From Sphingobacteriaceae bacterium (lineage in GTDB: Bacteria; Bacteroidota; Bacteroidia; UBA7662), in contig JAUXNJ010000012.1 in assembly GCA_030682795.1 (NCBI GenBank), forward strand, positions 1 to 64,000: a stretch of 64,000 nt of DNA, in the 5' to 3' direction. Positions within the stretch are counted from its first letter, which is position 1, and every line of letters starts with the position of its first letter. Both the position numbers and the translations under genes were made by a program. Shown one piece after another: positions 1 through 64,000 of the stretch. The notes below the pieces were generated by a model. It was not told the DNA's origin and did no database searches. It saw only the letters and a list, made by a program, of their open reading frames with translations.

Positions 1-1
1 G

Positions 2-976
2 GCAGGGGTGCGCGATGCTACTGAAGCCAACATCTTCTTCTACCACTCCGACCACCTGGGCAGCAGCAGCTTCCTCACCGATGGTGGCGGCATTGCCACA
101 CAGCATTTGCAGTACATGCCTTTCGGAGAGGATTTAGTGCACCAGCAAAACACGGCGGCTTATTACACGCCGTATACTTTTAGCGGGAAGGAGCGGGACA
201 TAGAGACGGGCCTCAGTTACTTCGGGGCACGTTACTACGATGCGGGGCTGAGTATTTGGTTGAGTGTGGATCCGATGACGCATAAGTTGCCTTCGTGGTC
301 ACCGTACAATTATACGCTCAACAACCCTATTGGCTTAATAGACCCTGACGGAAGATTCCCATGGGGAGTAGTATTAGGAGGGGCCGCAGAAATTGCAATT
401 CAAATTGCAAGCAACGCAGCAACAGGACAAAAATGGAATAGAATCGACTGGGTTGATGTTGGCATAGCTGCAGTTGCGGGTGGAGCAACAGGTGGGTTCT
501 CGTGTGTTGCCAAATTAGGTAAATTGGGTAAGCTTATTAGTGCCGCCTCAGGAGTAACTGCTGGAGCTGTATTAGATGTTAAAACAGGAGGTGAAGGTTC
601 AGTAGATGTTACGATAGAGGCCTTGGGTTCTAGGATGGTGTTTCCAGATGGTAAAGTTATCGAAATTTGTGGGCAGGTAATGGAAATCAATGCAAAAAAA
701 ACATCAGATGTGGGCATTGAACTTATGGCTGGAGGTATTGGAGATATTGCTAAAAAGGTATTAGGTGCAGCCCTTAATAAAGATATTGCTAAAAAGGCCG
801 ATGATATTACTCGCCAGCTCCGAAATTCCGCGACCGGAAGTAAAGGACATGCTAAAAGGGTAGATCAATTAAACCAATTGAACAGCGACATGGCAGGTAA
901 TCAGGTGACGATAGATAAAATAACAGACTTGAGCAAAAGTTTGTCCCTTGAAGATGTTAAACAACTAAATGAATAA
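2..976 (+). CDS. RHS repeat-associated core protein, C-terminal part (5' end outside window)
   Basis: The reading frame is open to the left edge, so this is the 3' end of a longer RHS/YD-repeat gene. The first ~115 residues carry the RHS core signature: YHSDHLGSS, PFGE, SGKERD, the ARYYD motif, a NYTLNNP stretch and DPDGR. In this family the core closes the protein shell, and the region after DPDGR is a variable C-terminal toxin. Here that tail is about 205 residues: a Gly/Ala-rich, partly hydrophobic segment followed by a Lys-rich hydrophilic end. I do not recognise the toxin fold. The next gene overlaps it by 8 bp, as expected for a toxin-immunity pair. RHS identity is secure; toxin activity is inferred. 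Confidence 0.88.
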   Translation, partial: AGVRDATEANIFFYHSDHLGSSSFLTDGGGIATQHLQYMPFGEDLVHQQNTAAYYTPYTFSGKERDIETGLSYFGARYYDAGLSIWLSVDPMTHKLPSWSPYNYTLNNPIGLIDPDGRFPWGVVLGGAAEIAIQIASNAATGQKWNRIDWVDVGIAAVAGGATGGFSCVAKLGKLGKLISAASGVTAGAVLDVKTGGEGSVDVTIEALGSRMVFPDGKVIEICGQVMEINAKKTSDVGIELMAGGIGDIAKKVLGAALNKDIAKKADDITRQLRNSATGSKGHAKRVDQLNQLNSDMAGNQVTIDKITDLSKSLSLEDVKQLNE

Positions 977-1532
977 TCTTCAAATGTACAAGAAAAAGTG
1001 GTTTCAGAACTTCTTAGCAGTGTTGATTTTGGCCGCTATTAGTCTTCCCATTATCTTAATTGAGAGACATGATACAAGAAAGTTGCATGAGAATGGAGAA
1101 GAAACGATCGGGACTATTGTTGGTTTTGGTCGGAGAAATTCTGTTATCTGGGAATATATATTGGATGGTCGGATATATAAAATACGTGAGCAAGGCAGAT
1201 TTATAGATGGTTTAAAAATAGGGGAACAATTTATGGCTTTAGTTAATCCGCAGGATACAAAAATGGGCATAATGCATTTTCACAGACCTTATTTTGAGGA
1301 GAAGGATATAGACAGTGTTTTAGTGTATAATTTTCCAAACGGTCCTCCACAAATGGATAGGGTAACAATAACATACCAATATGTCGTCAATAATAAAATA
1401 TATGAGCGTAAACAAAGACTTCCATATGGATTGGAACGTGATTCCTTGGTAAATGCGAATAGCTTCTTTGTGGTATATTATGTAAAGAAGCCAGAAATAG
1501 GCTATATTTTTCCTTTATTGGAGCCTGAATGA
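969..1532 (+). CDS. Membrane-anchored hypothetical protein, possible immunity partner of the RHS protein
   Basis: 187 residues with one N-terminal membrane segment (about residues 12-31, FLAVLILAAISLPIILI) and a beta-rich soluble domain of about 150 residues. A pattern of the form GTIVGFG...YILDGRIY recurs later as TITYQYVVNNKIY, resembling small DUF3592-type domains, but I cannot assign it firmly. The ATG lies inside the end of the RHS gene (8 bp overlap), so translation is probably coupled. Base composition is AT-rich compared with the core genes downstream, as is common for RHS tail and immunity cassettes. The immunity role rests only on position. A second ATG six codons in is possible. 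Confidence 0.6.
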   Translation: MNNLQMYKKKWFQNFLAVLILAAISLPIILIERHDTRKLHENGEETIGTIVGFGRRNSVIWEYILDGRIYKIREQGRFIDGLKIGEQFMALVNPQDTKMGIMHFHRPYFEEKDIDSVLVYNFPNGPPQMDRVTITYQYVVNNKIYERKQRLPYGLERDSLVNANSFFVVYYVKKPEIGYIFPLLEPE

Positions 1533-1983
1533 AATAACTGCTTTGGTAAGTAGAGGTTGCTTCACTTTCGCCCGGTGTTGTTAAGAAGAGCACAGATTTA
1601 GCAGGTTTGGGTTTAATATGCTACAAGGAAGGAGAGAAATCTCAAGTGCCACACTCGCTTTGTAAGGTAATTCGTTAACTTGTGAGGAAGGACCTCACAA
1701 ATGCCTGAAAACTCTAATTAAAAGCATCCGAAGAATAGGGGGGAACTCAGTATCCTTATGGATAACTCAATTCCCATATAGTAACACCATATAAATACAA
1801 CGCTAATCTGCCTTTTCTAAAAATATTGCTGATTTATTTAAAGTTTTGAAAAAATCATAGGTATAAAATGCGCTAGGTACTTGACAAGGTGGTGCGAACT
1901 GCCTTAATTAGAGTTTCTTTACACTTCACGTTGCAGCTGATTTTTTAGGAAGGTCGTGCTGTGCGTCAAGCAAAACCAATTGT
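1533..1983. other. 450-bp intergenic region without a convincing gene
   Basis: I see no credible ORF here. Two structured spots stand out. One is a perfect 8-bp inverted repeat, TTGTGAGG/CCTCACAA, at 1680-1700 with a 5-nt loop. The other is a nested hairpin, TATCC-TTAT-GGATA, inside a GGGAA/TTCCC pair at 1741-1775. Neither is followed by a clear T-run. The region probably contains the rpoD promoter and 5' leader, and may contain remnants of the RHS cassette. Confidence 0.4.
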
Positions 1984-2850
1984 ATGCGCCAACTAAAGAT
2001 CAGTAAGCAAATCACCAATCGTGAAAGCCAGTCGCTTGACAAATATTTACAAGAAATTGGCAAGGTGGATTTGATTACGGCGGATGAAGAAGTGCAATTG
2101 GCCAAACGTATCCAACAAGGCGACCAACGGGCACTTGAAAAACTTACCAAGGCCAATTTGCGCTTTGTGGTGTCGGTGGCCAAGCAATACCAAAATCAAG
2201 GACTCACCCTCGGCGATTTGATCAATGAAGGCAATTTGGGCTTGATCAAAGCAGGGCAACGCTTCGACGAAACCAGGGGTTTTAAGTTCATTTCTTATGC
2301 CGTTTGGTGGATCCGACAGTCGATTTTGCAGGCCCTGGCCGAGCAATCGCGCATTGTACGCCTGCCGCTCAACCGCGTAGGCTCCCTCAATAAAATCTCC
2401 AAAGCCTTCTCCCAACTCGAACAGCAGTTTGAGCGTGAACCTACAGCTGCAGAGCTGGCTGAGGTGCTCGACATGACGGTAAACGATGTGGAAGACACCA
2501 TGAAGGTATCGGGCAGGCATGTGTCGATGGACGCGCCTTTTGCCGATGGGGAAGAAAATTCACTGCTAGATGTGCTGCAGGACGATGACCAGGTGCGGCC
2601 CGACAACGGCCTCATGAGCGAATCGCTACGTCGCGAGGTAGAAAGGGCCCTGAGCACCTTAACCAACCGCGAGGCCGATGTGTTGCGGTTTTACTTTGGC
2701 TTGGGCGGCATTCCACCGTTGTCACTCGAAGAAATTGGCGATAAATTCAGTCTTACCCGCGAAAGGGTGCGTCAAATCAAAGAAAAGTCGATCCGTCGCC
2801 TGCGCAATACCAGCCGCAGTCGTGCCCTCAAGGTGTACTTAGGCCAATAA
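1984..2850 (+). CDS. rpoD: Primary RNA polymerase sigma factor (RpoD/SigA)
   Basis: Directs core RNA polymerase to housekeeping promoters. It is 288 residues long, the short form usual in Bacteroidota, which lacks the large region 1.1 of proteobacterial RpoD. Region 1.2 covers LDKYLQEIG and AKRIQQGD. Region 2 holds [20 protein letters not shown] and the core-binding/-10 helix [15 protein letters not shown]. Region 3 begins IVRLPLNR. Region 4 ends with a helix-turn-helix, [21 protein letters not shown], which reads the -33 element. The start MRQLKI is the usual one for the family. It is convergent with prfC, the two stops being directly adjacent. The TAnnTTTG boxes seen elsewhere in the window fit this sigma type. 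Confidence 0.97.
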
Positions 2851-4455
2851 TCAGGCGTTTTCCTCAGCATCTTCCGACACAATGATTTCGGAAGAGAATT
2901 TGAAACTCAATTTCGGGTTTTCGTCAATGGCCCTTTGGAGCATCCATAAACTGTCGGCGAGGTAAACAGGACGGTTGTCTTTGTCGTAGGCCAAATGGTC
3001 TTTTTTATAGCGGAAAAACTCCTCTACCGCAGCTTCATCCTCCGAATCAATCCAACAAGCTTTTAAATAAGGCAAGCCTCTGAAGCTTACTTTGGCGCTG
3101 TATTCGTGCAACAAACGGTGCTGAATAACGTCAAATTGCAGTTCTCCCACCGTGCCAATGATTTTGCGGTTACCGGGCTGCTGGGTAAAAAGCTGTGCCA
3201 CCCCTTCGTCGGTGAGCTGCTTGAGCCCTTTTTCGAACTGCTTGGCCTTAAATGGATCGTTGTTTTCAACCATCCGAAACAGTTCAGGCGAAAAAGCGGG
3301 AATGCCTTTGAAGAAAAAGGCGCCGCCTTCGGTCAAGGAATCACCAATTTTGAAATTGCCCGTATCGTACAAACCCACCACATCGCCGGGATAGGCGGTT
3401 TCCACATTGGTGCGGTCGTTGGCCTGGAACATGATGGGCGTTGAAAAACGGTATTTCTTTTTGAGGCGGGGATGGAAGTAAAAGGTGTTTTTCTCGAATA
3501 CCCCGGAGCAAATGCGCATAAAAGCAATGCGGTCGCGGTGGTTAGGATCGAGGTTGGCGTGTATTTTAAACACAAAACCGGAGAGTTTTTGGTCTTCCGG
3601 CTTTACTTCCCCCGTGCTGCTCAAACGCGGCCGCGGCTCGGGTGCTATTTCCACAAAGGTGTTGAGCAACTCCTGCACCCCGAAATTATTGAGCGCACTG
3701 CCAAAAAACACAGGTGCTACTTCGCCTGCCAAATAGGTTTCGCGATCGTATGCTGGGTAAAGGGCCGCCAACTCGGCTTCCTCACGCAGTTGCGCGGCAT
3801 ACTTGCCAATGATTTGGTCGAGCTTGGGGTCGTTGAGGTCCTCAAACGCGCTTACTTCATCTGATATACCGGTTTTATTGGGTGCAAACAGGTTGAGCTG
3901 CTTGCGGTACATATTGTAAACGCCCTTAAAGGTGGCGCCTTTGCTGATGGGCCAGGTGAGGGGCGTGACTTTGATGTTGAGTTTTTCTTCGAGTTCCTCC
4001 AACAAATCGAAAGGATCTTGGCCTTCGCGGTCCATTTTATTGATGAAAATGATCACCGGCGTATTGCGCATGCGGCACACCGCCATGAGCTTTTCGGTTT
4101 GCTCTTCCACGCCTTTGGCGGCATCCACCACCAAAATCACCGAGTCAACCGCCGTCAGGGTACGGTAGGTGTCTTCGGCGAAGTCTTTGTGACCCGGCGT
4201 GTCCAAAATGTTCACACGCCGACCGTTGTACTCAAAGCCCATTACCGAGGTAGACACCGAAATGCCGCGCTGCTTTTCGATTTCCATGAAGTCGGAGGTA
4301 GCCGATTTTTTGATTTTATTGCTTTTTACGGCGCCGGCCGACTGAATAGCCCCTCCAAACAGCAGGAATTTTTCGGTGAGGGTAGTCTTGCCCGCATCGG
4401 GGTGCGAAATAATGGCGAAGGTGCGACGGCGGGCGATTTCCTGGCTGCGGTTCAT
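2851..4455 (-). CDS. prfC: Peptide chain release factor 3
   Basis: A translational GTPase that recycles RF1/RF2 from the ribosome after termination. 534 residues, normal length. The G domain shows the P-loop HPDAGKTT (residues 18-25), the switch II motif DTPGH (85-89) and NKMD (139-142). Beta-barrel domain II and the RF3 C-terminal domain follow, with [19 protein letters not shown] typical of RF3 rather than EF-G. A Bacteroidota -7 box lies about 20 nt upstream of the ATG on the minus strand. Confidence 0.97.
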
Positions 4456-4475
4456 GGACTTATAATTCGAAGCCG

Positions 4476-4483
4476 CAAAAATA
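4476..4483 (-). promoter_or_regulatory. Candidate -7 box of prfC
   Basis: On the minus strand this reads TATTTTTG, an exact match to the Bacteroidota -7 consensus TAnnTTTG. It would place the transcript start about 14 nt ahead of the prfC ATG. I see no good -33 TTTG at the usual distance. Confidence 0.45.
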
Positions 4484-4538
4484 CGCTTTTATTCTCGTTT
4501 GGGGAAGACAGCCGCGGAGGCAATTTCAATGAAAAAGC

Positions 4539-4570
4539 ATTGGCTAAAGTCCCCGCATCTTTTACCTTTG
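4539..4570 (+). promoter_or_regulatory. Bacteroidota-type promoter of the TonB receptor gene
   Basis: An ATTG at 4539-4542 is separated by 20 bp from an exact TAnnTTTG box, TACCTTTG, at 4563-4570. The expected transcript start, about 7 nt past the box, falls on or next to the ATG at 4577. The mRNA may therefore have almost no 5' leader. Confidence 0.6.
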
Positions 4571-4576
4571 CCCCCC

Positions 4577-6397
4577 ATGAAAGCAATTTTCAGCACCATG
4601 GCTTTGGTTGTAGGGGGGATGTTGAGCACGCAGGCCCAAACCACTTTACTTGATACCACCATTGCCTTGCAAGATGTAGAAATAGCCGGGGAACGCATTC
4701 AAACCCCATTTTCTCAGTCGGCCCGCAGCATGAACATCCTGCAGCGCAGCGACATCGAACAATTGCCCGCGCAAAATGTAGCCGAAATTTTGAGCTATGT
4801 GCCGGGGGTAGACATCCGCCAGCGCGGTCCCCAAGGCGTGCAAGCCGATGTGGGCATCCGCGGCGGCTCCTTCGACCAAACGCTTGTGCTGCTCAATGGC
4901 ATCAAGCTCAGCGACCCACAAACCGGCCACCATTTGTTGAATTTGGTGGTGCATCCCGATCAAATTGAGCGCATCGAAGTGCTGAAAGGTCCTGGCACCC
5001 GCATCTACGGTCCCAACGCCTTTGCCGGCGCCATCAACATCATTACCAAGCCGGGGGCGCAAAAAGGACTCAGCGGCAGCCTCAGCGGCGGTCAGCATGG
5101 CCTCTACCAAGGCAACCTCGCCCTGCATTTGCCGGTGGGGAAGTGGCAGCAGAGCCTTTCGGCAGGACTCAATGGCTCCTCCGGCTACCGCTTTAATACC
5201 GATTTTAGCATGGCCAATGTGTTTTACGACGCCCAACGGCAGCTCGGCATCCACAAAATATACACCATGGCTGGCTATAACCAGCGTGCTTTTGGCGCCA
5301 ACGGCTTTTATGCCAACGAAAACTTCAAAGATCAATTCGAAAAAACCAAAACCATCTTTGCCGCAGCAGGCTGGAAAATGGGGGAGGGCAATTGGAAAAG
5401 CGATCTGCGGAGCTATTACCGCCAGCACGAAGACGATTATTTTTTCAACCGCGAACGGCCTTCAGACTTCCACAACCACCACATCAGCAGGGTAGGTGGG
5501 GTTGAATGGAACGGTAGCATCGACAACAAGCTCGGTACCTCCGCCTTTGGGGCGGAATGGCGCTACGAAAGCATAGTGAGCAGCAACCTGGGCATCCACC
5601 AGCGCCAAATTGGAGGTTTTTACGGTGAACATCGCTTGTCGGGTAAAAAATGGCAGCTCACGCCCGGCATCTACCTCAATGGCATCAGCGATTATGGCTG
5701 GCGCGCTTATCCGGGGGTGGATGTGGCCTTTTTTCCGGCTAAAGGACTCAATGTGTACGCCAACTTGGCCCAATCGTTTCGGGTGCCGACCTATACCGAT
5801 TTGTATTATCAGAGTCCGGCCAACCTCGGCAACCCCAACCTCTTGCCCGAACAAGCCTGGACCTATGAAATTGGCAGCCGTTATTTCTACAAATCCTTCC
5901 TTTTGAGTGGGGCGGTGTTTGTGCGCGATGCTTCACGACTCATTGAGTGGGTGCGGCCCGACGCCTTAAGTCCGTGGCAGGCCAATAACTTCATTGAAGT
6001 GGTTAGCCGTGGGGCAGAAGCCGAGTTGCAGTACAAGCGCTCCAAAGGCCTGTTGCGCAGTGCACGTATTGGCTATACCTACATCAATGCGGGTTTTGCC
6101 ATCCAGGCCGGCTTCCAATCGCGCTACATCCTCGAAAACCTGCGGCATCAAATGGTGCTGGCGGCGGTGTTGCAATTACCAGCCAAGATCCAAGCCAGCG
6201 CTACCCTCCGCATTTTCGAGCGCATGAACCAAAACGAAGCCTTTGCCATCAGCGATGTGCAATTGTCGCGGAAGTTATGGAAGCAGGGAGAGTTGTTTGT
6301 GCAAGCCACCAATGTGTTCAACACGCCTTACCGCGAAATAGGAACGGTGCCGATGCCGGGTCGTTGGTTGCGGCTCGGACTGCGTTTCCGTCTTTAA
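4577..6397 (+). CDS. TonB-dependent outer-membrane receptor
   Basis: An outer-membrane active transporter that takes up a scarce ligand with energy from TonB. The reading frame is open from 4499, but the ATG at 4577 is preferred because it starts a proper signal peptide (MKAIFSTMALVVGGML, cleavage after STQAQ) and sits right behind a promoter. The mature N-terminus carries a short TonB-box-like stretch followed by the plug domain: QNVAEILSYVPGVDI, GIRGGSFDQT, LLNGIKLSDP, RIEVLKGPG and YGPNAFAGAINIIT. A beta-barrel of about 450 residues follows, ending in aromatic GLRFRL. At about 606 residues it resembles vitamin or siderophore receptors; the ligand cannot be read from sequence. It is convergent with the SDR gene, the two stop codons overlapping. 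Confidence 0.92.
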   Translation: MKAIFSTMALVVGGMLSTQAQTTLLDTTIALQDVEIAGERIQTPFSQSARSMNILQRSDIEQLPAQNVAEILSYVPGVDIRQRGPQGVQADVGIRGGSFDQTLVLLNGIKLSDPQTGHHLLNLVVHPDQIERIEVLKGPGTRIYGPNAFAGAINIITKPGAQKGLSGSLSGGQHGLYQGNLALHLPVGKWQQSLSAGLNGSSGYRFNTDFSMANVFYDAQRQLGIHKIYTMAGYNQRAFGANGFYANENFKDQFEKTKTIFAAAGWKMGEGNWKSDLRSYYRQHEDDYFFNRERPSDFHNHHISRVGGVEWNGSIDNKLGTSAFGAEWRYESIVSSNLGIHQRQIGGFYGEHRLSGKKWQLTPGIYLNGISDYGWRAYPGVDVAFFPAKGLNVYANLAQSFRVPTYTDLYYQSPANLGNPNLLPEQAWTYEIGSRYFYKSFLLSGAVFVRDASRLIEWVRPDALSPWQANNFIEVVSRGAEAELQYKRSKGLLRSARIGYTYINAGFAIQAGFQSRYILENLRHQMVLAAVLQLPAKIQASATLRIFERMNQNEAFAISDVQLSRKLWKQGELFVQATNVFNTPYREIGTVPMPGRWLRLGLRFRL

Positions 6398-7224
6398 GCC
6401 TTCAACCAAGGAGCTACCAAAGCCTCGCTAGCGGTCCACAAGCCGTTGATCAGCGCGGGGTCGTTGCCAGCAGCGGCATTGGCCTTTACTTTTTGGCTTT
6501 TGTAATAAGCGCCCGATTGCAATCGTGCCGCCGGTTGGGTGGCCAGGTGGATGGTTGTGGCGGCGCCCTTGGCTGGGGTAATCAAAAAGGGCGTCATGAG
6601 CTGCCACATCCACTTCATCTTGCCCAAGCCATCGCCAAAGCCGGTATTTACCACGCCGGGGTGCAGGGCATAGGCCGTGAGTCCTTGCGATTGGTACTGC
6701 TCATGCAGCGCTTTGGTGAAAAGCACATTGCACAGCTTGGCATTGGCATAGGCACCGAAAGCACTCCAGCCGCTGTTGAGCTGCAGGTTTTGGAGGTCGA
6801 TTTTGCCTGCGCGGTGCGCCTCAGAACTTACATTGATGACCTTGGCTTTGCTGGCCAAAAGCTGCGGCAACAGCAAATTTGTGAGCAGAAAATGGCCTAA
6901 ATGGTTCATTTGAAGCTGCATTTCAAAGCCATCGGGTGTGGTTTCACGGCTGCTGGTGAGTCCCCCCGCATTGTTAATAAGCACATCAATTTGCGAAACC
7001 GTTTTTAAACCCGCTGCCGCCTGCGCTACGCTCGAAAGCTCGTTCAAATCGCAGGGCACAAAATGCAACTCCGCATTGGGATGTTGCTGTTTGAGTTGGG
7101 CAATTTGTTGGGCCGTTTTGGAAGCATTGCGGTTGAGCAACCACAGCGAATGGCCTTGTGCGGTTAAAATTTCGGCGGTAGCGGCACCAATGCCGGAGGT
7201 GCTTCCTGTAAGCAGTATGTTCAT
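6394..7224 (-). CDS. Short-chain dehydrogenase/reductase (retinol dehydrogenase-like)
   Basis: A 276-residue NAD(P)-dependent oxidoreductase with a Rossmann fold. The cofactor motif TGSTSGIG is at residues 6-13 and the structural NNAG at 84-87. The catalytic Ser is in NVSS (131-134), with Tyr159 and Lys163 in YANAK. An Arg at position 32 (LLNRN) suggests NADPH preference. The segment ALHPGVVNTGFGDGLG is typical of the RDH/WWOX-like subgroup. The substrate is unknown. No operon partner: convergent on one side, divergent from the thioredoxin-like gene on the other. Confidence 0.9.
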   Translation of the reverse strand: MNILLTGSTSGIGAATAEILTAQGHSLWLLNRNASKTAQQIAQLKQQHPNAELHFVPCDLNELSSVAQAAAGLKTVSQIDVLINNAGGLTSSRETTPDGFEMQLQMNHLGHFLLTNLLLPQLLASKAKVINVSSEAHRAGKIDLQNLQLNSGWSAFGAYANAKLCNVLFTKALHEQYQSQGLTAYALHPGVVNTGFGDGLGKMKWMWQLMTPFLITPAKGAATTIHLATQPAARLQSGAYYKSQKVKANAAAGNDPALINGLWTASEALVAPWLKA

Positions 7225-7404
7225 GGAGATGTATTGTGTGTGAATGTAGGGAGAGAACAGCGATAATAACTTTTGAGTTTACCACCTTAACAAACAATAG
7301 CAATTGAAGCCACGATCTCCCTTTTGTCATTTCCCCAGCATCCTTCTAGCCGCCGCCGCGCTATTGCCCATAATTTCCCTATTTTTGAGCGTTAATTGCG
7401 CAAT

Positions 7405-7956
7405 ATGACCATCGAAAAAATCCTCAAAGGAAGCATTGCCCTCGTGGCTATTTTTATACTTGGCTACGTTATCTATCAGAAAATCAATCCCGAAACCGGC
7501 ATTGGCGAAAAAGGTCAGTTAGAAAAATTGCCAAGGTTCAAATTTCCCAAAATTGGGGGCACAGGCAACATCAGTAAATCGGATTTGCGTTCGGCTAAAA
7601 CGGTGGTGCTGTATTTTAGTCCCGACTGCGAACACTGCCAAGCCCTTGGTGCCGACATTGGCCGGCAGTTGGAGCAGTTGCAAGACATCGATTTTGTGTT
7701 TGTAACCCGCTTTGACGAGGCCGATGCCATCCGCTATGCACAAAAGGCCAACCTTTGGGAGAAGCCAAACATCCACTTCGGCCTCGATGTAGACGCTGCT
7801 TTTTACGGCTATTTCGGCGAAATGTTTATTCCTTCGGCCTACATCTTCAATGCCAAGGGCAAGTTTTTACAGTCGGTGCATCAGAATGCCATGGTGAAAG
7901 ACATCCTCGATGTGCTCGAAGGCATTCCCAGTGATAAAAACAAAAGTACCCGCTAA
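7405..7956 (+). CDS. Membrane-anchored thioredoxin-fold protein
   Basis: 183 residues from the ATG at 7405; an in-frame TTG nine bases earlier is less likely. A single N-terminal membrane segment (about residues 9-24) anchors a periplasmic thioredoxin-like domain. VVLYFSPDCEHC carries the CxxC pair Cys75/Cys78. A cis-Pro is likely in FIPSAYIFNAKG. This places it in the TlpA/AhpC-TSA-like group of redox proteins. An exact -7 box, TATTTTTG, lies at 7380-7387. Its partner is not evident. It is convergent with the following outer-membrane receptor. Confidence 0.82.
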   Translation: MTIEKILKGSIALVAIFILGYVIYQKINPETGIGEKGQLEKLPRFKFPKIGGTGNISKSDLRSAKTVVLYFSPDCEHCQALGADIGRQLEQLQDIDFVFVTRFDEADAIRYAQKANLWEKPNIHFGLDVDAAFYGYFGEMFIPSAYIFNAKGKFLQSVHQNAMVKDILDVLEGIPSDKNKSTR

Positions 7957-7962
7957 GCCGAC

Positions 7963-10452
7963 TTAAAAATCCATGTCCATGCCGCCTCCGCCACCACTTG
8001 GCCGGCGCATGCGCTTGAGCAAAGACGCGTCAAACTCTCCAAAGCGATAGCTCACGGTGAAGCGCAAAAAACGGGTGTCGCGGCGGCGAATGAACTCCTG
8101 GGTAAAGAAGGGCGTGCTGTAAAACGCACCAAAGCGGCGGGTATTGAAAATATCTACCAGACTCAAATTCAGGGTCCAGCTTTTGGTCAAGGCTTTATTC
8201 ACCGAAAAATCGGCACCATATACATGGTTGGTGCGGCCTTGCGGAATGATGCGCGGTGCCTCGTATTCGCCATTGAGTTGCAGGGTCCAGGCTTTCGGCA
8301 GTCGGTAAGAGGCAATGAGCTTGGTGTTCCAGCTAAAGCCCTGGTTGTTTAAATTGCCGATGGCATCGCCACCTTCTATGTCGGTGTAAAAAACGTTGGC
8401 ATTCAAAGTCAGGTCAAAGGTTTTGATGGGCGAATATTTCACCGTATGCTCGGTGCCATAACTGTATTGGTTGTTGCCGTTGATGAAGCTGCTGACCAAA
8501 ATGCTGGAGTCGGTTGGCAACACATACACGTAATTGGTAATTACATCCTGCGTTTGGCGGAAGTACAAGGAGCCTAAATAATTGCCTTTTTTGAAGATTT
8601 GGCTGTAATTGATTTCGGCGATGTTGAAAAACTCGGGCGCTAAAGCCGGGTTGCCAATGCGGAAGCTTTGGGCATCGGCAAACATGATGAAGGGCATCAT
8701 TTGGAAAAAGCCGGGGCGGTTGACTTTGCGACTGAAATTGGCCTGAAACTCGCGGTTTTCGCCGTATTTGCGCGATAAAAAAACGCTGGGGAAGAGGGCT
8801 TTGCCCAAATTATCTAGCCCATCGGGATAAATGTAGCTGAAGTTCTGGCCTTTGTTGGTGATGTCGGCTACAAAATAAGTTTGTTCAAATCGCAAACCCG
8901 CCTGGTAATTCCACTTGCGGTAAGAACTGCTCATATTGATGTAGGCGGCATTGATGATGTCGTCGACTACAAAATAATTGGTTAAGGAGGTATCTGGCAA
9001 AAAGTCAGCCGCTCCTTGTTTGATGCGTACGTCTAAATCAGAGCTGTTTTGGCGGTAATTCGACCGCAGTCCCCATTCTAATTTGGTTTTTTCGGTCAGT
9101 GGGTCTACATAGTCGAACTGAAAAGTAACCACCTGGTTTTGGCCACCTCCATCGTTTTTCTGCAAACGCGGCATGCCTGGAAGTGTGTCCCCAGCAGGAT
9201 TCAAGCTGTTGAGACTGTACAAAGCGTCGGTGCCGTTGCGCGAACGGTTGTAGGTAAGGTCGGTGGTCCATTCCTTGCCCGCCTTGGGTGCATTGTGCCT
9301 AAAAATTACCTGCATGCTGGAGTTGCGCCAGAAATTGGCCTGCTCGTTAAATTGGGTGCCGGTGCTTACCGATTGCCGGTTGCCATCGAAAGTGCTGAAG
9401 CTTTGGCGCTCGTTGTTGTCAAAATTACCTCCGCCAAAGTTTTGCGAAACGGTAAGTAAGTTGCGATTGGAGATTTGATAATCTGCCCCAAAACGCACAA
9501 ACTGGAATTGTCTTCCGGAGGTGGCCACATTGTCTTGCCGAAAGCCACTCACCAATTGCTCTGAACTAAAGTTTTCGCGGTCGGTAAAGCCTTCCACATC
9601 AAAACGATTTACATTGAGGTTGTAGGAGGTAAATACGTTCACTTTGCCTTCTTTCACATTGATGTTGCCACCCACATTGTAACGGGTGTTGGTACCAATG
9701 CCTGCATTAACGGCCCCGTTGTAACCAGGCTTGGTGTTTTTCTTGAGTACCACGTTGAGGATACCGCCAGTGGTGGAAGCATCGTATTTGGCAGAAGGAT
9801 TGGTGATGACTTCTATGCGCTCGATTTGCTCGGCGGGAATTTGCTCTAAAGTAAGGGTAGTAGGCCTGCCATCTACAAAAATGGTAGGGGAGGCGTTGCG
9901 TAATTTCACACCCCCGTCGGCATCCACCGTAAGGCCAGGGATGTTGCGCATCACATCTAAACCGGTGCCGCCCTGACTGGTGAGGTCCTTGTCTACATTG
10001 TACGTCCTGCGGTCGATACCTAAGGCCATCGTATTGCGCTCTTCGGTAATTTCTACCGTGGCCAATTGTGCTGCATCAATTTCGAGCCGCAGATTGCCTA
10101 AGTCCTGCTCGTACTTCTGAGGAGTAATGCTGACTTGTTTTTCGAGTGTTTTGTAGCCGATGAAGCTGATTTTGACACGGTACATGCCAAAAGGCAGTTT
10201 GTCGATGGCAAAATCACCATTGCTACGTACCAGGCTTCCGCCAACGATGCTGTCTTTTTTCAAAGCCAAAACCGTAACGGTGGCATATTCAACAGCAGTA
10301 CGACTGCCTGCCTCGAATACCTTGCCGTATATTTTGCCAATTGCAGGCATCGTAGCGCGACCAGCGGGCGGAGCTTGCGCCAGCAATGTTTGAGTGGCCA
10401 AGAGCAACCCTAGCAACATCAAGCTTGTTGCCAACCAAAAAAACTTCTTCAA
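7963..10452 (-). CDS. TonB-dependent receptor with carboxypeptidase-like regulatory domain, OMP beta-barrel family
   Basis: 829 residues. A signal peptide (MKKFFWLATSLMLLGLLLA) is followed by a carboxypeptidase-regulatory-like beta-sandwich of about 80 residues (GKVFEAGSRTAVEYATVTV ... KISFIGYKT). The plug comes next (GGTGLDVMRNIPGL, IFVDGRPTTL, IERIEVITNPSAKYDA) and then a large barrel of the outer-membrane beta-barrel family (PF14905 type). The start is a TTG at 10452. No ATG occurs between it and the upstream in-frame stop, and the next Met would cut the signal peptide. The Gly-rich end GGGGGMDMDF is unusual. It lies 21 bp downstream of the DUF2911 gene and is probably co-transcribed with it. 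Substrate unknown. Confidence 0.88.
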   Translation of the reverse strand: MKKFFWLATSLMLLGLLLATQTLLAQAPPAGRATMPAIGKIYGKVFEAGSRTAVEYATVTVLALKKDSIVGGSLVRSNGDFAIDKLPFGMYRVKISFIGYKTLEKQVSITPQKYEQDLGNLRLEIDAAQLATVEITEERNTMALGIDRRTYNVDKDLTSQGGTGLDVMRNIPGLTVDADGGVKLRNASPTIFVDGRPTTLTLEQIPAEQIERIEVITNPSAKYDASTTGGILNVVLKKNTKPGYNGAVNAGIGTNTRYNVGGNINVKEGKVNVFTSYNLNVNRFDVEGFTDRENFSSEQLVSGFRQDNVATSGRQFQFVRFGADYQISNRNLLTVSQNFGGGNFDNNERQSFSTFDGNRQSVSTGTQFNEQANFWRNSSMQVIFRHNAPKAGKEWTTDLTYNRSRNGTDALYSLNSLNPAGDTLPGMPRLQKNDGGGQNQVVTFQFDYVDPLTEKTKLEWGLRSNYRQNSSDLDVRIKQGAADFLPDTSLTNYFVVDDIINAAYINMSSSYRKWNYQAGLRFEQTYFVADITNKGQNFSYIYPDGLDNLGKALFPSVFLSRKYGENREFQANFSRKVNRPGFFQMMPFIMFADAQSFRIGNPALAPEFFNIAEINYSQIFKKGNYLGSLYFRQTQDVITNYVYVLPTDSSILVSSFINGNNQYSYGTEHTVKYSPIKTFDLTLNANVFYTDIEGGDAIGNLNNQGFSWNTKLIASYRLPKAWTLQLNGEYEAPRIIPQGRTNHVYGADFSVNKALTKSWTLNLSLVDIFNTRRFGAFYSTPFFTQEFIRRRDTRFLRFTVSYRFGEFDASLLKRMRRPSGGGGGMDMDF

Positions 10453-10473
10453 TGTATGTGTGTGCTAAAAATA

Positions 10474-11013
10474 TTACTTCAGGATCTCAACGGGTATTTC
10501 TACCGATGTTTTGTCCCAAACCATGGTCAAGGTACTTGACCTGCCTGCTTTGTCGAATTTGATGGTAAAAGCCTCCCAAGCTTGGTCAACAGCCTTCACT
10601 GGCACATCAAATCGCAAAACATCATTGGTTGCTTTGTAGTCATAATCTCCCCAAAGACCAACGTCTTTATTGAAAATGATGGTCCATTTAGTAGTAGTGG
10701 GAATGGCAAATATGGTGTAGGTACCTGCCTGCAAGGTTTTTCCGCCGATTTTGATTTTGTGCGTGAGGGTAATTTCAGTGGCCTCGTTGGCACCTAAGCG
10801 CCAAACTTTACCGTAGGGTACCAAACCGCCAAAAACTTCACGCTCGTTTTTATGCGGTTGTGAGTATAAAATGCGGATGTAGGTTTTGCCGGATTTGAGT
10901 TGGCTAACTGCCAATGGACTCTTACGTGGTTTTGGAGCTGCTTGCGCAGAAACTTCTGTGGCCAGGGCGGTTGTAAAAAGCACAAAACTTAGAAGGGCAA
11001 GGATTTTTTTCAT
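10474..11013 (-). CDS. DUF2911 domain-containing secreted protein
   Basis: About 179 residues from the ATG at 11013, which begins a signal peptide (MKKILALLSFVLFTTALA). The frame extends 12 codons further upstream without support. The body matches DUF2911: RKSPLAVSQLKSGKTYIRILYSQPHKN, LVPYGKVWRLGANEATEI, KTLQAGTYTIFAIP and WTIIFNKD. The family is common in Bacteroidota and its function is unknown. The start of the TonB-type receptor follows 21 bp downstream, suggesting an operon. Confidence 0.88.
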   Translation of the reverse strand: MKKILALLSFVLFTTALATEVSAQAAPKPRKSPLAVSQLKSGKTYIRILYSQPHKNEREVFGGLVPYGKVWRLGANEATEITLTHKIKIGGKTLQAGTYTIFAIPTTTKWTIIFNKDVGLWGDYDYKATNDVLRFDVPVKAVDQAWEAFTIKFDKAGRSSTLTMVWDKTSVEIPVEILK

Positions 11014-11104
11014 AAGTATCAAATGTCGGTTTTCTGAAGCAATTAACACAATTTTTTGTAAAAAGACCGACGCATCTTAACCTTTTTTAAGGGAACATCG
11101 ATGT

Positions 11105-12547
11105 TTAAACGTTGATGGTTGCGTTAAGTTGGTAGGTCAACAGCCAAGGGGTGGAGCCATCCAAACGATAGCCTATTTTCTCCACCAATTTGGCTTTTTT
11201 AGCCATTACTTGCCCTTCTCCTTTGTGCAATTTTTCGTAGGTGCTGCTGTCGATAACTTCCCTATTCGCGAGTTTTGCATGCAGTTGGATGTGGGCGGCA
11301 GCGGCTTGCCATTGGGGTTGCAATTCGCCCTCAAATACCTTGCTTTTGGAGCCGCTACCATAGGCAATGAAGCCCAGTTTACCGCTGATGGCTTGATCTT
11401 TTTGTGCCTCCAACCAGCTTGCCAAGGCTAAAAAGATGGAGCCGGTGTATAAATTACCTACCTGCATGGAGGCCAAATGTGCAGGGGCCAGTTTATGGGC
11501 AACAAAATCTTTATAATAGTCGCTTTTGGCAAAGGCTTTTTCATCGGCTGCTTCAACAGGAATGTCTGGAAAAAGACTCGACCAGCTCCCTAAGGCGATC
11601 AATTCACGCATCAAAGCGCTGCTGGCCATTCTTTTGCCTTGAAAAGCATAGGGCAGGTGGAACAGCAATCCTTGCCAACGCTCGCTCATTAAATCGGTAG
11701 CGCCGCTGAGTGTACTGAAGCTAGCCAAGGCACCTTGCACGCGGTCGAGGTAGCATTGGTTGGAGTATTGGCCATCGAAAACAGGTGTGTCGTCATGCAC
11801 CTGCAAATCAGCATCTGCGTTGCCCAAAAGCGGTTGTTCTTGCTCGGCCAGGGCTGCTAGCACGGCGGCAGGATCGGCTGTGCTTTGGGCAGCGGTAAGT
11901 ATGTCTTGCACCAGCTGACTTTTACGCTGACTGCGAATAGGCTTGTAAAAATCATGTACGCCAGCCGTGCTCACGCCCCAATATTTGCCAAAACTCAGCA
12001 AAGCAGGTTCATGCCGCAACAGCAGGGCCACCGCACCAGCGCCTTGGGTATATTCGCCGGTTGAATTTAATCGGTAGCGAGCCGTGTCTGAAGCCACTAC
12101 AATGGCTTGTCGCGTCGGGTCGTTGGCCACCCAGTCGTTGCAATTTTGCAAGGCATCCACAGCACCAATGCAAGCAAAAGTGAGGTCAACCACATCGCAA
12201 TGCTCAAAGCAATTGTGGCCGTATTGAGGGGCAAAATAGCTTTCTAACAGACTTAAAATATAGGTGGCGGTGGGCTTGGCACCGTCAACCGCGCTTTCTG
12301 TTCCGAGATAAAGACGACCAATGGCCTTTGGTGCGAGTTGCTGCTTGGTCATCAAGCCAATAACAGCCTGTGTAGCTAAAGTAACCACATCTTCGTTGGC
12401 ATCGGGCACCGCCATGTTTTCTAAACCTAGTCCAAAACGGAGCTTATCGTATTCTAGTCCTCGTAAGGCAGCTAAATCTTTAATGGGATAAGAAAGGGCA
12501 GGGAGTGCCACTTCGAGGGCGTGTAATCCTACAACAGCTTGCTTCAT
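11105..12547 (-). CDS. Hydroxymethylglutaryl-CoA synthase
   Basis: Condenses acetyl-CoA with acetoacetyl-CoA to HMG-CoA, the committed step before HMG-CoA reductase in the mevalonate route to isoprenoids. 480 residues. The thiolase-like fold shows the general base Glu84 in LYLGTESAVDGAKP and the acylated Cys126 in DLTFACIGAVDA. The catalytic His is in LLFHLPYAFQGKRM, about two thirds along. NLYTGSIFLALAS is the usual C-terminal signature. Presence of this enzyme implies mevalonate rather than MEP isoprenoid synthesis. Stands alone here. Confidence 0.93.
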   Translation of the reverse strand: MKQAVVGLHALEVALPALSYPIKDLAALRGLEYDKLRFGLGLENMAVPDANEDVVTLATQAVIGLMTKQQLAPKAIGRLYLGTESAVDGAKPTATYILSLLESYFAPQYGHNCFEHCDVVDLTFACIGAVDALQNCNDWVANDPTRQAIVVASDTARYRLNSTGEYTQGAGAVALLLRHEPALLSFGKYWGVSTAGVHDFYKPIRSQRKSQLVQDILTAAQSTADPAAVLAALAEQEQPLLGNADADLQVHDDTPVFDGQYSNQCYLDRVQGALASFSTLSGATDLMSERWQGLLFHLPYAFQGKRMASSALMRELIALGSWSSLFPDIPVEAADEKAFAKSDYYKDFVAHKLAPAHLASMQVGNLYTGSIFLALASWLEAQKDQAISGKLGFIAYGSGSKSKVFEGELQPQWQAAAAHIQLHAKLANREVIDSSTYEKLHKGEGQVMAKKAKLVEKIGYRLDGSTPWLLTYQLNATINV

Positions 12548-12614
12548 ATTTAATAAATCCGGGTGGATAAAAATAAAACGTTCAAAGCATTAACGCTTAA
12601 ACTTAAAAAAGGTG

Positions 12615-13262
12615 TTAGGCCCCGCCCGAATTAAGCAATTTTGGCAAATCTTTCAGCAGTCGAGCTACTTCTTCAGCCGATGTACCGTCGTAAACGCCCC
12701 TGATTTTGCGGTTTGTATCCAACAAAATGAGGTGACCGCTATGCAAAAAGCCGCCGGGAGCGGTGCTGTCTACGGCCACATAGGACAAATAGGCTGTTTT
12801 TGCAATGTTGTAGACTTCAGCTTCGTCCCCACGTAAAAAAAGCCAATTGCGGTTGGTAGCGCCAGCTTGCTCGGCATAAGCCGCCAACACCTCCTTCGTA
12901 TCGTAGGTGCCATCTACCGAATGCGATAAAATGCGTAAGCGGGGGTCGTTGCCATGCACCGCATATACTTTTTGGAGACTGCTGAGCAGGTCTTTACAAA
13001 TGGTAGGACAGGTGCTGAAGAAAAAATCTACCAACAGCACTTGTCCTGTTAATGAATCAGGATTGACCACCAAACCCTGTTGGTCCTCAAAAGCAAACCA
13101 AGGGTAAGGTGCAAACAAGGTGTCGATGCTGCCGTCGCTGGCCTGCACCAATTCCATTGGCCCTAAAATCGGCAGGGGTTCAGCTGCTTTTTCGGTCCCA
13201 CAGGCCGCCAAAAGCAAGCATACTGCTATGAATAACTTATTTGCCAAGGAGATTTTTGGCAT
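12615..13262 (-). CDS. SCO1/SenC-family lipoprotein
   Basis: A copper-binding, thioredoxin-fold chaperone of cytochrome oxidase assembly. 215 residues with a lipoprotein signal ending in LLLAAC. The metal/redox motif is CPTIC (CxxxC, within FFFSTCPTICKDLL) and the conserved His is in FLHSGHLILLD, so all three copper ligands are present. The start overlaps the end of the upstream lipoprotein gene by 26 bp, so the two are translated from one message. No oxidase genes are in the window. Confidence 0.9.
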   Translation of the reverse strand: MPKISLANKLFIAVCLLLAACGTEKAAEPLPILGPMELVQASDGSIDTLFAPYPWFAFEDQQGLVVNPDSLTGQVLLVDFFFSTCPTICKDLLSSLQKVYAVHGNDPRLRILSHSVDGTYDTKEVLAAYAEQAGATNRNWLFLRGDEAEVYNIAKTAYLSYVAVDSTAPGGFLHSGHLILLDTNRKIRGVYDGTSAEEVARLLKDLPKLLNSGGA

Positions 13263-13641
13263 CGGCGATGCTCTTTTCCATATTGGCCTTCACGGTTTCA
13301 ATGCTTTCGAGCTGGGCTTGTACCAATGGCTCAAGCTCTTCCAAAGATTTTTTATAATCGGGTACTACATAGCCATGCATCCAATCTTTCATGCCTTCTT
13401 CAGCCACCATCAACGCTTCAAGTACCTGCTCATGAGCTGTGCGTGCATCGAGCTGGGTGCTGTCGAGACTCTCGATTTTGGCCTTGAGCTCACCTTTGAG
13501 GGCAATAATATCGCCCATCTTTGGCATCACCTCATCGTGGATGGCCACAGCTTGGTCGTCGATTTGTTTTACTTTGGCTTTATCCTGACCGCAAGCCGTT
13601 AAAAAGGCCGCTACAATTGCTAAAAAGAGTAATTTTTTCAT
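13237..13641 (-). CDS. Small helical lipoprotein of unknown function
   Basis: About 134 residues from the ATG at 13641, chosen because MKKLLFLAIVAAFLTAC is a clean lipoprotein signal; the frame runs 30 codons further upstream. The mature part is almost entirely charged helix (HDEVMPKMGDIIALKGELK, DYKKSLEELEPLVQ) and likely forms a helical bundle or coiled coil. I recall similar Bacteroidota proteins annotated only as hypothetical. It overlaps the SCO gene by 26 bp, so a role in envelope redox or copper handling is possible but inferred only from position. Confidence 0.7.
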   Translation of the reverse strand: MKKLLFLAIVAAFLTACGQDKAKVKQIDDQAVAIHDEVMPKMGDIIALKGELKAKIESLDSTQLDARTAHEQVLEALMVAEEGMKDWMHGYVVPDYKKSLEELEPLVQAQLESIETVKANMEKSIADAKNLLGK

Positions 13642-13654
13642 ATCGTGATTTTTC

Positions 13655-15076
13655 TCAAAGTTCGAACATTTGGCCTTTATTTGGAAGGATTGTTTCATAT
13701 CCTTTCTCCACAAGGGCATCTTTAAAGGCATACATGGCCTCTAAATCGCCATGGGTAAGGAAGAGTTTTTTGAGTTTGGCGGGGTCCTGACTCCCCACAA
13801 ATTCCATCAAGCCGTTGTGGTCGGCATGTCCACTAAACACATCTGTATAAGCCATGCTGGCATGCACCTCTACCCGGCGGCCCTCTATCGTGATGCTGGT
13901 GGCGCCATCTAACAATTTACGTCCAACCGTGCCCTCGGCCACGTAGCCAATAAAAAAGATGGTGGCTTTGTTGTTTTGCAGTTGCTGCTTGAGGTGGGTT
14001 TGGATGCGACCGCCTTCGAGCATGCCAGAAGCAGAAATGATGATGGCAGGGCGATAATGGTCGCTGATAGCTTTGCTTTCGCCAATGCGCTGCACAAATT
14101 TGAGCTGCTCAAAGCTGAACAAATCTTCGGTTTCGGCCACCATTTCGCGGGCTTCGTCGTTCATAAAGCGGTGCAGCTCTTGGTAGGCTTGGGTGCTTTC
14201 GATGGCCATGGGACTGTCTACATAAATGGGAATCTGAGGCAGTTTGCCTTCGATGCTCAATTTGTGCAGCACAAACAGCAGGGCTTGGGTGCGGCCAACG
14301 CTAAAGGCTGGAATGAGCAACTTTCCCGCCTGTTCTACACAAGCTTTTTGGATGATGTCGAGCAAAATGCCTTCTGCATCGCTGCCATCTTTGTGAAAGC
14401 GACCGCCGTAAGTGCTTTCGCTGATCAGGTAATCGACCTGCGGAATGGGAATCGGGTCGGGGAGCAGCGGATAATTCTTACGGCCCACATCGCCGCTGAA
14501 ACAAATGCGTTTGGTTTGGCCATCTTCTTCAATCTCTAACAAAATATTGGCGGCGCCAAGCAGGTGCCCCGCTTGGTTGAAGGTGACGTGCACCCCCTTG
14601 CGCATCTGAAAACGCTTTTGGTAGCTGATGGGCACAAAGCGCTCGAGGGTTTCGTCTACATGCCGGTCGAAATACATGCCGGTAGTATCCATGTTCCCGG
14701 TGCTGCTTCCTTTTTTACGCTTCCGCGAACGGGGTGCGGCAGTATTCATGCGCTTGGCATTGAGCATGGCGCTGTCTTTGAGCAGCAAACCCGCCAAATA
14801 ATAAGTTGGCAGCGTGGAGAGCACTTGGCCATCATAACCTTCTTTATAAAGATTGGGAATGTTGCCGGAGTGGTCCACGTGGGCATGGGTTAGCAAGACC
14901 GCATTTAAGCTGCTGGGTTCAAAAGGGAAGAAGCCTTCGTCGGAAGCGGGTTGTAGCTTGCGCCCGCGTTCGAGGTCATAGCCGCAATCTATGAGGATGC
15001 GATAGCCGTCGTTTAATTCGAGCAGGTACATGCTGCCGGTGACTTGACGACTAGCGCCGTAAAAAGTTAAATTCAT
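13655..15076 (-). CDS. MBL-fold beta-CASP RNA-metabolising hydrolase
   Basis: About 473 residues from the ATG at 15076 (MNLTFYGASRQVTG); the frame extends 80 codons upstream but that part has no family match. The metallo-beta-lactamase zinc motif HAHVDH is at residues 64-69. Further motifs are FSGDVGR, the beta-CASP segments LIPAFSVGRTQALL and IIISASGMLEGGR, and an RxxV-type end with SGHADHNGL. The family includes CPSF73/Ysh1-like RNA nucleases. It stands alone, 13 bp downstream of no clear partner. Confidence 0.9.
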   Translation of the reverse strand: MNLTFYGASRQVTGSMYLLELNDGYRILIDCGYDLERGRKLQPASDEGFFPFEPSSLNAVLLTHAHVDHSGNIPNLYKEGYDGQVLSTLPTYYLAGLLLKDSAMLNAKRMNTAAPRSRKRKKGSSTGNMDTTGMYFDRHVDETLERFVPISYQKRFQMRKGVHVTFNQAGHLLGAANILLEIEEDGQTKRICFSGDVGRKNYPLLPDPIPIPQVDYLISESTYGGRFHKDGSDAEGILLDIIQKACVEQAGKLLIPAFSVGRTQALLFVLHKLSIEGKLPQIPIYVDSPMAIESTQAYQELHRFMNDEAREMVAETEDLFSFEQLKFVQRIGESKAISDHYRPAIIISASGMLEGGRIQTHLKQQLQNNKATIFFIGYVAEGTVGRKLLDGATSITIEGRRVEVHASMAYTDVFSGHADHNGLMEFVGSQDPAKLKKLFLTHGDLEAMYAFKDALVEKGYETILPNKGQMFEL

Positions 15077-15178
15077 CTGTATGGTCTTCGGGTACGCATA
15101 CCCTGCTGCAAAAATAGCAGGCTTTTGTATTTTTATGAGATTAATTGAACAACGGCTGGATTTGATTGTTTTAAAGTA

Positions 15179-15766
15179 GTGAGCATTACCCGATACTTTG
15201 ATCCCCGCACTGCGGAAGAATTGCGCATTCGCCATGGCATTGTGCGCAAATCGGCCATTGTGCGCTCGCTTGATTATAAAAAGCAATACCACGACTGGAA
15301 AAAGGCGGGATCCCACCGCGAAGTGATGCAGGCCTTTCAGAAAGCTTTTGAAGGTAGTTTCTTTTCGGAAACCGTTTGTCAGTGGCGCAACGACCAGCAG
15401 TTAAGCAGATTGGTGTACGAATTAACCGGTAGCGCTCATACTTCTGCCACTTTGTTTTTGCTCGATTTGCTGAAAGAACGTTGTGCCCAGCTCGATTTTG
15501 CGGTGGCCAAAGCCGAAAGTTGGAAAGCGCTCGACCCAGAGCAAGGGGTAGAGGTACACCAGCGTTATTTGTTTCAACCGAAATGTGCCTGGTGGAAGCG
15601 GATGTTGATGTCGCGCTTCATCAAAGGCGATTTGTTAGTGATAGAAGCCATTTACATTGAGCAAATCCGCACCCGACTCGAAATCCGCCTGTATCCCCAT
15701 CCCAAAAAGCCAGTATATGCCAATGTTTTGGCGTTGATGACTGCCGTGCTCAAACAGCCGCTCTAA
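15179..15766 (+). CDS. Conserved-looking hypothetical protein
   Basis: 195 residues starting at a GTG; no ATG lies between this and the upstream in-frame stop. No signal peptide or membrane segment. It is rich in aromatic and basic residues (FDPRTAEELRIRHG, WWKRMLMSRFIKGDLLVIEA, LYPHPKKPVYANV). Codon use matches the neighbouring core genes, so it is likely real, but I do not recognise the family. Confidence 0.6.
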   Translation: MSITRYFDPRTAEELRIRHGIVRKSAIVRSLDYKKQYHDWKKAGSHREVMQAFQKAFEGSFFSETVCQWRNDQQLSRLVYELTGSAHTSATLFLLDLLKERCAQLDFAVAKAESWKALDPEQGVEVHQRYLFQPKCAWWKRMLMSRFIKGDLLVIEAIYIEQIRTRLEIRLYPHPKKPVYANVLALMTAVLKQPL

Positions 15767-15821
15767 AAGCAAAGGCTTTTCCTCTTTTATCCACATTTTA
15801 CGTGGCGCAACTTTGTTCGTT

Positions 15822-15829
15822 TAAATTTG
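15822..15829 (+). promoter_or_regulatory. Candidate -7 box of the DUF3127 gene
   Basis: TAAATTTG matches TAnnTTTG exactly. It would start transcription about 12 nt ahead of the ATG at 15848. Confidence 0.45.
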
Positions 15830-15847
15830 TGGATTGAAGCAAAAATC

Positions 15848-16198
15848 ATGGAAATACAAGGAACGATTCACAGTTTGCTCCCAGAAGTGAGTGGACAAGG
15901 CAAAAGCGGAAACACCTGGCGCAAGCGGGAATTTATTCTCGAAACAGAAGGACAATACCCTAAAAAAGTGTGCATCAGCGCTTGGGGTGATAAAATTGAT
16001 ACTTTTCCTTTGCGCGAAGGCACCAAAGTACAAGTGGCCATCGATGTAGAAAGCCGCGAATACAACGGTCGCTGGTACACCGAAGTAAAAGCTTGGAAAG
16101 TAGCAGCTATGGATGGTGCCAACAGCGGCAGCATGGCCGACGCCGCTCCCGATTACGGTCACTTTGATCCAGGCACGCCCGACGATTTGCCGTTTTAA
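15848..16198 (+). CDS. DUF3127 domain-containing protein (SSB-like tail)
   Basis: 116 residues. The frame opens seven codons earlier with TTG, but the ATG at 15848 gives the family N-terminus MEIQGTIHSLLPE. DUF3127 is a small OB-like domain of Bacteroidota with unknown role. Characteristic stretches here are WRKREFILETEGQYPKKV and ISAWGDKID. After a Gly/Ser/Ala linker the protein ends in DDLPF, closely resembling the acidic SSB C-terminal tip (DDDIPF) that recruits repair proteins. A role in single-stranded DNA binding is a reasonable inference. Confidence 0.85.
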   Translation: MEIQGTIHSLLPEVSGQGKSGNTWRKREFILETEGQYPKKVCISAWGDKIDTFPLREGTKVQVAIDVESREYNGRWYTEVKAWKVAAMDGANSGSMADAAPDYGHFDPGTPDDLPF

Positions 16199-16214
16199 GC
16201 AAATCAAAAGCATA

Positions 16215-16246
16215 AAAAAAGCACCTAGCGATAGGTGCTTTTTTTA
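16215..16246 (+). terminator. Intrinsic terminator between convergent genes
   Basis: A 7-bp stem, GCACCTA/TAGGTGC (16221-16227 and 16232-16238), encloses a GCGA loop. It is preceded by an A-run and followed by seven T, so it can work for both the DUF3127 gene and the POT transporter gene. Confidence 0.85.
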
Positions 16247-16267
16247 TGGACTTACTTTTGGGTCGGC

Positions 16268-17767
16268 CTAAACTACGCCGTGCATCAGCTTGTTGAGGCG
16301 CTTGCTCAAAATCATGATTAAGATAGAAATGCCTACCAACACAAAACCAATATTTGAGAAAACACTGAGATAAGTATTCAAACCTTCTTCAATGGTGAGG
16401 GTTACGCCTGCTTCTCCACCTGTGATGGCCGCAATCTTGCCTGCCACAAAGTTCGCGATGGCAAAGCTTAAAAACCAGCCACCCATGGCTGTACCCGCAA
16501 TGTTGCGAGGCGCCAATTTCGTTACCATCGACAAGCCAATGGGCGATAAAAAGAGTTCTCCCGTAGTATGCAGCAAATAAAGCGCGACCAAAGTAATCAT
16601 CGGTACTTTAAAATCTTCAGCAAACTGAACAGCAATGATGGTCACCAAAAAGCCTAATCCGAGTTGCAAAATGCCCAAGGCAAACTTCATAGGGATGTTG
16701 GGGTTTTTGCCGATTTTGGTCAGCTTTACCCACATCACCGAGAAAATAGATCCAAAAATAATGATGAAGGCAGGGTTAAAGAACTGCGTCATCGATGCGG
16801 GCATGATCCAACCAAACACCGAGCGGTCAACGTTGCGGTCAGCAAACAAGGTTAAAGAGGTACCCGCTTGCTCAAAACAAGCCCAGAAGGTTATGTTGAT
16901 CAACATAAAGATCACCAGAGCAATCATGCGGTCTTTCCACACACCACCTTCTTTTACGCCAGCAGCAATCAAGCTGTATGCCACATAAGCAAAAATAGCC
17001 AGCAGCAAATAGTCCATGATTTGGTTTTGGCTGATTAAGAAGTAACAGAGTGGAATAAAGGCTAGTGAACCAATCACAATGAGGTGCAGTATGTTCAAAG
17101 GACCAGCTACCTTTTTATAGGCGGCCTCCCGAATGTCCAAACCTGCAGCATGTGCATAGTTGTTGCGGCCATTCCAAAAAATGAACATCCCCGCCAACAT
17201 GCCGATGCCGGCCAAGCCAAAGCCATATTTAAAGCCGTAGGTTTCGCCGATGTAAGCTACAACCGTAGTGGCCAACAAAGCGCCAATGTTAATGCCAATG
17301 TAAAAAATGGTGAAGCCCGAATCGCGACGTGGATCGCCATCTTCGTACAGTTTGCCTACGATGGTGGAGATGTTAGCCTTAAAATAGCCATTACCTATGA
17401 TGATGGCACCCATGCCAATGAGCAACCAGGTTTCGTTTCCGCCTAAAATCATAAACTCACCGATGGCCATGAGCAAAGCCCCAAGCAAAATGGCGAAGCG
17501 GTAGCCTAGGTATTGGTCGGCTAATTTACCACCAAGCACGGGTGCTGCGTATACCAAAGCCGTATAAGAGCCGTAAATCATGGAGGCCTCCGCATCACCC
17601 TTCATGAGCGATTTTACCAAATACAAGGTGAGCAAGGTGCGCATGCCGTAATAGCAAAAACGCTCCCACATTTCGGAGAAAAAGAGGGTGTACAAGCCGT
17701 TGGGGTGACCGCTGGCGTTGAAATTGGCCTCTGCTGCACCGAGCTTATTCTTTTTGATGTCTTTCAT
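16268..17767 (-). CDS. Proton-coupled oligopeptide transporter (POT/PTR2 family)
   Basis: Imports di- and tripeptides with protons across the inner membrane. 499 residues with about 12-14 membrane segments. The family signature ExxERFxYYG appears as EMWERFCYYGMR (residues 32-43). The second signature FTIFYIGINIGALL and the stretch GNGYFKANIS are both typical. The neighbour just upstream on the same strand is a DPP IV peptidase, which would supply dipeptides, so the two fit one peptide-use pathway. The gap between them is about 70 bp. Confidence 0.95.
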   Translation of the reverse strand: MKDIKKNKLGAAEANFNASGHPNGLYTLFFSEMWERFCYYGMRTLLTLYLVKSLMKGDAEASMIYGSYTALVYAAPVLGGKLADQYLGYRFAILLGALLMAIGEFMILGGNETWLLIGMGAIIIGNGYFKANISTIVGKLYEDGDPRRDSGFTIFYIGINIGALLATTVVAYIGETYGFKYGFGLAGIGMLAGMFIFWNGRNNYAHAAGLDIREAAYKKVAGPLNILHLIVIGSLAFIPLCYFLISQNQIMDYLLLAIFAYVAYSLIAAGVKEGGVWKDRMIALVIFMLINITFWACFEQAGTSLTLFADRNVDRSVFGWIMPASMTQFFNPAFIIIFGSIFSVMWVKLTKIGKNPNIPMKFALGILQLGLGFLVTIIAVQFAEDFKVPMITLVALYLLHTTGELFLSPIGLSMVTKLAPRNIAGTAMGGWFLSFAIANFVAGKIAAITGGEAGVTLTIEEGLNTYLSVFSNIGFVLVGISILIMILSKRLNKLMHGVV

Positions 17768-17839
17768 AAAGGGTTTTTAGGAATGAGAATCGTCAAATCT
17801 ATAAAAATATTAAGTATTCGAGCTTGGGATGTGGAAAAA

Positions 17840-20041
17840 TCAAAGATTGGCCTGTAAATAATTGGTGATTTTGGTGAAAAGCTGCAAACGGGTAGTGCCG
17901 CCGCCAATGCCGTGGTTTTTGTCGGTATAGGCCATAAAGTCGAACTGCTTATTGGCTTTTACAAGCTTATCGCTCATTACCAAGGCGTTTTGAAAGTGCA
18001 CATTGTCGTCGGCGGTGCCGTGAATGAGCAGGTAGTTGCCTTTGAGTTTGTCGGCGTGCGAGGAAGGACTGTTGTCGTCGTAGCCACTAGCATTTTCCTG
18101 TGGGGTACGCATGTAGCGCTCGGTGTAAATGGTGTCGTAAAAGCGCCAGTTAATTACCGGGGCCACTGCTACGGCCGTTTTGAATAGGTCTGCCCCAACC
18201 GTGATGGCCAAAGAACTCATATAGCCACCGTAGCTCCAGCCAAACATGCCAATACGGGCTTTGTCTACGTAAGGGAGTCCGCCCAAATACTTGGCTCCGG
18301 CCATCTGGTCGGCAATTTCATACTTGCCCAGCTGCTGGTAGGTGCACTTTTTGAATTTAGCCCCTCTAAAGCCCGTGCCGCGGTTGTCGATCGATACCAC
18401 GATGTAGCCTTGCTGGGTGAGGTACTGAAACCACATATAGTTTTGACCAAAACTGGCGTCGACGGTTTGACTGCCGGGACCGCCATACACAAACATCAAA
18501 ACGGGATATTTCTTTTTGGGGTTGAAATCCACCGGCTTGAGCATATAGCCGTTCAAAATATCTCCTTCACCATTGTCGAAATCAAAAAACTCCTTTTTAG
18601 CGAGCTTGTACTCCCCAAGCGTTTTACGCAGCTCGGCATTGTCTTGCAGTACCCTAATTTGCTCCCCATTGCCTTTGTGCATGGTTACGGTTAACGGACT
18701 GTTGGCGTTGGTGTGGAAGTGCAGGTAATGACTGAAATCGGCACTGAAGTTGGCGCTGTTTTTACCGCGGGCAGGACTCAATTTGAGCGGTTCTCCGCCA
18801 TTCAAATCGGCACTGTATACGGTGCGTTCCATCGGACTCGGGTAGGCAGTGCTGTAATAAATCCGCTGATTTTTTTGGTCGTAGCCATAAAAACTCGCCA
18901 AGTCGTAATCGCCTTTGGTTAATTGCTTGCGCATTTGGCCATCCATGCCATACAAATACAACTGGTTGTAGCCGCTTCTTTCGCTGCTCCAAATAAAGCT
19001 TTGGCCATCCTCCAAAAAGGTAAGGTCGTCGTGTATATCCACCCACTGCTCACTGGTTTCGGTGAGTACTACTTTACTTTGACCGGTTTTAGCATCTACA
19101 AATAGCAACTCTACTTTATTTTGATGGCGATTTACGCGCTGCATCCAAGCTGTTTGGGGGTCATTGGTCCAGCCAGCGCGGGCAATGTACTGGTCTTTTT
19201 CGGGGCCAGTTTCAACGGATAGATGTTTGGCGGTGGCCAAATCGAACAAATGCATGCTTACAATCGCATTTTTTTCGCCGGCCTTGGGGTATTTAAAGGT
19301 GAAATTGGTAGGGTAAAGGCCATCATACAGCGGCATTACAAACTCTGGCACCTGCCGCTCATCTATTTTGTAATAAAAGATGCTTTGACTGTTGGGCGAC
19401 CAAAAGAAGGCGCGGGTAAAACCAAATTCTTCTTCGTATACCCAGTCGGTGCCTCCATTGATGATTTCGTTGTTTTTGCCGTCGAAAGTGATTTGGGCTT
19501 CAGTCATGCTCGCCAAATCCACCATAAATAAGTTGTTGTCGCGCATAAAGGCCACTTTTTTGCCATCAGGTGAAAAGGTGGCGTAAGCCTGCTTGCCATT
19601 GGGAGAGAGTGCATAAAGTCTCTTGCTACCGCGCTCGAAAATGTAATTGTTTTCGCGCGAAGAATAGCGGTAAATCTGCTCGGGTGCAGTGCTCAGCATC
19701 ACCAAACTTTCGTCGGCACTCAAGCTGTAGCCAGCAAAACGAATCGGACTTTTGGCGCCTTCGGGAGTAAGCCAGGCTTGTTTCAGCAGGGTATCTACTG
19801 CCTCCCCGGTGCTGTAGTTATAAATAACGATGCTTGGCGAAGCTCCGTAAATGATGGACGCATACGTTTGGCCATCTTTCAAACTGTTGATGCCATAAAC
19901 GGAGCGTTGTGAAAACTTGCCAGAGGCGAAAATCTCTTCTAAACTCAGATTTTTGGCAACAGGTTTTTTGCCTTTCCCGATGCTTGGGGAAGTTGCTAAT
20001 CCGAGAATGATAAATAAGGTGACTGAAAGAAGTAAACGCAT
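17840..20041 (-). CDS. Dipeptidyl-peptidase IV (S9 family)
   Basis: Cleaves X-Pro or X-Ala dipeptides from peptide N-termini in the periplasm or at the surface. 733 residues with a signal peptide (MRLLLSVTLFIILGLA). An N-terminal beta-propeller includes DWVYEEEFGF, whose Glu pair binds the substrate amino terminus. The alpha/beta-hydrolase domain has the triad Ser603 (GWSYGGYM), Asp678 (HGTADDNVH) and His710 (DKNHGIGG). All catalytic features are intact. It sits beside the POT transporter, and the two probably act in sequence. Confidence 0.95.
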   Translation of the reverse strand: MRLLLSVTLFIILGLATSPSIGKGKKPVAKNLSLEEIFASGKFSQRSVYGINSLKDGQTYASIIYGASPSIVIYNYSTGEAVDTLLKQAWLTPEGAKSPIRFAGYSLSADESLVMLSTAPEQIYRYSSRENNYIFERGSKRLYALSPNGKQAYATFSPDGKKVAFMRDNNLFMVDLASMTEAQITFDGKNNEIINGGTDWVYEEEFGFTRAFFWSPNSQSIFYYKIDERQVPEFVMPLYDGLYPTNFTFKYPKAGEKNAIVSMHLFDLATAKHLSVETGPEKDQYIARAGWTNDPQTAWMQRVNRHQNKVELLFVDAKTGQSKVVLTETSEQWVDIHDDLTFLEDGQSFIWSSERSGYNQLYLYGMDGQMRKQLTKGDYDLASFYGYDQKNQRIYYSTAYPSPMERTVYSADLNGGEPLKLSPARGKNSANFSADFSHYLHFHTNANSPLTVTMHKGNGEQIRVLQDNAELRKTLGEYKLAKKEFFDFDNGEGDILNGYMLKPVDFNPKKKYPVLMFVYGGPGSQTVDASFGQNYMWFQYLTQQGYIVVSIDNRGTGFRGAKFKKCTYQQLGKYEIADQMAGAKYLGGLPYVDKARIGMFGWSYGGYMSSLAITVGADLFKTAVAVAPVINWRFYDTIYTERYMRTPQENASGYDDNSPSSHADKLKGNYLLIHGTADDNVHFQNALVMSDKLVKANKQFDFMAYTDKNHGIGGGTTRLQLFTKITNYLQANL

Positions 20042-20132
20042 AGAGCTATTTTTTGCAGCCCTAAGGTACTTATTTCATCTGTTTATTGGATGTGTCTGCC
20101 GAAAAATGCAGCTTCAAAATTGCCGGCTTTTA

Positions 20133-20801
20133 CTAGCGTTCATAGAGTGATATGCCCAAGCGAGCACCGAAGGCAATGTGCGGTCGCCAAAATTCCCCCT
20201 CTTTTTGATCTCCACCCCACCTGGGGTCGAAGAGTAAAGCACTGGGGAAGAGGGCACTGGCGTCATGGCGCAATACAACGTTTCGCACACCAATACCAGC
20301 AAAAACATCCAACATGAGGTAGCCACCTATGGTAAACTGGTAACCCCCTTTGATGGCGCCTCCAATTACTGTTCGATTGATATTTGAAGTTGTAAACTCA
20401 TAAAGTACGTTGTTGCGGAGTAAGGTGCTGTTTTCACGCCGGTAATTTTCGGCTGTGAAGAAACCTTCTGCAGCGAAGTAATATGCTGCAGCTTCATCGG
20501 GCCGGCCAGGGTAAAATCTGAATTCGCCTCTATAACGGGTGGTTTTATGGTCGATTTTTCCGGTGTTGTAATTGAAAAACGACAAAGGGGCAAAAGGGAT
20601 GTTGTATTCGAATTGTATGGACGCCGCATCAAAGGGCTGAAATTCTAAGCCCAAGGAAACACCAGGCGTATATGGGTCGAAGAGCGTCAGAGGGGCTAAT
20701 TTTAGAATGAACATTTCCTGCCACTCGTTTTTCATTTGTGCCTGTGAGAAGGCTGTTTGCGAAATACACCCAATAATTAGTAAAATAAGTCGTCGCAACA
20801 T
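20133..20801 (-). CDS. Secreted/outer-membrane hypothetical protein, DUF3575-like
   Basis: 222 residues with a signal peptide (MLRRLILLIIGCISQTAFSQA). The mature part alternates short beta-strands (ILKLAPLTLFD, VSLGLEFQPF, IQFEYNIPF, GAIKGGYQFTIGGYLMLDVFAGIGVR), as in small 8-10 strand outer-membrane barrels; the pattern resembles DUF3575. The ligand or role is unknown. Stands alone. Confidence 0.7.
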   Translation of the reverse strand: MLRRLILLIIGCISQTAFSQAQMKNEWQEMFILKLAPLTLFDPYTPGVSLGLEFQPFDAASIQFEYNIPFAPLSFFNYNTGKIDHKTTRYRGEFRFYPGRPDEAAAYYFAAEGFFTAENYRRENSTLLRNNVLYEFTTSNINRTVIGGAIKGGYQFTIGGYLMLDVFAGIGVRNVVLRHDASALFPSALLFDPRWGGDQKEGEFWRPHIAFGARLGISLYER

Positions 20802-20864
20802 GAAACAAAGGTCTGTATTTTTTCTGACAATTAGAAGTGTTCTTATTTATGGAATTTATCCCAA

Positions 20865-20900
20865 ATAAAGAAAGGCCGCATCCTCCCGGAGCAGCCTTTC
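20865..20900 (-). terminator. Intrinsic terminator of the DUF4625 gene
   Basis: On the minus strand GAAAGGC (20900-20894) pairs with GCCTTTC (20876-20870), extended by a partly paired GC-rich inner stem and followed by a T-rich run. It lies directly after the DUF4625 stop codon. Confidence 0.7.
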
Positions 20901-20924
20901 GCACACACATTTATTGAAATGAAA

Positions 20925-21338
20925 TTAATCTATATGCAGATCAACTACAACTGGTGTAGCTGCATTGCCTGCTTTGTCTGTAGCTTCGAAGGTGATGTGA
21001 TAATCCCCAAGTTCTGCATCAGCAGGAATGACAATGCTTTCCGTGAGGCTGTGCTCTGTTCCTGAAATGACATACACTTTTGCCCATTCCCAGCCTTCGC
21101 CAGTAATTTTGTGTCCATGGTCACCTGCTTTATGAATGTCGATTTTTGCATTTAACAAAGCTACATTGTCGGTAAGGAGGGCTGCTAAATTTAAAGTATC
21201 TCCTGGCTCTTTGTCAAGATGGTCTGAAGCCGGTGAAGTGACTGTAATCACTGGTTTTTGGGTGTCAGGGGTTTCTTCCTTTTTACATGCTGTAAAAAGC
21301 ATACTCGTGGCGATTGATAGAAATAGGAGTTTTTTCAT
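20925..21338 (-). CDS. DUF4625 domain lipoprotein
   Basis: About 137 residues from the ATG at 21338. The lipoprotein signal is MKKLLFLSIATSMLFTAC; the frame runs 20 codons further upstream through the palindromes and is not used. The mature domain is an Ig-like beta-sandwich (KPVITVTSPASD, ALLTDNVALLNAKIDIH, YHITFEATDKAGN), as in DUF4625. A His cluster (HKAGDHGHKI) could bind metal. Two identical-pattern palindromes directly upstream suggest control by a dimeric repressor, possibly of the Fur/Zur type; that is inference. Confidence 0.82.
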   Translation of the reverse strand: MKKLLFLSIATSMLFTACKKEETPDTQKPVITVTSPASDHLDKEPGDTLNLAALLTDNVALLNAKIDIHKAGDHGHKITGEGWEWAKVYVISGTEHSLTESIVIPADAELGDYHITFEATDKAGNAATPVVVDLHID

Positions 21339-21352
21339 GTCTTTTAAATTAT

Positions 21353-21396
21353 GCAACAAAGTTGCTAAATAATTTTTAAAGATGCAACATCGTTGC
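21353..21396 (-). promoter_or_regulatory. Pair of palindromic operator-like sites before the DUF4625 gene
   Basis: Two copies of the same 13-bp palindrome, GCAACnnnGTTGC, lie at 21353-21365 (centre AAA) and 21384-21396 (centre ATC). Both are preceded by AT. They start 31 bp apart, about three helical turns, so dimers would sit on the same DNA face. They begin 15 bp upstream of the ATG at 21338, where a repressor would block the promoter. Confidence 0.6.
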
Positions 21397-21430
21397 AAAA
21401 AAAAGACCTGCCTTTTTGGAGGCAGGTCTT
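21397..21430 (-). terminator. Intrinsic terminator of dnaK
   Basis: On the minus strand a perfect 10-bp stem, AAGACCTGCC/GGCAGGTCTT (21430-21421 and 21412-21403), with an 8-nt loop is followed by a run of T. It is placed right after the dnaK stop. Confidence 0.85.
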
Positions 21431-21447
21431 CGAAACAGGAAAGAAGC

Positions 21448-23343
21448 TTACTTTACTTCCTCGTAATCTACATCTGTTACATCTTCGGTTTTGTTACCCG
21501 CACTTGCTTCTGGACCGGCAGCGCCTCCTTGTTCAGCCTCTTGCGTGGCTTTGTACATATCGGCCGATGCAGCTTCCCAAGCGGCATTCAGACTGGTCAT
21601 CGCAGTTTCGATAGCAGCCAAGTCGCGAGCGGTGTGTGCTTTCTTGAGCTCTTCTAAGGCAGCTTCGATGGTTGTTTTCTTTTCTGCGGGAATTTTGTCG
21701 CCGTACTCTTTCAGCTGTTTTTCGGTACTGAAAATGAGGTTGTCGGCCATGTTCAATTTCTCTGCTTCCTCACGCATCTTCTGGTCGTTCTCGGCATTGG
21801 CAGCAGCTTCCTGCTTCATTTTTTCAATGTCTTCTTTGCTTAAGCCTGAAGAAGCTTCAATGCGGATTTTCTGCTCCTTGCCAGTTGCCTTGTCTTTAGC
21901 CGATACGTTGAGAATACCGTTGGCATCAATGTCGAAAGTTACTTCGATTTGTGGTACACCACGCTGTGCTGGCGGAATGCCATCGAGGTGGAAACGACCA
22001 ATGGTTTTATTGTCGGTAGCCATGGCACGCTCGCCTTGCAATACGTGGATCTCTACCGATGGCTGGTTGTCGGCCGCAGTGCTGAACACCTGGCTTTTCT
22101 TCACTGGAATGGTGGTATTCGACTCAATCAAACGGGTCATTACATTGCCCATGGTTTCGATGCCTAAAGAAAGCGGTGTTACGTCGAGCAACAATACGCC
22201 GTCTACATCACCAGTAAGTACACCACCTTGGATGGCTGCACCGATGGCTACCACTTCGTCGGGGTTTACTCCTTTAGATGGCTTTTTGCCAAAGAATTGC
22301 TCTACTACTTCCTGAATTTTAGGGATGCGGGTTGAGCCGCCTACCAAAATCACTTCGTCGATATCGCTAACGCTGTATCCAGAATCTTTCAAAGCTTGCT
22401 TACAAGGCTCCAAAGTGCGCTGCACCAAACGCTCAGCCAATTGCTCGAACTTCGCACGGGTCAACTTCTTCACCATGTGACGAGGAACGTTGTCTACTAC
22501 CGTAATGTATGGCAAGTTGATTTCACTCTCTGTGGAGCTCGATAATTCGATTTTTGCCTTTTCGGCAGCTTCCTTCAACCGCTGCAACGCCATGGGGTCT
22601 TTGGTAAGATCAACCCCTTCGTCGTTTTTGAACTCATTGGCTAACCACTCAATGATTACTTGGTCGAAGTCGTCACCACCCAAGTGCGTATCGCCATTGG
22701 TTGATTTTACTTCAAATACACCATCGCCTAATTCTAGGATAGATACGTCGAAAGTACCACCACCTAAATCGAAAACGGCAATCTTGAGGTCTTGTGTCTT
22801 TTTGTCTAAACCATAAGCCAAAGCTGCAGCTGTAGGCTCGTTTACAATACGGGCTACTTTCAAACCGGCAATTTCACCAGCTTCTTTGGTAGCCTGGCGC
22901 TGTGCATCGTTGAAGTAGGCAGGTACGGTAATTACAGCCTCGTTCACTTCATGACCTAAATAGTCTTCAGCCGTTTTCTTCATCTTTTGAAGGGTCATGG
23001 CTGAAATTTCTTGCGGGGTGTAAAGCTTGTCGTCGATTTGTACACGTGGTGTATCGTTGTCGCCCTTGTTCACTTCATAAGCTACGTACTTGAGCTCGCT
23101 GTTTACTTCTGAATGCTTGCGACCCATAAAACGCTTGATCGAAGCGATCGTCTTTTTAGGGTTGGTAATGGCTTGGCGCTTGGCAGGGTCACCTACCTTA
23201 ATTTCGCCATTTTGCATAAAAGCCACTACCGAAGGAGTGGTTCTGCGGCCTTCGCTGTTGGGGATTACCACATACTCGTTGCCTTCCATTACGGCTACGC
23301 ACGAGTTGGTAGTACCTAAGTCAATTCCAATAATTTTTTTCAT
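21448..23343 (-). CDS. dnaK: Molecular chaperone DnaK (Hsp70)
   Basis: ATP-driven chaperone that folds and protects proteins together with DnaJ and GrpE. 631 residues. The nucleotide-binding domain starts [13 protein letters not shown] (residues 5-17) and has [27 protein letters not shown] and [11 protein letters not shown]. The linker is [18 protein letters not shown], followed by the substrate-binding domain and lid. The C-terminus DVDYEEVK resembles the usual EEVK/D tail. dnaJ and grpE are not adjacent. A dedicated terminator follows the gene. Confidence 0.98.
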
Positions 23344-23454
23344 GTTCGATGAGATTTTACTTTTGCCCGTGGGCTGCTACGTTTTTCCTTCTTCTGTCAA
23401 CTAAAATGCCATACTTAAAATGTGCCCTGGTGCGTGGTCAAGATGGCAAAAGAA

Positions 23455-23501
23455 CTGACAGGCCTGCGCATATCCGTCAATCGGTATGTCAGTTTGGCAG
23501 C
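23455..23501 (-). promoter_or_regulatory. Inverted repeats in the dnaK upstream region
   Basis: ACTGACA (23455-23461) is the inverse of TGTCAGT (23489-23495), and TGTCAGTTTGGCA (23489-23501) is itself a near palindrome. This lies about 110-160 bp upstream of the dnaK start. It might be a stress-response site; no known Bacteroidota heat-shock operator is clearly matched. Confidence 0.25.
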
Positions 23502-23507
23502 CCTAAA

Positions 23508-23533
23508 CCAAAAACGACCCGCTAGGGGTCGTT
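23508..23533 (-). terminator. Intrinsic terminator of the DUF4249 gene
   Basis: On the minus strand AACGACCC (23533-23526 side) pairs with GGGTCGTT (23520-23513) around a short CTAGC-type loop and is followed by a T-rich run, 30 bp after the stop codon at 23564. Confidence 0.75.
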
Positions 23534-23563
23534 CTTGATGTGCTGTGGTTATTACCGCCAGGT

Positions 23564-24637
23564 TTAAGGAACAAAGTTCAGGTCAGGATATCGCATGCGC
23601 AAACTATCCGTACCAACACCTCCGAGTGCTTCCCGGAAAAAAGGACTGCTAAAAGGGAAGTTTGGTGTGTTTTGAATCTCTCTCAAATCAGGTACGCTTC
23701 TTCTGGCAGCAAAAATGCCAATGCCATTGGTGATATTGGTAAATGTGGGTCTTACGTCCACCAAGCTAGAACTCGGATTATTGATTTGTAAGAAGGTATT
23801 AAAGTCTTCATCCGCAAAATCAAAAAGAAACAAGGTGCCTCTCATGCGGCGGTTCAAGGTTTCGTTTTTTGGAATGGACGAATTCATAAAGGCAAACATA
23901 TTTCTGCCTGGCACCCGTAATTGAGTAACACTGGTGCTGTTGATCACCGCAAATTGTTGGTTCACTTCTGCCTTATAATCCAAGTATTTGAGCTGCAAAC
24001 CAGGGGTGTCGGTAGGTGTAACAGTAAAACGATTCCACTCATCGTAATAAATGCGAATGGTCATGTCAAACCTACGTGCATGGGTAGGTTGCGCTAAAAA
24101 CACCTGCGGTACCTGATTGCTCCAATTGATACCAGCATAATTAGGTGGAGGCGTGGTGTTAGGCGGAATACCGTTGGGTAAATTTCGCGGAAAACCAATC
24201 GGACGCAATTGCGCAGTAACTTCTGAATTAAAAGGCGTATTTACTTTTAAACGATAAGTGCTGTTAACGTCTAAAAAAGTATCGGTGTTGAAACGGTAGA
24301 GGATGAGCTCGGGACTTGCAAAAATTCCTGGCTGTAAAATGGCTGTATCAATCTGGACGCAAGTGTAAGTTTCAACCACCGCATCACCTAATAAACGCTC
24401 AACAACCACACTTAAATTAGTGTAATACAGGGAGTCTTTGATTTGAGCCACCTCAAATGCTCCCCGCTTATCGTCTAAAAAAGCTTTGTGAATACGTATG
24501 TAATGGGTTTTGTGGTTGGTATTTAACAAGCCCAGCACGAGCGTGGTGTCTTTCCACTCCGCATTGATGTCAATATCTGTACTGCAAGCAGTAAAAAGAG
24601 TTGCAAACAAGCTGATCAGCAGCAATAACTTCTTCAT
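23564..24637 (-). CDS. DUF4249 domain lipoprotein
   Basis: 357 residues with a lipoprotein signal (LLISLFATLFTAC). The body matches the DUF4249 pattern: INAEWKDTTLVLGLLN, HYIRIHKAFLDD, TYRLKV and FDMTIRIYYDEW. DUF4249 proteins in Bacteroidota often sit beside TonB receptors and are thought to be surface lipoproteins; no receptor is adjacent here. An exact -7 box ends 8 nt from the ATG, suggesting a leaderless mRNA. Confidence 0.8.
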   Translation of the reverse strand: MKKLLLLISLFATLFTACSTDIDINAEWKDTTLVLGLLNTNHKTHYIRIHKAFLDDKRGAFEVAQIKDSLYYTNLSVVVERLLGDAVVETYTCVQIDTAILQPGIFASPELILYRFNTDTFLDVNSTYRLKVNTPFNSEVTAQLRPIGFPRNLPNGIPPNTTPPPNYAGINWSNQVPQVFLAQPTHARRFDMTIRIYYDEWNRFTVTPTDTPGLQLKYLDYKAEVNQQFAVINSTSVTQLRVPGRNMFAFMNSSIPKNETLNRRMRGTLFLFDFADEDFNTFLQINNPSSSLVDVRPTFTNITNGIGIFAARRSVPDLREIQNTPNFPFSSPFFREALGGVGTDSLRMRYPDLNFVP

Positions 24638-24644
24638 AGAACCC

Positions 24645-24652
24645 CAAAGATA
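24645..24652 (-). promoter_or_regulatory. -7 box of the DUF4249 gene
   Basis: On the minus strand this reads TATCTTTG, an exact TAnnTTTG. Its last base is only 8 nt from the ATG at 24637. A TTAG occurs at about the -33 distance. The transcript start is expected at the start codon. Confidence 0.5.
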
Positions 24653-24766
24653 ATTGAATTAATAAAACCTCCTAACGATTAAAGTCACGGAAATGTTAAA
24701 GCTTGTTTTCTGACAACCATGCTTTTCGCGTATTAATTACGACCTTTGTGTTTTAATGCTTTGCCG

Positions 24767-25582
24767 ATGTCGGTACACAAAGACGTAAAAAAGGTTACCA
24801 CCCAAACCTTGCGTGAGATGAAAGAGCGTGGCGAGAAGATTGCCATGCTTACTGCTTATGATTTTTCGATGGCCAGAATCTTAGATGATGCTGGTATTGA
24901 TATTTTGCTCGTTGGCGATTCTGCGTCTAACGTAATGGCAGGTCACGAAACCACTTTGCCCATCACTTTAGATCAAATGATATACCATGCTGCCTCGGTA
25001 GTACGTGCGGTAAAAAGGGCATTAATTACGGTGGATTTGCCCTTTGGGTCCTACCAAGGCAATTCTAAAGAAGCCTTAAACTCTACCATCCGCATCATGA
25101 AAGAATCGGGTGCCCACGCTGTAAAGCTGGAAGGTGGTGCAGAAGTGATTGAGTCGATTGAACGCATTTTAACCGCAGGGGTGCCGGTGATGGGGCATTT
25201 AGGCCTCACGCCACAGTCTATTTATAAGTTCGGCACGTACACTGTTCGGGCCAAAGAGGAGGAAGAAGCCGATCGCTTAAAAAAGGATGCTTTGCTTTTG
25301 CAGGAGGCTGGTTGTTTCGCCCTGGTGCTCGAAAAAATCCCATCGCACTTAGCCGCTGAAGTAGCTGCTTCGTTACACATTCCTGTTATTGGCATTGGAG
25401 CAGGGGCAGGGGTAGATGGACAGGTGCTCGTGATGCACGACCTGCTGGGTATTACCAATGATTTTAGTCCGCGTTTTTTACGACGCTATCTTAACCTATA
25501 CGATGATATTAAAGGCGCTGCGGAGCGCTATATTGACGATGTGAAACGTCAAGATTTTCCGAATAAAAAGGAGCAATACTAG
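24767..25582 (+). CDS. panB: 3-methyl-2-oxobutanoate hydroxymethyltransferase
   Basis: First committed step of pantothenate and coenzyme A synthesis: transfers a hydroxymethyl group from methylene-THF to alpha-ketoisovalerate. About 271 residues from the ATG at 24767 ([15 protein letters not shown]); an in-frame TTG seven codons earlier is unlikely. Family motifs: [38 protein letters not shown] (metal-binding Asp), [27 protein letters not shown] and [18 protein letters not shown]. The stop overlaps the GTG start of the rluA-type gene by one base, so the two form an operon. Confidence 0.97.
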
Positions 25583-26256
25583 TGGAATTACAGATTTTAT
25601 TTGAGGATAACCATCTCCTCGCAGTGAACAAACCGGCTGGCATGTTGAGTCAAGGCGACGATACAGGCGATTACAGCTTGGTAGATGCGGTAAACGATTA
25701 CCTCGTTAAGAAGTACGACAAACCGGGTGCAGCTTTTGTGGGCCTGATCCATCGCATCGACCGCCCGGTTTCGGGCTTGGTGCTCTTGGCAAAAACCAGC
25801 AAGGCTTTGGAACGGATGAACAAATTGTTTCACGACCGTTTGGTACAAAAGAAGTACCTGGCCGTGGTAAAAGACAAGGTGCTGATGGAAGAAGGCGTTT
25901 TGGTGAATTATTTAAAAAAGAGCACTGAGAAGAATTTGGTACATGCGCACGATCGGGAGGTAAAAGACAGTAAACGTGCTGAATTGAGCTACCGCGTACA
26001 AAAATATGGGGGTCGGTACAGCTTGCTGGAGGTTTCTCCAAAGACAGGTCGTCCACACCAAATTAGGGTGCAATTATCACACATGGGCCATCCCATCGTT
26101 GGAGATGTGAAATATGGCTATCCCCAAGCGAATAGTGATTATACCATCGCTTTACACAGCTGGAAGCTTTCATTTGAGCATCCGGTAACCAAAGAACCAG
26201 TGTCTATTAAATGTCCAGTACCTAATAAAGACTGGTGGCAATTGGTGCGTGACTAA
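25582..26256 (+). CDS. RluA-family pseudouridine synthase
   Basis: Isomerises uridine to pseudouridine in rRNA or tRNA. 224 residues from a GTG that shares its first base with the panB stop (TAGTG). The catalytic Asp is in HRIDRPVSGLVLLAKT. KKYLAVV, SLLEVSPKTGRPHQIRVQLSHMGHPIVGDVKYG and ALHSWKLSFEHP are all family motifs. There is no N-terminal S4 domain, so it resembles the short RluA/TruC-like class; the target base cannot be assigned. Confidence 0.93.
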   Translation: MELQILFEDNHLLAVNKPAGMLSQGDDTGDYSLVDAVNDYLVKKYDKPGAAFVGLIHRIDRPVSGLVLLAKTSKALERMNKLFHDRLVQKKYLAVVKDKVLMEEGVLVNYLKKSTEKNLVHAHDREVKDSKRAELSYRVQKYGGRYSLLEVSPKTGRPHQIRVQLSHMGHPIVGDVKYGYPQANSDYTIALHSWKLSFEHPVTKEPVSIKCPVPNKDWWQLVRD

Positions 26257-26264
26257 AATAAAAA

Positions 26265-26307
26265 AACCGACAGTAGTGGAGCATTACACTCTTTTCCCGT
26301 CGGCTTT
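26265..26307 (+). terminator. Possible terminator after the pseudouridine synthase gene
   Basis: CCGAC (26267-26271) pairs with GTCGG (26299-26303), with an inner AGTG/CACT pair, followed by CTTT. The loop is long and the T-run short, so this is a weak case. Confidence 0.3.
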
Positions 26308-26410
26308 CGTCAAGCATGTCAGGCAAATAACGATTTAAAAAGCAAATCGCCTGAGCTTTACATCAGGTTTAATTGAATTTTAATACGGCTTTTGATTTAT
26401 CGTCACAATC

Positions 26411-27634
26411 ATGAAAAAAGCGAATGTACGTCCGTCCTGTTTCCTGATTTCGATCGTCTTGCTGCTTTTTGCATGCTTCTCGAGTGTGGGTGTATTTGCA
26501 CAAACCGAATCCGACGAACGGGCCCTCATCAATGTAAAGGATGGGCTTAGTTTTTCGAAAGATTCATTGTTTTTGTTGAATTTGCGCTTCAGGATGCAGA
26601 ACCGCATCGGTTTGCAAAGTTTGGCGGGCGACGACTTGAACGTAAGCCAGGTAGATGCCCGGGTACGCAGGTTGCGTTTGCGATTAGATGGTTATGTTTT
26701 AACTAAGAAGCTGCAATATTACATCCAGCTTTCCTTTTCAAAAGCCGATCAAGAGCTTGAAACCAGTCTTGTGCCTCAAACCATTCGAGATGCTGTTTTG
26801 TACTACAACGTTAATAAGCATTTGTATTTTGGTTTTGGTCAGGCTAAACTACCCGGTAACCGCCAACGGGTAATTTCTTCGGGTAACCAGCAGTTTGCCG
26901 ATCGTTCGATTGCCAATAATGAGCTCACCGTAGATCGGGATTTTGGCTTATTTGGCTATTACACCTTGCCTACATCCCTGGGTGCTTTTAAGTTTAAAAC
27001 GGCTTTAAGCACAGGTGAAGGCCGTGGCGCATCTCCAGGGGATGATGGCATAGCCTATACCTATCGCGTAGAATGGTTACCCAATGGTGATTTTAAAAAT
27101 GCAGGTGATTATTCAGAAGGGGATATCGAAAGAGAACAAACGCTTAAGGTAAGTTTGGCTGCGGGCTATCATCAGAACCAGCGGGCGAAGCGAACGGGTG
27201 GACAGTTGGGACTAGAGCTGTACGAAGCGCGCGATATTGGCACTTTTATAGCGGATGCCGTTTTTAAATACAATGGCTGGGCATGGAGCACCGAGTTTTT
27301 AAATCGTTCTACCGACAACCCCCTTACTTTTTCTCCCGATAGCTCGAGCGTGAGGTTGGTGTATGAGGGCTATGGAGTCAATTCTCAGTTGAGCTATTTT
27401 ACACCTTCGGGTTTGGAGTACGCGCTGCGTTACAGCATTCTCCAACCTGCCGCCAGTATTTCGGCCTATCGGTTGCCTACCGAAGAGTTGTGGTTCGGTT
27501 TGAATAAATACCTAAACGGTCACCGCATTAAGCTCCAATGGCATACTGGCTATCGTTGGATAAATGGCAATACCGCCTTAAATCAAGGTGGAAACCGTTG
27601 GTTTACCATGTTTCAGGTAGAATTTGGCATTTAA
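26411..27634 (+). CDS. Phosphate-selective porin O/P-like outer-membrane protein
   Basis: 407 residues. A signal peptide (MKKANVRPSCFLISIVLLLFACFSSVGVFAQ) precedes a 16-strand-like barrel typical of the OprO/OprP porin family: NLRFRMQNRIGLQ, VRRLRLRLDGYVLTKKLQYYIQLSF, YYNVNKHLYFGFGQAKLPGNRQRV, DRDFGLFGYY and a terminal FQVEFGI ending in aromatics. Members pass phosphate or other anions; selectivity cannot be read here. Convergent with the DNA-alkylation gene, overlapping by 4 bp. Confidence 0.88.
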   Translation: MKKANVRPSCFLISIVLLLFACFSSVGVFAQTESDERALINVKDGLSFSKDSLFLLNLRFRMQNRIGLQSLAGDDLNVSQVDARVRRLRLRLDGYVLTKKLQYYIQLSFSKADQELETSLVPQTIRDAVLYYNVNKHLYFGFGQAKLPGNRQRVISSGNQQFADRSIANNELTVDRDFGLFGYYTLPTSLGAFKFKTALSTGEGRGASPGDDGIAYTYRVEWLPNGDFKNAGDYSEGDIEREQTLKVSLAAGYHQNQRAKRTGGQLGLELYEARDIGTFIADAVFKYNGWAWSTEFLNRSTDNPLTFSPDSSSVRLVYEGYGVNSQLSYFTPSGLEYALRYSILQPAASISAYRLPTEELWFGLNKYLNGHRIKLQWHTGYRWINGNTALNQGGNRWFTMFQVEFGI

Positions 27635-28311
27635 GTTTTCTGGTGCTTCAAGGCTTCTCTTTGCGTTAGCTTGGGAAGTGGATGTGTTGCCACAAAATCT
27701 CTTACCCAAATGCTGTTGGTGCGTGCATATTGCCGCAATGCCCAACCCATGGCTTTTTGAATAAAGAACTCTTTAGAATGAGCAAACTGAAGGCATAAGT
27801 CGGCCAACAAGGCAGCATCCGTTTCTTTTTTATACATCAGTTGAAAAAGTATGGCAGTGCGCTCGAGCCACAAAGCTTCGCTGTGGCGCCAACGCTCAAC
27901 AGTAAGAACTCGCAACTCAGAACGATCTTGCAACCAACCGCCCACTCCGTGTACCGCAAGCGCATCCACCGTATCCCACCAACTTTTGTGGGTAATGCAA
28001 TACTCCAGGGTGGTTAGCCAATCGGCTTTCCAAAGCTTTTTTGCCTTCAAGGCATAATCCATCCCAACGTACTGCCATTCGCGTTCGTGTTTGGCCCAAC
28101 AAAAGCGTAAAATCTCGGATGGGTCGGCCTTGAGGTCGTTTAATTGCTTCAAAAAAGGTTTGGTAATTTGTACACGCAGCGGTTTTTGAATGCCGATATA
28201 ATCGAACTTTTGCTTCATATAGGCCTTCATACCAGCAGCTAGCTCAGGATGGGCATGCTGCACCAAAACTTCTTCTAATTGATCAAGCACGGCAATGATT
28301 TCCTCACGCAT
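27631..28311 (-). CDS. DNA alkylation repair protein (AlkD-like HEAT-repeat glycosylase)
   Basis: 226 residues, all alpha-helical HEAT-like repeats. AlkD-family signatures are visible: YMKQKFDYIGIQKPLRVQI, CWAKHEREWQYVGMDY, HKSWWDTVDALAVHGVG (the WW/D active-site region) and FFIQKAMGWALRQYAR. The family removes N3- and N7-alkylated purines. It overlaps murI by 8 bp at its start and is read from the same message. Confidence 0.92.
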   Translation of the reverse strand: MREEIIAVLDQLEEVLVQHAHPELAAGMKAYMKQKFDYIGIQKPLRVQITKPFLKQLNDLKADPSEILRFCWAKHEREWQYVGMDYALKAKKLWKADWLTTLEYCITHKSWWDTVDALAVHGVGGWLQDRSELRVLTVERWRHSEALWLERTAILFQLMYKKETDAALLADLCLQFAHSKEFFIQKAMGWALRQYARTNSIWVRDFVATHPLPKLTQREALKHQKT

Positions 28312-29155
28312 CTGGCGAAAACGAAATGCTGCTCAAATCAATATGTCTGGCTACTACCGTTTCACCATAAAATAAACGAGCTTTTTCTTCGAAGATGCGC
28401 GCATCGTCGGTAGTTAAAAAACTACGACTTCCGCTTTTGCTACACAGGGCTGCAATTTCAGGATGACGCCGTAGATACAATTCGAGTTTTTTGGCTACTA
28501 AGGCGCCTTGGGCAATGAATTTGATTTTACCCTTACTGAGCTCTTCTAGACGGCTTTGTAACAAAGGATAATGTGTGCAGCCTAATATCACGGCGTCAAT
28601 GGCTGGGTCTTTTTGAAGCAAGGCTTCCAAGTGCTTGGCGAGGAAATAGTCGGCACCCGGTCCCAAGTGCTCGTTGTTTTCAACCAGGGGTACCCACATG
28701 GGGCAGGCTTCCTGGCTGACCGTTAATTCAGGGTAAAACTTGGCGATTTCGATTGGATAGGAGTTCGATAGCACAGTGCCACTGGTGCCCAAAACCCCGA
28801 GGTGCCCACTTTTGGTAAGCAAACCGGCTTCTTCGGTGGTAGGACGAATGACCCCGAGCACCCTGCGCTGGGGGGCGATTTTGGGCAAGTCGTTCTGCTG
28901 AATGCTGCGCAATGCTTTTGCTGAGGCTGTATTACAGGCTAGAATGACCAACTGGCAGCCCTGGGCAAACAGTGCTTCTACACACTCGAGGGTATATTGA
29001 TACACTGTTTCAAACGATCGGGTGCCATATGGAACCCTGGCGTTGTCGCCCAAATACAAATAATCATATGCGGGTAATTGGGTAGTGAGGGCCTTTAAAA
29101 CGGTTAAACCACCATAACCTGAATCAAAAACACCTATGGGTCCAGCTTTTTTCAC
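28304..29155 (-). CDS. murI: Glutamate racemase
   Basis: Makes D-glutamate for peptidoglycan. 283 residues from a GTG at 29155. The two catalytic Cys are in LACNTASA (Cys74) and GCTHYPLL. The N-terminal IGVFDSGYGGLTVL and LGDNARVPYG are typical. An imperfect -7 box (TATCTTTA) lies 5 nt before the start codon, so the leader is very short. The gene overlaps the downstream DNA-alkylation repair gene by 8 bp. Confidence 0.96.
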   Translation of the reverse strand: MKKAGPIGVFDSGYGGLTVLKALTTQLPAYDYLYLGDNARVPYGTRSFETVYQYTLECVEALFAQGCQLVILACNTASAKALRSIQQNDLPKIAPQRRVLGVIRPTTEEAGLLTKSGHLGVLGTSGTVLSNSYPIEIAKFYPELTVSQEACPMWVPLVENNEHLGPGADYFLAKHLEALLQKDPAIDAVILGCTHYPLLQSRLEELSKGKIKFIAQGALVAKKLELYLRRHPEIAALCSKSGSRSFLTTDDARIFEEKARLFYGETVVARHIDLSSISFSPDA

Positions 29156-29264
29156 TTGCTAAAGATAATAGATAGTAAATTGCCACGAATTCCCTTTTTT
29201 ACAAACATAATGAACTTTTGTGCATAAGAAAGGTTATTAGAATGATGTTTGAACATCGATTTGT

Positions 29265-29272
29265 TATATTTG
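29265..29272 (+). promoter_or_regulatory. -7 box of the YceI gene
   Basis: TATATTTG matches TAnnTTTG exactly and gives a leader of about 14 nt before the ATG at 29293. A TTTG at 29248-29251 is closer than the usual -33 spacing. Confidence 0.45.
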
Positions 29273-29292
29273 CATCTATAATTTAAAAAATA

Positions 29293-29835
29293 ATGAGCAC
29301 AACTACAACCAAATGGAGCATTGACACTGCTCACAGTACTATCAACTTCAAGGCCAAGCACTTGATGATTACTACCGTTACAGGTACTTTCAAGTCATAC
29401 ACTGCCGAAATTGAAACCGTAGGTAATAATTTTTCATCTGCCAATGTTAAGTTTAGCGCAGATGTGGCCTCTGTTTTCAGTGGAAATGAGCAACGCGATG
29501 AGCATTTAAAGTCTGACGATTTTTTCAATGCCGAAAAATTTCCTCATATCACTTTTCAAAGTACAGATGTAACCCGCAAGTCTGACCGTGCCTTCATCCT
29601 GCATGGCAAAATGACCATCCGCGACGTAACGATGGACATTGATTTGGAAGTGGATTTTAACGGCGTTGTGAAAGACCCATGGGGCGTAACCAAAGCTGGT
29701 GTAAGCTTTCGTACCAAAATCAACCGCAAGGACTTCGGCTTGAAGTTCCACGTTTTGAACGAAGCTGGTGATTTGTTGGTGAGCGACGAAATCCGCATCG
29801 AAGCCGACGTTCAAATGTCTGCCATCGAGGCATAA
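29293..29835 (+). CDS. YceI-family lipid-binding-like protein
   Basis: 180 residues forming the lipocalin-like YceI beta-barrel: WSIDTAHSTINFKAKHLMITTVTGTF, DVASVFSGNEQRDEHLKSDDFFNAEKFPHITF and KAGVSFRTKINRKDFGLKF. Some members bind polyisoprenoids. There is no signal peptide, so this copy is probably cytoplasmic, unlike E. coli YceI. Stands alone with its own promoter and terminator. Confidence 0.93.
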   Translation: MSTTTTKWSIDTAHSTINFKAKHLMITTVTGTFKSYTAEIETVGNNFSSANVKFSADVASVFSGNEQRDEHLKSDDFFNAEKFPHITFQSTDVTRKSDRAFILHGKMTIRDVTMDIDLEVDFNGVVKDPWGVTKAGVSFRTKINRKDFGLKFHVLNEAGDLLVSDEIRIEADVQMSAIEA

Positions 29836-29869
29836 CAAAGATAGTGGGACGGATGAAGACGTCCAGAAC

Positions 29870-29905
29870 AGAAAAGGCTTCCCGAATGTGTGGAAGCCTT
29901 TTTCT
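29870..29905. terminator. Bidirectional terminator
   Basis: AAAAGGCTTCC (29872-29882) pairs with GGAAGCCTTTTT (29892-29903), giving an A-run, an 11-bp stem and a T-run between two convergent genes. Confidence 0.85.
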
Positions 29906-29907
29906 TT

Positions 29908-30957
29908 TTAAAGGAATTTGGATTTCGGTAGGTTCAGCCACTCGAGTGCAGCACCATGCAGCAGCATGTCTTTTTGCGATTGCGACCAAGGCATGCCTTG
30001 AATGAGCTTGGCAGGTTCAAGTTCGCCCAACGGAAAAGGATAATCGGTGCCCAAGGCCACGCGGTTGGCTCCTACCAAATCGGTTATGTAGGCCAGCATT
30101 TTCGGGTCGTGCACCAGCGAGTCGAGCCAGAACTTGCCCAGATAGTCCTTTGGATTCACCGGATTATCCACTGCAACGAGGTCGGGGCGGACGTTAAAGC
30201 CGTGCTCAATGCGACCGATGGTGGCAGGGAAGGAGCCACCTCCGTGTGCAAAGGCCACCCGCAGCTTGGGTAGTCTTTCGAATATTCCCCCGAAAATCAT
30301 GCTGCAAATGGCCAAAGAGCTCTCAGCGGGCATACCAACCAACCAAGGAAGCCAATAATCTTTCATTTTATCCTTGCCCATCATGTCCCAAGGGTGCACA
30401 AAAATGGCCGCTCCTAAGCGTTCGGCCGCTTCAAAAAACGGAAAAAGCTCAGGAGCATTGAGGTTCCAATCGTTGACGTGCGAACCAATTTCAATTCCAG
30501 CAAAGCCCAATTCCTGCATGCAACGCTCCATTTCCTGGATGGCGAGGGCAGGGTCTTGCAACGGCACCGTGCCTAAACCCACAAAGCGTTTGGGGTTGCG
30601 GGTTACTGTTTCGGCCATGTGGTCGTTGAGGTAGCGTGAGGTTTCGAGGGCATCAGCACCCTTGGCCCAATAGTGAAAAAGTACCGGGATGGTCGACAGC
30701 ACTTGCACATGCACCCCATGGGTGTCGCAATCGTTGAGGCGTGCATCGGCTTCCCAGCAGTTTTCAGCCACTTTGCGGAAAAAAGTATCGCCTTGCATCA
30801 TGCTGGCGCAGCGTGGACAGCTGTCGAGGTGGTGTTCTAAATGTATGAAATTCCCGTAGCCAAACTTCTGCGCCCAGCGCGGCAAATGCTCGGGCATGAG
30901 GTGCGTGTGGATGTCGATGGTTAATTCGGAAGGACCGTAGGGGAGCTGAAAAGACAT
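29908..30957 (-). CDS. Aminocarboxymuconate-semialdehyde decarboxylase-type amidohydrolase
   Basis: Decarboxylates 2-amino-3-carboxymuconate semialdehyde, the product of 3-hydroxyanthranilate dioxygenase, in tryptophan (kynurenine) breakdown. 349 residues of the amidohydrolase fold. Zinc ligands are in DIHTHLMP (His17, His19), IFVHPWDMMG, AFAHGGGSFP and the Asp of ALGTDYPFPLGE. PLQDPALAIQEMERC and FAGIEIGSHVN are typical of ACMSD. The dioxygenase lies 15 bp upstream in the same operon, which strongly supports the call. Confidence 0.93.
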   Translation of the reverse strand: MSFQLPYGPSELTIDIHTHLMPEHLPRWAQKFGYGNFIHLEHHLDSCPRCASMMQGDTFFRKVAENCWEADARLNDCDTHGVHVQVLSTIPVLFHYWAKGADALETSRYLNDHMAETVTRNPKRFVGLGTVPLQDPALAIQEMERCMQELGFAGIEIGSHVNDWNLNAPELFPFFEAAERLGAAIFVHPWDMMGKDKMKDYWLPWLVGMPAESSLAICSMIFGGIFERLPKLRVAFAHGGGSFPATIGRIEHGFNVRPDLVAVDNPVNPKDYLGKFWLDSLVHDPKMLAYITDLVGANRVALGTDYPFPLGELEPAKLIQGMPWSQSQKDMLLHGAALEWLNLPKSKFL

Positions 30958-30972
30958 GCTATTGGCGAGGGT

Positions 30973-31503
30973 TTATACAAATCGGGGGTCTGTTTCCATT
31001 ACATGCCCGCAATTTTGGCAGGTACGAAGGTCTTCAGATGCGTAATACGTTCTAAATCGGGGTAAAAAGTCGGTTTCTATGTTCTTAAGCTCAAAGTAGG
31101 CTTCATGCAATTTGTGGTTGCATTTATCGCAAAACCACAACAGGCCGTCGGTATAGCCTTTGCCAGCGCGAACCCGTTCAATCACCAAACCGATGGAGCC
31201 TTCGGAGCGCACTGGGGAATGGGGTACTTTGGCGGGACATAAATACATATCGCCTGGGCCCAGCTGCACATCCACAGCCTTGCCTTCGTCTTGAATGCGC
31301 ACCGTAATGTGCCCTTCGAGCTGGTAAAAGAGCTCTTCCGTTTCGTTGTAGTGGTAATCTTTGCGCGCATTGGGACCGCCTACAATCATAACGATATAAT
31401 CGGTGCCTTCTGGATACAGGTTTTTGTTGTTCACCGGTGGCTTGAGTAAATACCGGTTTTCATCAATCCATTTTTGCAAGTTGAAGGGGGCGCGTGCTGC
31501 CAT
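30973..31503 (-). CDS. 3-hydroxyanthranilate 3,4-dioxygenase
   Basis: Opens the ring of 3-hydroxyanthranilate with O2. About 176 residues from the ATG at 31503 (MAARAPFNLQKW); 37 upstream in-frame codons have no family match. Cupin iron ligands are in KDYHYNETEELFYQLEG (His and Glu) and VPHSPVRS. The C-terminus carries the bacterial-type rubredoxin-like site, CDKC and CQNC. It is paired with the ACMSD gene 15 bp downstream; the upstream kynurenine genes are not in this window. Confidence 0.96.
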   Translation of the reverse strand: MAARAPFNLQKWIDENRYLLKPPVNNKNLYPEGTDYIVMIVGGPNARKDYHYNETEELFYQLEGHITVRIQDEGKAVDVQLGPGDMYLCPAKVPHSPVRSEGSIGLVIERVRAGKGYTDGLLWFCDKCNHKLHEAYFELKNIETDFLPRFRTYYASEDLRTCQNCGHVMETDPRFV

Positions 31504-31558
31504 GGCTTTGTTTTTTTGACTAAAATACGCTTTTTCTTGGCGATTGTCACAGCTTCCT

Positions 31559-32416
31559 TCAAAGCACCAAATGCTGCAGGCCAATGCTGAGGGCTTGGAT
31601 ACCAATAAGTCCATCTATCCCAAATACATACAGCCATTCTTTATTGCGCCGTAAACTGTACAAGCACAGGCCCATGCTGAAGGCGGTGCCAGGCAATAGC
31701 AGCATGGCATATGCTGGGAAACTGACGTTGAACAACACCCAATGCAGCAGGAGCAAGGCCAAAATCAGCCGGCCAAAATGGCGTTCCGACAGCAGCAGTG
31801 CCAAGCTTTGGATGTCTTTTTGCTGGTCTTGCTGCCGGTCGCGCCAATCAAAAGGCAAGCACAAGGCCGCGATAAAAAGCAGCTGGCTCAGCAGCCAGGG
31901 TAGCTGCGTGGTGAGGGGCTCCTGCAGGTGGATGAGCAAGAGCGCGGGCCCCATCCCCATCCAAACAAAGCCTATGAGCAGCGGTTTGAGTAGGCCTACC
32001 CATGGTAAGATGCCTTGCTTTTTGAAGCCTCCAAAAAACAAGGAGTACCCCAAGGCCACCATCACTAAAAGTGCCACCCAACGGATCACTGCAGTGGTTT
32101 GAAGGCTCAAGCAATAGGCTGCCGCGGCTCCTGATAGGCCTGTAAAAAGCACTAACGCGCCTTTGCGCTGCTGCAGCCATTGGAGTCTTTCTTGGGTACT
32201 TTTGGCAAATTGCTGGTATTCGAGCAGGCGGTCGAGGTTGTAATGGGCCAAAGTGGCAAAAAACACCAAGCCAATCAAGGGCACAGAAAGCGTGGTTTGG
32301 AGCAGTACACTGGCTTGCCAAAGCGCCGCCACTGCCAACAAGGCGATGTATACATTGCTGTATACCAAATGCCGGAGGCTGGTGGCTACCGATTGCAAAT
32401 GCTGCGAAAATCGCAT
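31559..32416 (-). CDS. Polytopic membrane protein, UbiA-prenyltransferase-like
   Basis: 285 residues with about eight or nine membrane segments. Two polar motifs match the UbiA layout: YNLDRLLEYQQ where the first Asp-rich motif (NDxxD) is expected, and DWRDRQQDQQK as the second (DxxxD). The first is degenerate, so activity is uncertain. It starts inside the end of the AddB-like gene (31-bp overlap) and is likely co-translated. No quinone, heme or carotenoid genes are nearby to suggest a substrate. Confidence 0.6.
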   Translation of the reverse strand: MRFSQHLQSVATSLRHLVYSNVYIALLAVAALWQASVLLQTTLSVPLIGLVFFATLAHYNLDRLLEYQQFAKSTQERLQWLQQRKGALVLFTGLSGAAAAYCLSLQTTAVIRWVALLVMVALGYSLFFGGFKKQGILPWVGLLKPLLIGFVWMGMGPALLLIHLQEPLTTQLPWLLSQLLFIAALCLPFDWRDRQQDQQKDIQSLALLLSERHFGRLILALLLLHWVLFNVSFPAYAMLLLPGTAFSMGLCLYSLRRNKEWLYVFGIDGLIGIQALSIGLQHLVL

Positions 32417-35139
32417 TTCTCACACTCTTTAAGGTCTTCGGTTTGGGTAATCGGACTTGCTGGGTCGAAGAGTTTGTTGATTAAGTCTTGTAAAGTGGCT
32501 TCAAAGCTGGCAAACAGAGAATCGTCGATTTCGCCATTTTTGATTTTGAGCTCGCCCGCACCCGCATTGAGCTGCCGGAAGCTGATGATGGCGGAAGCAA
32601 TTTCGCTGCGATCATTGGTGCCGCGTTGGTACATCCAGGCATAAGCCAACAATTGAAAGGCCTTGCTTTTTTTGGGGTTGAGCAGGTCGTCTTTGAGTAG
32701 ATCGAGCTCTACATCTGAATTTGAAAAAACGCCTGTTTTATAGTCCAGCACCCTCAAAGTGCCATCCAGCCGATCGATGCGGTCGGCAAAGCCTCGCAAG
32801 GTGTGTTGGCCGTAATTGCTGGCGAAAGGAGCACTGAGCTCGCGTTCTAGACCCACAATTTCTAAAACTTGCGTTTTACAAAGGCTTTTTTCGCTTTCTA
32901 AAAACCGTTTCAGGTAAGAGGCCGCCATGCGCTTCACCAGCAAATTGAGTCCAGTATCGAAGCTTCTTTCGGGATACTTCTCTTTCAAAACTGCTTCTAA
33001 GGTGCTTTCTCCTAATTTTTGCATGCTGGCCACATCTTGTGGGTGCAATTGTTTGTGAAGATAGGGCAGGTAGAGCTGCTCCAAGCAGTGGTGCAGGATG
33101 TCGCCCAATTCCCGGGCATCGGCATCTTCTTGTAAATCGTCTTGCGACTGGATGCGCAGCAAACGACTGAAGTAAAATTTGAGTTCGCAGCTGATTAAAC
33201 TAATGAGCGCCGAGGGGGAGATGGGATGCGATAGGCGCTCAGCAATCAGGGCTTGTACTTCTTCGGTCTTTGTAATGACGATGGGTTCGTTCACCGCTTT
33301 GCCTTTGGCCGCTGGCAAATCGAGCTGTTCGTAGCGGAAATTGCCTTTTTCGCGACCAGGCCATTCGAGCTGCAGCTGGCGGATGTAACGCGAAGGTTCG
33401 CCCGCCCCCATATCGTCGGTACTGCCGCTGCACAGCAGCCAGGCTTCCTGGGCATGTTGCAACAGCCGGTAGAAATGATAGGCGAAAACGGCTTCTTTTT
33501 CGCGGGGACCAGGCAGGGAGAAGGCTTGGCGCAGACTGAAGGTGATGAACCCGTCTTGCCTACTGAGCGCTGGTAATTTGCCTTCATTCAAGCCCAAAAC
33601 CAATACGTTTTTAAAGGCCAGTGCACGGGTTTCAAGCACGCCCATGAGCTGCATGCCAGCATAGGGTTCTCCTAAAAAGGCGATTTGTTCGTTTTTAACA
33701 CTTTGCTGGAGTAGTTGCTTAAAAATTGTCCAGTTGTTGAGTGCCGGGTACTGCTTAATACGCCCATCCAAGCGTCTCAAGAGGGTGAGCATTTGCAGGC
33801 ACATGCCCTTTTGCAGGTCATCTATTTTTTTGTCTTGCCCCAGCTTGTCGAGCATTTGCAGCCAAAGGGGAATCCAGTTTTCGGGTTGACCAGGACCGAG
33901 TGCCCACCAGCTAGGACCGCAAAGTTCATGCTCCTGCAGCAGTTCGCTGAGTTGCTGCTGCGAAGAGCGGATGCGGCCCGATTTACGCAGTTTTGAAACC
34001 GCTATCCGGCTGTTGTTGGAAGTAAAAAGCGGATTTTGAAGCAAGCGCAAGAGGTCGTGGTAATAAAACCAAAAACCATCTGCCTTTTCATGGGCTTGGG
34101 TAAGCACTTGGATGTGGGCCAGCAGGAGGGCGTAAATATGACTCGCTTCTAATGGGTAGCCAAGGGTAATGTTTAAAGCTTTGAGCTCGGGCGGCAGGGC
34201 CGCAAGGAGTGGTACAAGCAATTTTTCATCGGCCAACACCAGCACACAATCCTCGGCCTTGACCCCAGCCGCCATCCAAGCACTTACTTTTTCGCTAGCA
34301 AATTGCAGCTGAGCGGCTTGTCCTGTGGTTTCGATCACCGAAATGTGGCTATCACCAGTCGATAAATGCCCATTGTATAATAAATCGCGCCCCAGTTCTG
34401 GGTCTTGGGCATATTGTCGCATGAACAAGCCTGCCTCGTGCTCGGCCTGCATATAATAGGCGTCGGCCTCTAATAGTAAATGGGCTTTACCACTGCTTAC
34501 GAGTGCTTTCATCAGACTGCTTTCGGCCTTGTTAAGGGCATTGAAGCCTGCAAAGAGGTAATGTTGGTATTGAAAGTGATGCGTTTGCTGCTGCAAGGCT
34601 TCGGCCAATTGGCGACTGAGTAGCGACTGCCAGCCTTCACCTTTGGCTTGCAAACGCTCGCGCAGGAGGTGGTAGAGACTACCGAGTTGACTGAAAAATG
34701 CCAGGTAATCTTGTGCCGAGGCACTCAAACTGTTGCCGCCAGGATTCCATAAATCGATGGCTTTTTCGCGGCTGAGGTAGCCAAAAAGCTGGTCAGCATC
34801 GAGCATATAGGCGTCGGTCTCGCTAAAATCGCGTAAAACTGCAGGTCCCCATTTTAAAAACGACTCAAAAGGCTCCTGCGGCACCAACTCCAGATAGGCT
34901 TCGTACAATTCGAATTGCAGTTGCACCGGATCGGCAATGCGGAGCTGGGTTTCGCGGGCGAGTAGGTCGGGGAGACTCATGATGGCTGGACTGAAGGCTG
35001 GTTTATCAAGTCTTTCGGCCAATTTCCTGCGCAAAATCACGCCTGCCCGCCGGCCAGGAAAAATCACTGCCGTTTTGTGCCATTGGCTAACGGGAATTTC
35101 CTGAAGTTTTTCGATGATGCGGTCGAGCAGCTGGGTCAT
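32386..35139 (-). CDS. AddB-like PD-(D/E)XK nuclease / helicase-fold protein
   Basis: About 917 residues from the ATG at 35139 (MTQLLDRIIEKL). The N-terminal part resembles the inactivated helicase of AddB (TAVIFPGRRAGVILRRKLAE, with no true Walker A). The C-terminal RecB-family nuclease has ELGDILHHCLEQLY and the catalytic VLDYKTGVF. A Cys in LISCELKFYFSRLL plus the terminal CEKCDFRSIC gives the four-Cys iron-sulfur staple of AddB nucleases. It probably works with an AddA/UvrD-type helicase located elsewhere in recombination repair. Confidence 0.88.
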   Translation of the reverse strand: MTQLLDRIIEKLQEIPVSQWHKTAVIFPGRRAGVILRRKLAERLDKPAFSPAIMSLPDLLARETQLRIADPVQLQFELYEAYLELVPQEPFESFLKWGPAVLRDFSETDAYMLDADQLFGYLSREKAIDLWNPGGNSLSASAQDYLAFFSQLGSLYHLLRERLQAKGEGWQSLLSRQLAEALQQQTHHFQYQHYLFAGFNALNKAESSLMKALVSSGKAHLLLEADAYYMQAEHEAGLFMRQYAQDPELGRDLLYNGHLSTGDSHISVIETTGQAAQLQFASEKVSAWMAAGVKAEDCVLVLADEKLLVPLLAALPPELKALNITLGYPLEASHIYALLLAHIQVLTQAHEKADGFWFYYHDLLRLLQNPLFTSNNSRIAVSKLRKSGRIRSSQQQLSELLQEHELCGPSWWALGPGQPENWIPLWLQMLDKLGQDKKIDDLQKGMCLQMLTLLRRLDGRIKQYPALNNWTIFKQLLQQSVKNEQIAFLGEPYAGMQLMGVLETRALAFKNVLVLGLNEGKLPALSRQDGFITFSLRQAFSLPGPREKEAVFAYHFYRLLQHAQEAWLLCSGSTDDMGAGEPSRYIRQLQLEWPGREKGNFRYEQLDLPAAKGKAVNEPIVITKTEEVQALIAERLSHPISPSALISLISCELKFYFSRLLRIQSQDDLQEDADARELGDILHHCLEQLYLPYLHKQLHPQDVASMQKLGESTLEAVLKEKYPERSFDTGLNLLVKRMAASYLKRFLESEKSLCKTQVLEIVGLERELSAPFASNYGQHTLRGFADRIDRLDGTLRVLDYKTGVFSNSDVELDLLKDDLLNPKKSKAFQLLAYAWMYQRGTNDRSEIASAIISFRQLNAGAGELKIKNGEIDDSLFASFEATLQDLINKLFDPASPITQTEDLKECEKCDFRSICNR

Positions 35140-35230
35140 TGTACAAACATAACATTCACAGTCCAAAGCCGCCCTGCTGTTGAAAACATTTCTAGCCAAG
35201 AAATAGGCCGTTCGGCTGCCGCTTTATCCG

Positions 35231-35238
35231 TAGCTTTG
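35231..35238 (+). promoter_or_regulatory. -7 box of the GIY-YIG-like gene
   Basis: TAGCTTTG, an exact TAnnTTTG, lies 16 nt before the ATG at 35255, giving a leader of about 10 nt. Confidence 0.45.
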
Positions 35239-35254
35239 TGCCAAAGTTTATTAG

Positions 35255-35644
35255 ATGATTGATTTTTTAGCCGCCTACACCGAAAAAGGCGATTTTTTTC
35301 TTTCGGCAGATGCTGATTTGGCCAGTTTGGTGAAGGATGTACCTGAAAAGCCAGGGGTGTTTTGCATTTACCGGCACGCACGTGGCAAGGTAGAGCTGGT
35401 ATTTTTGGGTTATACCCACTTTAGAGGTTCTTTGAGAAAAACCCTTACCCAACAGCCGGGTAGTGGGGATGCCGCTGCTTTTTTGCGCAGCAAAATGCAA
35501 AAAGAGGGCATCGATGCGGTACAAATTCACTGGTTTGTAAGCCAGCGCAAAAATAAGATCGACGATCCCGAGACCCTGTTTCTTGAATTGATGAAGTCAC
35601 ACAAGCAAATGCTAGGTGGTTTCCCACACTGGCAACAATACTAA
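35255..35644 (+). CDS. Small protein with a degenerate GIY-YIG-like fold
   Basis: 129 residues. KPGVFCIYRHARGKVELVFLGYTHFRGSLR resembles the two-strand-plus-helix start of GIY-YIG nucleases, with GVF/FLG in place of GIY/YIG and an Arg in the following helix. The conserved Glu of active nucleases is not obvious. It is therefore a fold relative at best; function unknown. Divergent from the AddB-like gene. Confidence 0.55.
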   Translation: MIDFLAAYTEKGDFFLSADADLASLVKDVPEKPGVFCIYRHARGKVELVFLGYTHFRGSLRKTLTQQPGSGDAAAFLRSKMQKEGIDAVQIHWFVSQRKNKIDDPETLFLELMKSHKQMLGGFPHWQQY

Positions 35645-35660
35645 GCCGTGGTGATAAATA

Positions 35661-35689
35661 AAAAGAGCGACCTCAGGGCCGCTCTTTTT
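35661..35689. terminator. Bidirectional terminator
   Basis: AAAAGAGCG (35661-35669) pairs with CGCTCTTTTT (35680-35689), with an A-run and a T-run on the two sides, between convergent genes. Confidence 0.85.
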
Positions 35690-35762
35690 GTTTGTAGCCA
35701 TGTGGGCCGCAAAATAAAGGATGAGCGCAGGAAAGTCACATGGGACTCGCCTGCGCTGTTTT

Positions 35763-38030
35763 TTATGCTGTGAAAGCCGCTCTGATGATGTTGAGCGCCG
35801 CACCTGCTTTGAACCACTCGATTTGCTGTTCGTTGTAGGTATGGTTTACGCTGATTTCATCCTTGCTGCCATCGGCATGGTTCAACACCACGGTGAGGCT
35901 CTTACCTGGCGCAAAGCTGGTCAATCCTAAAATGTCGATGTTATCGTCTTCCTGGATTTTTTCGTAATCTGCCTTGTTAGCGAAAGTCAAGGCCAACATG
36001 CCTTGCTTTTTGAGGTTGGTTTCGTGGATACGCGCGAACGACTTCACCAAAATGGCACGTACGCCTAAGTGACGTGGCTCCATGGCTGCATGCTCGCGTG
36101 AGGAGCCTTCGCCGTAGTTTTCATCGCCCACCACAATCGAACCAATGCCTGCTGCTTTGTAAGCGCGCTGTACCGCTGGTACTTCGCCATATTCGCCGGT
36201 CAGTTGATTTTTTACCTTGTTAGCAGTATCATTTACAAAGTTGATGGCGCCTATGAGGAGGTTGTTTGAGATGTTGTCGAGGTGACCTCTAAAGCGCAAC
36301 CAAGGTCCTGCCATCGAAATGTGGTCGGTGGTGCACTTGCCTTTGGCCTTGATCAACAGCTTCAAGCCTTTGAGGTCGGTGCCTTCCCAAGCTTTAAATG
36401 GATCAAGTAATTGCAAACGCTCTGAAGTTTCTGATACAAGTACCGAAACCTTGCTGCCATCAGCTGCTGGGGCTTGGTAGCCTGCATCTTCAACGGCAAA
36501 GCCTTTGGTTGGCAAATCCAGACCTTTTGGCTCGTCTAACTTCACCTGCTCGCCTTTTGAATTGGTGAGGGTGTCGGTCATGGGGTTGAAGGTCAAATCA
36601 CCTGCAATGGCCATGGCGGTTACTACTTCAGGCGAAGCCACAAAAGAGTGGGTATTCGGATTGCCGTCGGCGCGCTTGGCGAAGTTGCGGTTGAAAGAGG
36701 TGATGATGGAATTTTTTTCTTGCTTTTCGGCACCGTGACGGGCCCATTGGCCGATGCACGGACCACAAGCGTTGGCCAAAACCACGCCGCCCATCTGGGC
36801 AAAGGTGTTTAAATAACCATCGCGATCTACAGTAAAGCGCACCATTTCAGAACCCGGTGTAATGGTGAATTCCGATTTGGCCACCAATTGCTTATCTACA
36901 GCCTGCTGGGCTAAGGAGGCAGCGCGACTGATGTCTTCATAAGAACTGTTGGTACATGAGCCTATCAAGCCCACTTCCAACTTTGCTGGCCAGCCGTTTT
37001 CTTTTACTGCAGCAGCAAATTTGCTCAAAGGCCATGCTAAGTCTGGGGTAAACGGACCGTTGATATGCGGCTCCAATTCGCTTAAATTGATTTCGATTAC
37101 CTGATCGAAATATTTTTCTGGGTTGGCATACACCTCTGCATCTCCATTGAGGTGCTCAGCAATGCGGTCGGCCATATCGGCCACTTGGGCACGTGAGGTG
37201 CCGCGTAAATAAGCAGCGGTGTTTTTATCGTAACCGAAAATCGAAGTGGTGGCTCCAATTTCAGCGCCCATATTACAAATGGTGCCTTTTCCGGTAGCTG
37301 AAAGCGATTGTGCGCCTTCTCCAAAATATTCAACAATGTGGTCGGTACCGCCCTTTACGGTCAAAATACCAGCCACTTTCAAAATTACATCTTTGGCGGA
37401 AGTCCAGCCGCTGAGCTTTCCTGTAAGCTTTACTCCAATGAGTTTCGGGAACTTCAATTCCCAGGCCAATCCGGCCATCACGTCGCAAGCATCAGCACCA
37501 CCTACACCAATGGCCACCATGCCCAAACCACCGGCATTTGGGGTATGTGAGTCGGTGCCAATCATCATGCCACCAGGGAAAGCGTAGTTTTCAAGTACTA
37601 CCTGGTGAATGATACCCGCACCAGCTTTCCAGAAGCCAATGCCATATTTGTTAGAAACCGAGGCTAAGAAGTCGTACACTTCTTTGTTTTTGTCGATGGC
37701 GGTATTCAAATCCTCCACAGCACCTACTTTGGCTTGAATCAAGTGGTCGCAATGCACGGTTGAAGGCACGGCTACCTGGGCACGACCAGCCTGCATAAAC
37801 TGTAACAAGGCCATTTGCGCCGTGGCATCTTGCATGGCTACACGGTCTGGTGCAAAGTCTACATAGGTCTTGCCGCGCTCATGCGCCTCCGTTGCTTCGC
37901 CTTGCCATAGATGGGCGTACAAGATTTTTTCGGTGAGTGTTAAGGGACGATTTACAGCTTTACGCGCTGCTGCCACACGTGCAGGAAAGCGGTCGTAAAC
38001 CTGTTTGATCATGTCAAGGTCGAATACCAT
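35763..38030 (-). CDS. Aconitate hydratase (mitochondrial-type)
   Basis: Interconverts citrate and isocitrate in the TCA cycle using a [4Fe-4S] cluster. 755 residues. Cluster Cys are in [13 protein letters not shown] and [11 protein letters not shown]. Other active-site stretches are [26 protein letters not shown] and the swivelling domain [19 protein letters not shown]. The length and N-terminal [16 protein letters not shown] fit the mitochondrial/acn type, not AcnB. Stands alone, divergent from the ABC permease. Confidence 0.97.
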
Positions 38031-38174
38031 GGATTATATTTTAGCAGGTTAATGAATTCTAGAATTGCACGCGAATTTACGAAAATGGGGCCTCATTTCG
38101 CGGGTAACTCTTAAAAAACATGAAGAAAAATGAAATAATTCCATCGGTATGCGAACATGCTGTATTTTCGTGAC

Positions 38175-39410
38175 ATGCAATTAAAGTGGTTCGACAATTT
38201 GCGCATTGCCATCAGCGCCATCATGGGGAATAAACTTCGAACCAGTTTAACCGCCTTGATCATCGCCATTGGCATTACGGCTTTGGTGGGCATTTTAACT
38301 TCTATCGACGCTTTGGAGAAGTCGCTCACCGACACTTTTACCAGCATGGGGGCTAATACCTTTACCATCCGCAACCGGGGTTTGAACATCAATTTTGGCG
38401 GTCCACGCCGCCGGGTCGAGAAAAAAGCCATCTCCTACAAAGAGGCAGAAACCTTTGCCAAGCGCTTCGAATTTCCCTCCGAAATTTCGCTTTCAGGGAT
38501 CGTTTCGGGCGCTTCTACCATCAAGTTCGAGAATAAAAAGACCAATCCCAATGTCACCGTTTTTGCCAGTGATGAGAATTATCTCACCACTGCGGCTTCC
38601 GACCTGCGTTATGGTCGCAACTTTACAGCTTCCGAAATACGGGCAGGCAGTAATGTAGTGCTGCTGGGTTCTGAGGTGTCCGACTTTTTATTCGGCAATG
38701 AAAATCCTGAAGGCAAGCTGGTAAAAATAGGCAACGGCAAGTACCGCGTTATTGGTCTCATCGAAAGTAAAGGCTCGAGCTTTGGCAGCAGTGGCGACCG
38801 CAGTGTGGTGATTCCCATTACCAATGGCCGCCGTTATTATCCCGACCCCAATCGCTCCTATGTAATTTCGGTGCTCATTAAAGACCCCACCTTACTGCAG
38901 GCTGGGGTGGAGGAGGCTAATGGACTTTTTCGGGTGATTCGCCGACTGCGGGCCGAGCAGGACGATAATTTCGACATCCTTAAATCCGATAGCTTTGCCG
39001 CAAGTTTAATCAGTAACCTGAGTTTTGTTGGCGTGGCAGCCACAGCCATCGGTTTTATCACCCTTTTTGGCGCCGCCATTGGCTTGATGAACATCATGCT
39101 GGTGTCGGTTACAGAGCGTACACGCGAAATTGGCACCCGCAAGGCCTTGGGGGCAACCCAGCAAACCATCCGCCAGCAGTTTTTGTTTGAAGCCCTGGCC
39201 ATTGGGCAGCTGGGCGGAATCGGAGGCATCTTTATGGGGCTGCTTGTGGGCAATGTTGTGTCTTTTGTAGTGGGAGTTGGCTTTATTATTCCGTGGTTGT
39301 GGATAGTAAGTGGTGTAATTTTGTGTTTGTTAGTGGGCTTGATTTCAGGCTATTATCCCGCCGCCAAAGCCGCCAGTCTCGATCCAATTGAAGCTTTACG
39401 CTACGAGTAG
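38175..39410 (+). CDS. MacB/FtsX-type ABC transporter permease
   Basis: About 411 residues. Start taken at the ATG at 38175 ([24 protein letters not shown]); another ATG lies six codons earlier, and a near -7 box (TATTTTCG) at 38163-38170 favours the later one. One N-terminal membrane helix, a large periplasmic MacB-PCD-like domain, and three C-terminal helices form the FtsX domain ([40 protein letters not shown]). The matching ATPase is not adjacent. A tRNA pair follows. Confidence 0.9.
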
Positions 39411-39432
39411 ATACAACGAAAGATTTTCTCCG

Positions 39433-39440
39433 TATATTTG
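39433..39440 (+). promoter_or_regulatory. Candidate -7 box of the tRNA operon
   Basis: TATATTTG, an exact TAnnTTTG, lies about 78 nt ahead of tRNA-Cys. No strong -33 element is seen. Confidence 0.4.
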
Positions 39441-39517
39441 CAGTCCCTTAAGACGTAGGGGCATTTTTAAGAAGTTTCATTTCATTCATCGGCTGCCTTT
39501 TAGGTGGCTTTATTTAT

Positions 39518-39591
39518 GGTCGGATGGCCGAGTGGCTAGGCAGAGCTCTGCAAAAGCTCCTACAGCGGTTCGAATCCGCTTCCGACCTCCA
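39518..39591 (+). tRNA. tRNA-Cys (GCA)
   Basis: A cloverleaf can be drawn: acceptor GGTCGGA with TCCGACC, D arm GGCCGAGTGGCTAGG, anticodon loop CTGCAAA giving anticodon GCA, and T arm with GGTTCGAATCC. A CCA end is encoded (39589-39591). Confidence 0.95.
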
Positions 39592-39625
39592 AGAGCTTTT
39601 TAAAATTGCATATAGTAGAGAGATT

Positions 39626-39709
39626 GCCCAGGTGGCGGAATTGGTAGACGCGCTGGTCTCAAACACCTGTGAGGTTACACTCGTACCGGTTCGACTCCGG
39701 TCCTGGGCA
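39626..39709 (+). tRNA. tRNA-Leu (CAA)
   Basis: Acceptor GCCCAGG pairs with CCTGGGC. The D arm is GTGGCGGAATTGGTAGAC, the anticodon loop CTCAAAC gives CAA, a long class II variable arm follows, and the T arm has GGTTCGACTCC. No encoded CCA. It lies 34 bp after tRNA-Cys. Confidence 0.95.
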
Positions 39710-39710
39710 C

Positions 39711-39743
39711 AATCCCGGTTAGTTCGCTAGCCGGGATTTTTTT
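39711..39743 (+). terminator. Terminator of the tRNA operon
   Basis: A 12-bp stem (AATCCCGGTTAG with CTAGCCGGGATT, one G-U pair) closes on a TTCG tetraloop and is followed by seven T. Directly after tRNA-Leu. Confidence 0.88.
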
Positions 39744-39792
39744 GTTTTGGGCGCCGCGGTTTTTTTATGCAATTTTGATTGAAAATCAAATT

Positions 39793-41784
39793 TTGAGCAC
39801 AGCTGTTTACGATCGTTTTTTGGATTGGGTTCCTGATCCTGTTTGGGTGCTCAACGCTGATCATCAGCTGGTTGCTTTCAATGAAAAGGCTACGCAATAT
39901 TTTAGGGCATTTAACAATACAGAATTGTGCCTTGGCTTGCCTGTGCTCCAGCTTTTTCCAGATGCCATGCAGCTGGAATGGAAGGCTTGGACAAATCAAG
40001 CCCTTGCAGGTGAAGCGGTAATTCACCGACTGATCTATGACTTCCAGGGGGAGTTGTTGCGTTTTTTAATACATTTTAAGCCAATTACAGCAACGGCCGC
40101 CCATGGGCCTCAAGTATTGATTTATGCGCAAGATTTAACCAAGGTGCAGAAAGAGGTTGGGATGAACGATTTAGAGCGTGATTTGCTCGAATATACCCTA
40201 AGCAGCATTGAGGATGGTTTATTTGATTGGAATTTAGAAACAGGAGCAATCTATTTCAGTCATCGCTGGTGCGCCATGCTCGGCTATGCCGAAGCTGAAG
40301 TTGAGCCCAATCTAGAGCAGCTGTATCGTTTGATTCATCCCGAAGATTTAGAAGGTTTCCAGGTACAAATCAATCAAATTTTACGGCGCCAAGAAAGCCA
40401 GTTCGCACTAGAATATAGGATGCAATGTGCCAATGGTGGCTATAAGTGGATACTGGGGAGAGGTAGGACTTTAACGCATCACCCTGCGAAAGCGGGTCGA
40501 TTTGTAGGCACACACATCGATATTACTGCAAAAAAAGCGCTTGAATTAGAACAAAAGCGTCATGAACGGCTGCTCAAGGCCTTGTATCAGGCCAGTACCT
40601 TATTGCTCAATCCCGCCACCACACTCGATGAGCGGATGTTGGAAGCCTTGGCCCTCATTGGAGACGCATCGCGTGTTCAGCGCATTCACCTCTTTAAATA
40701 TTTGCCTAGCGGGGGCTGCATGCGTCGTTATTACTGGGATGCGCAAAAAGGGGGGGTGGTAAACCAATGGACCAAAGAAAACCAGCGCCAACAGTTTTTT
40801 GAATTACCTGAACGCTGGGCGACGCTTTTGAAGGAAGGCCAGGTGATTCAAGGGCGTACAGAAAAATTCCCTGATCAAGAGCAGTTTTATTTGTTGAAGC
40901 ATGGTGTGATGAGCGTTTTAATGGTGCCAGTAATGGTGGCAGATGAAAATTGGGGCTTTATTGCTTTCGATGATTTGAGCTCCAACAGGGAATTTCTTGA
41001 CGCGAACATACAAGTAATGATGAATTTCGGCATCGCCATTGGACATGCCAAAACACGCGACTATTTTGAAGGCCATTTTCGGGAATTGAATGAACAGCTT
41101 TCGCAAAAAAACATAGCATTAGAACAATCAATCAAAGAACTTGATCAATTCGCTTACATCATTTCGCACGATTTAAAAGCACCCTTGCGCGCGATTAACA
41201 ATTTGGCCGATTGGATAGAGGAGGATTTGGCAGGGAAAATAGAAGCAGATGTGGCCGCACATTTACGTCTTTTAAAAGACCGCAGCATGCGCATGGGGCA
41301 GCTCATTGATGGTGTTTTGAAGTACTCGCGCGCCGGCCGCGAACAGTCTGATGTACAAACAGTAAATTGTGAGCAATTAATAGCTGATTTGCGCGCATTA
41401 CTTGGCATTGAGGCAAACATCCAAATTTTGACGAAAAACTTACCGCTGCTCCAAACCGATAAGCTTAAACTACAGCAGGTATTGGCAAACCTACTTAGCA
41501 ATGCTGTTAAATATGGTCGGACCGAAGGCGCGATTATTGAAATCTCCTATCAAAAAACAGGTGATCACGGAGTTTTTTGTGTGAAAGACAACGGGCCAGG
41601 ACTCCCGCCAGAGTATCATGAGAAAATCTTTAATATTTTCACAATGCTCGATAAACCGAAGGATGACAGCACTGGTATCGGTTTGGCCATCGTAAAAAAG
41701 ATAGTAGAAGAAAAAGGGGGCAGGGTTTGGGTAGCATCACGCCCGGGTGAAGGAGCAAGCTTTTATTTTGAATGGAAGGAATGA
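39793..41784 (+). CDS. Cytoplasmic PAS-PAS-GAF sensor histidine kinase
   Basis: About 663 residues, no membrane segments. Two PAS domains (first at YDRFLDWVPDPVWVLNADH, second at LEYTLSSIEDGLFDW with PAC end HIDITAKK) precede a GAF-like domain (ASTLLLNPATTLDERM ... LMVPVMVADENWGFIAFDD). The kinase core has FAYIISHDLKAPLR (phospho-His) and ATPase boxes NLLSNAVKYG, DNGPGLPPE and STGIGLAIVKK. No ATG precedes the PAS domain in this frame, so a TTG (39793) is the likely start. It overlaps the next kinase in an ATGATG context. The kinase core closely resembles that neighbour. Confidence 0.88.
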   Translation: MSTAVYDRFLDWVPDPVWVLNADHQLVAFNEKATQYFRAFNNTELCLGLPVLQLFPDAMQLEWKAWTNQALAGEAVIHRLIYDFQGELLRFLIHFKPITATAAHGPQVLIYAQDLTKVQKEVGMNDLERDLLEYTLSSIEDGLFDWNLETGAIYFSHRWCAMLGYAEAEVEPNLEQLYRLIHPEDLEGFQVQINQILRRQESQFALEYRMQCANGGYKWILGRGRTLTHHPAKAGRFVGTHIDITAKKALELEQKRHERLLKALYQASTLLLNPATTLDERMLEALALIGDASRVQRIHLFKYLPSGGCMRRYYWDAQKGGVVNQWTKENQRQQFFELPERWATLLKEGQVIQGRTEKFPDQEQFYLLKHGVMSVLMVPVMVADENWGFIAFDDLSSNREFLDANIQVMMNFGIAIGHAKTRDYFEGHFRELNEQLSQKNIALEQSIKELDQFAYIISHDLKAPLRAINNLADWIEEDLAGKIEADVAAHLRLLKDRSMRMGQLIDGVLKYSRAGREQSDVQTVNCEQLIADLRALLGIEANIQILTKNLPLLQTDKLKLQQVLANLLSNAVKYGRTEGAIIEISYQKTGDHGVFCVKDNGPGLPPEYHEKIFNIFTMLDKPKDDSTGIGLAIVKKIVEEKGGRVWVASRPGEGASFYFEWKE

Positions 41785-43226
41785 TGGAAGATACAAGTTC
41801 AAAGGGCATCGGCCTAAAGTACATTATCGCTATGGTCATTATCATAGCGAGTTTGGTTTTTTCAGAATATTCGGTGCAAAAAAACCTGCGTAACCAGCGG
41901 TTTGACGCGGCAGAGGTGAATTTTTCAGGAAGACAACGCATGTTATCTCAGCGCTTAACTAAAAATGTTTCTTTGCTTCAGGAGGCCATTACAAAAGAGG
42001 AGGTGAAGCTGTATTTGAAGGAGTTAGCCCAGGATTTAGCCGATTTTAAGGCAGCACAACATGCCTTGATATATGGAAATACGCGTTTAGAGTTAGATGC
42101 CAGTGGCAGTGAAATCGTTTTAGGTTTATTCAAGGAGGCGAACATTCATTTTGAAGCCATTAATGGAATTGTAGGGCAAATTATAAAGGCTGGTGAGGAT
42201 TCTACCCAGCAAGTGCAGCTGTTGGCGCGAAAACGATTACCAACTCTGTTAAAAGCCGAACAGGCTTTTTTGCCTATGATGGAAGACATTGTTCGGCAAT
42301 TCTCTTTGGAAGCAAAGCAAAATAATGAGCATACTGCCCAGCTCAGCTGGCGGCTCACCGTGGCCGTTGTTTTACTAATCATATTGCAAGCATTTTTTGT
42401 TTTTCTGCCGGCCATTAGGCGACTGCATAGCGCGAACAAAGCAGTGATCGATTCTGTACACAAGCTCACTGAGCAAAATAGCATCCAAGGAGAGTTAAAT
42501 GATGCTTTAAAGTTGCAGCAACTGGCCTTGGAAAAAAATGTGGCGATTTTAGAGCGTAAAAACAAAGAGCTAGATCAGTTTACCTACATTGCTTCTCATG
42601 ATCTTAAAACACCTTTGAGAGCAGTGTCGAACTTAAGTGTTTGGCTTGAATCAGAATTAGGGTCATCGACTAATCCTGAAGTTACTAATCACCTCAAAAT
42701 GATGCGTGAGCGAATCTTGCGGATGGAAAATCTCATCAATGGGGTACTAGACTATGCCAGCATCAGTAAACTTAATTTATCAGTCGAAGCGGTGAATTGC
42801 GACCGGCTTTTACACATGATTTGCGAAGAGGAGGTTATAGGAAAAGCCCGATTTGATTTCAAAGGTAAAATGCCTACCATCCAAACAGCCTCTTATATGC
42901 TAGAACAGGTTTTCCGGCAGTTGATCAGAAATGCTGTACAACACAATGATGACCCACAGCCGATGGTCGAAATTTCATACCATGGGATTCGCGAAAATCA
43001 TGTATTTTGCATTAAAGACAACGGTCCTGGTATCCTTCCCGAATTTCATGAGAAAGTTTTTCAGATGTTTCAAACCTTAAAATCAAAGGATGAGCACGAT
43101 GCTACGGGTATTGGCCTCTCTATTGCCAAAAAAATCGTGGAAGAAAGAGGTGGAGAAATTTGGATTGCCAATAGCGAATCCAAAGGAACTTCCTTTTGGT
43201 TTACTTGGCCTGAAGTAAGAAATTAA
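41781..43226 (+). CDS. Membrane histidine kinase with PilJ-type sensor domain
   Basis: About 481 residues. Two membrane helices (about residues 12-28 and 190-210) flank a helical periplasmic domain. Its FSGRQRMLSQRLTKN motif is the hallmark of the type IV pili methyl-accepting/NarX-like N-terminal family (PF13675). After a coiled coil comes the kinase core: FTYIASHDLKTPLRA (His), LIRNAVQHN, DNGPGILPE and ATGIGLSIAKK. The core is similar to the preceding kinase, suggesting tandem duplication. The start overlaps the previous stop (ATGA). The next gene is a receiver-only protein 10 bp downstream, its probable partner. Confidence 0.88.
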   Translation: MMEDTSSKGIGLKYIIAMVIIIASLVFSEYSVQKNLRNQRFDAAEVNFSGRQRMLSQRLTKNVSLLQEAITKEEVKLYLKELAQDLADFKAAQHALIYGNTRLELDASGSEIVLGLFKEANIHFEAINGIVGQIIKAGEDSTQQVQLLARKRLPTLLKAEQAFLPMMEDIVRQFSLEAKQNNEHTAQLSWRLTVAVVLLIILQAFFVFLPAIRRLHSANKAVIDSVHKLTEQNSIQGELNDALKLQQLALEKNVAILERKNKELDQFTYIASHDLKTPLRAVSNLSVWLESELGSSTNPEVTNHLKMMRERILRMENLINGVLDYASISKLNLSVEAVNCDRLLHMICEEEVIGKARFDFKGKMPTIQTASYMLEQVFRQLIRNAVQHNDDPQPMVEISYHGIRENHVFCIKDNGPGILPEFHEKVFQMFQTLKSKDEHDATGIGLSIAKKIVEERGGEIWIANSESKGTSFWFTWPEVRN

Positions 43227-43236
43227 GCGGAACAAC

Positions 43237-43605
43237 ATGCATAAATTGATAAATATTTTGTTGGTGGAAGACGATGAGGTTGATGTAATGAACATCAAGC
43301 GTGCTTTCAAAAAAAACAACATCACCAATCCGCTTTTTAGAGCAATAAACGGATTGGAGGCGCTAGCTATGTTGCGTGGAGAGGACGGTGTAGATCCGAT
43401 TGTACCCCTTCCTAAAATCATTCTGCTTGATTTGAACATGCCTAAAATGGGTGGTATCGAGTTCTTAAAAGTACTTCGTACGGATGAGCGATTGGCGGGT
43501 ATTTCTGTATTTGTGATGACTACCTCGAATGAAGACAGGGACAAGGTGGAGGCTTATAAGCTCAATGTTGCTGGATACATTTTAAAGCCACTTAGTATGG
43601 ATTAA
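43237..43605 (+). CDS. Receiver-only response regulator, truncated by an in-frame TAA
   Basis: 122 residues of a CheY/Rcp1-like receiver: acidic pocket VEDDEVD (residues 10-16), phospho-acceptor Asp in ILLDLNMPKMGG, MTTSN (switch Thr/Ser) and the Lys of YILKPLS. It stops at TAA 43603-43605 just after KPLSMD. The frame then stays open for 21 more codons to a TGA at 43669-43671, encoding FISAVATLNNYWQL, the usual last helix of this family. That TGA would overlap the GTG of the next gene. The simplest reading is a point nonsense mutation (or sequencing error) removing helix alpha-5. The TAA is seen directly; its effect on function is unknown. Confidence 0.85.
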   Translation: MHKLINILLVEDDEVDVMNIKRAFKKNNITNPLFRAINGLEALAMLRGEDGVDPIVPLPKIILLDLNMPKMGGIEFLKVLRTDERLAGISVFVMTTSNEDRDKVEAYKLNVAGYILKPLSMD

Positions 43606-43667
43606 TTTATTTCAGCGGTAGCTACCCTAAATAATTATTGGCAACTCATTGAATTTCCACATAGCTT

Positions 43668-45635
43668 GTGAAGCTGTCTTTTGAACATATCAAGCTACTG
43701 CTGGTAGATGACGATGAATTGGATCGAATGGCTTTTGAGCGTTCCCTTCAAAAAACAGGGTTGTTGTATACCTTAGATACCTCTGAGAACGCATTGCTCG
43801 GCTTGGAAATGGCCAGAAAAAAAGAATACGATTGTATTTTTATTGATTATCTCATGCCCGGAACCGATGGTATGGGCTTATTAAAGCAGTTTCGGGAAAA
43901 TGGCATTCTGACCCCAGTGGCGGTGCTTACCTCGCAAGGGGATGAAAAAATTGCTGTTGAAATGATGAAAGCAGGTGCTTTCGATTATTTTCCAAAATCA
44001 GAGGTTAATCCCGATAAAATTGCATCCACCCTCCGCCAAATCCGAATGCTTGGGTTGGTTGAGCGGCAAAGGAAACAGGCGGAGGCGGCTTTGCGTGAAA
44101 ACGAACGCCTGCTTGAGATTGTATTTAAAGCGGCCACTGTAGGAATTTCGCTGACCAATGAAGCAGGTGTTTTTGTGAGGTTGAACCAAGCTTTCTGCGA
44201 TATTTTGGGCTGGGAGCATGAGGCTTTATTGGGTCAGAATTTCACAAAAATATTCAAGAGTGATTTCCAGCAGGCTGCCTTGCAAGTGCATAAGGCGTAT
44301 CTCAGGGGAGAAATAACGCCACCGGAAGAATGGGTGCTCAAACGCAAGGATGGGCAGAAAATTCACTTATCAACCAGCAATTCCCTCTATACCGACGAAA
44401 GTCAAAATCGCTTTGTGGTATCCGTAATTACAGATATTACAGAGAAAAAAAAGGCAGAGGCTGATTTGTTTGAAGCCAAAAGTGCCGCTGAATTAGCTGC
44501 CAAAGCCAAGGCAGAATTTTTATCGAATATGAGCCATGAAATCCGAACACCCATGAATGCGGTGATTGGATTGACAGAACTTTTGTTGCAAGACCAGAAG
44601 CCTGAGCTGAACAAAAAATATTTAGAATCAATAAAGTATTCTGCTGATAATTTGTTGGTTATCATCAACGATATCCTCGATTTTTCAAAAATCGAATCCG
44701 GTAAAATTACCTTTGAGAAAATCGACTTCAGCATTCGCAATGTTGTTGATCAGTTACTGAAAGCTTTTGCCTTTAAGGCAGAAGAAAAGGGCTTGGTGTT
44801 GCGGGCAGCTATTAACGATGATGTGCCAGAAGTTTTACTTGGTGATCCTTTTAGACTCAATCAAATGTTGCTTAATTTGGCAAGCAATGCCGTTAAGTTT
44901 ACAAGGATGGGAAGTATTGAGATCGGTGCAGCGGTAGCCAAACAAGAAGGGGATCACTGCGAAATAAATATTTGGGTGAAAGATACCGGTATAGGTATTC
45001 GTGCAGATAAACTTGACGCTATTTTTGAGAGCTTTACCCAAGCCTATACCGATACAACGCGCTTGTTTGGGGGAACGGGACTGGGTTTGGCCATCACCCG
45101 AAACTTGGCAAGGCTTCAACATGGAGAAGTAAAAGTAACCTCAGAATACGGACGAGGATCAAGCTTTATCATTACTTTGCCTTTCCAAATTAGCAAGACC
45201 AATACCTTGCTTACGCACCCAGCCATATTAAGCCAATCGATCAAAGACTTTACCGGTCGTAAATTTTTGTTGGTAGAGGATAATAAAATGAATCAATTTG
45301 TTGCCAAACAAATACTTCAAAAGTGGCATGCAGAGGTGGTATTGGCGGATCATGGCGCGTCAGCTATCGCGCTCTTGCTTGAGCAGCATTTTGATTTGGT
45401 ATTTATGGATTTGCAAATGCCTGTAATGGGTGGCTTTGAAGCCACTGCTTGTATCCGAAATGGCCAAGCAGGTGAGCACAACAAGCACATTCCCATTGTT
45501 GCCTTATCGGCCGACGCCTTCCAGGAAACCAAACTTCGGGTAGTGGAGAGTGGCATGAATGGCTTTATTACCAAACCACTTGATCAGGACGATTTTTACA
45601 GCAAAACAGCGGCAGCGCTCGACGCGCAACAATAA
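43668..45635 (+). CDS. Hybrid sensor histidine kinase (REC-PAS-HisKA-HATPase-REC)
   Basis: 655 residues from a GTG. Receiver 1 (LLLVDDDELDR, FIDYLMPGTDG, VLTSQGD) is followed by a PAS domain (LEIVFKAATVGISLTNEAG ... VITDITEKKKAE). Then come HisKA (FLSNMSHEIRTPMNAV), HATPase (NLASNAVKFT, DTGIGI, GGTGLGLAITRNLA) and a C-terminal receiver (FLLVEDNKMNQFVAK, VFMDLQMPVMGG, ALSAD, ITKPLD). It is the last gene of the four-gene signalling cluster and has a strong terminator behind it. The output is probably through the shared receivers rather than a DNA-binding protein. Confidence 0.94.
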   Translation: MKLSFEHIKLLLVDDDELDRMAFERSLQKTGLLYTLDTSENALLGLEMARKKEYDCIFIDYLMPGTDGMGLLKQFRENGILTPVAVLTSQGDEKIAVEMMKAGAFDYFPKSEVNPDKIASTLRQIRMLGLVERQRKQAEAALRENERLLEIVFKAATVGISLTNEAGVFVRLNQAFCDILGWEHEALLGQNFTKIFKSDFQQAALQVHKAYLRGEITPPEEWVLKRKDGQKIHLSTSNSLYTDESQNRFVVSVITDITEKKKAEADLFEAKSAAELAAKAKAEFLSNMSHEIRTPMNAVIGLTELLLQDQKPELNKKYLESIKYSADNLLVIINDILDFSKIESGKITFEKIDFSIRNVVDQLLKAFAFKAEEKGLVLRAAINDDVPEVLLGDPFRLNQMLLNLASNAVKFTRMGSIEIGAAVAKQEGDHCEINIWVKDTGIGIRADKLDAIFESFTQAYTDTTRLFGGTGLGLAITRNLARLQHGEVKVTSEYGRGSSFIITLPFQISKTNTLLTHPAILSQSIKDFTGRKFLLVEDNKMNQFVAKQILQKWHAEVVLADHGASAIALLLEQHFDLVFMDLQMPVMGGFEATACIRNGQAGEHNKHIPIVALSADAFQETKLRVVESGMNGFITKPLDQDDFYSKTAAALDAQQ

Positions 45636-45669
45636 AAAAGCCTTCTCCGTTTAAGAGAAGGCTTTTTTA
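45634..45669. terminator. Bidirectional terminator
   Basis: AAAAAGCCTTCTC (45635-45647) pairs with GAGAAGGCTTTTTT (45654-45667). The long perfect stem with A- and T-runs lies between convergent genes. Confidence 0.88.
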
Positions 45670-45687
45670 ATGGGCACTTTAGGTTGT

Positions 45688-47016
45688 TTATTTCAATAGA
45701 TGCTGCCAAATGTCGTTGCCAAAGGCAAATACCATTAAGGAGATTACCAGGATCATACCTACATATTGCGCAACCAACATGACTTTCTCACCTACAGGTC
45801 TGCGAATCACCATCTCAATCAATAGAAAAACCACATGACCGCCGTCCAGGGCCGGTATAGGAAGGAGGTTCATAAATGCCAAAATCATCGACAATAAACC
45901 AGTAGTCATCCAAAAGCGGTACCAGTCCCAAACGCCGCCATACATTTTTTTGGCAATGGCAATGGGCCCGCCGAGTGATTTTTCAACTGGAATATCGCCT
46001 GAAAAGACTTTTCCAAAGCCCTTAATATTGTCTGCTACCACGTTCCAAGCCAAAGTGGCACCGGCTGGAATACTCTCGAAGAAGCCATATTTTTTAAAGG
46101 AGGTTTCCATGGCTTCCAATTCTGGGTAAAAACCAATGGTGCCAGCATCTGAAACCGCTACGCTTAACATATTTGATTGGCCGGCGCGGAGCACTTCCAT
46201 TTCAATGCTTTGGCCTTTGAACTCCTGCAAAGTAGCTTGTAATTCGTCAAAAAAGCCAATAGAAATGCCGTTGATTGCCTTGATTTCATCACCCGTCATC
46301 AAACCAGCTTCAGCTGCGGGCATGCCCGACATTACTTCTCCAACTTTGAAAGCCATGCGCGGCAAAACGAAACTCGATTTTTCGGCATTCAGCAAGCGTT
46401 TGGTAAAATCGTTCGGCAGTACAATGGTTACTGATTCGCCATTGCGGTCTACACCAATCGATACATCGTCTCCGAGCAACACCTTGCTGCCCATGATTTC
46501 ATCAAACTTAATTACAGGCTCGCCGTTGATGCTTACGAGTTTGTCGCCCGTTTGCAAACCCACTTCCTGGGCCAGTTCCGAGGCCACAATGCCATGCTTG
46601 AGTTCGCTGTTGGGGATGAATTTTTCACCCCAGTACATCAAAATACCTGCAAAAATGATAACACCCAAGATGGCATTCACGGTTACACCTCCGAGCATCA
46701 CGATGAGGCGTTGCCAGGCTGGTTTTGAACGAAATTCATAAGGTTCCGGTGCACTTTTGAGCTGCGCGGTGTCTAGCGACTCATCGACCATGCCGGTGAT
46801 TTTTACATATCCTCCCAATGGCAACCAGCCAATGCCGTATTCAGTATCACCTTTTTTGAAAGAAAAGAGCTTTTTGCCCCAGGCATCAAAAAATACGTAA
46901 AACTTCTCTACGCGAATGTTGAAAGCACGTGCTGCGGCAAAATGCCCCCACTCATGCAACAACACTAAAATGGATAAACCCAAAAGCATTTGGGCTATCA
47001 TAATGATCACCGTCAT
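45688..47016 (-). CDS. rseP: RIP metalloprotease RseP (site-2 protease)
   Basis: An inner-membrane zinc protease that cuts transmembrane anti-sigma factors or signal peptides. 442 residues. The active site HEWGH is in the first helix (LLHEWGHFAAARAF), and the third ligand is in the LDGGHVV region of the C-terminal helix (PIPALDGGHVVFLLIE). Two tandem PDZ-like domains lie between (EVGLQTGDKLVSINGEP and EAGLMTGDEIKAINGIS). An exact -7 box is upstream. In many genomes it neighbours dxr or bamA; here it stands alone. Confidence 0.95.
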   Translation of the reverse strand: MTVIIMIAQMLLGLSILVLLHEWGHFAAARAFNIRVEKFYVFFDAWGKKLFSFKKGDTEYGIGWLPLGGYVKITGMVDESLDTAQLKSAPEPYEFRSKPAWQRLIVMLGGVTVNAILGVIIFAGILMYWGEKFIPNSELKHGIVASELAQEVGLQTGDKLVSINGEPVIKFDEIMGSKVLLGDDVSIGVDRNGESVTIVLPNDFTKRLLNAEKSSFVLPRMAFKVGEVMSGMPAAEAGLMTGDEIKAINGISIGFFDELQATLQEFKGQSIEMEVLRAGQSNMLSVAVSDAGTIGFYPELEAMETSFKKYGFFESIPAGATLAWNVVADNIKGFGKVFSGDIPVEKSLGGPIAIAKKMYGGVWDWYRFWMTTGLLSMILAFMNLLPIPALDGGHVVFLLIEMVIRRPVGEKVMLVAQYVGMILVISLMVFAFGNDIWQHLLK

Positions 47017-47051
47017 ATAATAAGCTTAATTACCCACGGATTGTGGGATTG

Positions 47052-47059
47052 CAAAAATA
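47052..47059 (-). promoter_or_regulatory. Candidate -7 box of rseP
   Basis: On the minus strand TATTTTTG, an exact TAnnTTTG, lies 36 nt before the ATG. Confidence 0.4.
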
Positions 47060-47138
47060 ACCATTACTCAGCAGCATTCGTTTTACTTAACATCATTTAT
47101 TAATAAAATGGCGCATCAAGTTGGATGCGAAGTGCTTT

Positions 47139-48653
47139 TTATGGGGCCAATACTTTTTCGTTCGGCTGCATCCAAATCACCGAATTGCCGGTGCCAAATT
47201 CATTTTCTTCCCACAGCAAGTTTTGTGGATCTCGGATCCATTGCCCATCCACTTTGAATTTATATGTGTGTTTACCTGGTGCTAAATAATAATCGATGTA
47301 CCAGCCGGCTTCATCGCGTTGCAGTTTTAAGGAGTACTCATCCCAAAAGTTAAAACTACCAGACACAATCACTTCTTCTGCTTTGGCATAGCCATCGAGC
47401 CGGATGCGGATGTTGGGCTTCACAATGCGCAGTCCGTTGGTGTAATCACCACTCCCGGTGGTATACTTGGCTGCAGGATCTACCAGCCATTGTCCATCTA
47501 CAATGTATTTATACTCATAAGCCCCCGCAGCAAGTACATATGGAAGGCGCCAGCCGGTAGCGGTTTTGTGCATTTTCAATTCCCGCTCATTCCATTGGTT
47601 GAAGTTGCCGGTGAGCACTACTTGTTTGGCATTGGTGTAGCCGCTGAGCTCAAAAAAGAGGGTATCACCCACGCTGGTATAGGAATTTTCGATGCCATCT
47701 TCGTCGAATAAACTCACGGGATTGTCGGGGTCGAGGTACCACTTATTATCGGCTTTGAATTTGTAAGCATAGGTGCCTTCTGCTAAGTAAAGCGCCAATA
47801 CCCACTTGCCATCCTCTTTTTTAAGGGGGAGAGATTTGGGGTTCCATTGATTGAAATTAGCTGTTAAATGCACTTTTTTAGCCTGAGGAAGGGCGTCGAA
47901 CACAAATTTTTTATTGTAAACAAAGTAAACCGAGTTGAAGCCTCTGTAGCCATCCTTTTCTTTTTGCAGGTTGTGGGGGTCGTTGATCCACTGGCCATCT
48001 ACGATGAATTTATAGAGATGTTTGCCAGGCTGCAAGGGCAACTCAATCGCCCAGCCGTCGGCAGTGGGCTGCATTTGTCCGCTTCCTGTACTCCAGCCAT
48101 TGAAGGAGCCAGAGATAAGCACTTCACGTGCTTGCCGATAGCCTTTGAGGGTAAAACGCACCTTATCAGCTAGCAAAATCGGATCCTCCTGCGGCTTAAA
48201 TTGGTTGATGCCATAAGTGGCCGTTGGGAAATAGTGGTAGGCGTTGAAGTTGTTTTTTACAAAATGGTCGGTAAGCAGCAAGCGGTTTTCCCAAGGAACA
48301 AAAGCTTGCTGTTGATTGGGCTCCTCTGCAATGGCTTTGCCCGCATCCTGCATTTTACGGACTTCAAAATAATTTTTATCGGCTTTTATGAGCTGCCAAC
48401 CCTGCACCATGGCCAGGGGATGCAGTTTGCCCTGTTCAAAAAGGTGGGGGAGCTGCAATTCGTCTAGGGCAAATTGCCGACTAATGGAGTCGATTTCGTG
48501 GGCATTGAGACTGCGGTCTAAGCGGATGGTAGTTTGCTCAATGCTGTAGGTATACACTACCCGGGCTTTTGATTTCGATTGCGCTAGGAGTGCTGCTGGA
48601 CTTAATAACAGCATTAGCGCAAAAATGCACAGCGCTTGCTTGTATTTATTCAT
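47139..48653 (-). CDS. Secreted protein with four glycogen-binding (CBM48/AMPK-type) modules
   Basis: 504 residues with a signal peptide (FALMLLLSPAALLAQ). After an N-terminal region of about 155 residues come four tandem early-set beta-sandwich modules of roughly 85 residues. Each has the pattern F-x-L-x-GY-x-x-A-x-x-V-x-x-GxFNxW, then W-x-x-x-x-x-L-x-x-G-x-x-xYKFxVDGQW and DP. This is the AMPK/CBM48 glycogen-binding fold. There is no catalytic domain, so it is likely a polysaccharide-binding surface or periplasmic protein. The start overlaps the end of the retropepsin-like gene by 8 bp, so the two form an operon. Confidence 0.82.
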   Translation of the reverse strand: MNKYKQALCIFALMLLLSPAALLAQSKSKARVVYTYSIEQTTIRLDRSLNAHEIDSISRQFALDELQLPHLFEQGKLHPLAMVQGWQLIKADKNYFEVRKMQDAGKAIAEEPNQQQAFVPWENRLLLTDHFVKNNFNAYHYFPTATYGINQFKPQEDPILLADKVRFTLKGYRQAREVLISGSFNGWSTGSGQMQPTADGWAIELPLQPGKHLYKFIVDGQWINDPHNLQKEKDGYRGFNSVYFVYNKKFVFDALPQAKKVHLTANFNQWNPKSLPLKKEDGKWVLALYLAEGTYAYKFKADNKWYLDPDNPVSLFDEDGIENSYTSVGDTLFFELSGYTNAKQVVLTGNFNQWNERELKMHKTATGWRLPYVLAAGAYEYKYIVDGQWLVDPAAKYTTGSGDYTNGLRIVKPNIRIRLDGYAKAEEVIVSGSFNFWDEYSLKLQRDEAGWYIDYYLAPGKHTYKFKVDGQWIRDPQNLLWEENEFGTGNSVIWMQPNEKVLAP

Positions 48654-49638
48654 CTTTCGCCTCCTTGCTTTCCCAAATGGTGAGTTCCTTGGTTACGAAG
48701 TTAAGACTAAATGGTGCCAGGGACAAAAAATCGTATCCCAGCATGGCATCGATGCGCAGGTTGTAGGCCCTGCTCATATGACCGAGGTGGGTAATCAGGA
48801 CGCTGGGATTCGACACCTCATAGCTGCCCACGCTTATTTTAGGCACATTGCCTTTTAATACTTCTATTTTTTGGCTGCCAGAACCTGTTAACAAGGCCCT
48901 GCTGTTAATACTCACTGATTCCATGGCTTTTTTAGGCAGGCGGTTGTGTAGTACATTTACTTCTGCTCCAGTATCGAGACAATAGCGCATGGGCACTTTA
49001 TTGATGCTGCCATCTAACAAAATGGTGTTGTTATACAGTTGAAAAGGAATGATGGCTTTGGCAGGAACAGGCTTTTCGCTCCTTGCACGGCGGTTTCCTT
49101 TTTTGTCTAGGGCATATAAATGCAGCACCTGCGATTGATAATCGATGTATAGTTCAAAAGCTTTGAACAGGTTCACGCCGAGCAGTCCGAGTATCGGTAC
49201 GCCCCGGCTTTTTTCGATGTGGCTGAGTTCAATCACATCTGCTTCTATTTGTTTGAAAGTTATTTTACTGAGGTTAAAATGGCGTATTTGTGCGCTGAGC
49301 ACCTCTTGAATTTCTCCTGTGATGCCACCGCCTGCCGATGCGAAATGACGGGTTCCGTACTGTCTGAACCAGCTTTTGTTGAGCACCAAGTGCGGGGCAC
49401 CGGTGTCTAAGATAAAGTTACCAGTAAGGGTATCGATGGTGGCTTCAATGAGTATCAAGCGACCAGCCATGGTGAAGGGCAGTACATAGTGGTCGTCCGT
49501 AAAAACCGGCTCAGGATCGGGTAAGCGCCTTTCGTTTGCCCATAAAACGGCGGCTGACTCGGTAGAATCGACTGTTTGTGCACTGACACAAAGGCTGGTA
49601 GCCAGCAAAAGTAGAAGGGGCAGGGCTTTCATGCGCAA
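48646..49638 (-). CDS. Retropepsin-like aspartyl protease family protein
   Basis: 330 residues with a signal peptide (MRMKALPLLLLLATSLCVSA). Two half-sites of a pepsin/retropepsin fold are present: GNFILDTGAPHLVLN and MRYCLDTGAEVNVLH, both with the DTGA catalytic motif, plus GLLGVNLFKAFELYIDYQ and DAMLGYDFLSLAPFSLNF. Both Asp are intact. In an operon with the glycogen-binding-module protein. Its promoter region is where the 11.7-kb transposon is inserted, 46 bp upstream of the ATG. Confidence 0.85.
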   Translation of the reverse strand: MRMKALPLLLLLATSLCVSAQTVDSTESAAVLWANERRLPDPEPVFTDDHYVLPFTMAGRLILIEATIDTLTGNFILDTGAPHLVLNKSWFRQYGTRHFASAGGGITGEIQEVLSAQIRHFNLSKITFKQIEADVIELSHIEKSRGVPILGLLGVNLFKAFELYIDYQSQVLHLYALDKKGNRRARSEKPVPAKAIIPFQLYNNTILLDGSINKVPMRYCLDTGAEVNVLHNRLPKKAMESVSINSRALLTGSGSQKIEVLKGNVPKISVGSYEVSNPSVLITHLGHMSRAYNLRIDAMLGYDFLSLAPFSLNFVTKELTIWESKEAKDE

Positions 49639-49684
49639 TTCAAATGTAAGGAAAGCTTTTAGCTCAACAACTGAACTTGGGAGA

Positions 49685-49692
49685 AATAAATA
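49685..49692 (+). repeat. Left 8-bp target site duplication
   Basis: AATAAATA directly outside the left terminal inverted repeat. The identical 8 bases stand directly outside the right repeat (61435-61442). Confidence 0.8.
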
Positions 49693-49732
49693 GATAATTA
49701 TACCCTAGAGACATGGTAGCCCTTCTTGATAT
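49693..49732 (+). repeat. Left terminal inverted repeat
   Basis: Begins GATAATTATACC, then TAGAGACATGG, GCCCTT and TTGATAT. It matches the reverse complement of 61395-61434 at 36 of 40 positions. The mismatches are at 49705, 49717, 49718 and 49725. Confidence 0.85.
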
Positions 49733-49762
49733 TACGAACCCAGTTCAAAGCCTTTAGATTCA

Positions 49763-50176
49763 TTAGGACTTTATGTATTTGGTTATTTCCAGCATATATC
49801 TCACCTTATTTTCCTCTGATATAAAAGCCGATGGCACTAATCCATTTTGTTCTGAAGAATTTACCCAATCAAATCTTACCTGTCCGCTTTCTTCAATCCG
49901 GCCATACATAAAAGCCTTGGTTACTGGTTTTTTGTGAAATTGGTTGTAAATCTCTTTGCTTCTAACCAGTTCATAAGTTTCTATGTTAGCCCTTCTTCGT
50001 GACATTTCATAACCAACTTCGATTACAAAGGCGTGGCCTCTTATTTTAAATTGCTCTGAATCATCAATTAAGTTTGAAATCAGATTTCCGATTTCCGATT
50101 CTAAGGTTTCATATAATTCATCTTCATCCATGATTCGGATTTTAAGTGGCTTAAAGTCTTTCAATATACAAACCAT
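49763..50176 (-). CDS. Hypothetical transposon cargo protein
   Basis: 137 residues, or 122 if the ATG at 50131 (MDEDELYETLESEIG) is used. Acidic N-terminus, then a mixed alpha/beta body (FKIRGHAFVIEVGYEMSRR, AFMYGRIEESGQVRFDWV). No signal peptide or membrane segment. Not recognised. It is the first gene inside the left end and reads outward, toward the retropepsin-like operon. Confidence 0.55.
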   Translation of the reverse strand: MVCILKDFKPLKIRIMDEDELYETLESEIGNLISNLIDDSEQFKIRGHAFVIEVGYEMSRRRANIETYELVRSKEIYNQFHKKPVTKAFMYGRIEESGQVRFDWVNSSEQNGLVPSAFISEENKVRYMLEITKYIKS

Positions 50177-50306
50177 TTTTATTTTCTCGATATGAACGGG
50201 CCTACCTAGTTTCTTAAATTAAATCAACAGTTGATAACTCGTTTTGGTGTGTCTATTAATTTTTCGTAATATTATGCATTGGAACTAAATCCAATAAACT
50301 AATTAT

Positions 50307-50549
50307 ATGAGCTTTAAAACCGGAGATTTGGTTAATATGAAAGGAGATAAAAACGATGTGATGTCGATCATTGGATTTTTACAATTCTTGAACCAAAATG
50401 TTATAGAAACTAACTCAAATCCAGAAAGAAGAGATTGGGTTCTATGTGTTTTCTTGAACGATAAACAAAATAGAACTATTTTCCACAGAGACCAATTAGA
50501 GTTGTATTCTTCGGATATAGACGGAGGAACGCCTAATTCACATCCATAA
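50307..50549 (+). CDS. DUF2158/YodC-like small protein
   Basis: 80 residues. It starts FKTGDLVNMKG and has a central WVLC and the end FHRDQLELY. This is the layout of the small DUF2158 (YodC-like) family, a beta-barrel-like domain of unknown role. It is related to the protein at 54351-54584, sharing GDxV, KG, GFL, WVxC and FHRDQLE in the same order. The tail SSDIDGGTPNSHP is disordered. Confidence 0.6.
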   Translation: MSFKTGDLVNMKGDKNDVMSIIGFLQFLNQNVIETNSNPERRDWVLCVFLNDKQNRTIFHRDQLELYSSDIDGGTPNSHP

Positions 50550-50568
50550 AGACTTCAATTATAAAGCC

Positions 50569-50718
50569 ATGTCAGATAAAGATAAATCTCAGCCAAGACC
50601 TGCGCCAAGACCAGATCCGAATCCAAGACCAAAAGGGAGAGAAGCCTACGAAAGTGAACGACCGGGTGGAGGAACGAGAGGTGGTGACAGAGTGCCAACC
50701 GTTCGGCCTAAAAAATGA
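50569..50718 (+). CDS. 49-residue Pro/Arg-rich small protein
   Basis: ATG at 50569, 19 bp after the previous stop. The product is highly basic and Pro-rich (QPRPAPRPDPNPRP, then PGGGTRGGDRVPTVRP, ending KK). No fold is predicted. Its stop overlaps the end of the opposite-strand membrane gene by about 11 bp. Probably co-transcribed with the DUF2158-like gene. Function unknown; coding status is supported by the clean frame and placement only. Confidence 0.45.
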   Translation: MSDKDKSQPRPAPRPDPNPRPKGREAYESERPGGGTRGGDRVPTVRPKK

Positions 50719-51181
50719 TAGCAAAGAAAATTATCATCATTGTCAACCCAATCCCCATAAATACTAGACTTAAAACATTCAGAGTTCGAGTATAGGTTGA
50801 ATATTTATCGCTCAAATCATTATGTTTTTCGATTTGACATGATTCTTCTCGTGAGGGTTTCTTCCCTGCCTGAAGTTCATAATTACACATTAACATGTCA
50901 TGCAGGTTCGATTTTTTACCTGTCATCTGACTTATAAGATTCAGAGTTATAGAAAAAACTAAGATTATACCGCTTGACTTTACCATCCATAAAGAGTCAA
51001 GAGGATGTTCTACAGAAAATTTCAGTACTTCAAGGTCCACATAGATCCCTGCACCACTTATAGCTATAATCAATAAATCAATTCTTTGAATTGCATAAAA
51101 CCATCCGTGGTGCGAAAGTCTGTAACGTTCCTTGATTAAATAGTTGCTCATTCCCATGAATTTGGTAATCGAAAATAACAA
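50708..51181 (-). CDS. Small membrane protein, possibly SLATT-like
   Basis: 157 residues (the start could also be the ATG at 51157 or 51151). The order is: basic helix YLIKERYRLSHHGWFYAIQRID, then membrane segments LLIIAISGAGIYVDL and SSGIILVFSITLNLI, a charged helical region, and a C-terminal membrane segment VLSLVFMGIGLTMMIIFFAII. This pattern resembles SLATT-type membrane effectors of bacterial immune systems, but the similarity is weak and by eye. Not otherwise recognised. Confidence 0.5.
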   Translation of the reverse strand: MLFSITKFMGMSNYLIKERYRLSHHGWFYAIQRIDLLIIAISGAGIYVDLEVLKFSVEHPLDSLWMVKSSGIILVFSITLNLISQMTGKKSNLHDMLMCNYELQAGKKPSREESCQIEKHNDLSDKYSTYTRTLNVLSLVFMGIGLTMMIIFFAIIF

Positions 51182-51246
51182 GTATTTGTGACTTTGTTAC
51201 ATTATATATTTCGTGATTAATTATACAACTTTAGCTTATTTATAAG

Positions 51247-51555
51247 TCAATAATCCTTTCTAGCGAATAGAAATAAGTCATATCTCATTATATCATCCAT
51301 AGATGGTAACCATGCTTCATTACCCTCCTTAATCAATAAACCATCATTGGTCGTGATTCTTGCCTCTTCAGGAAAATCTAGAATGAACAGTTCATCTTCC
51401 TTATTTATTACAGCTTTCAAACCAGACCATCCAAACGGGTTATCTCCATTATTTTTGCCGAGATCAATTAAACCTACGACTCTTGCCGACTTCACCCAGT
51501 CGATGTTACTTTTCATATCGAGATGGATTACATCTCCGCTAGCATATATTTTCAT
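51247..51555 (-). CDS. Hypothetical protein
   Basis: 102 residues, soluble, acidic. The start MKIYASGDVIHLDMK suggests a small beta-rich domain, followed by WLPSMDDIMRYDLFLFARKDY. Not recognised. Lies on the minus strand with the neighbouring cargo genes. Confidence 0.5.
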   Translation of the reverse strand: MKIYASGDVIHLDMKSNIDWVKSARVVGLIDLGKNNGDNPFGWSGLKAVINKEDELFILDFPEEARITTNDGLLIKEGNEAWLPSMDDIMRYDLFLFARKDY

Positions 51556-51601
51556 AATGTGGTGGTATTATTTGCATCTTCAATGCTAAATCTGTCAGAA
51601 T

Positions 51602-51802
51602 TCAATTACTTGGGGTTTTAGCAAATAATTTTTGACGCTTTATTTCCTCGATCTGAGAACTAGCGCTTGATAAGATTTCTGACAATTCATAGTAATGGTC
51701 CCTGCCAACATGATTATTGTCCGCATTGTAAGCGTTCATGATTGCATTTCGCACAACATTGATAGCTTTTTCTAATGATTTTATATTGTTCTCAGGTATC
51801 AT
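51602..51802 (-). CDS. Small helical hypothetical protein
   Basis: 66 residues, almost fully helical (NNIKSLEKAINVVRNAIMNAY, YYELSEILSSASSQIEEIKRQ). No membrane segment. Lies 46 bp upstream of the previous gene on the same strand. Not recognised; short, so only moderate support. Confidence 0.42.
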   Translation of the reverse strand: MIPENNIKSLEKAINVVRNAIMNAYNADNNHVGRDHYYELSEILSSASSQIEEIKRQKLFAKTPSN

Positions 51803-51863
51803 TTTTTGATATATCAGTTAGTTAAAATTTATACAGATTTAACTTCAATCTGCTCTTCCAGTT

Positions 51864-52379
51864 TCAATGCAAATCCTTTTGAAAGTCCATAGCAGGCTTC
51901 AGTTTTAGTTTATTTGATTTAGTGGTTCCATATTTACTACTGACCACAAATACTTGAATTTTATTTAAATCCCCATTGTTTATAGCATTTATTATGCTTG
52001 AATCAGAAATAGTGAATGACTCAGAATAACTTTGGGTAAAATCGAATTTAGAATTGGTTAAATGCCACCAACCACAAGCAAAAAGCTGCTCTACAATTGG
52101 TGAGGATGGAGCAGGGTTGCTTCGAATCGTGTCGCTAATTTTTATTTTAATCTGGTTTATTATGAAAAGTTCCTGACTAGTGCTTTCACATTTCACATAG
52201 AGATTAAAATGATCCTTACTTCTCCCATCTAATTTAATTACCACTTTGAATTCATTGGTAAAATAATTCCTTATATCAGAACGTATTTTTAAATAGAATA
52301 GAAGTGCCGTGGTTATTACTACAATTAATGTGGAAATGATAGTTGGATCGACAGATAATTGACAAAGTTGGATGCACAT
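51864..52379 (-). CDS. Hypothetical protein with N-terminal membrane anchor
   Basis: 171 residues. One membrane segment near the N-terminus (about 13-31, TIISTLIVVITTALLFYL) is followed by a soluble beta-rich domain (FKVVIKLDGRSKDHFNLYVKC, IQVFVVSSKYGTTKSNKLKLKP). Not recognised. It belongs to the minus-strand run of cargo genes, several of which encode membrane proteins. Confidence 0.5.
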   Translation of the reverse strand: MCIQLCQLSVDPTIISTLIVVITTALLFYLKIRSDIRNYFTNEFKVVIKLDGRSKDHFNLYVKCESTSQELFIINQIKIKISDTIRSNPAPSSPIVEQLFACGWWHLTNSKFDFTQSYSESFTISDSSIINAINNGDLNKIQVFVVSSKYGTTKSNKLKLKPAMDFQKDLH

Positions 52380-52460
52380 ATTATTTCCTTTTAACTTTTA
52401 AACAGACTTGCTTCTTTATTTCATATAGTCAATTATACACTACCTAGGTAATCCGAAATT

Positions 52461-52640
52461 CTATTTCTCTTTTTTATCCTCGGAAGTTTTTGAGGATTTT
52501 TCAGAATCCTTTACGAAGGCTTGTGCCCTTCTTCCTTTGGATAATGGCTGTTGAGAATGTTCATTTTGTATTGTTGGCTTCAATACAATTTTAGGCTTGT
52601 TGCCACTATCATTGTCCTTTTCTTGATCTTCTTTGCTCAT
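52461..52640 (-). CDS. 59-residue charged, disordered small protein
   Basis: ATG at 52640 overlaps the TGA of the preceding membrane gene in the classic ATGA arrangement (52637-52640), a strong sign of coupled translation. The product is Lys/Glu/Ser-rich and likely disordered (MSKEDQEKDNDSGNKPK ... SKTSEDKKEK). It contains PTIQNEH, which echoes PTIQNES in the C-terminal tail of that membrane protein. This suggests a duplicated tail or a shared binding motif. Function unknown. Confidence 0.55.
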   Translation of the reverse strand: MSKEDQEKDNDSGNKPKIVLKPTIQNEHSQQPLSKGRRAQAFVKDSEKSSKTSEDKKEK

Positions 52641-53314
52641 TTCTTTCCAGAATTTTCATGTAAGCGGTCATGAACTACCTCTTGGGTTATAGGATAATCA
52701 TGGTTGGAATCAGTTCTGCTCTCATTTTGGATAGTAGGGCTTTTATGTATCACAGATTTTCCCTGTTCTATATTCTCCAGAGGAGCATAGTCGTTTTCGT
52801 TTTCAGCCATTTTCGTATATGTTAAAAGAGGAGTATAAAGTAAAAATACAAAAATTATTGATTTCAACATGTCGGCGACTATAGCTTTTTTTCTGCTGTA
52901 AACTTCTTGGTTAAATTCTATCGCATCTTCAAGCAAAGTTAAATACGCAATCTTAATTTCATCTTCAAGTTTCTTTTGTTCAGAAATCTCTTCATTTTGA
53001 TTAAATTGAGAATAAACATTTTTTGGAATTGGATCGACATGAATGCCTTTTAGCCAAATGAGTTGGCAAAAAAAGTAAAAGGTCATCAATACTACTAAAA
53101 CCAAGATGATTGCAGAAAATTGAAAAAATGAGGCACTCGTAGCTGAGTTTATAGCAAGGATAATTATTTCAAAAATGCCGGTACCAAGCATAGCAACATA
53201 TGCAAAGAAAAACGCATAGTAGTTCTCTATTCGTTTATATTGCTCAAATTGCTCTCTGATCCTTTGTCGGTTTAGAGAAATTTTACTGTCCAAATCAAAA
53301 TTGAATTTTTCCAT
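52637..53314 (-). CDS. Three-helix membrane protein with disordered cytosolic tail
   Basis: About 225 residues from the ATG at 53314 (MEKFNFDLDSKI); an earlier ATG at 53347 exists. A charged helix (RQRIREQFEQYKRIENYY) leads into two membrane segments (FFFAYVAMLGTGIFEIIILA, FQFSAIILVLVVLMTFYFF). Then come a helical loop of about 70 residues, a third segment (SIIFVFLLYTPLL) and a hydrophilic tail with KSPTIQNES. The topology is reminiscent of small phage-defence membrane effectors, but no family is recognised. Overlaps the 59-residue gene by 4 bp. Confidence 0.55.
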   Translation of the reverse strand: MEKFNFDLDSKISLNRQRIREQFEQYKRIENYYAFFFAYVAMLGTGIFEIIILAINSATSASFFQFSAIILVLVVLMTFYFFCQLIWLKGIHVDPIPKNVYSQFNQNEEISEQKKLEDEIKIAYLTLLEDAIEFNQEVYSRKKAIVADMLKSIIFVFLLYTPLLTYTKMAENENDYAPLENIEQGKSVIHKSPTIQNESRTDSNHDYPITQEVVHDRLHENSGKK

Positions 53315-53401
53315 TTCAATTAATATTGCAGTTTTTGTTGATACCAAATTAGATAAAGATTTGCAAAATAGACTATCAGTTTTTAGTCTATTTTATCTTA
53401 T

Positions 53402-54190
53402 TTATGGCTTATAAGTTTTTTCTGAATTTAGCTTGCCTTTAGAAGATGTTTGTCCAAATTCAGTAAAAAGTCTGTCAAGATCAACATCAGCTTCATTTAG
53501 TATTTTTATTAGACATGGAAAAAAGACAACGCCGCTTTGAGAAGATATATCCATGATTTTATTTAATATTTCTTTCGACAGATTTACTAAGCTCTTTGGT
53601 CTGACAAAATATGGTTTACGACTATTTTCTAAACCCCAAAAAAAGATATGTCCATTAAATTTAATTCGACCATTCTTTACGGAATAAACAAAGAAGGGTT
53701 CGTTTGATTTTGTTATCCTTAGTGATTGTGGTCTGAGAACCACAGAATCATCAATATTCAATTTGATACGCTTTAAAAGCTTAATCTTCTTTTTCTTAAA
53801 GTAAATTATATCCTCCGGAAAAATATCTGCTTTACCGCTAATTAAGAAACAATTGTGCCGCCCTAATTTACCTAGATTGATTCTATCACTAAACATCTTT
53901 TTTTCAAATACTTCAGCAATTTGTTTATCTAGTTGATTTATTAGTGGCTCAACCAAGCCCCTAGGGATTTCAAGAAGAGTAATATATTGTTTTTCTACGT
54001 TTGTATTAGCTTGACGAGTTAAATGCATATCTGCAACGCCAGACTTTCTTCCATAATGTACGGTTAAATGGTATTTAGGAGTTAGACCAATAGTGGTCAA
54101 TTCTTTTCCTTCATATATGAAAAATGGCTGGATATCCTGTGGCAATGTCAGTATATGACTACCATTAAATCCTTCTAGAAACTCTATCAA
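53402..54190 (-). CDS. Hypothetical protein
   Basis: 262 residues, soluble, Lys-rich. Sections such as KYHLTVHYGRKSGVADMHLTR and VVLRPQSLRITKSNEPFFVYS suggest a mixed alpha/beta protein. No motif that I recognise. First gene of the minus-strand run leading to the membrane pair, 55-90 bp upstream of it. Confidence 0.5.
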   Translation of the reverse strand: MIEFLEGFNGSHILTLPQDIQPFFIYEGKELTTIGLTPKYHLTVHYGRKSGVADMHLTRQANTNVEKQYITLLEIPRGLVEPLINQLDKQIAEVFEKKMFSDRINLGKLGRHNCFLISGKADIFPEDIIYFKKKKIKLLKRIKLNIDDSVVLRPQSLRITKSNEPFFVYSVKNGRIKFNGHIFFWGLENSRKPYFVRPKSLVNLSKEILNKIMDISSQSGVVFFPCLIKILNEADVDLDRLFTEFGQTSSKGKLNSEKTYKP

Positions 54191-54210
54191 AATGAAAATG
54201 TAGATACAAT

Positions 54211-54396
54211 ATGGAACAACTAAATATTTCGGAATCCTTTATGGATACGATTGATAAATTGGATAAATTACGTCAAATCATAAAAAAAGGAGAATCAGAC
54301 GGTCGGTTAGTTTCGAATATCGACCGTCTGATTGCCAAACTGATAAGAGATCAACTGAAAAAATCGTCGTCTTCATCTGATGCCGGTTCTAATTGA
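54211..54396 (+). CDS. Possible 61-residue protein (doubtful)
   Basis: A short helical ORF (MDTIDKLDKLRQIIKKGESDG) starting 20 bp from the divergent gene. It runs across a strong hairpin that looks like the terminator of the opposite-strand gene at 54351 and overlaps that gene by 46 bp. It may be an accidental frame. Confidence 0.28.
   Translation: MEQLNISESFMDTIDKLDKLRQIIKKGESDGRLVSNIDRLIAKLIRDQLKKSSSSSDAGSN
54281..54333 (-). terminator. Likely terminator of the DUF2158-like gene at 54351
   Basis: A perfect 13-bp inverted repeat: AATCAGACGGTCG (54293-54305) and CGACCGTCTGATT (54321-54333), with a 15-nt loop. On the minus strand it follows the stop at 54351 by 17 bp, and a run of seven T comes 4 nt after the stem. 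Confidence 0.6.
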
Positions 54397-54584
54397 TCTC
54401 TGTGAAAGACTTCATATTTATATACTTCGGCTTCTGGTGCCCAGTATTGACAAACCACCCATTCACTCTGTGTAGAAGTAGTATTTAGGTTGATAGATGC
54501 TCCTCTTTCCACTAAAAAACCGTGTACAGAAAGTTCTTGTCTGAATCCTTTTCGTGTCACAACGTCTCCAATTTTGATTTCCAT
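54351..54584 (-). CDS. DUF2158/YodC-like small protein (second copy)
   Basis: 77 residues: IKIGDVVTRKG, GFLVERG, SEWVVCQYWAP, FHRDQLEPASDEDDDFF. Same order of motifs as the 50307-50549 protein, so the two are distant paralogues on one element. The acidic tail is probably disordered. Lies upstream of a clear hairpin terminator. Confidence 0.62.
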   Translation of the reverse strand: MEIKIGDVVTRKGFRQELSVHGFLVERGASINLNTTSTQSEWVVCQYWAPEAEVYKYEVFHRDQLEPASDEDDDFFS

Positions 54585-54676
54585 AAGTTTAAATTTAGAT
54601 TGTCAGGGTTGCAACTTACGTGCCAAGTCAAAATCCTAGACAAATCTCTGCCGTTATGACATTAGCCTCCGGTATA

Positions 54677-54886
54677 TCACATCAGTTCTGACATATTGAC
54701 ACCCAAGCCGTTAGCCAGTTCCTTCAGATACAAATACGATGGATTGATTTTTCCGGCTTCTACTCGCTGAATGCTCGGTTGGTCTTTGTTTATGCTATGG
54801 GCAAGGTCAGTTTGGGACATGCCTTTTTCCATACGAATGGCCCTTATCCTTTGACCTAGGTTTTCAAGCTCCTTTTTCTTGTCCAT
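54677..54886 (-). CDS. XRE-family helix-turn-helix regulator
   Basis: 69 residues, a single Cro/C1-type HTH: LGQRIRAIRMEKGMSQTDLAHSINKDQPSIQRVEAGKINPS. It consists of the DNA-binding domain only. Divergent from the lipoprotein operon, with a perfect palindrome in the shared promoter region, so it probably represses itself and that operon. Confidence 0.88.
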   Translation of the reverse strand: MDKKKELENLGQRIRAIRMEKGMSQTDLAHSINKDQPSIQRVEAGKINPSYLYLKELANGLGVNMSELM

Positions 54887-54934
54887 CTCACATTATTCCA
54901 AGATGGAAGGTGAGATTATGCTCACAAAAAACTC

Positions 54935-54975
54935 ATAACGGATACGTTATAATTAAGCAGAAATTTTTACTTTTG
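54935..54975 (+). promoter_or_regulatory. Palindromic operator plus promoter of the lipoprotein operon
   Basis: A perfect palindrome, ATAACG-GATA-CGTTAT, occupies 54935-54950. An exact -7 box, TACTTTTG, is at 54968-54975. The palindrome lies about where the -33 element should be, so a bound XRE dimer would block polymerase. Confidence 0.55.
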
Positions 54976-54997
54976 GTACGAATCAAATAAGCTGATA

Positions 54998-55765
54998 ATG
55001 AAAATTATACTCAAAAGCCATTACCTAATTGGTCTCCTTTTCTTAATCTCCTGTTCAGGAGGAAACGTTCGTTCGGTGGTAATCGAAGTCAAACCTGAGC
55101 GCACCAGCATTTCTGGATCATTAAGTAAATACATCGAAATTATAGATGATATCTATGAATTTGAGCACGAATACACCTCATCACTTGCGATTAGGGTAAA
55201 GGTGCTTGAGATTATGGACCCAAAAATCTTAAAGGGAATGCGACCAGTTTTAGCGGTTTCCATGCTTTCTGAGAATGGAGTCCCTATCGCAAGCATACAA
55301 AGGTTAGAAATTGATTATCAGTCAAAAAACACATTACAAGAAATACTAGCTATTGGAGAGGGTGAATGCATCATCTATTTCACTTCGAATTTAGGAACGC
55401 CTTCAAAAGAGCAACTTAAAAAATTAAAGCTTTTTACTGTGACAAGTTCTTTAGAAGATTATGAAGTTAACTCTCAAGACCTTACAGCAGAGACAGAAAC
55501 AGAAGAAGCTTCGAGCAATCAATATGACCAGGCGATTGATGAACTGGAAATTGCAGTAAATGATGCAACCAAAATGATGAAAAAGTATAACAGTGGAGAT
55601 TATGACAACGCATTAACCGACTATACAAAGATGATGTCTCGGATTCAAAAAGCTTCAATTAAGCTTAGTTCTGCTGAAGGTGAATTATCAGACGATCAAA
55701 TGGAGAGAATTGCGAAACTCCAAATCAAATTAGCAAAAATCCAAGGAACTCAACTTAAACAATAA
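54998..55765 (+). CDS. Lipoprotein with C-terminal helical DUF6591-like region
   Basis: 255 residues with a lipoprotein signal (HYLIGLLFLISC). A beta-rich domain (about 25-150) is followed by an acidic linker and a C-terminal helical region (AIDELEIAVNDATKMMKKYNSG, DYDNALTDYTKMMSRIQKA). That region resembles DUF6591 of Bacteroidota lipoproteins; the match is by eye. First gene of a three-gene operon (1- and 2-bp gaps) behind the XRE-controlled promoter. Confidence 0.68.
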   Translation: MKIILKSHYLIGLLFLISCSGGNVRSVVIEVKPERTSISGSLSKYIEIIDDIYEFEHEYTSSLAIRVKVLEIMDPKILKGMRPVLAVSMLSENGVPIASIQRLEIDYQSKNTLQEILAIGEGECIIYFTSNLGTPSKEQLKKLKLFTVTSSLEDYEVNSQDLTAETETEEASSNQYDQAIDELEIAVNDATKMMKKYNSGDYDNALTDYTKMMSRIQKASIKLSSAEGELSDDQMERIAKLQIKLAKIQGTQLKQ

Positions 55766-55766
55766 T

Positions 55767-56084
55767 ATGAATAAATCTAAACAATTACCCAACTCCGTTG
55801 CAGTCCTAATTTTAGGTATCTGCTCAATTCTATTCGGCTGCTTTTTAATCGGTCTCGTTTTAGGTATTTTAGGCATAGTCCTTTCGGGCAAAGGGCGAAG
55901 ACTATACCGAGATGAACCCGAAGTGTATGAAGGATATGGCCTTTTGAATGCAGGGTATATCATGTCAATCATCGGTGTGGTTATATCTAGCCTCTGGATC
56001 ATCTATTTTGTCATTTATGTGGTAATCATGGGAGGTTTGCTAATGGGTATTGGCAATCTGAATGAATACTTAGATTCGTTCTAA
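55767..56084 (+). CDS. CCC-motif/DUF4190-like membrane protein
   Basis: 105 residues with three or so membrane segments (SVAVLILGICSILFGCFLIGLVLGILGIVLS, NAGYIMSIIGVVISSLWIIYFVIYVVIMGGLL). The stretch LSGKGRRLYRDEP between helices is typical of this small Bacteroidota family. Function unknown. One base after the lipoprotein stop. Confidence 0.75.
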   Translation: MNKSKQLPNSVAVLILGICSILFGCFLIGLVLGILGIVLSGKGRRLYRDEPEVYEGYGLLNAGYIMSIIGVVISSLWIIYFVIYVVIMGGLLMGIGNLNEYLDSF

Positions 56085-56086
56085 CA

Positions 56087-56356
56087 ATGCTGCCTTGCGC
56101 TTATAAAGTGCTTTTTGATATGGATTGTCCTATTTGCGGTTTTCAAAGGTCGCTGCATCTTTTACTAGATGGACAAATTGGTGGAAGCATTGCGATGTTT
56201 CCACCAATTTTAGTGATGGTAGCTTATGGGGCGATTCTGTTTTTGTATTTGTATAATCCAGTATTGGTTGGAAAAAGAATGCTCAAAGCATCCTCCATAG
56301 CTACGTTGTGTGCTGTTTTTTTGAGTTACTTCATGAAACTTCTATTTATTTTATAA
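56087..56356 (+). CDS. DUF2752 domain membrane protein
   Basis: 89 residues. The Cys-rich N-terminus CAYKVLFDMDCPICGFQRSLHLLLDG matches DUF2752 (CPxCGxxRA-type). Two hydrophobic segments follow. It often occurs next to CCC-motif membrane proteins, as here (2-bp gap). Function unknown. Confidence 0.82.
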   Translation: MLPCAYKVLFDMDCPICGFQRSLHLLLDGQIGGSIAMFPPILVMVAYGAILFLYLYNPVLVGKRMLKASSIATLCAVFLSYFMKLLFIL

Positions 56357-56430
56357 GCATCTATTGACTTGACAGCTTGCTGTCGCTTCACCCTTTGTTG
56401 GATGATTCGGTAACCTAAGCGATTTTTTGC

Positions 56431-56463
56431 AATCACTGATGCATGAGAGGTGTATCAGTGATT
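56431..56463. repeat. Perfect hairpin over the first transposase start
   Basis: AATCACTGAT (56431-56440) and ATCAGTGATT (56454-56463) form a 10-bp stem. The ATG at 56443 lies in the loop and the early codons in the 3' arm. There is no T-run on either strand, so it is not a terminator. Confidence 0.6.
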
Positions 56464-57333
56464 CAGTATGAAAGGCGTTTTGGTCACAGCGACCAGTGCC
56501 TTCAATATCTTTTTGAGCAAAAAACTAAAGATCAAACGCAGTGCCCAAAGTGCGTCCGGAAATTTAGATTTCATCCTGTCAAAGGGAGAAAATGCTTCGA
56601 ATGTGCAAGCTGTGGATATCAAATTTATCCGATGAAGAATACCATATTTGAAGGAAGTACCACAAGTCTGGTACTTTGGTTTAAGGTAATTTATATGTTC
56701 TATACTTCGAGAAATGGTGTTAGTGCCAAACAGATAGAGAGAGTGTGTGGTGTCACATACAAAACTGCATGGCGCATGGGTCAAAAGGTAAGGAGTCTCA
56801 TGTCACTTGAATCCGAAGAAATGCTGAGCGGTATAATCGAAATGGATGAATCATATTTTGGAGGGAAGAAGCCACTCAACAAGAATGGCAAAAAGGGCAT
56901 TGGTGATAAGCAGATAGTATTTGGTATGTTGGAACGTGGTGGGCGTGCAAAGGTGTTTTACCTGAAAAATAGAGATAAAAAGACACTGCTACCTGTTGTA
57001 GCCAGCTGTATCAAGAAGGGTTCTACCATTTATAGTGATGGATATGGGGTATATCAGCATCTATCAGCAATGGGATACACGCACGAAGTTGTTAAACATA
57101 AGCGTAGCAAGAGATTCATTGCTGGTGTCTGGACCAATGGAATTGAGAGCTTATGGTCCTACATTAAAAGTCCTTTATTAGGAACATACAGAAGTGTAAG
57201 CAATAAATATTTACAATCCTACCTAGATGAATTCGTATTTCGATACAATTTCAACAAACAAGGCGACTGGTTGGAGGTCATTCTTTACCGAGCAACATGT
57301 CTGCCGACTTCTTGGAATCAAAGGTCTCTTTGA
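56443..57333 (+). CDS. IS1595-family (ISXO2-like) transposase, copy 1
   Basis: 296 residues. An N-terminal zinc ribbon (Cys34, Cys37, Cys51, Cys54, Cys57) is followed by a helical DNA-binding part (NGVSAKQIERVCGVTYKTAWRMGQK) and the ISXO2 catalytic domain. Catalytic residues are all present: Asp135 (EMDESYFGG), Asp199 (YSDGYGVY), His214 and Asn232/Glu235 (TNGIESLW). The last 16 residues (after LEVIL) extend beyond the usual family end and overlap the opposite-strand gene by 56 bp. This may mean the original 3' end was altered. It aligns along its full length with the second transposase but is clearly diverged. Confidence 0.9.
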   Translation: MRGVSVIQYERRFGHSDQCLQYLFEQKTKDQTQCPKCVRKFRFHPVKGRKCFECASCGYQIYPMKNTIFEGSTTSLVLWFKVIYMFYTSRNGVSAKQIERVCGVTYKTAWRMGQKVRSLMSLESEEMLSGIIEMDESYFGGKKPLNKNGKKGIGDKQIVFGMLERGGRAKVFYLKNRDKKTLLPVVASCIKKGSTIYSDGYGVYQHLSAMGYTHEVVKHKRSKRFIAGVWTNGIESLWSYIKSPLLGTYRSVSNKYLQSYLDEFVFRYNFNKQGDWLEVILYRATCLPTSWNQRSL

Positions 57334-57628
57334 CTTCTTCGGTAAAATCCATGCTATCTGGGTGAAGTCCTAACTCTGCCAGTTTTTCGGTGTAGGCTTT
57401 TCTCGCTTCTTCTACTTCCCCTGAATGTTTAAAGTGAACGGAGGTCGAAGTTCCATTGACTTCTCCATCCTGAATTATTGGTGTGAATCCGCTAGTAAAC
57501 CGAAGAACAACAACGTAAGTCTTATCTTCTGGTAGTGCTGCAGATTCAAAAAGTGGTATTCTGATCATAACGTCATTTTCTCTATGTATCTGGCATGAAA
57601 AGTTTGGCACGGCCTTTGTTATTTGCAT
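57278..57628 (-). CDS. Hypothetical protein between the two transposases
   Basis: 116 residues, or 96 from the ATG at 57568 (MIRIPLFESAALPEDK). Soluble: a beta-rich half (TYVVVLRFTSGFTPII) and a helical, acidic half (EEARKAYTEKLAELGLHP). Not recognised. It overlaps the end of transposase 1 by 56 bp, and its ATG lies 3 bp from that of transposase 2 on the other strand. There is thus no room for separate insertion-sequence ends between the two transposase genes. Confidence 0.5.
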   Translation of the reverse strand: MQITKAVPNFSCQIHRENDVMIRIPLFESAALPEDKTYVVVLRFTSGFTPIIQDGEVNGTSTSVHFKHSGEVEEARKAYTEKLAELGLHPDSMDFTEEVKETFDSKKSADMLLGKE

Positions 57629-57631
57629 GGT

Positions 57632-58483
57632 ATGAGATTTACAATATCAGATTTTCAGAAACGCTTTCCAACAAATGAGATTTGTATGGAGACCATCTTC
57701 AAGATCCGTTACTCAAACATGGAAGCTTGTCCTAAATGTGGGGTTGTCCACCCCAAGTATTACAGGGTTAAGGCTCGTAACTGTTATGAATGTGGAGATT
57801 GCGGTCACCAAATATATCCACTGGTTGGGACTATAATGGAAGGAACGACTACACCACTTACCGACTGGTTTTTTGCAATGTATTTATTCTCGGTGTCCAA
57901 AAATGGCGTTAGTGCCAAAGAGCTGCAAAGAAGCCTCGGAGTGACATATAAAACCGCTTGGAGGATAGGTCACAAAATCAGAGACCTGATGAATGACAAG
58001 CAAGACAAACTCCTTAAAGGAATAGTAGAGGTAGATGAATCCCTGATAGGTGGCAAAGTCAAAGGTGGCAAGCGTGGTTGGGGTGCAGAAAATAAGACTT
58101 GTTTATTCGGTATGATCGAGAGAGACGGCGGTGTTAAGGTCTCGGTAATTGAAGAACGCACACGGGAAGCAATCTATAATGAAATCAACAGCGGTGTTGC
58201 CAAGGGGAGTACAGTGTATAGTGATGAATTCAAGGCATACAAAACATTGTCTACTCAAGGATACATCCAAGGCTCAGTTGTCCACTCGAAAAATCAGTGG
58301 AAAGATGGCGATTGTCATACAAATTCAATCGAAGGCTATTGGTCCAATCTGAAGAAATCAATACTAGGCACCCATACCCATATCAGCAAAAAGCACATGC
58401 ATCGATATCTGAATGAATTCGCATTCCGCCACAATAACCGGAAAGGCAATATTTTTGAAGAAATGCTAAAGCAGATAAACTAA
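57632..58483 (+). CDS. IS1595-family (ISXO2-like) transposase, copy 2
   Basis: 283 residues from the ATG at 57632; an in-frame TTG three codons earlier is less likely. The zinc ribbon is Cys33, Cys36, Cys51, Cys54, Cys57. The catalytic domain has Asp135 (EVDESLIGG), Asp198 (YSDEFKAY), His229 and Asn231/Glu234 (TNSIEGYW). It ends normally at EEMLKQIN. Intact by sequence. It overlaps the next, opposite-strand gene by 4 bp, again leaving no space for its own terminal repeats. The outer 40-bp repeats are therefore the best candidate ends. Confidence 0.92.
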   Translation: MRFTISDFQKRFPTNEICMETIFKIRYSNMEACPKCGVVHPKYYRVKARNCYECGDCGHQIYPLVGTIMEGTTTPLTDWFFAMYLFSVSKNGVSAKELQRSLGVTYKTAWRIGHKIRDLMNDKQDKLLKGIVEVDESLIGGKVKGGKRGWGAENKTCLFGMIERDGGVKVSVIEERTREAIYNEINSGVAKGSTVYSDEFKAYKTLSTQGYIQGSVVHSKNQWKDGDCHTNSIEGYWSNLKKSILGTHTHISKKHMHRYLNEFAFRHNNRKGNIFEEMLKQIN

Positions 58484-58944
58484 TTTTTTAGTTGTTCTTT
58501 AAAATTCAAAGGTTTAAAATTAACAAACCAACCTATAAGCCCAGCTATAAGCATCAAGAAGGAAAGTATAATTCCTATTAAAGCATAACACCTTATTCTA
58601 CTTAATTGCCTATCCAATGTTTCTATTTTCTTCGCTTCAAAAATTATACGAATACTGGTATCATCAAATAACTTCTTCTGCTTTTTGATATCTTCAAATC
58701 TCTCAACAAATTTTTCTTCTGAAAGCGAATCTTTCTGCAATTCGAGTACGCTAAGGTTGAATTGGATGCTTTTAAGCTCAACATTCAAAAGAGCGGTATC
58801 TTTTTGAAGATCAATAGTATGTAATTCTAATAAATTCTGTTTTTCGATTGGTAAATAAATTGAAGCCAGCAGAGCGAAAATGCCACCAAGAAACAAATAT
58901 TTGAATAGATTTTCGCTATTAGCAAATGGTGAAAAAGGGTCCAT
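58480..58944 (-). CDS. Two-helix membrane protein with central coiled coil
   Basis: 154 residues. An N-terminal membrane segment (LFKYLFLGGIFALLASIYL) is followed by about 85 residues of charged heptad-like helix (IDLQKDTALLNVELKSI, LSEEKFVERFEDIKKQKKLFD). A second segment comes at the end (CYALIGIILSFLMLIAGLIGWFV). Its ATG follows the stop of the PUA/EVE-like gene by 5 bp, so the two are one operon. No family recognised. Confidence 0.58.
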   Translation of the reverse strand: MDPFSPFANSENLFKYLFLGGIFALLASIYLPIEKQNLLELHTIDLQKDTALLNVELKSIQFNLSVLELQKDSLSEEKFVERFEDIKKQKKLFDDTSIRIIFEAKKIETLDRQLSRIRCYALIGIILSFLMLIAGLIGWFVNFKPLNFKEQLKN

Positions 58945-58949
58945 AGTCT

Positions 58950-59885
58950 TTAATTTTTATTATTTATTGGCATACTTAATTCCAACATCCTTTGATTAAG
59001 TGAATCAGAGGCAGGTCTGTATAATTTGTATAATTCTTGGGATTCAACAGGCTTGGTTGCCCTTTCTTCAGGACTACATGAAGATAGCTGTAACATGATA
59101 GAAAGAATTAATAAGGATTGACCGACTTTAATAATTTCTGCCAACCCCTTTGATTGCACATTGATTTTTATAAATATTTGATCTATATCTTCATTTAGTT
59201 CAAAATCTTCATTGATTCTTTTTAATAATATGCGGAACTCCGATACGAATTCATTGAATGATACCAAATTGAGTTCGTTATGTGTGGTGTGGTTCAATAT
59301 GAGGTGGCTTCTCGATCCTCTAACGAATAAAGGGTACATCACTCTGTCAATATACGGATTATAATTCGAAACATCTGTAATTGCTGACCACATTGGTCTA
59401 AATTTAAGGAATTTAGAGTCGAGGTCTTTGAAATCAACTTTTGTAATCCAACTCACTTTCCTTCTCTTGCTGTAACTACAATCATTTCCAGTTTCAGTGA
59501 AAATTTCGTCATCGTTTATTTCGCCGAACGCCATAATCTCACCACCTGCTGAAGGAATTATTACCACATCTCCGAACTTCATATTTTGAAACAATTTAAT
59601 CTTATTTAGCGTGGACGTTACTAGCGATTTCCCTTTCGCAGTAGATAAATCAGCTCCCCGTTGCCCAATATCAGGATCTTTTGAAATCATAAGTTTTATT
59701 TCTTCTACACTTTTGTTCTGTAGTACATTGGTAGTGATTGTATTCCACCCTATTCCAACAAAACCATTTTCAACAAAAGTGTGGAAGTTTTGCCCTTTGT
59801 CAGTTCTAATGAGCCAATATTTGGTTTTATCGGATATATTAGCTATTTCAATATTAAGACGCTCTAATCTAATCGGAGTCTGCAT
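58950..59885 (-). CDS. PUA/EVE-like sensor-domain protein with C-terminal membrane segment
   Basis: 311 residues. The first ~160 residues resemble the EVE/PUA-like modules found in front of restriction or effector domains: YWLIRTDKGQNFHTFVENGFVGIGWN, then FQNMKFGDVVIIPSAGGEIMAFGEI. These modules often read modified bases. A middle helical part (NELNLVSFNEFVSEFRILLKR) leads to a hydrophobic segment (VGQSLLILSIMLQLSSC) and a hydrophilic tail. No nuclease motif is visible. It is paired with the coiled-coil membrane gene 5 bp downstream. I suspect a defence-type sensor/membrane pair; this is inference from domain style and context. Confidence 0.55.
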   Translation of the reverse strand: MQTPIRLERLNIEIANISDKTKYWLIRTDKGQNFHTFVENGFVGIGWNTITTNVLQNKSVEEIKLMISKDPDIGQRGADLSTAKGKSLVTSTLNKIKLFQNMKFGDVVIIPSAGGEIMAFGEINDDEIFTETGNDCSYSKRRKVSWITKVDFKDLDSKFLKFRPMWSAITDVSNYNPYIDRVMYPLFVRGSRSHLILNHTTHNELNLVSFNEFVSEFRILLKRINEDFELNEDIDQIFIKINVQSKGLAEIIKVGQSLLILSIMLQLSSCSPEERATKPVESQELYKLYRPASDSLNQRMLELSMPINNKN

Positions 59886-60126
59886 GTCTAGTTCATAAGT
59901 TTAGTTGTGTCAAAGTTATATTAAAAGCGTGACTAAAAGAAAAGTTTGGTTTCCGAGGATAAATGTCTAATTTTACCACCAAGTTAGCATGATTGAAGAT
60001 TCAATCGACTGATTAAATCTGCTTGATATAAATACCACTTTTGGGCATCGATTCTCTAGTGGGAGACCTGCTGATTCAAATATATCGCAATAGGCATATT
60101 GTTAAATTTAATAGAACCCCTTGGCC

Positions 60127-60363
60127 ATGGTGAAACAACTGTTTACAAAAAATGAAACAGATTTAATGAGTCAAATTGATGAAGAAGTCGTAATGATGTC
60201 TAAGGAATTAGATGTAACTTTAAAAAAGGTACAATCGGATTTACATAGTAATGAGGCTGATCAACATATAGCTAAAGCTCTTACGATTCACACAAATATT
60301 CATCTTCGAATAAAAGATAAATCCGATATAATCTCTCACGCATTGCGCAGACGTGATGCTTAA
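60127..60363 (+). CDS. Small helical hypothetical protein
   Basis: 78 residues from the ATG at 60127; an in-frame TTG two codons earlier is unlikely. Helical, acidic then basic (DEEVVMMSKELDVTLKKVQSDL, ISHALRRRDA). Not recognised. A 240-bp non-coding stretch with no clear feature lies upstream of it. Confidence 0.42.
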   Translation: MVKQLFTKNETDLMSQIDEEVVMMSKELDVTLKKVQSDLHSNEADQHIAKALTIHTNIHLRIKDKSDIISHALRRRDA

Positions 60364-60451
60364 AGATGAATTATATTTTCGATAGTCAAGGAATTAATCA
60401 ACGTATACCATGGTAGATAAAATTCATTGAATGAAACATCAAAATTTGAAA

Positions 60452-60482
60452 TAAATAAAAAGAGGGGGTTACGACCCCCTCT
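60452..60482 (-). terminator. Terminator of the 38-residue gene
   Basis: AGAGGGGGT (60461-60469) pairs with ACCCCCTCT (60474-60482). On the minus strand the stem is followed by TTTTTATTT. It lies 9 bp past the stop codon at 60491. Confidence 0.82.
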
Positions 60483-60490
60483 AAAACCAA

Positions 60491-60607
60491 TTACTTCTTA
60501 GTTGGTTTGTTTGGTGTAGACCTATAATGAGGATCTACTTTGGTGCCGTCCTTCTTTTCATGTGGGTGGACGTACACCTTCTTCTTGCCTTCTTCGGTCT
60601 TTGCCAT
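60491..60607 (-). CDS. 38-residue basic small protein
   Basis: ATG at 60607, stop at 60491, followed at once by a strong terminator. The product is Lys-rich (AKTEEGKKKVYVHPHEKKDG, then DPHYRSTPNKPTKK). The VHPHEKKDGTKVDPHYRS section resembles a small recurrent bacterial pattern (HxxxDGTxVxxHxR) seen in short hypothetical proteins; function unknown. The dedicated terminator supports that it is expressed. Confidence 0.55.
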   Translation of the reverse strand: MAKTEEGKKKVYVHPHEKKDGTKVDPHYRSTPNKPTKK

Positions 60608-60661
60608 TGAATTAAAGATTAGAAGTTAAACATGCTCCAACACCAAGCCGTGGGAGTATCG

Positions 60662-60698
60662 GCTAAGCCCCTGTTACAGCAGGGGCTTTGTGTTTTAA
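60662..60698 (+). terminator. Hairpin with T-rich tail, no obvious gene upstream
   Basis: AAGCCCCTG (60665-60673) pairs with CAGGGGCTT (60680-60688), followed by TGTGTTTT on the plus strand. The nearest plus-strand gene ended 300 bp earlier, so it may end a small RNA or a long 3' UTR. The 224 bp between 60608 and 60831 otherwise show no gene. Confidence 0.45.
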
Positions 60699-60831
60699 AC
60701 ATACAAAGATCCAAATAATTCCAAATTGAGAATCTTTTTTATTTTGGGACTTTTGTACAAAATTGTGGATAACTTTCTTTTTGAGCGAATTTATCGGAGG
60801 AACCTAAACAATCATCGTTTATATAAAGGAA

Positions 60832-61395
60832 ATGAAACTGATTACATTTCCTCGTTATTCAGAGACTAAGAAAGAAAGGTTCTTCTACTTGCTATCTTAT
60901 TTGCAATATCAAGTTATCCGTATCTTCAGGAGGAATAAAACCCCCGAGTATATGAGATACATTGAACAGCAAAACCGCTTGGTCCAAAAGCGAATCGGAC
61001 TCTTAACCGAATTAAAGGAATTTATGGAAAGCGAAGATGATAATCGGCATTTCGAAATGTTTAATGGAATTGATCTGAATGGAAAGCTTGGATTTGAGTT
61101 CAAATTTGGAGAACACCATTTTGCGATTATCGGTAAAATCGGAGTTTTGATCAACGCAATCATTTTTGAAACATGGATGTATGTTGACGACAATGAAAGC
61201 ATCTACAGGTATAAAAAGGGACTTCACTTGAAGGAGTTGGACTTCACATTGGACTCCAAGTGCACAAGTGGGAGACCCAGATTAATTTCAAAAGAAAAAC
61301 ATGAATATTTCGAGCCTGATTATTGTAACGAGCTTTTAAGAGCTATACATAGATATGAATTGAGGTGGTTTAGTGATGGAAATGTGCCTTCCTGA
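60832..61395 (+). CDS. Hypothetical protein
   Basis: 187 residues. A basic N-terminus (FPRYSETKKERFFYLLSYLQYQVIRIFRRNK) that could lie on a membrane is followed by a helical then beta-rich domain (LGFEFKFGEHHFAIIGKIGVLINAIIFETW). Not recognised. It is the last cargo gene, and its stop touches the right terminal inverted repeat. Confidence 0.52.
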   Translation: MKLITFPRYSETKKERFFYLLSYLQYQVIRIFRRNKTPEYMRYIEQQNRLVQKRIGLLTELKEFMESEDDNRHFEMFNGIDLNGKLGFEFKFGEHHFAIIGKIGVLINAIIFETWMYVDDNESIYRYKKGLHLKELDFTLDSKCTSGRPRLISKEKHEYFEPDYCNELLRAIHRYELRWFSDGNVPS

Positions 61396-61434
61396 TATCA
61401 AAAAGGGCATCCATGTCTCTATGGTATAATTATC
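61395..61434 (-). repeat. Right terminal inverted repeat
   Basis: Ends GGTATAATTATC at 61434. As reverse complement it aligns with 49693-49732 at 36 of 40 positions. Confidence 0.85.
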
Positions 61435-61442
61435 AATAAATA
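61435..61442 (+). repeat. Right 8-bp target site duplication
   Basis: AATAAATA directly outside the right inverted repeat, identical to 49685-49692. Confidence 0.8.
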
Positions 61443-61485
61443 GGAAAGAAGCGCATAGATTCGGTAGAAATTTAGAAATTGCGGC

Positions 61486-61914
61486 ATGCTCGATAGAGGA
61501 CAGTTAACAGCGCTTTTTGGCAGGGTGTGGGTACTACATGCCCAGCAACTCGATTTGGTTTTTAAAAAAGAAGGCTTGCCGCTCACAGCCGACCAATACC
61601 GCTTGATGCATTTATTGTGGACCCGCAACGGGGCACATCAAGAGTATTATGCACGTAAGTTGGGGCGCGATCGCTCGGCCTTGAGTAGGATGCTCCAACA
61701 TTTAGAGAGGGAAGGCTTCTTAACCCGCCAAGACGATGCACAGGACCAGCGGGCGAAATCGGTGCACCTTACCCCGGCAGGACAAGCACTGGAAGGTCGG
61801 GCCGAGGCCTGTGCCAGCGAGGTGCTGTTGCAAATGTGGGAAGGCTTTGCCAGTGAAGAAAGAGAGCAGCTCCACGAATTCATGAGCAGGTTGCGTTACA
61901 ACCTTAAAGACTAA
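61486..61914 (+). CDS. MarR-family transcriptional regulator
   Basis: 142 residues, winged helix: LTADQYRLMHLLWTRNGAHQEYYARKLGRDRSALSRMLQHLEREGFLTRQDDAQDQRAKSVHLT split over the recognition helix and wing. Dimerisation helices at both ends. The transposon lies 44 bp upstream, possibly separating it from its original promoter. Convergent with the DUF3817 gene, stop codons adjacent. Its target is unknown. Confidence 0.9.
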   Translation: MLDRGQLTALFGRVWVLHAQQLDLVFKKEGLPLTADQYRLMHLLWTRNGAHQEYYARKLGRDRSALSRMLQHLEREGFLTRQDDAQDQRAKSVHLTPAGQALEGRAEACASEVLLQMWEGFASEEREQLHEFMSRLRYNLKD

Positions 61915-62217
61915 TTAGAGTCGGTTTTTTTCGAACCAAAAGGTACCAAAGGGCAATAGACTTGCCGCACTTGCGAGAATCACTTTGCCGAACGACCATT
62001 TTTCAGCCAGCCAAATCTGGGCCAGAGCGGCAAAATAAGCTACAAATAAAATGCCGTGCGCCCATCCTACATATTTTACAGCGTAAGGCCAGTCGAAGCC
62101 ATATTTTAAGGGCATCGCAATAAACAACAAGACGATAAAAGAGAGGCCCTCTGTGCGGGCAATCCATAAAAAGCGGTTGCGGATAGGCGTAGACATAGAA
62201 TCGAAATGCTCAGGCAT
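61915..62217 (-). CDS. DUF3817 domain membrane protein
   Basis: 100 residues, or 93 if the ATG at 62196 (MSTPIRNRFLWIARTEG) is used. Three membrane segments; RTEGLSFIVLLFIAMPLKY, VGWAHGILFVAYFAAL and ASLLPFGTFWFEKN match DUF3817 (YdzA-like). Function unknown. Overlaps the upstream gene by 8 bp, in an operon with xseB. Confidence 0.86.
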   Translation of the reverse strand: MPEHFDSMSTPIRNRFLWIARTEGLSFIVLLFIAMPLKYGFDWPYAVKYVGWAHGILFVAYFAALAQIWLAEKWSFGKVILASAASLLPFGTFWFEKNRL

Positions 62218-62587
62218 CGTTTTTTGTTCCCTGGCTGTAAAATTGGCGGATAATTACTTTTTGAGCCTCTCTTTTTACAATGAGAGCGGCCAGGGTTTCA
62301 CTCACTGCTTGTTCCATGGCATTGCCTAAAGCCTCGTTTAGTTTTGATTCTGGTAAATCAATGCGGTAAAGTAGTTGCATGAGTTTGTGACTGTCGTTTT
62401 CGAAGAGCCAGTTTAAAACATCGGTCAGGGCCGTACAAATTTCGTCATAATTTGGGGCCTCGCTGGTTTGCAATTGCACCTCTAAACCATTGGTGAGAAA
62501 GTCCTTTTTAATTTGCTCGATGGTTAAGCGCGCAAGTTGCTGCTGGGCATTGAGTTGTTCGGGAATTTGTTGCAGCTGTGGGTACAT
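62210..62587 (-). CDS. Hypothetical protein in the xseB operon
   Basis: 125 residues, soluble and helical (PEQLNAQQQLARLTIEQIKKDF, AMEQAVSETLAALIVKREAQKVIIRQFYS). No motif recognised. It starts 1 bp after xseB and overlaps the DUF3817 gene by 8 bp, so all three are one transcript. Confidence 0.68.
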   Translation of the reverse strand: MYPQLQQIPEQLNAQQQLARLTIEQIKKDFLTNGLEVQLQTSEAPNYDEICTALTDVLNWLFENDSHKLMQLLYRIDLPESKLNEALGNAMEQAVSETLAALIVKREAQKVIIRQFYSQGTKNDA

Positions 62588-62588
62588 G

Positions 62589-62810
62589 CTAAAACTTTTG
62601 GGTCTCTCCAGTGGCGGGGTTAATCAAAGTTTCAACCTGTAAAGAGGCGGTTTCTAAAAAATCGCGACAGTTTTTGATGAGTTCGTCGGCCTCCTTGAAA
62701 AGCGCCATGCTCTCGTCTATGCTCAAAGTCTCGCGCTGCAAGGTGTCGGCAATGCTTTTGATGCGCTGCAATTTGTCCTCAAAGGCTTCCTGCGATTTTT
62801 TCTTTGCCAT
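62589..62810 (-). CDS. xseB: Exodeoxyribonuclease VII small subunit
   Basis: About 73 residues from the ATG at 62810 (MAKKKSQEAFEDKLQRIKSIAD); the frame continues 29 codons upstream without family support. The helical hairpin with LSIDESMALFKEADELIKNCRDFL is the XseB signature. It binds the large nuclease subunit XseA, which is not in this window, an uncommon separation. Confidence 0.88.
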   Translation of the reverse strand: MAKKKSQEAFEDKLQRIKSIADTLQRETLSIDESMALFKEADELIKNCRDFLETASLQVETLINPATGETQKF

Positions 62811-62906
62811 AAGTCTCAAAAATCGGGAATTTATTGATTTGGCCGAAGTTTTTTGGGTGCTTTTTCTTTTAATGCCGCGCAATTGTGCTTTTATCACTCG
62901 CTTTTT

Positions 62907-62936
62907 TTTGAATGCGCCGGATGCTCGGTATATTTG
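62907..62936 (+). promoter_or_regulatory. Promoter of the uridine kinase gene
   Basis: TTTG at 62907-62910, an 18-bp spacer, and the exact -7 box TATATTTG at 62929-62936. The expected transcript start falls at the TTG start codon (62944). Confidence 0.6.
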
Positions 62937-62943
62937 ACACGTT

Positions 62944-63597
62944 TTGGAAAAATTACACCCTGAAAACGCCTATCTGGTAGGCATTGTTGGTGGGAGCGCC
63001 TCAGGCAAGACTTCCTTCATCGAAAGTTTGGCCAAGCACTTCGAAGCGGATCAAATTTGTGTGATTTCGCAGGACCATTATTATGTGGCCAAAGAAATGC
63101 AGCAACGTGACGAAAATGGCGAAATCAATTTTGATTTGCCAGGTTCTATTGATCGTCAAAGGTTTCACGACGATGTAATGCGCCTGGTTTCGGGTCACGA
63201 AATATATGTGAAGGAATACACTTTTAACAATCCCGATAAAGCTCCTGAACTGATTTGTTACAAGCCCGCCCCCTTGATTATCATGGAAGGTTTGTTTGTT
63301 TTTTATTACGAAGAGATTCGGGAATTGCTCGATTTAAAGGTGTTTTTAGATGCGGAAGACCACATTAAGCTCGAGCGCCGCATCCGTCGCGATTCGAGCG
63401 AAAGGGGTTATCCAAAAGAAACTGTGCTGTATCAGTGGCACCAGCATGTAGTACCCGCTTATAAAGCTTACCTTGAGCCTTACAAGGCGCATAGTGATAT
63501 CATTGTTACCAACAATACCAGCTTCTCAAAAGGATTAGAAGTGCTGGTGAATCACCTCAAAGCCAAAGTCCAATGGAAAATAAATTCGGTGTTATAG
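62944..63597 (+). CDS. udk: Uridine kinase
   Basis: Phosphorylates uridine and cytidine in pyrimidine salvage. 217 residues. P-loop VGGSASGKTSF at about 15-25, ISQDHYYV, a PGSIDRQRF lid region and DAEDHIKLERRIRRDSSERGY. The start is a TTG; the upstream in-frame stop is 6 nt before it and no ATG fits. Overlaps the following TrkA-type gene by 25 bp. Confidence 0.92.
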   Translation: MEKLHPENAYLVGIVGGSASGKTSFIESLAKHFEADQICVISQDHYYVAKEMQQRDENGEINFDLPGSIDRQRFHDDVMRLVSGHEIYVKEYTFNNPDKAPELICYKPAPLIIMEGLFVFYYEEIRELLDLKVFLDAEDHIKLERRIRRDSSERGYPKETVLYQWHQHVVPAYKAYLEPYKAHSDIIVTNNTSFSKGLEVLVNHLKAKVQWKINSVL

Positions 63598-64000
63598 GTC
63601 TCGGTCGTTTCGGCACCACCATCGCCCGTACGCTCTCACAGCGGGGTGCAGAAGTAATGGTGTTTGACTCCTCTGCCGAAAAGGTGGATGCATTGCGCGA
63701 TGAAGTGGCTTATGCCGTACAATTGGATGCCACCGATATTAAGGCCCTGCGTTCGCAAAACGTACATGAACTGGATGCGGTGGTGGTGGCCATCGGACAA
63801 GATTTTGAGTCTTTGTTGCTCACGACCGTTACCCTCATGGAAATGAAGGTGAAACGCATCATTGCCAGGGCGTCAACCGACCAACAGCGGCGTATTTTGG
63901 AAAAACTCGGAGTAAGTGAATTGCTCTCACCAGAGGATGAGGTAGGTATTTCGGTGGCTGGCCGGCTCCTAAATCCTGATTTGGTGAGCTTTTTTCAGTT
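63573..64000 (+). CDS. TrkA/KtrA-type potassium uptake regulatory protein (3' end outside window)
   Basis: ATG at 63573 inside the end of udk; the frame is open to the window edge (142 codons seen). N-terminal RCK domain: FGVIGLGRFGTTIARTL (the GxGxxG nucleotide site), the acidic end of strand 2 in VMVFDSS, VQLDATD and DAVVVAIGQDFESLLLTT. This is the cytosolic gate-keeper ring of Trk/Ktr potassium channels. The membrane subunit is presumably nearby outside the window. The long overlap with udk suggests one transcript. Confidence 0.92.
   Translation, partial: MENKFGVIGLGRFGTTIARTLSQRGAEVMVFDSSAEKVDALRDEVAYAVQLDATDIKALRSQNVHELDAVVVAIGQDFESLLLTTVTLMEMKVKRIIARASTDQQRRILEKLGVSELLSPEDEVGISVAGRLLNPDLVSFFQ

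Follow-up and report, generated by a model that had tools for sequence, protein, structure and literature searches.

The IS1595 family of insertion sequences includes the ISPna2, ISH4, IS1016, IS1595, ISSod11, ISNwi, and ISNha5 groups, whose members usually carry a single transposase gene and are flanked by 8-bp target duplications (PMC8101967). Mobilizable transposons that bear cargo are also known in this family, namely, MTnSag1 and tISCpe8, in which an IS1595 transposase moves the cargo and which have inverted repeats and 8-bp duplications; the available part of the source on them mentions no second transposase (PMC5704250). More than one transposition protein is found in Tn7-like elements, which, according to the available part of their description, also have large cargo that is frequently defensive (PMC8649781).

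We analyzed a stretch of 64,000 nucleotides (hereafter, the window) from contig JAUXNJ010000012.1 of a Sphingobacteriaceae bacterium, in which positions 49693 to 61434 make up one transposon. This element has the transposase domain, the zinc ribbon (found in all groups but IS1016), the type of ends, and the 8-bp duplication of the IS1595 family, but two intact transposase genes, here termed tnpA and tnpB, lie between its one pair of ends. Since a single gene is the usual trait of the family (PMC8101967), we regard it as an IS1595-type variant rather than a typical insertion sequence. It resembles MTnSag1 and tISCpe8 in its cargo, inverted repeats, and 8-bp duplication but differs from them in its second transposase; no relaxase family was recognized among those of its proteins that were scanned. 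It likewise shares with the Tn7-like elements a large cargo and the presence of more than one transposition protein; however, both of its proteins are paralogues of one DDE transposase, whereas the transposition proteins of Tn7-like elements have different tasks and no relationship to one another. Several paralogous recombinases adjacent to each other in a fixed order are found in the recombinase-in-trio (RIT) elements, but these are tyrosine recombinases, not DDE transposases. With moderate confidence, we read the window element as a single cargo-carrying IS1595 transposon in which both transposases have long been kept, with TnpB as the main transposase and TnpA as its partner or modulator.

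Ends and cargo of the window element

The terminal inverted repeats (TIRs) and the target duplication were located first by eye and then by script. The left TIR (49693 to 49741, + strand) and the right TIR (61386 to 61434, − strand) are identical at 41 of 49 positions and are flanked by perfectly matching copies of the 8-bp sequence AATAAATA (49685 to 49692 and 61435 to 61442), a duplication of the length expected for the IS1595 family. Starting with relatives recovered in protein searches, dozens of single-transposase elements were delimited by an automatic search for inverted repeats accompanied by an exact 8-bp duplication. A TIR matrix (consensus GGCAATTATCCCTTGACAAC) was built from 27 single-transposase relatives, with both the window element and the Hymenobacter element described below left out. 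Over the whole 64 kb, the two top-scoring sites of this matrix are the left (17.3 bits) and right (13.9 bits) ends of the window element, and these ends are of the IS1595 family type.

The element forms a low-GC island (0.29 to 0.44, versus 0.43 to 0.51 in the host flanks) that is absent from two genomes of the same genus (G001 and G002), in the second of which the host genes from both sides of the island are no more than about 240 bp apart. The TIRs, the AATAAATA duplication, and the G002 genome lacking the island therefore define an element of 11,742 bp that includes everything between its ends. The two-transposase element is present in a single copy in its genome, and its TIR was not found in 60 related genomes (its own aside) or in the viral contig collection. 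By using the matrix together with the duplication, we delimited 37 relatives of 1.3 to 4.6 kb, less than half the length of the window element in every case; all 37 have one transposase, as counted by tblastn with four queries.

The left part of the cargo (49763 to 54584) consists mostly of low-GC ORFs with no assigned family, the majority on the − strand, and those that were scanned gave no match in Pfam or PADLOC. It is followed by a small regulator gene (54677 to 54886, − strand; Pfam HTH_3, 2.1e-14), a DUF6591-like lipoprotein gene (54998 to 55765, + strand; Pfam, 9.8e-6, just under the curated cut-off), and two small membrane-protein genes (55767 to 56356, + strand; MpPF26, 2.4e-13, and DUF2752, 3.6e-11). 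The right part (58480 to 61395) includes a gene (58950 to 59885, − strand) whose first half matches PDC-S02, a candidate defence family, in PADLOC (1.6e-17). The cargo is thus made up mostly of unknown genes, with one PDC-S02-like gene among them.

The two transposases and the gene between them

A prior reading of the window, made from the sequence only, had taken tnpA (56443 to 57333, + strand; 296 aa) and tnpB (57623 to 58483, + strand; first in-frame ATG at 57632) for two IS1595 transposases that do not stem from a recent duplication; both points are borne out, and the encoded proteins are full length. Each protein matches the Pfam DDE_Tnp_IS1595 domain (6.7e-40 for TnpA and 2e-39 for TnpB) and the NCBIfam IS1595 equivalog domain. 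The four zinc-ribbon cysteines are conserved in both, the Pfam ribbon match being 1.8e-9 in TnpB and 2.5e-5 in TnpA (24.6 bits, just under the cut-off of 25.4). Asp135, Asp199, Asn232-x-x-Glu235, and Lys242 of TnpA are among the conserved residues of the family, and of the near-invariant columns, TnpA keeps 23 of the 23 with at least 95% conservation and 36 of the 37 with at least 90%. Since the two proteins are only 41% identical over 278 aa, they are not products of a recent duplication. An alignment-based structure model of TnpA (pLDDT 90.8), made after an earlier model built with 6 sequences had proved poor, is confident almost throughout and least so at the C-terminal end; a sequence search of the PDB recovered no relative, and the entries retrieved by fold, which were other DDE transposases and integrases, all matched weakly. 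In the 3.1-Mb genome, the only other IS1595 transposase found is a distant copy (L003:1468-2406) located directly upstream of a lepA-like gene.

The start codon of tnpA is covered by a hairpin (56431 to 56463, + strand) with 10-bp arms (56431 to 56440 and 56454 to 56463). Its predicted stability of −20.8 kcal/mol (z = −5.65) was reached by none of 200 shuffles, and the same fold analysis found no such hairpin around the start of tnpB.

Between the two transposases, an ORF of 116 aa lies on the opposite strand (57278 to 57628, − strand). It has no recognizable family and no relatives in the 60 related genomes, the genome contig collection, or the viral contig collection; its codon usage gives a coding score in its own frame and negative scores in the five others, which supports its being a real gene. 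It overlaps tnpA by 56 bp, so that the C-terminal tail of TnpA runs into it, and its ATG is 3 bp from the first ATG of tnpB, which in turn overlaps its downstream neighbor by 4 bp. With the genes packed in this way around the middle gene, as had been described from the sequence, there is no room for private ends around either transposase. The further claim that the element has no internal ends also holds with the TIR matrix: the best site inside the element scores 8.3 bits, which is less than the lowest-scoring training end (13.0 bits) and is exceeded by four chance sites in other parts of the window, and so lies within the chance range. Neither the matrix nor a repeat search found a nested insertion with private repeats, the case that the sequence-only reading had named as its own refutation.

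These observations bear on the view that two IS1595 elements came to lie side by side or one within the other, that their inner ends decayed, and that tnpA is now a passenger with no role, which we consider unlikely. Adjacent IS1595 copies do occur, as in a viral contig (L098) where one of two neighboring IS1595 transposases is bounded by its own pair of ends, and both the long branch of TnpA (see below) and the reading of its tail into the middle gene would fit such an origin. However, no trace of inner ends is seen with the TIR matrix, a full open frame with all near-invariant residues would be unlikely for a relic so diverged, and the same gene order, with the same family upstream, recurs in Hymenobacter.

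An ordered transposase pair in Hymenobacter

The closest relative of TnpB (56% identity) is encoded in Hymenobacter sp. ASUV-10 (locus L108) and is here termed H2. A further IS1595 transposase gene, H1, is located upstream of it in the same orientation, and between the two is a small antisense ORF that also scores as coding; H1 and H2 are the only IS1595 matches in that genome. The two best matrix sites at this locus form a 28-nt inverted repeat (at 5954 and 15641; 16.3 bits each) of the family type, bounding an element of 9,688 bp with a GC content of 0.52, versus 0.61 and 0.64 in the flanks. No target duplication was found at these ends, which are therefore placed by the repeats by themselves. 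At the left end, part of the repeat is also present a second time, as an inverted copy that faces inward (L108:5954-6013).

The gene order is common to both elements: a DUF6591 lipoprotein gene precedes the two transposases, and a small antisense ORF separates the first transposase from the second. DUF6591 has one copy in the window genome and two in the Hymenobacter genome, and in each genome a single copy precedes the pair. The antisense ORFs show no detectable homology to each other (local score of 21, within shuffles), and the cargo differs between the elements apart from DUF6591. That of the Hymenobacter element (L108:10868-15212) includes E1/JAB, E2/multiubiquitin, DUF6527, and a HigA/PD-Lambda-2-like gene, a gene content that suggests defence cargo. 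Of the 37 near-invariant columns with at least 90% conservation, H1 keeps 35, and like TnpA it has intact catalytic residues and an intact zinc ribbon. A two-transposase, cargo-carrying variant of the IS1595 transposon is common to these two lineages.

A search for other elements with the same ordered pair, which the sequence-only reading had proposed, thus yielded this one, and with two cases found in all, the pair is rare. No further close ordered pair was recovered from about 395 genomes of the phylum, 395 of the class, 204 of the Hymenobacter family, and 390 of the Hymenobacter order, in whole-genome searches of sampled collections, run at thresholds strict enough that one member of a weaker pair might have escaped detection. 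Four pairs from viral contigs (L065, L090, L098, and L107) were rejected, as their members are distant, on opposite strands, divergent, or include a truncated copy and belong to different clades. A literature search that lay mostly outside subscription journals returned no description of an IS1595 element with two transposases.

Origin and possible roles of the two transposases

In the phylogenetic tree, TnpB and H2 are sisters (support of 100/97) and, by this placement, are orthologues. H1 joins their clade (93/82; 99/96 in a reduced set), and TnpA sits on a long branch without a secure place. Going by branch lengths (1.37 and 1.03 for the first copies versus 0.55 and 0.50 for the second), the first copies evolve faster, with about twice the branch length of the second copies. 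TnpA and H1 have 8 rare residues in common, but up to 8 are shared with other family members, so this count does not decide whether TnpA and H1 are orthologues. The grouping of H1 with TnpB and H2, with TnpA elsewhere, would be expected if each lineage had separately acquired a first transposase beside orthologous second ones. We regard this as rather unlikely, as the AU test rejects neither a clade of TnpA and H1 (P = 0.365) nor a clade of all four (P = 0.368), both first copies are long branched, and DUF6591 lies upstream in both elements. The sequence-only reading had allowed for one copy being taken over from a different element, and this may accordingly apply to one lineage, as the tree and the AU tests leave the orthology of TnpA and H1 unsettled.

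The ordered pair in Hymenobacter, the DUF6591 gene upstream in both elements, and the intact residues of the first copies argue for long co-retention and hence for a function of both proteins. There is thus probably a reason why neither copy was lost, and we infer that both proteins are maintained by selection. Of the cooperation suggested earlier, this co-retention fits the general idea, of which a heteromer would be one possible form. The near identity of the two ends speaks against a scheme of one protein per end, which has no support in the sequence. That there is a lineage of large IS1595 transposons that requires two paralogous DDE transposases as a mixed complex, analogous to cargo transposons with several transposition proteins and perhaps for the transposition of long cargo, strikes us as improbable.

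In the reading that we favor, the pair would date from a common ancestor of the two elements, in which an old duplication or an acquisition produced it, and would have been kept since. TnpB, the slower-evolving copy, would act as the main transposase on both ends, and TnpA, catalytically intact in its sequence, would recognize the same ends and join or modulate the TnpB complex. The hairpin that covers the start of tnpA may curb translation of TnpA from outside transcripts; it resembles the sequestered start sites with which other insertion sequences hold down the transposase made from such transcripts. The same hairpin suggests tight dosage control and, with the faster evolution of both first copies, is also compatible with a TnpA that is no longer productive and binds the same ends to restrain TnpB, in the manner of truncated transposases elsewhere. 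However, the catalytic residues and the zinc ribbon are intact in both TnpA and H1, whereas known restraining paralogues are usually truncated or devoid of catalytic residues, and we find such a purely regulatory role doubtful.

What has been seen twice is the pairing of intact, long-diverged paralogues within long cargo elements that include defence-like genes. The pair offers a compact test of whether the work of a simple DDE transposase can be divided between two proteins, and it also bears on whether such a split goes with larger cargo.
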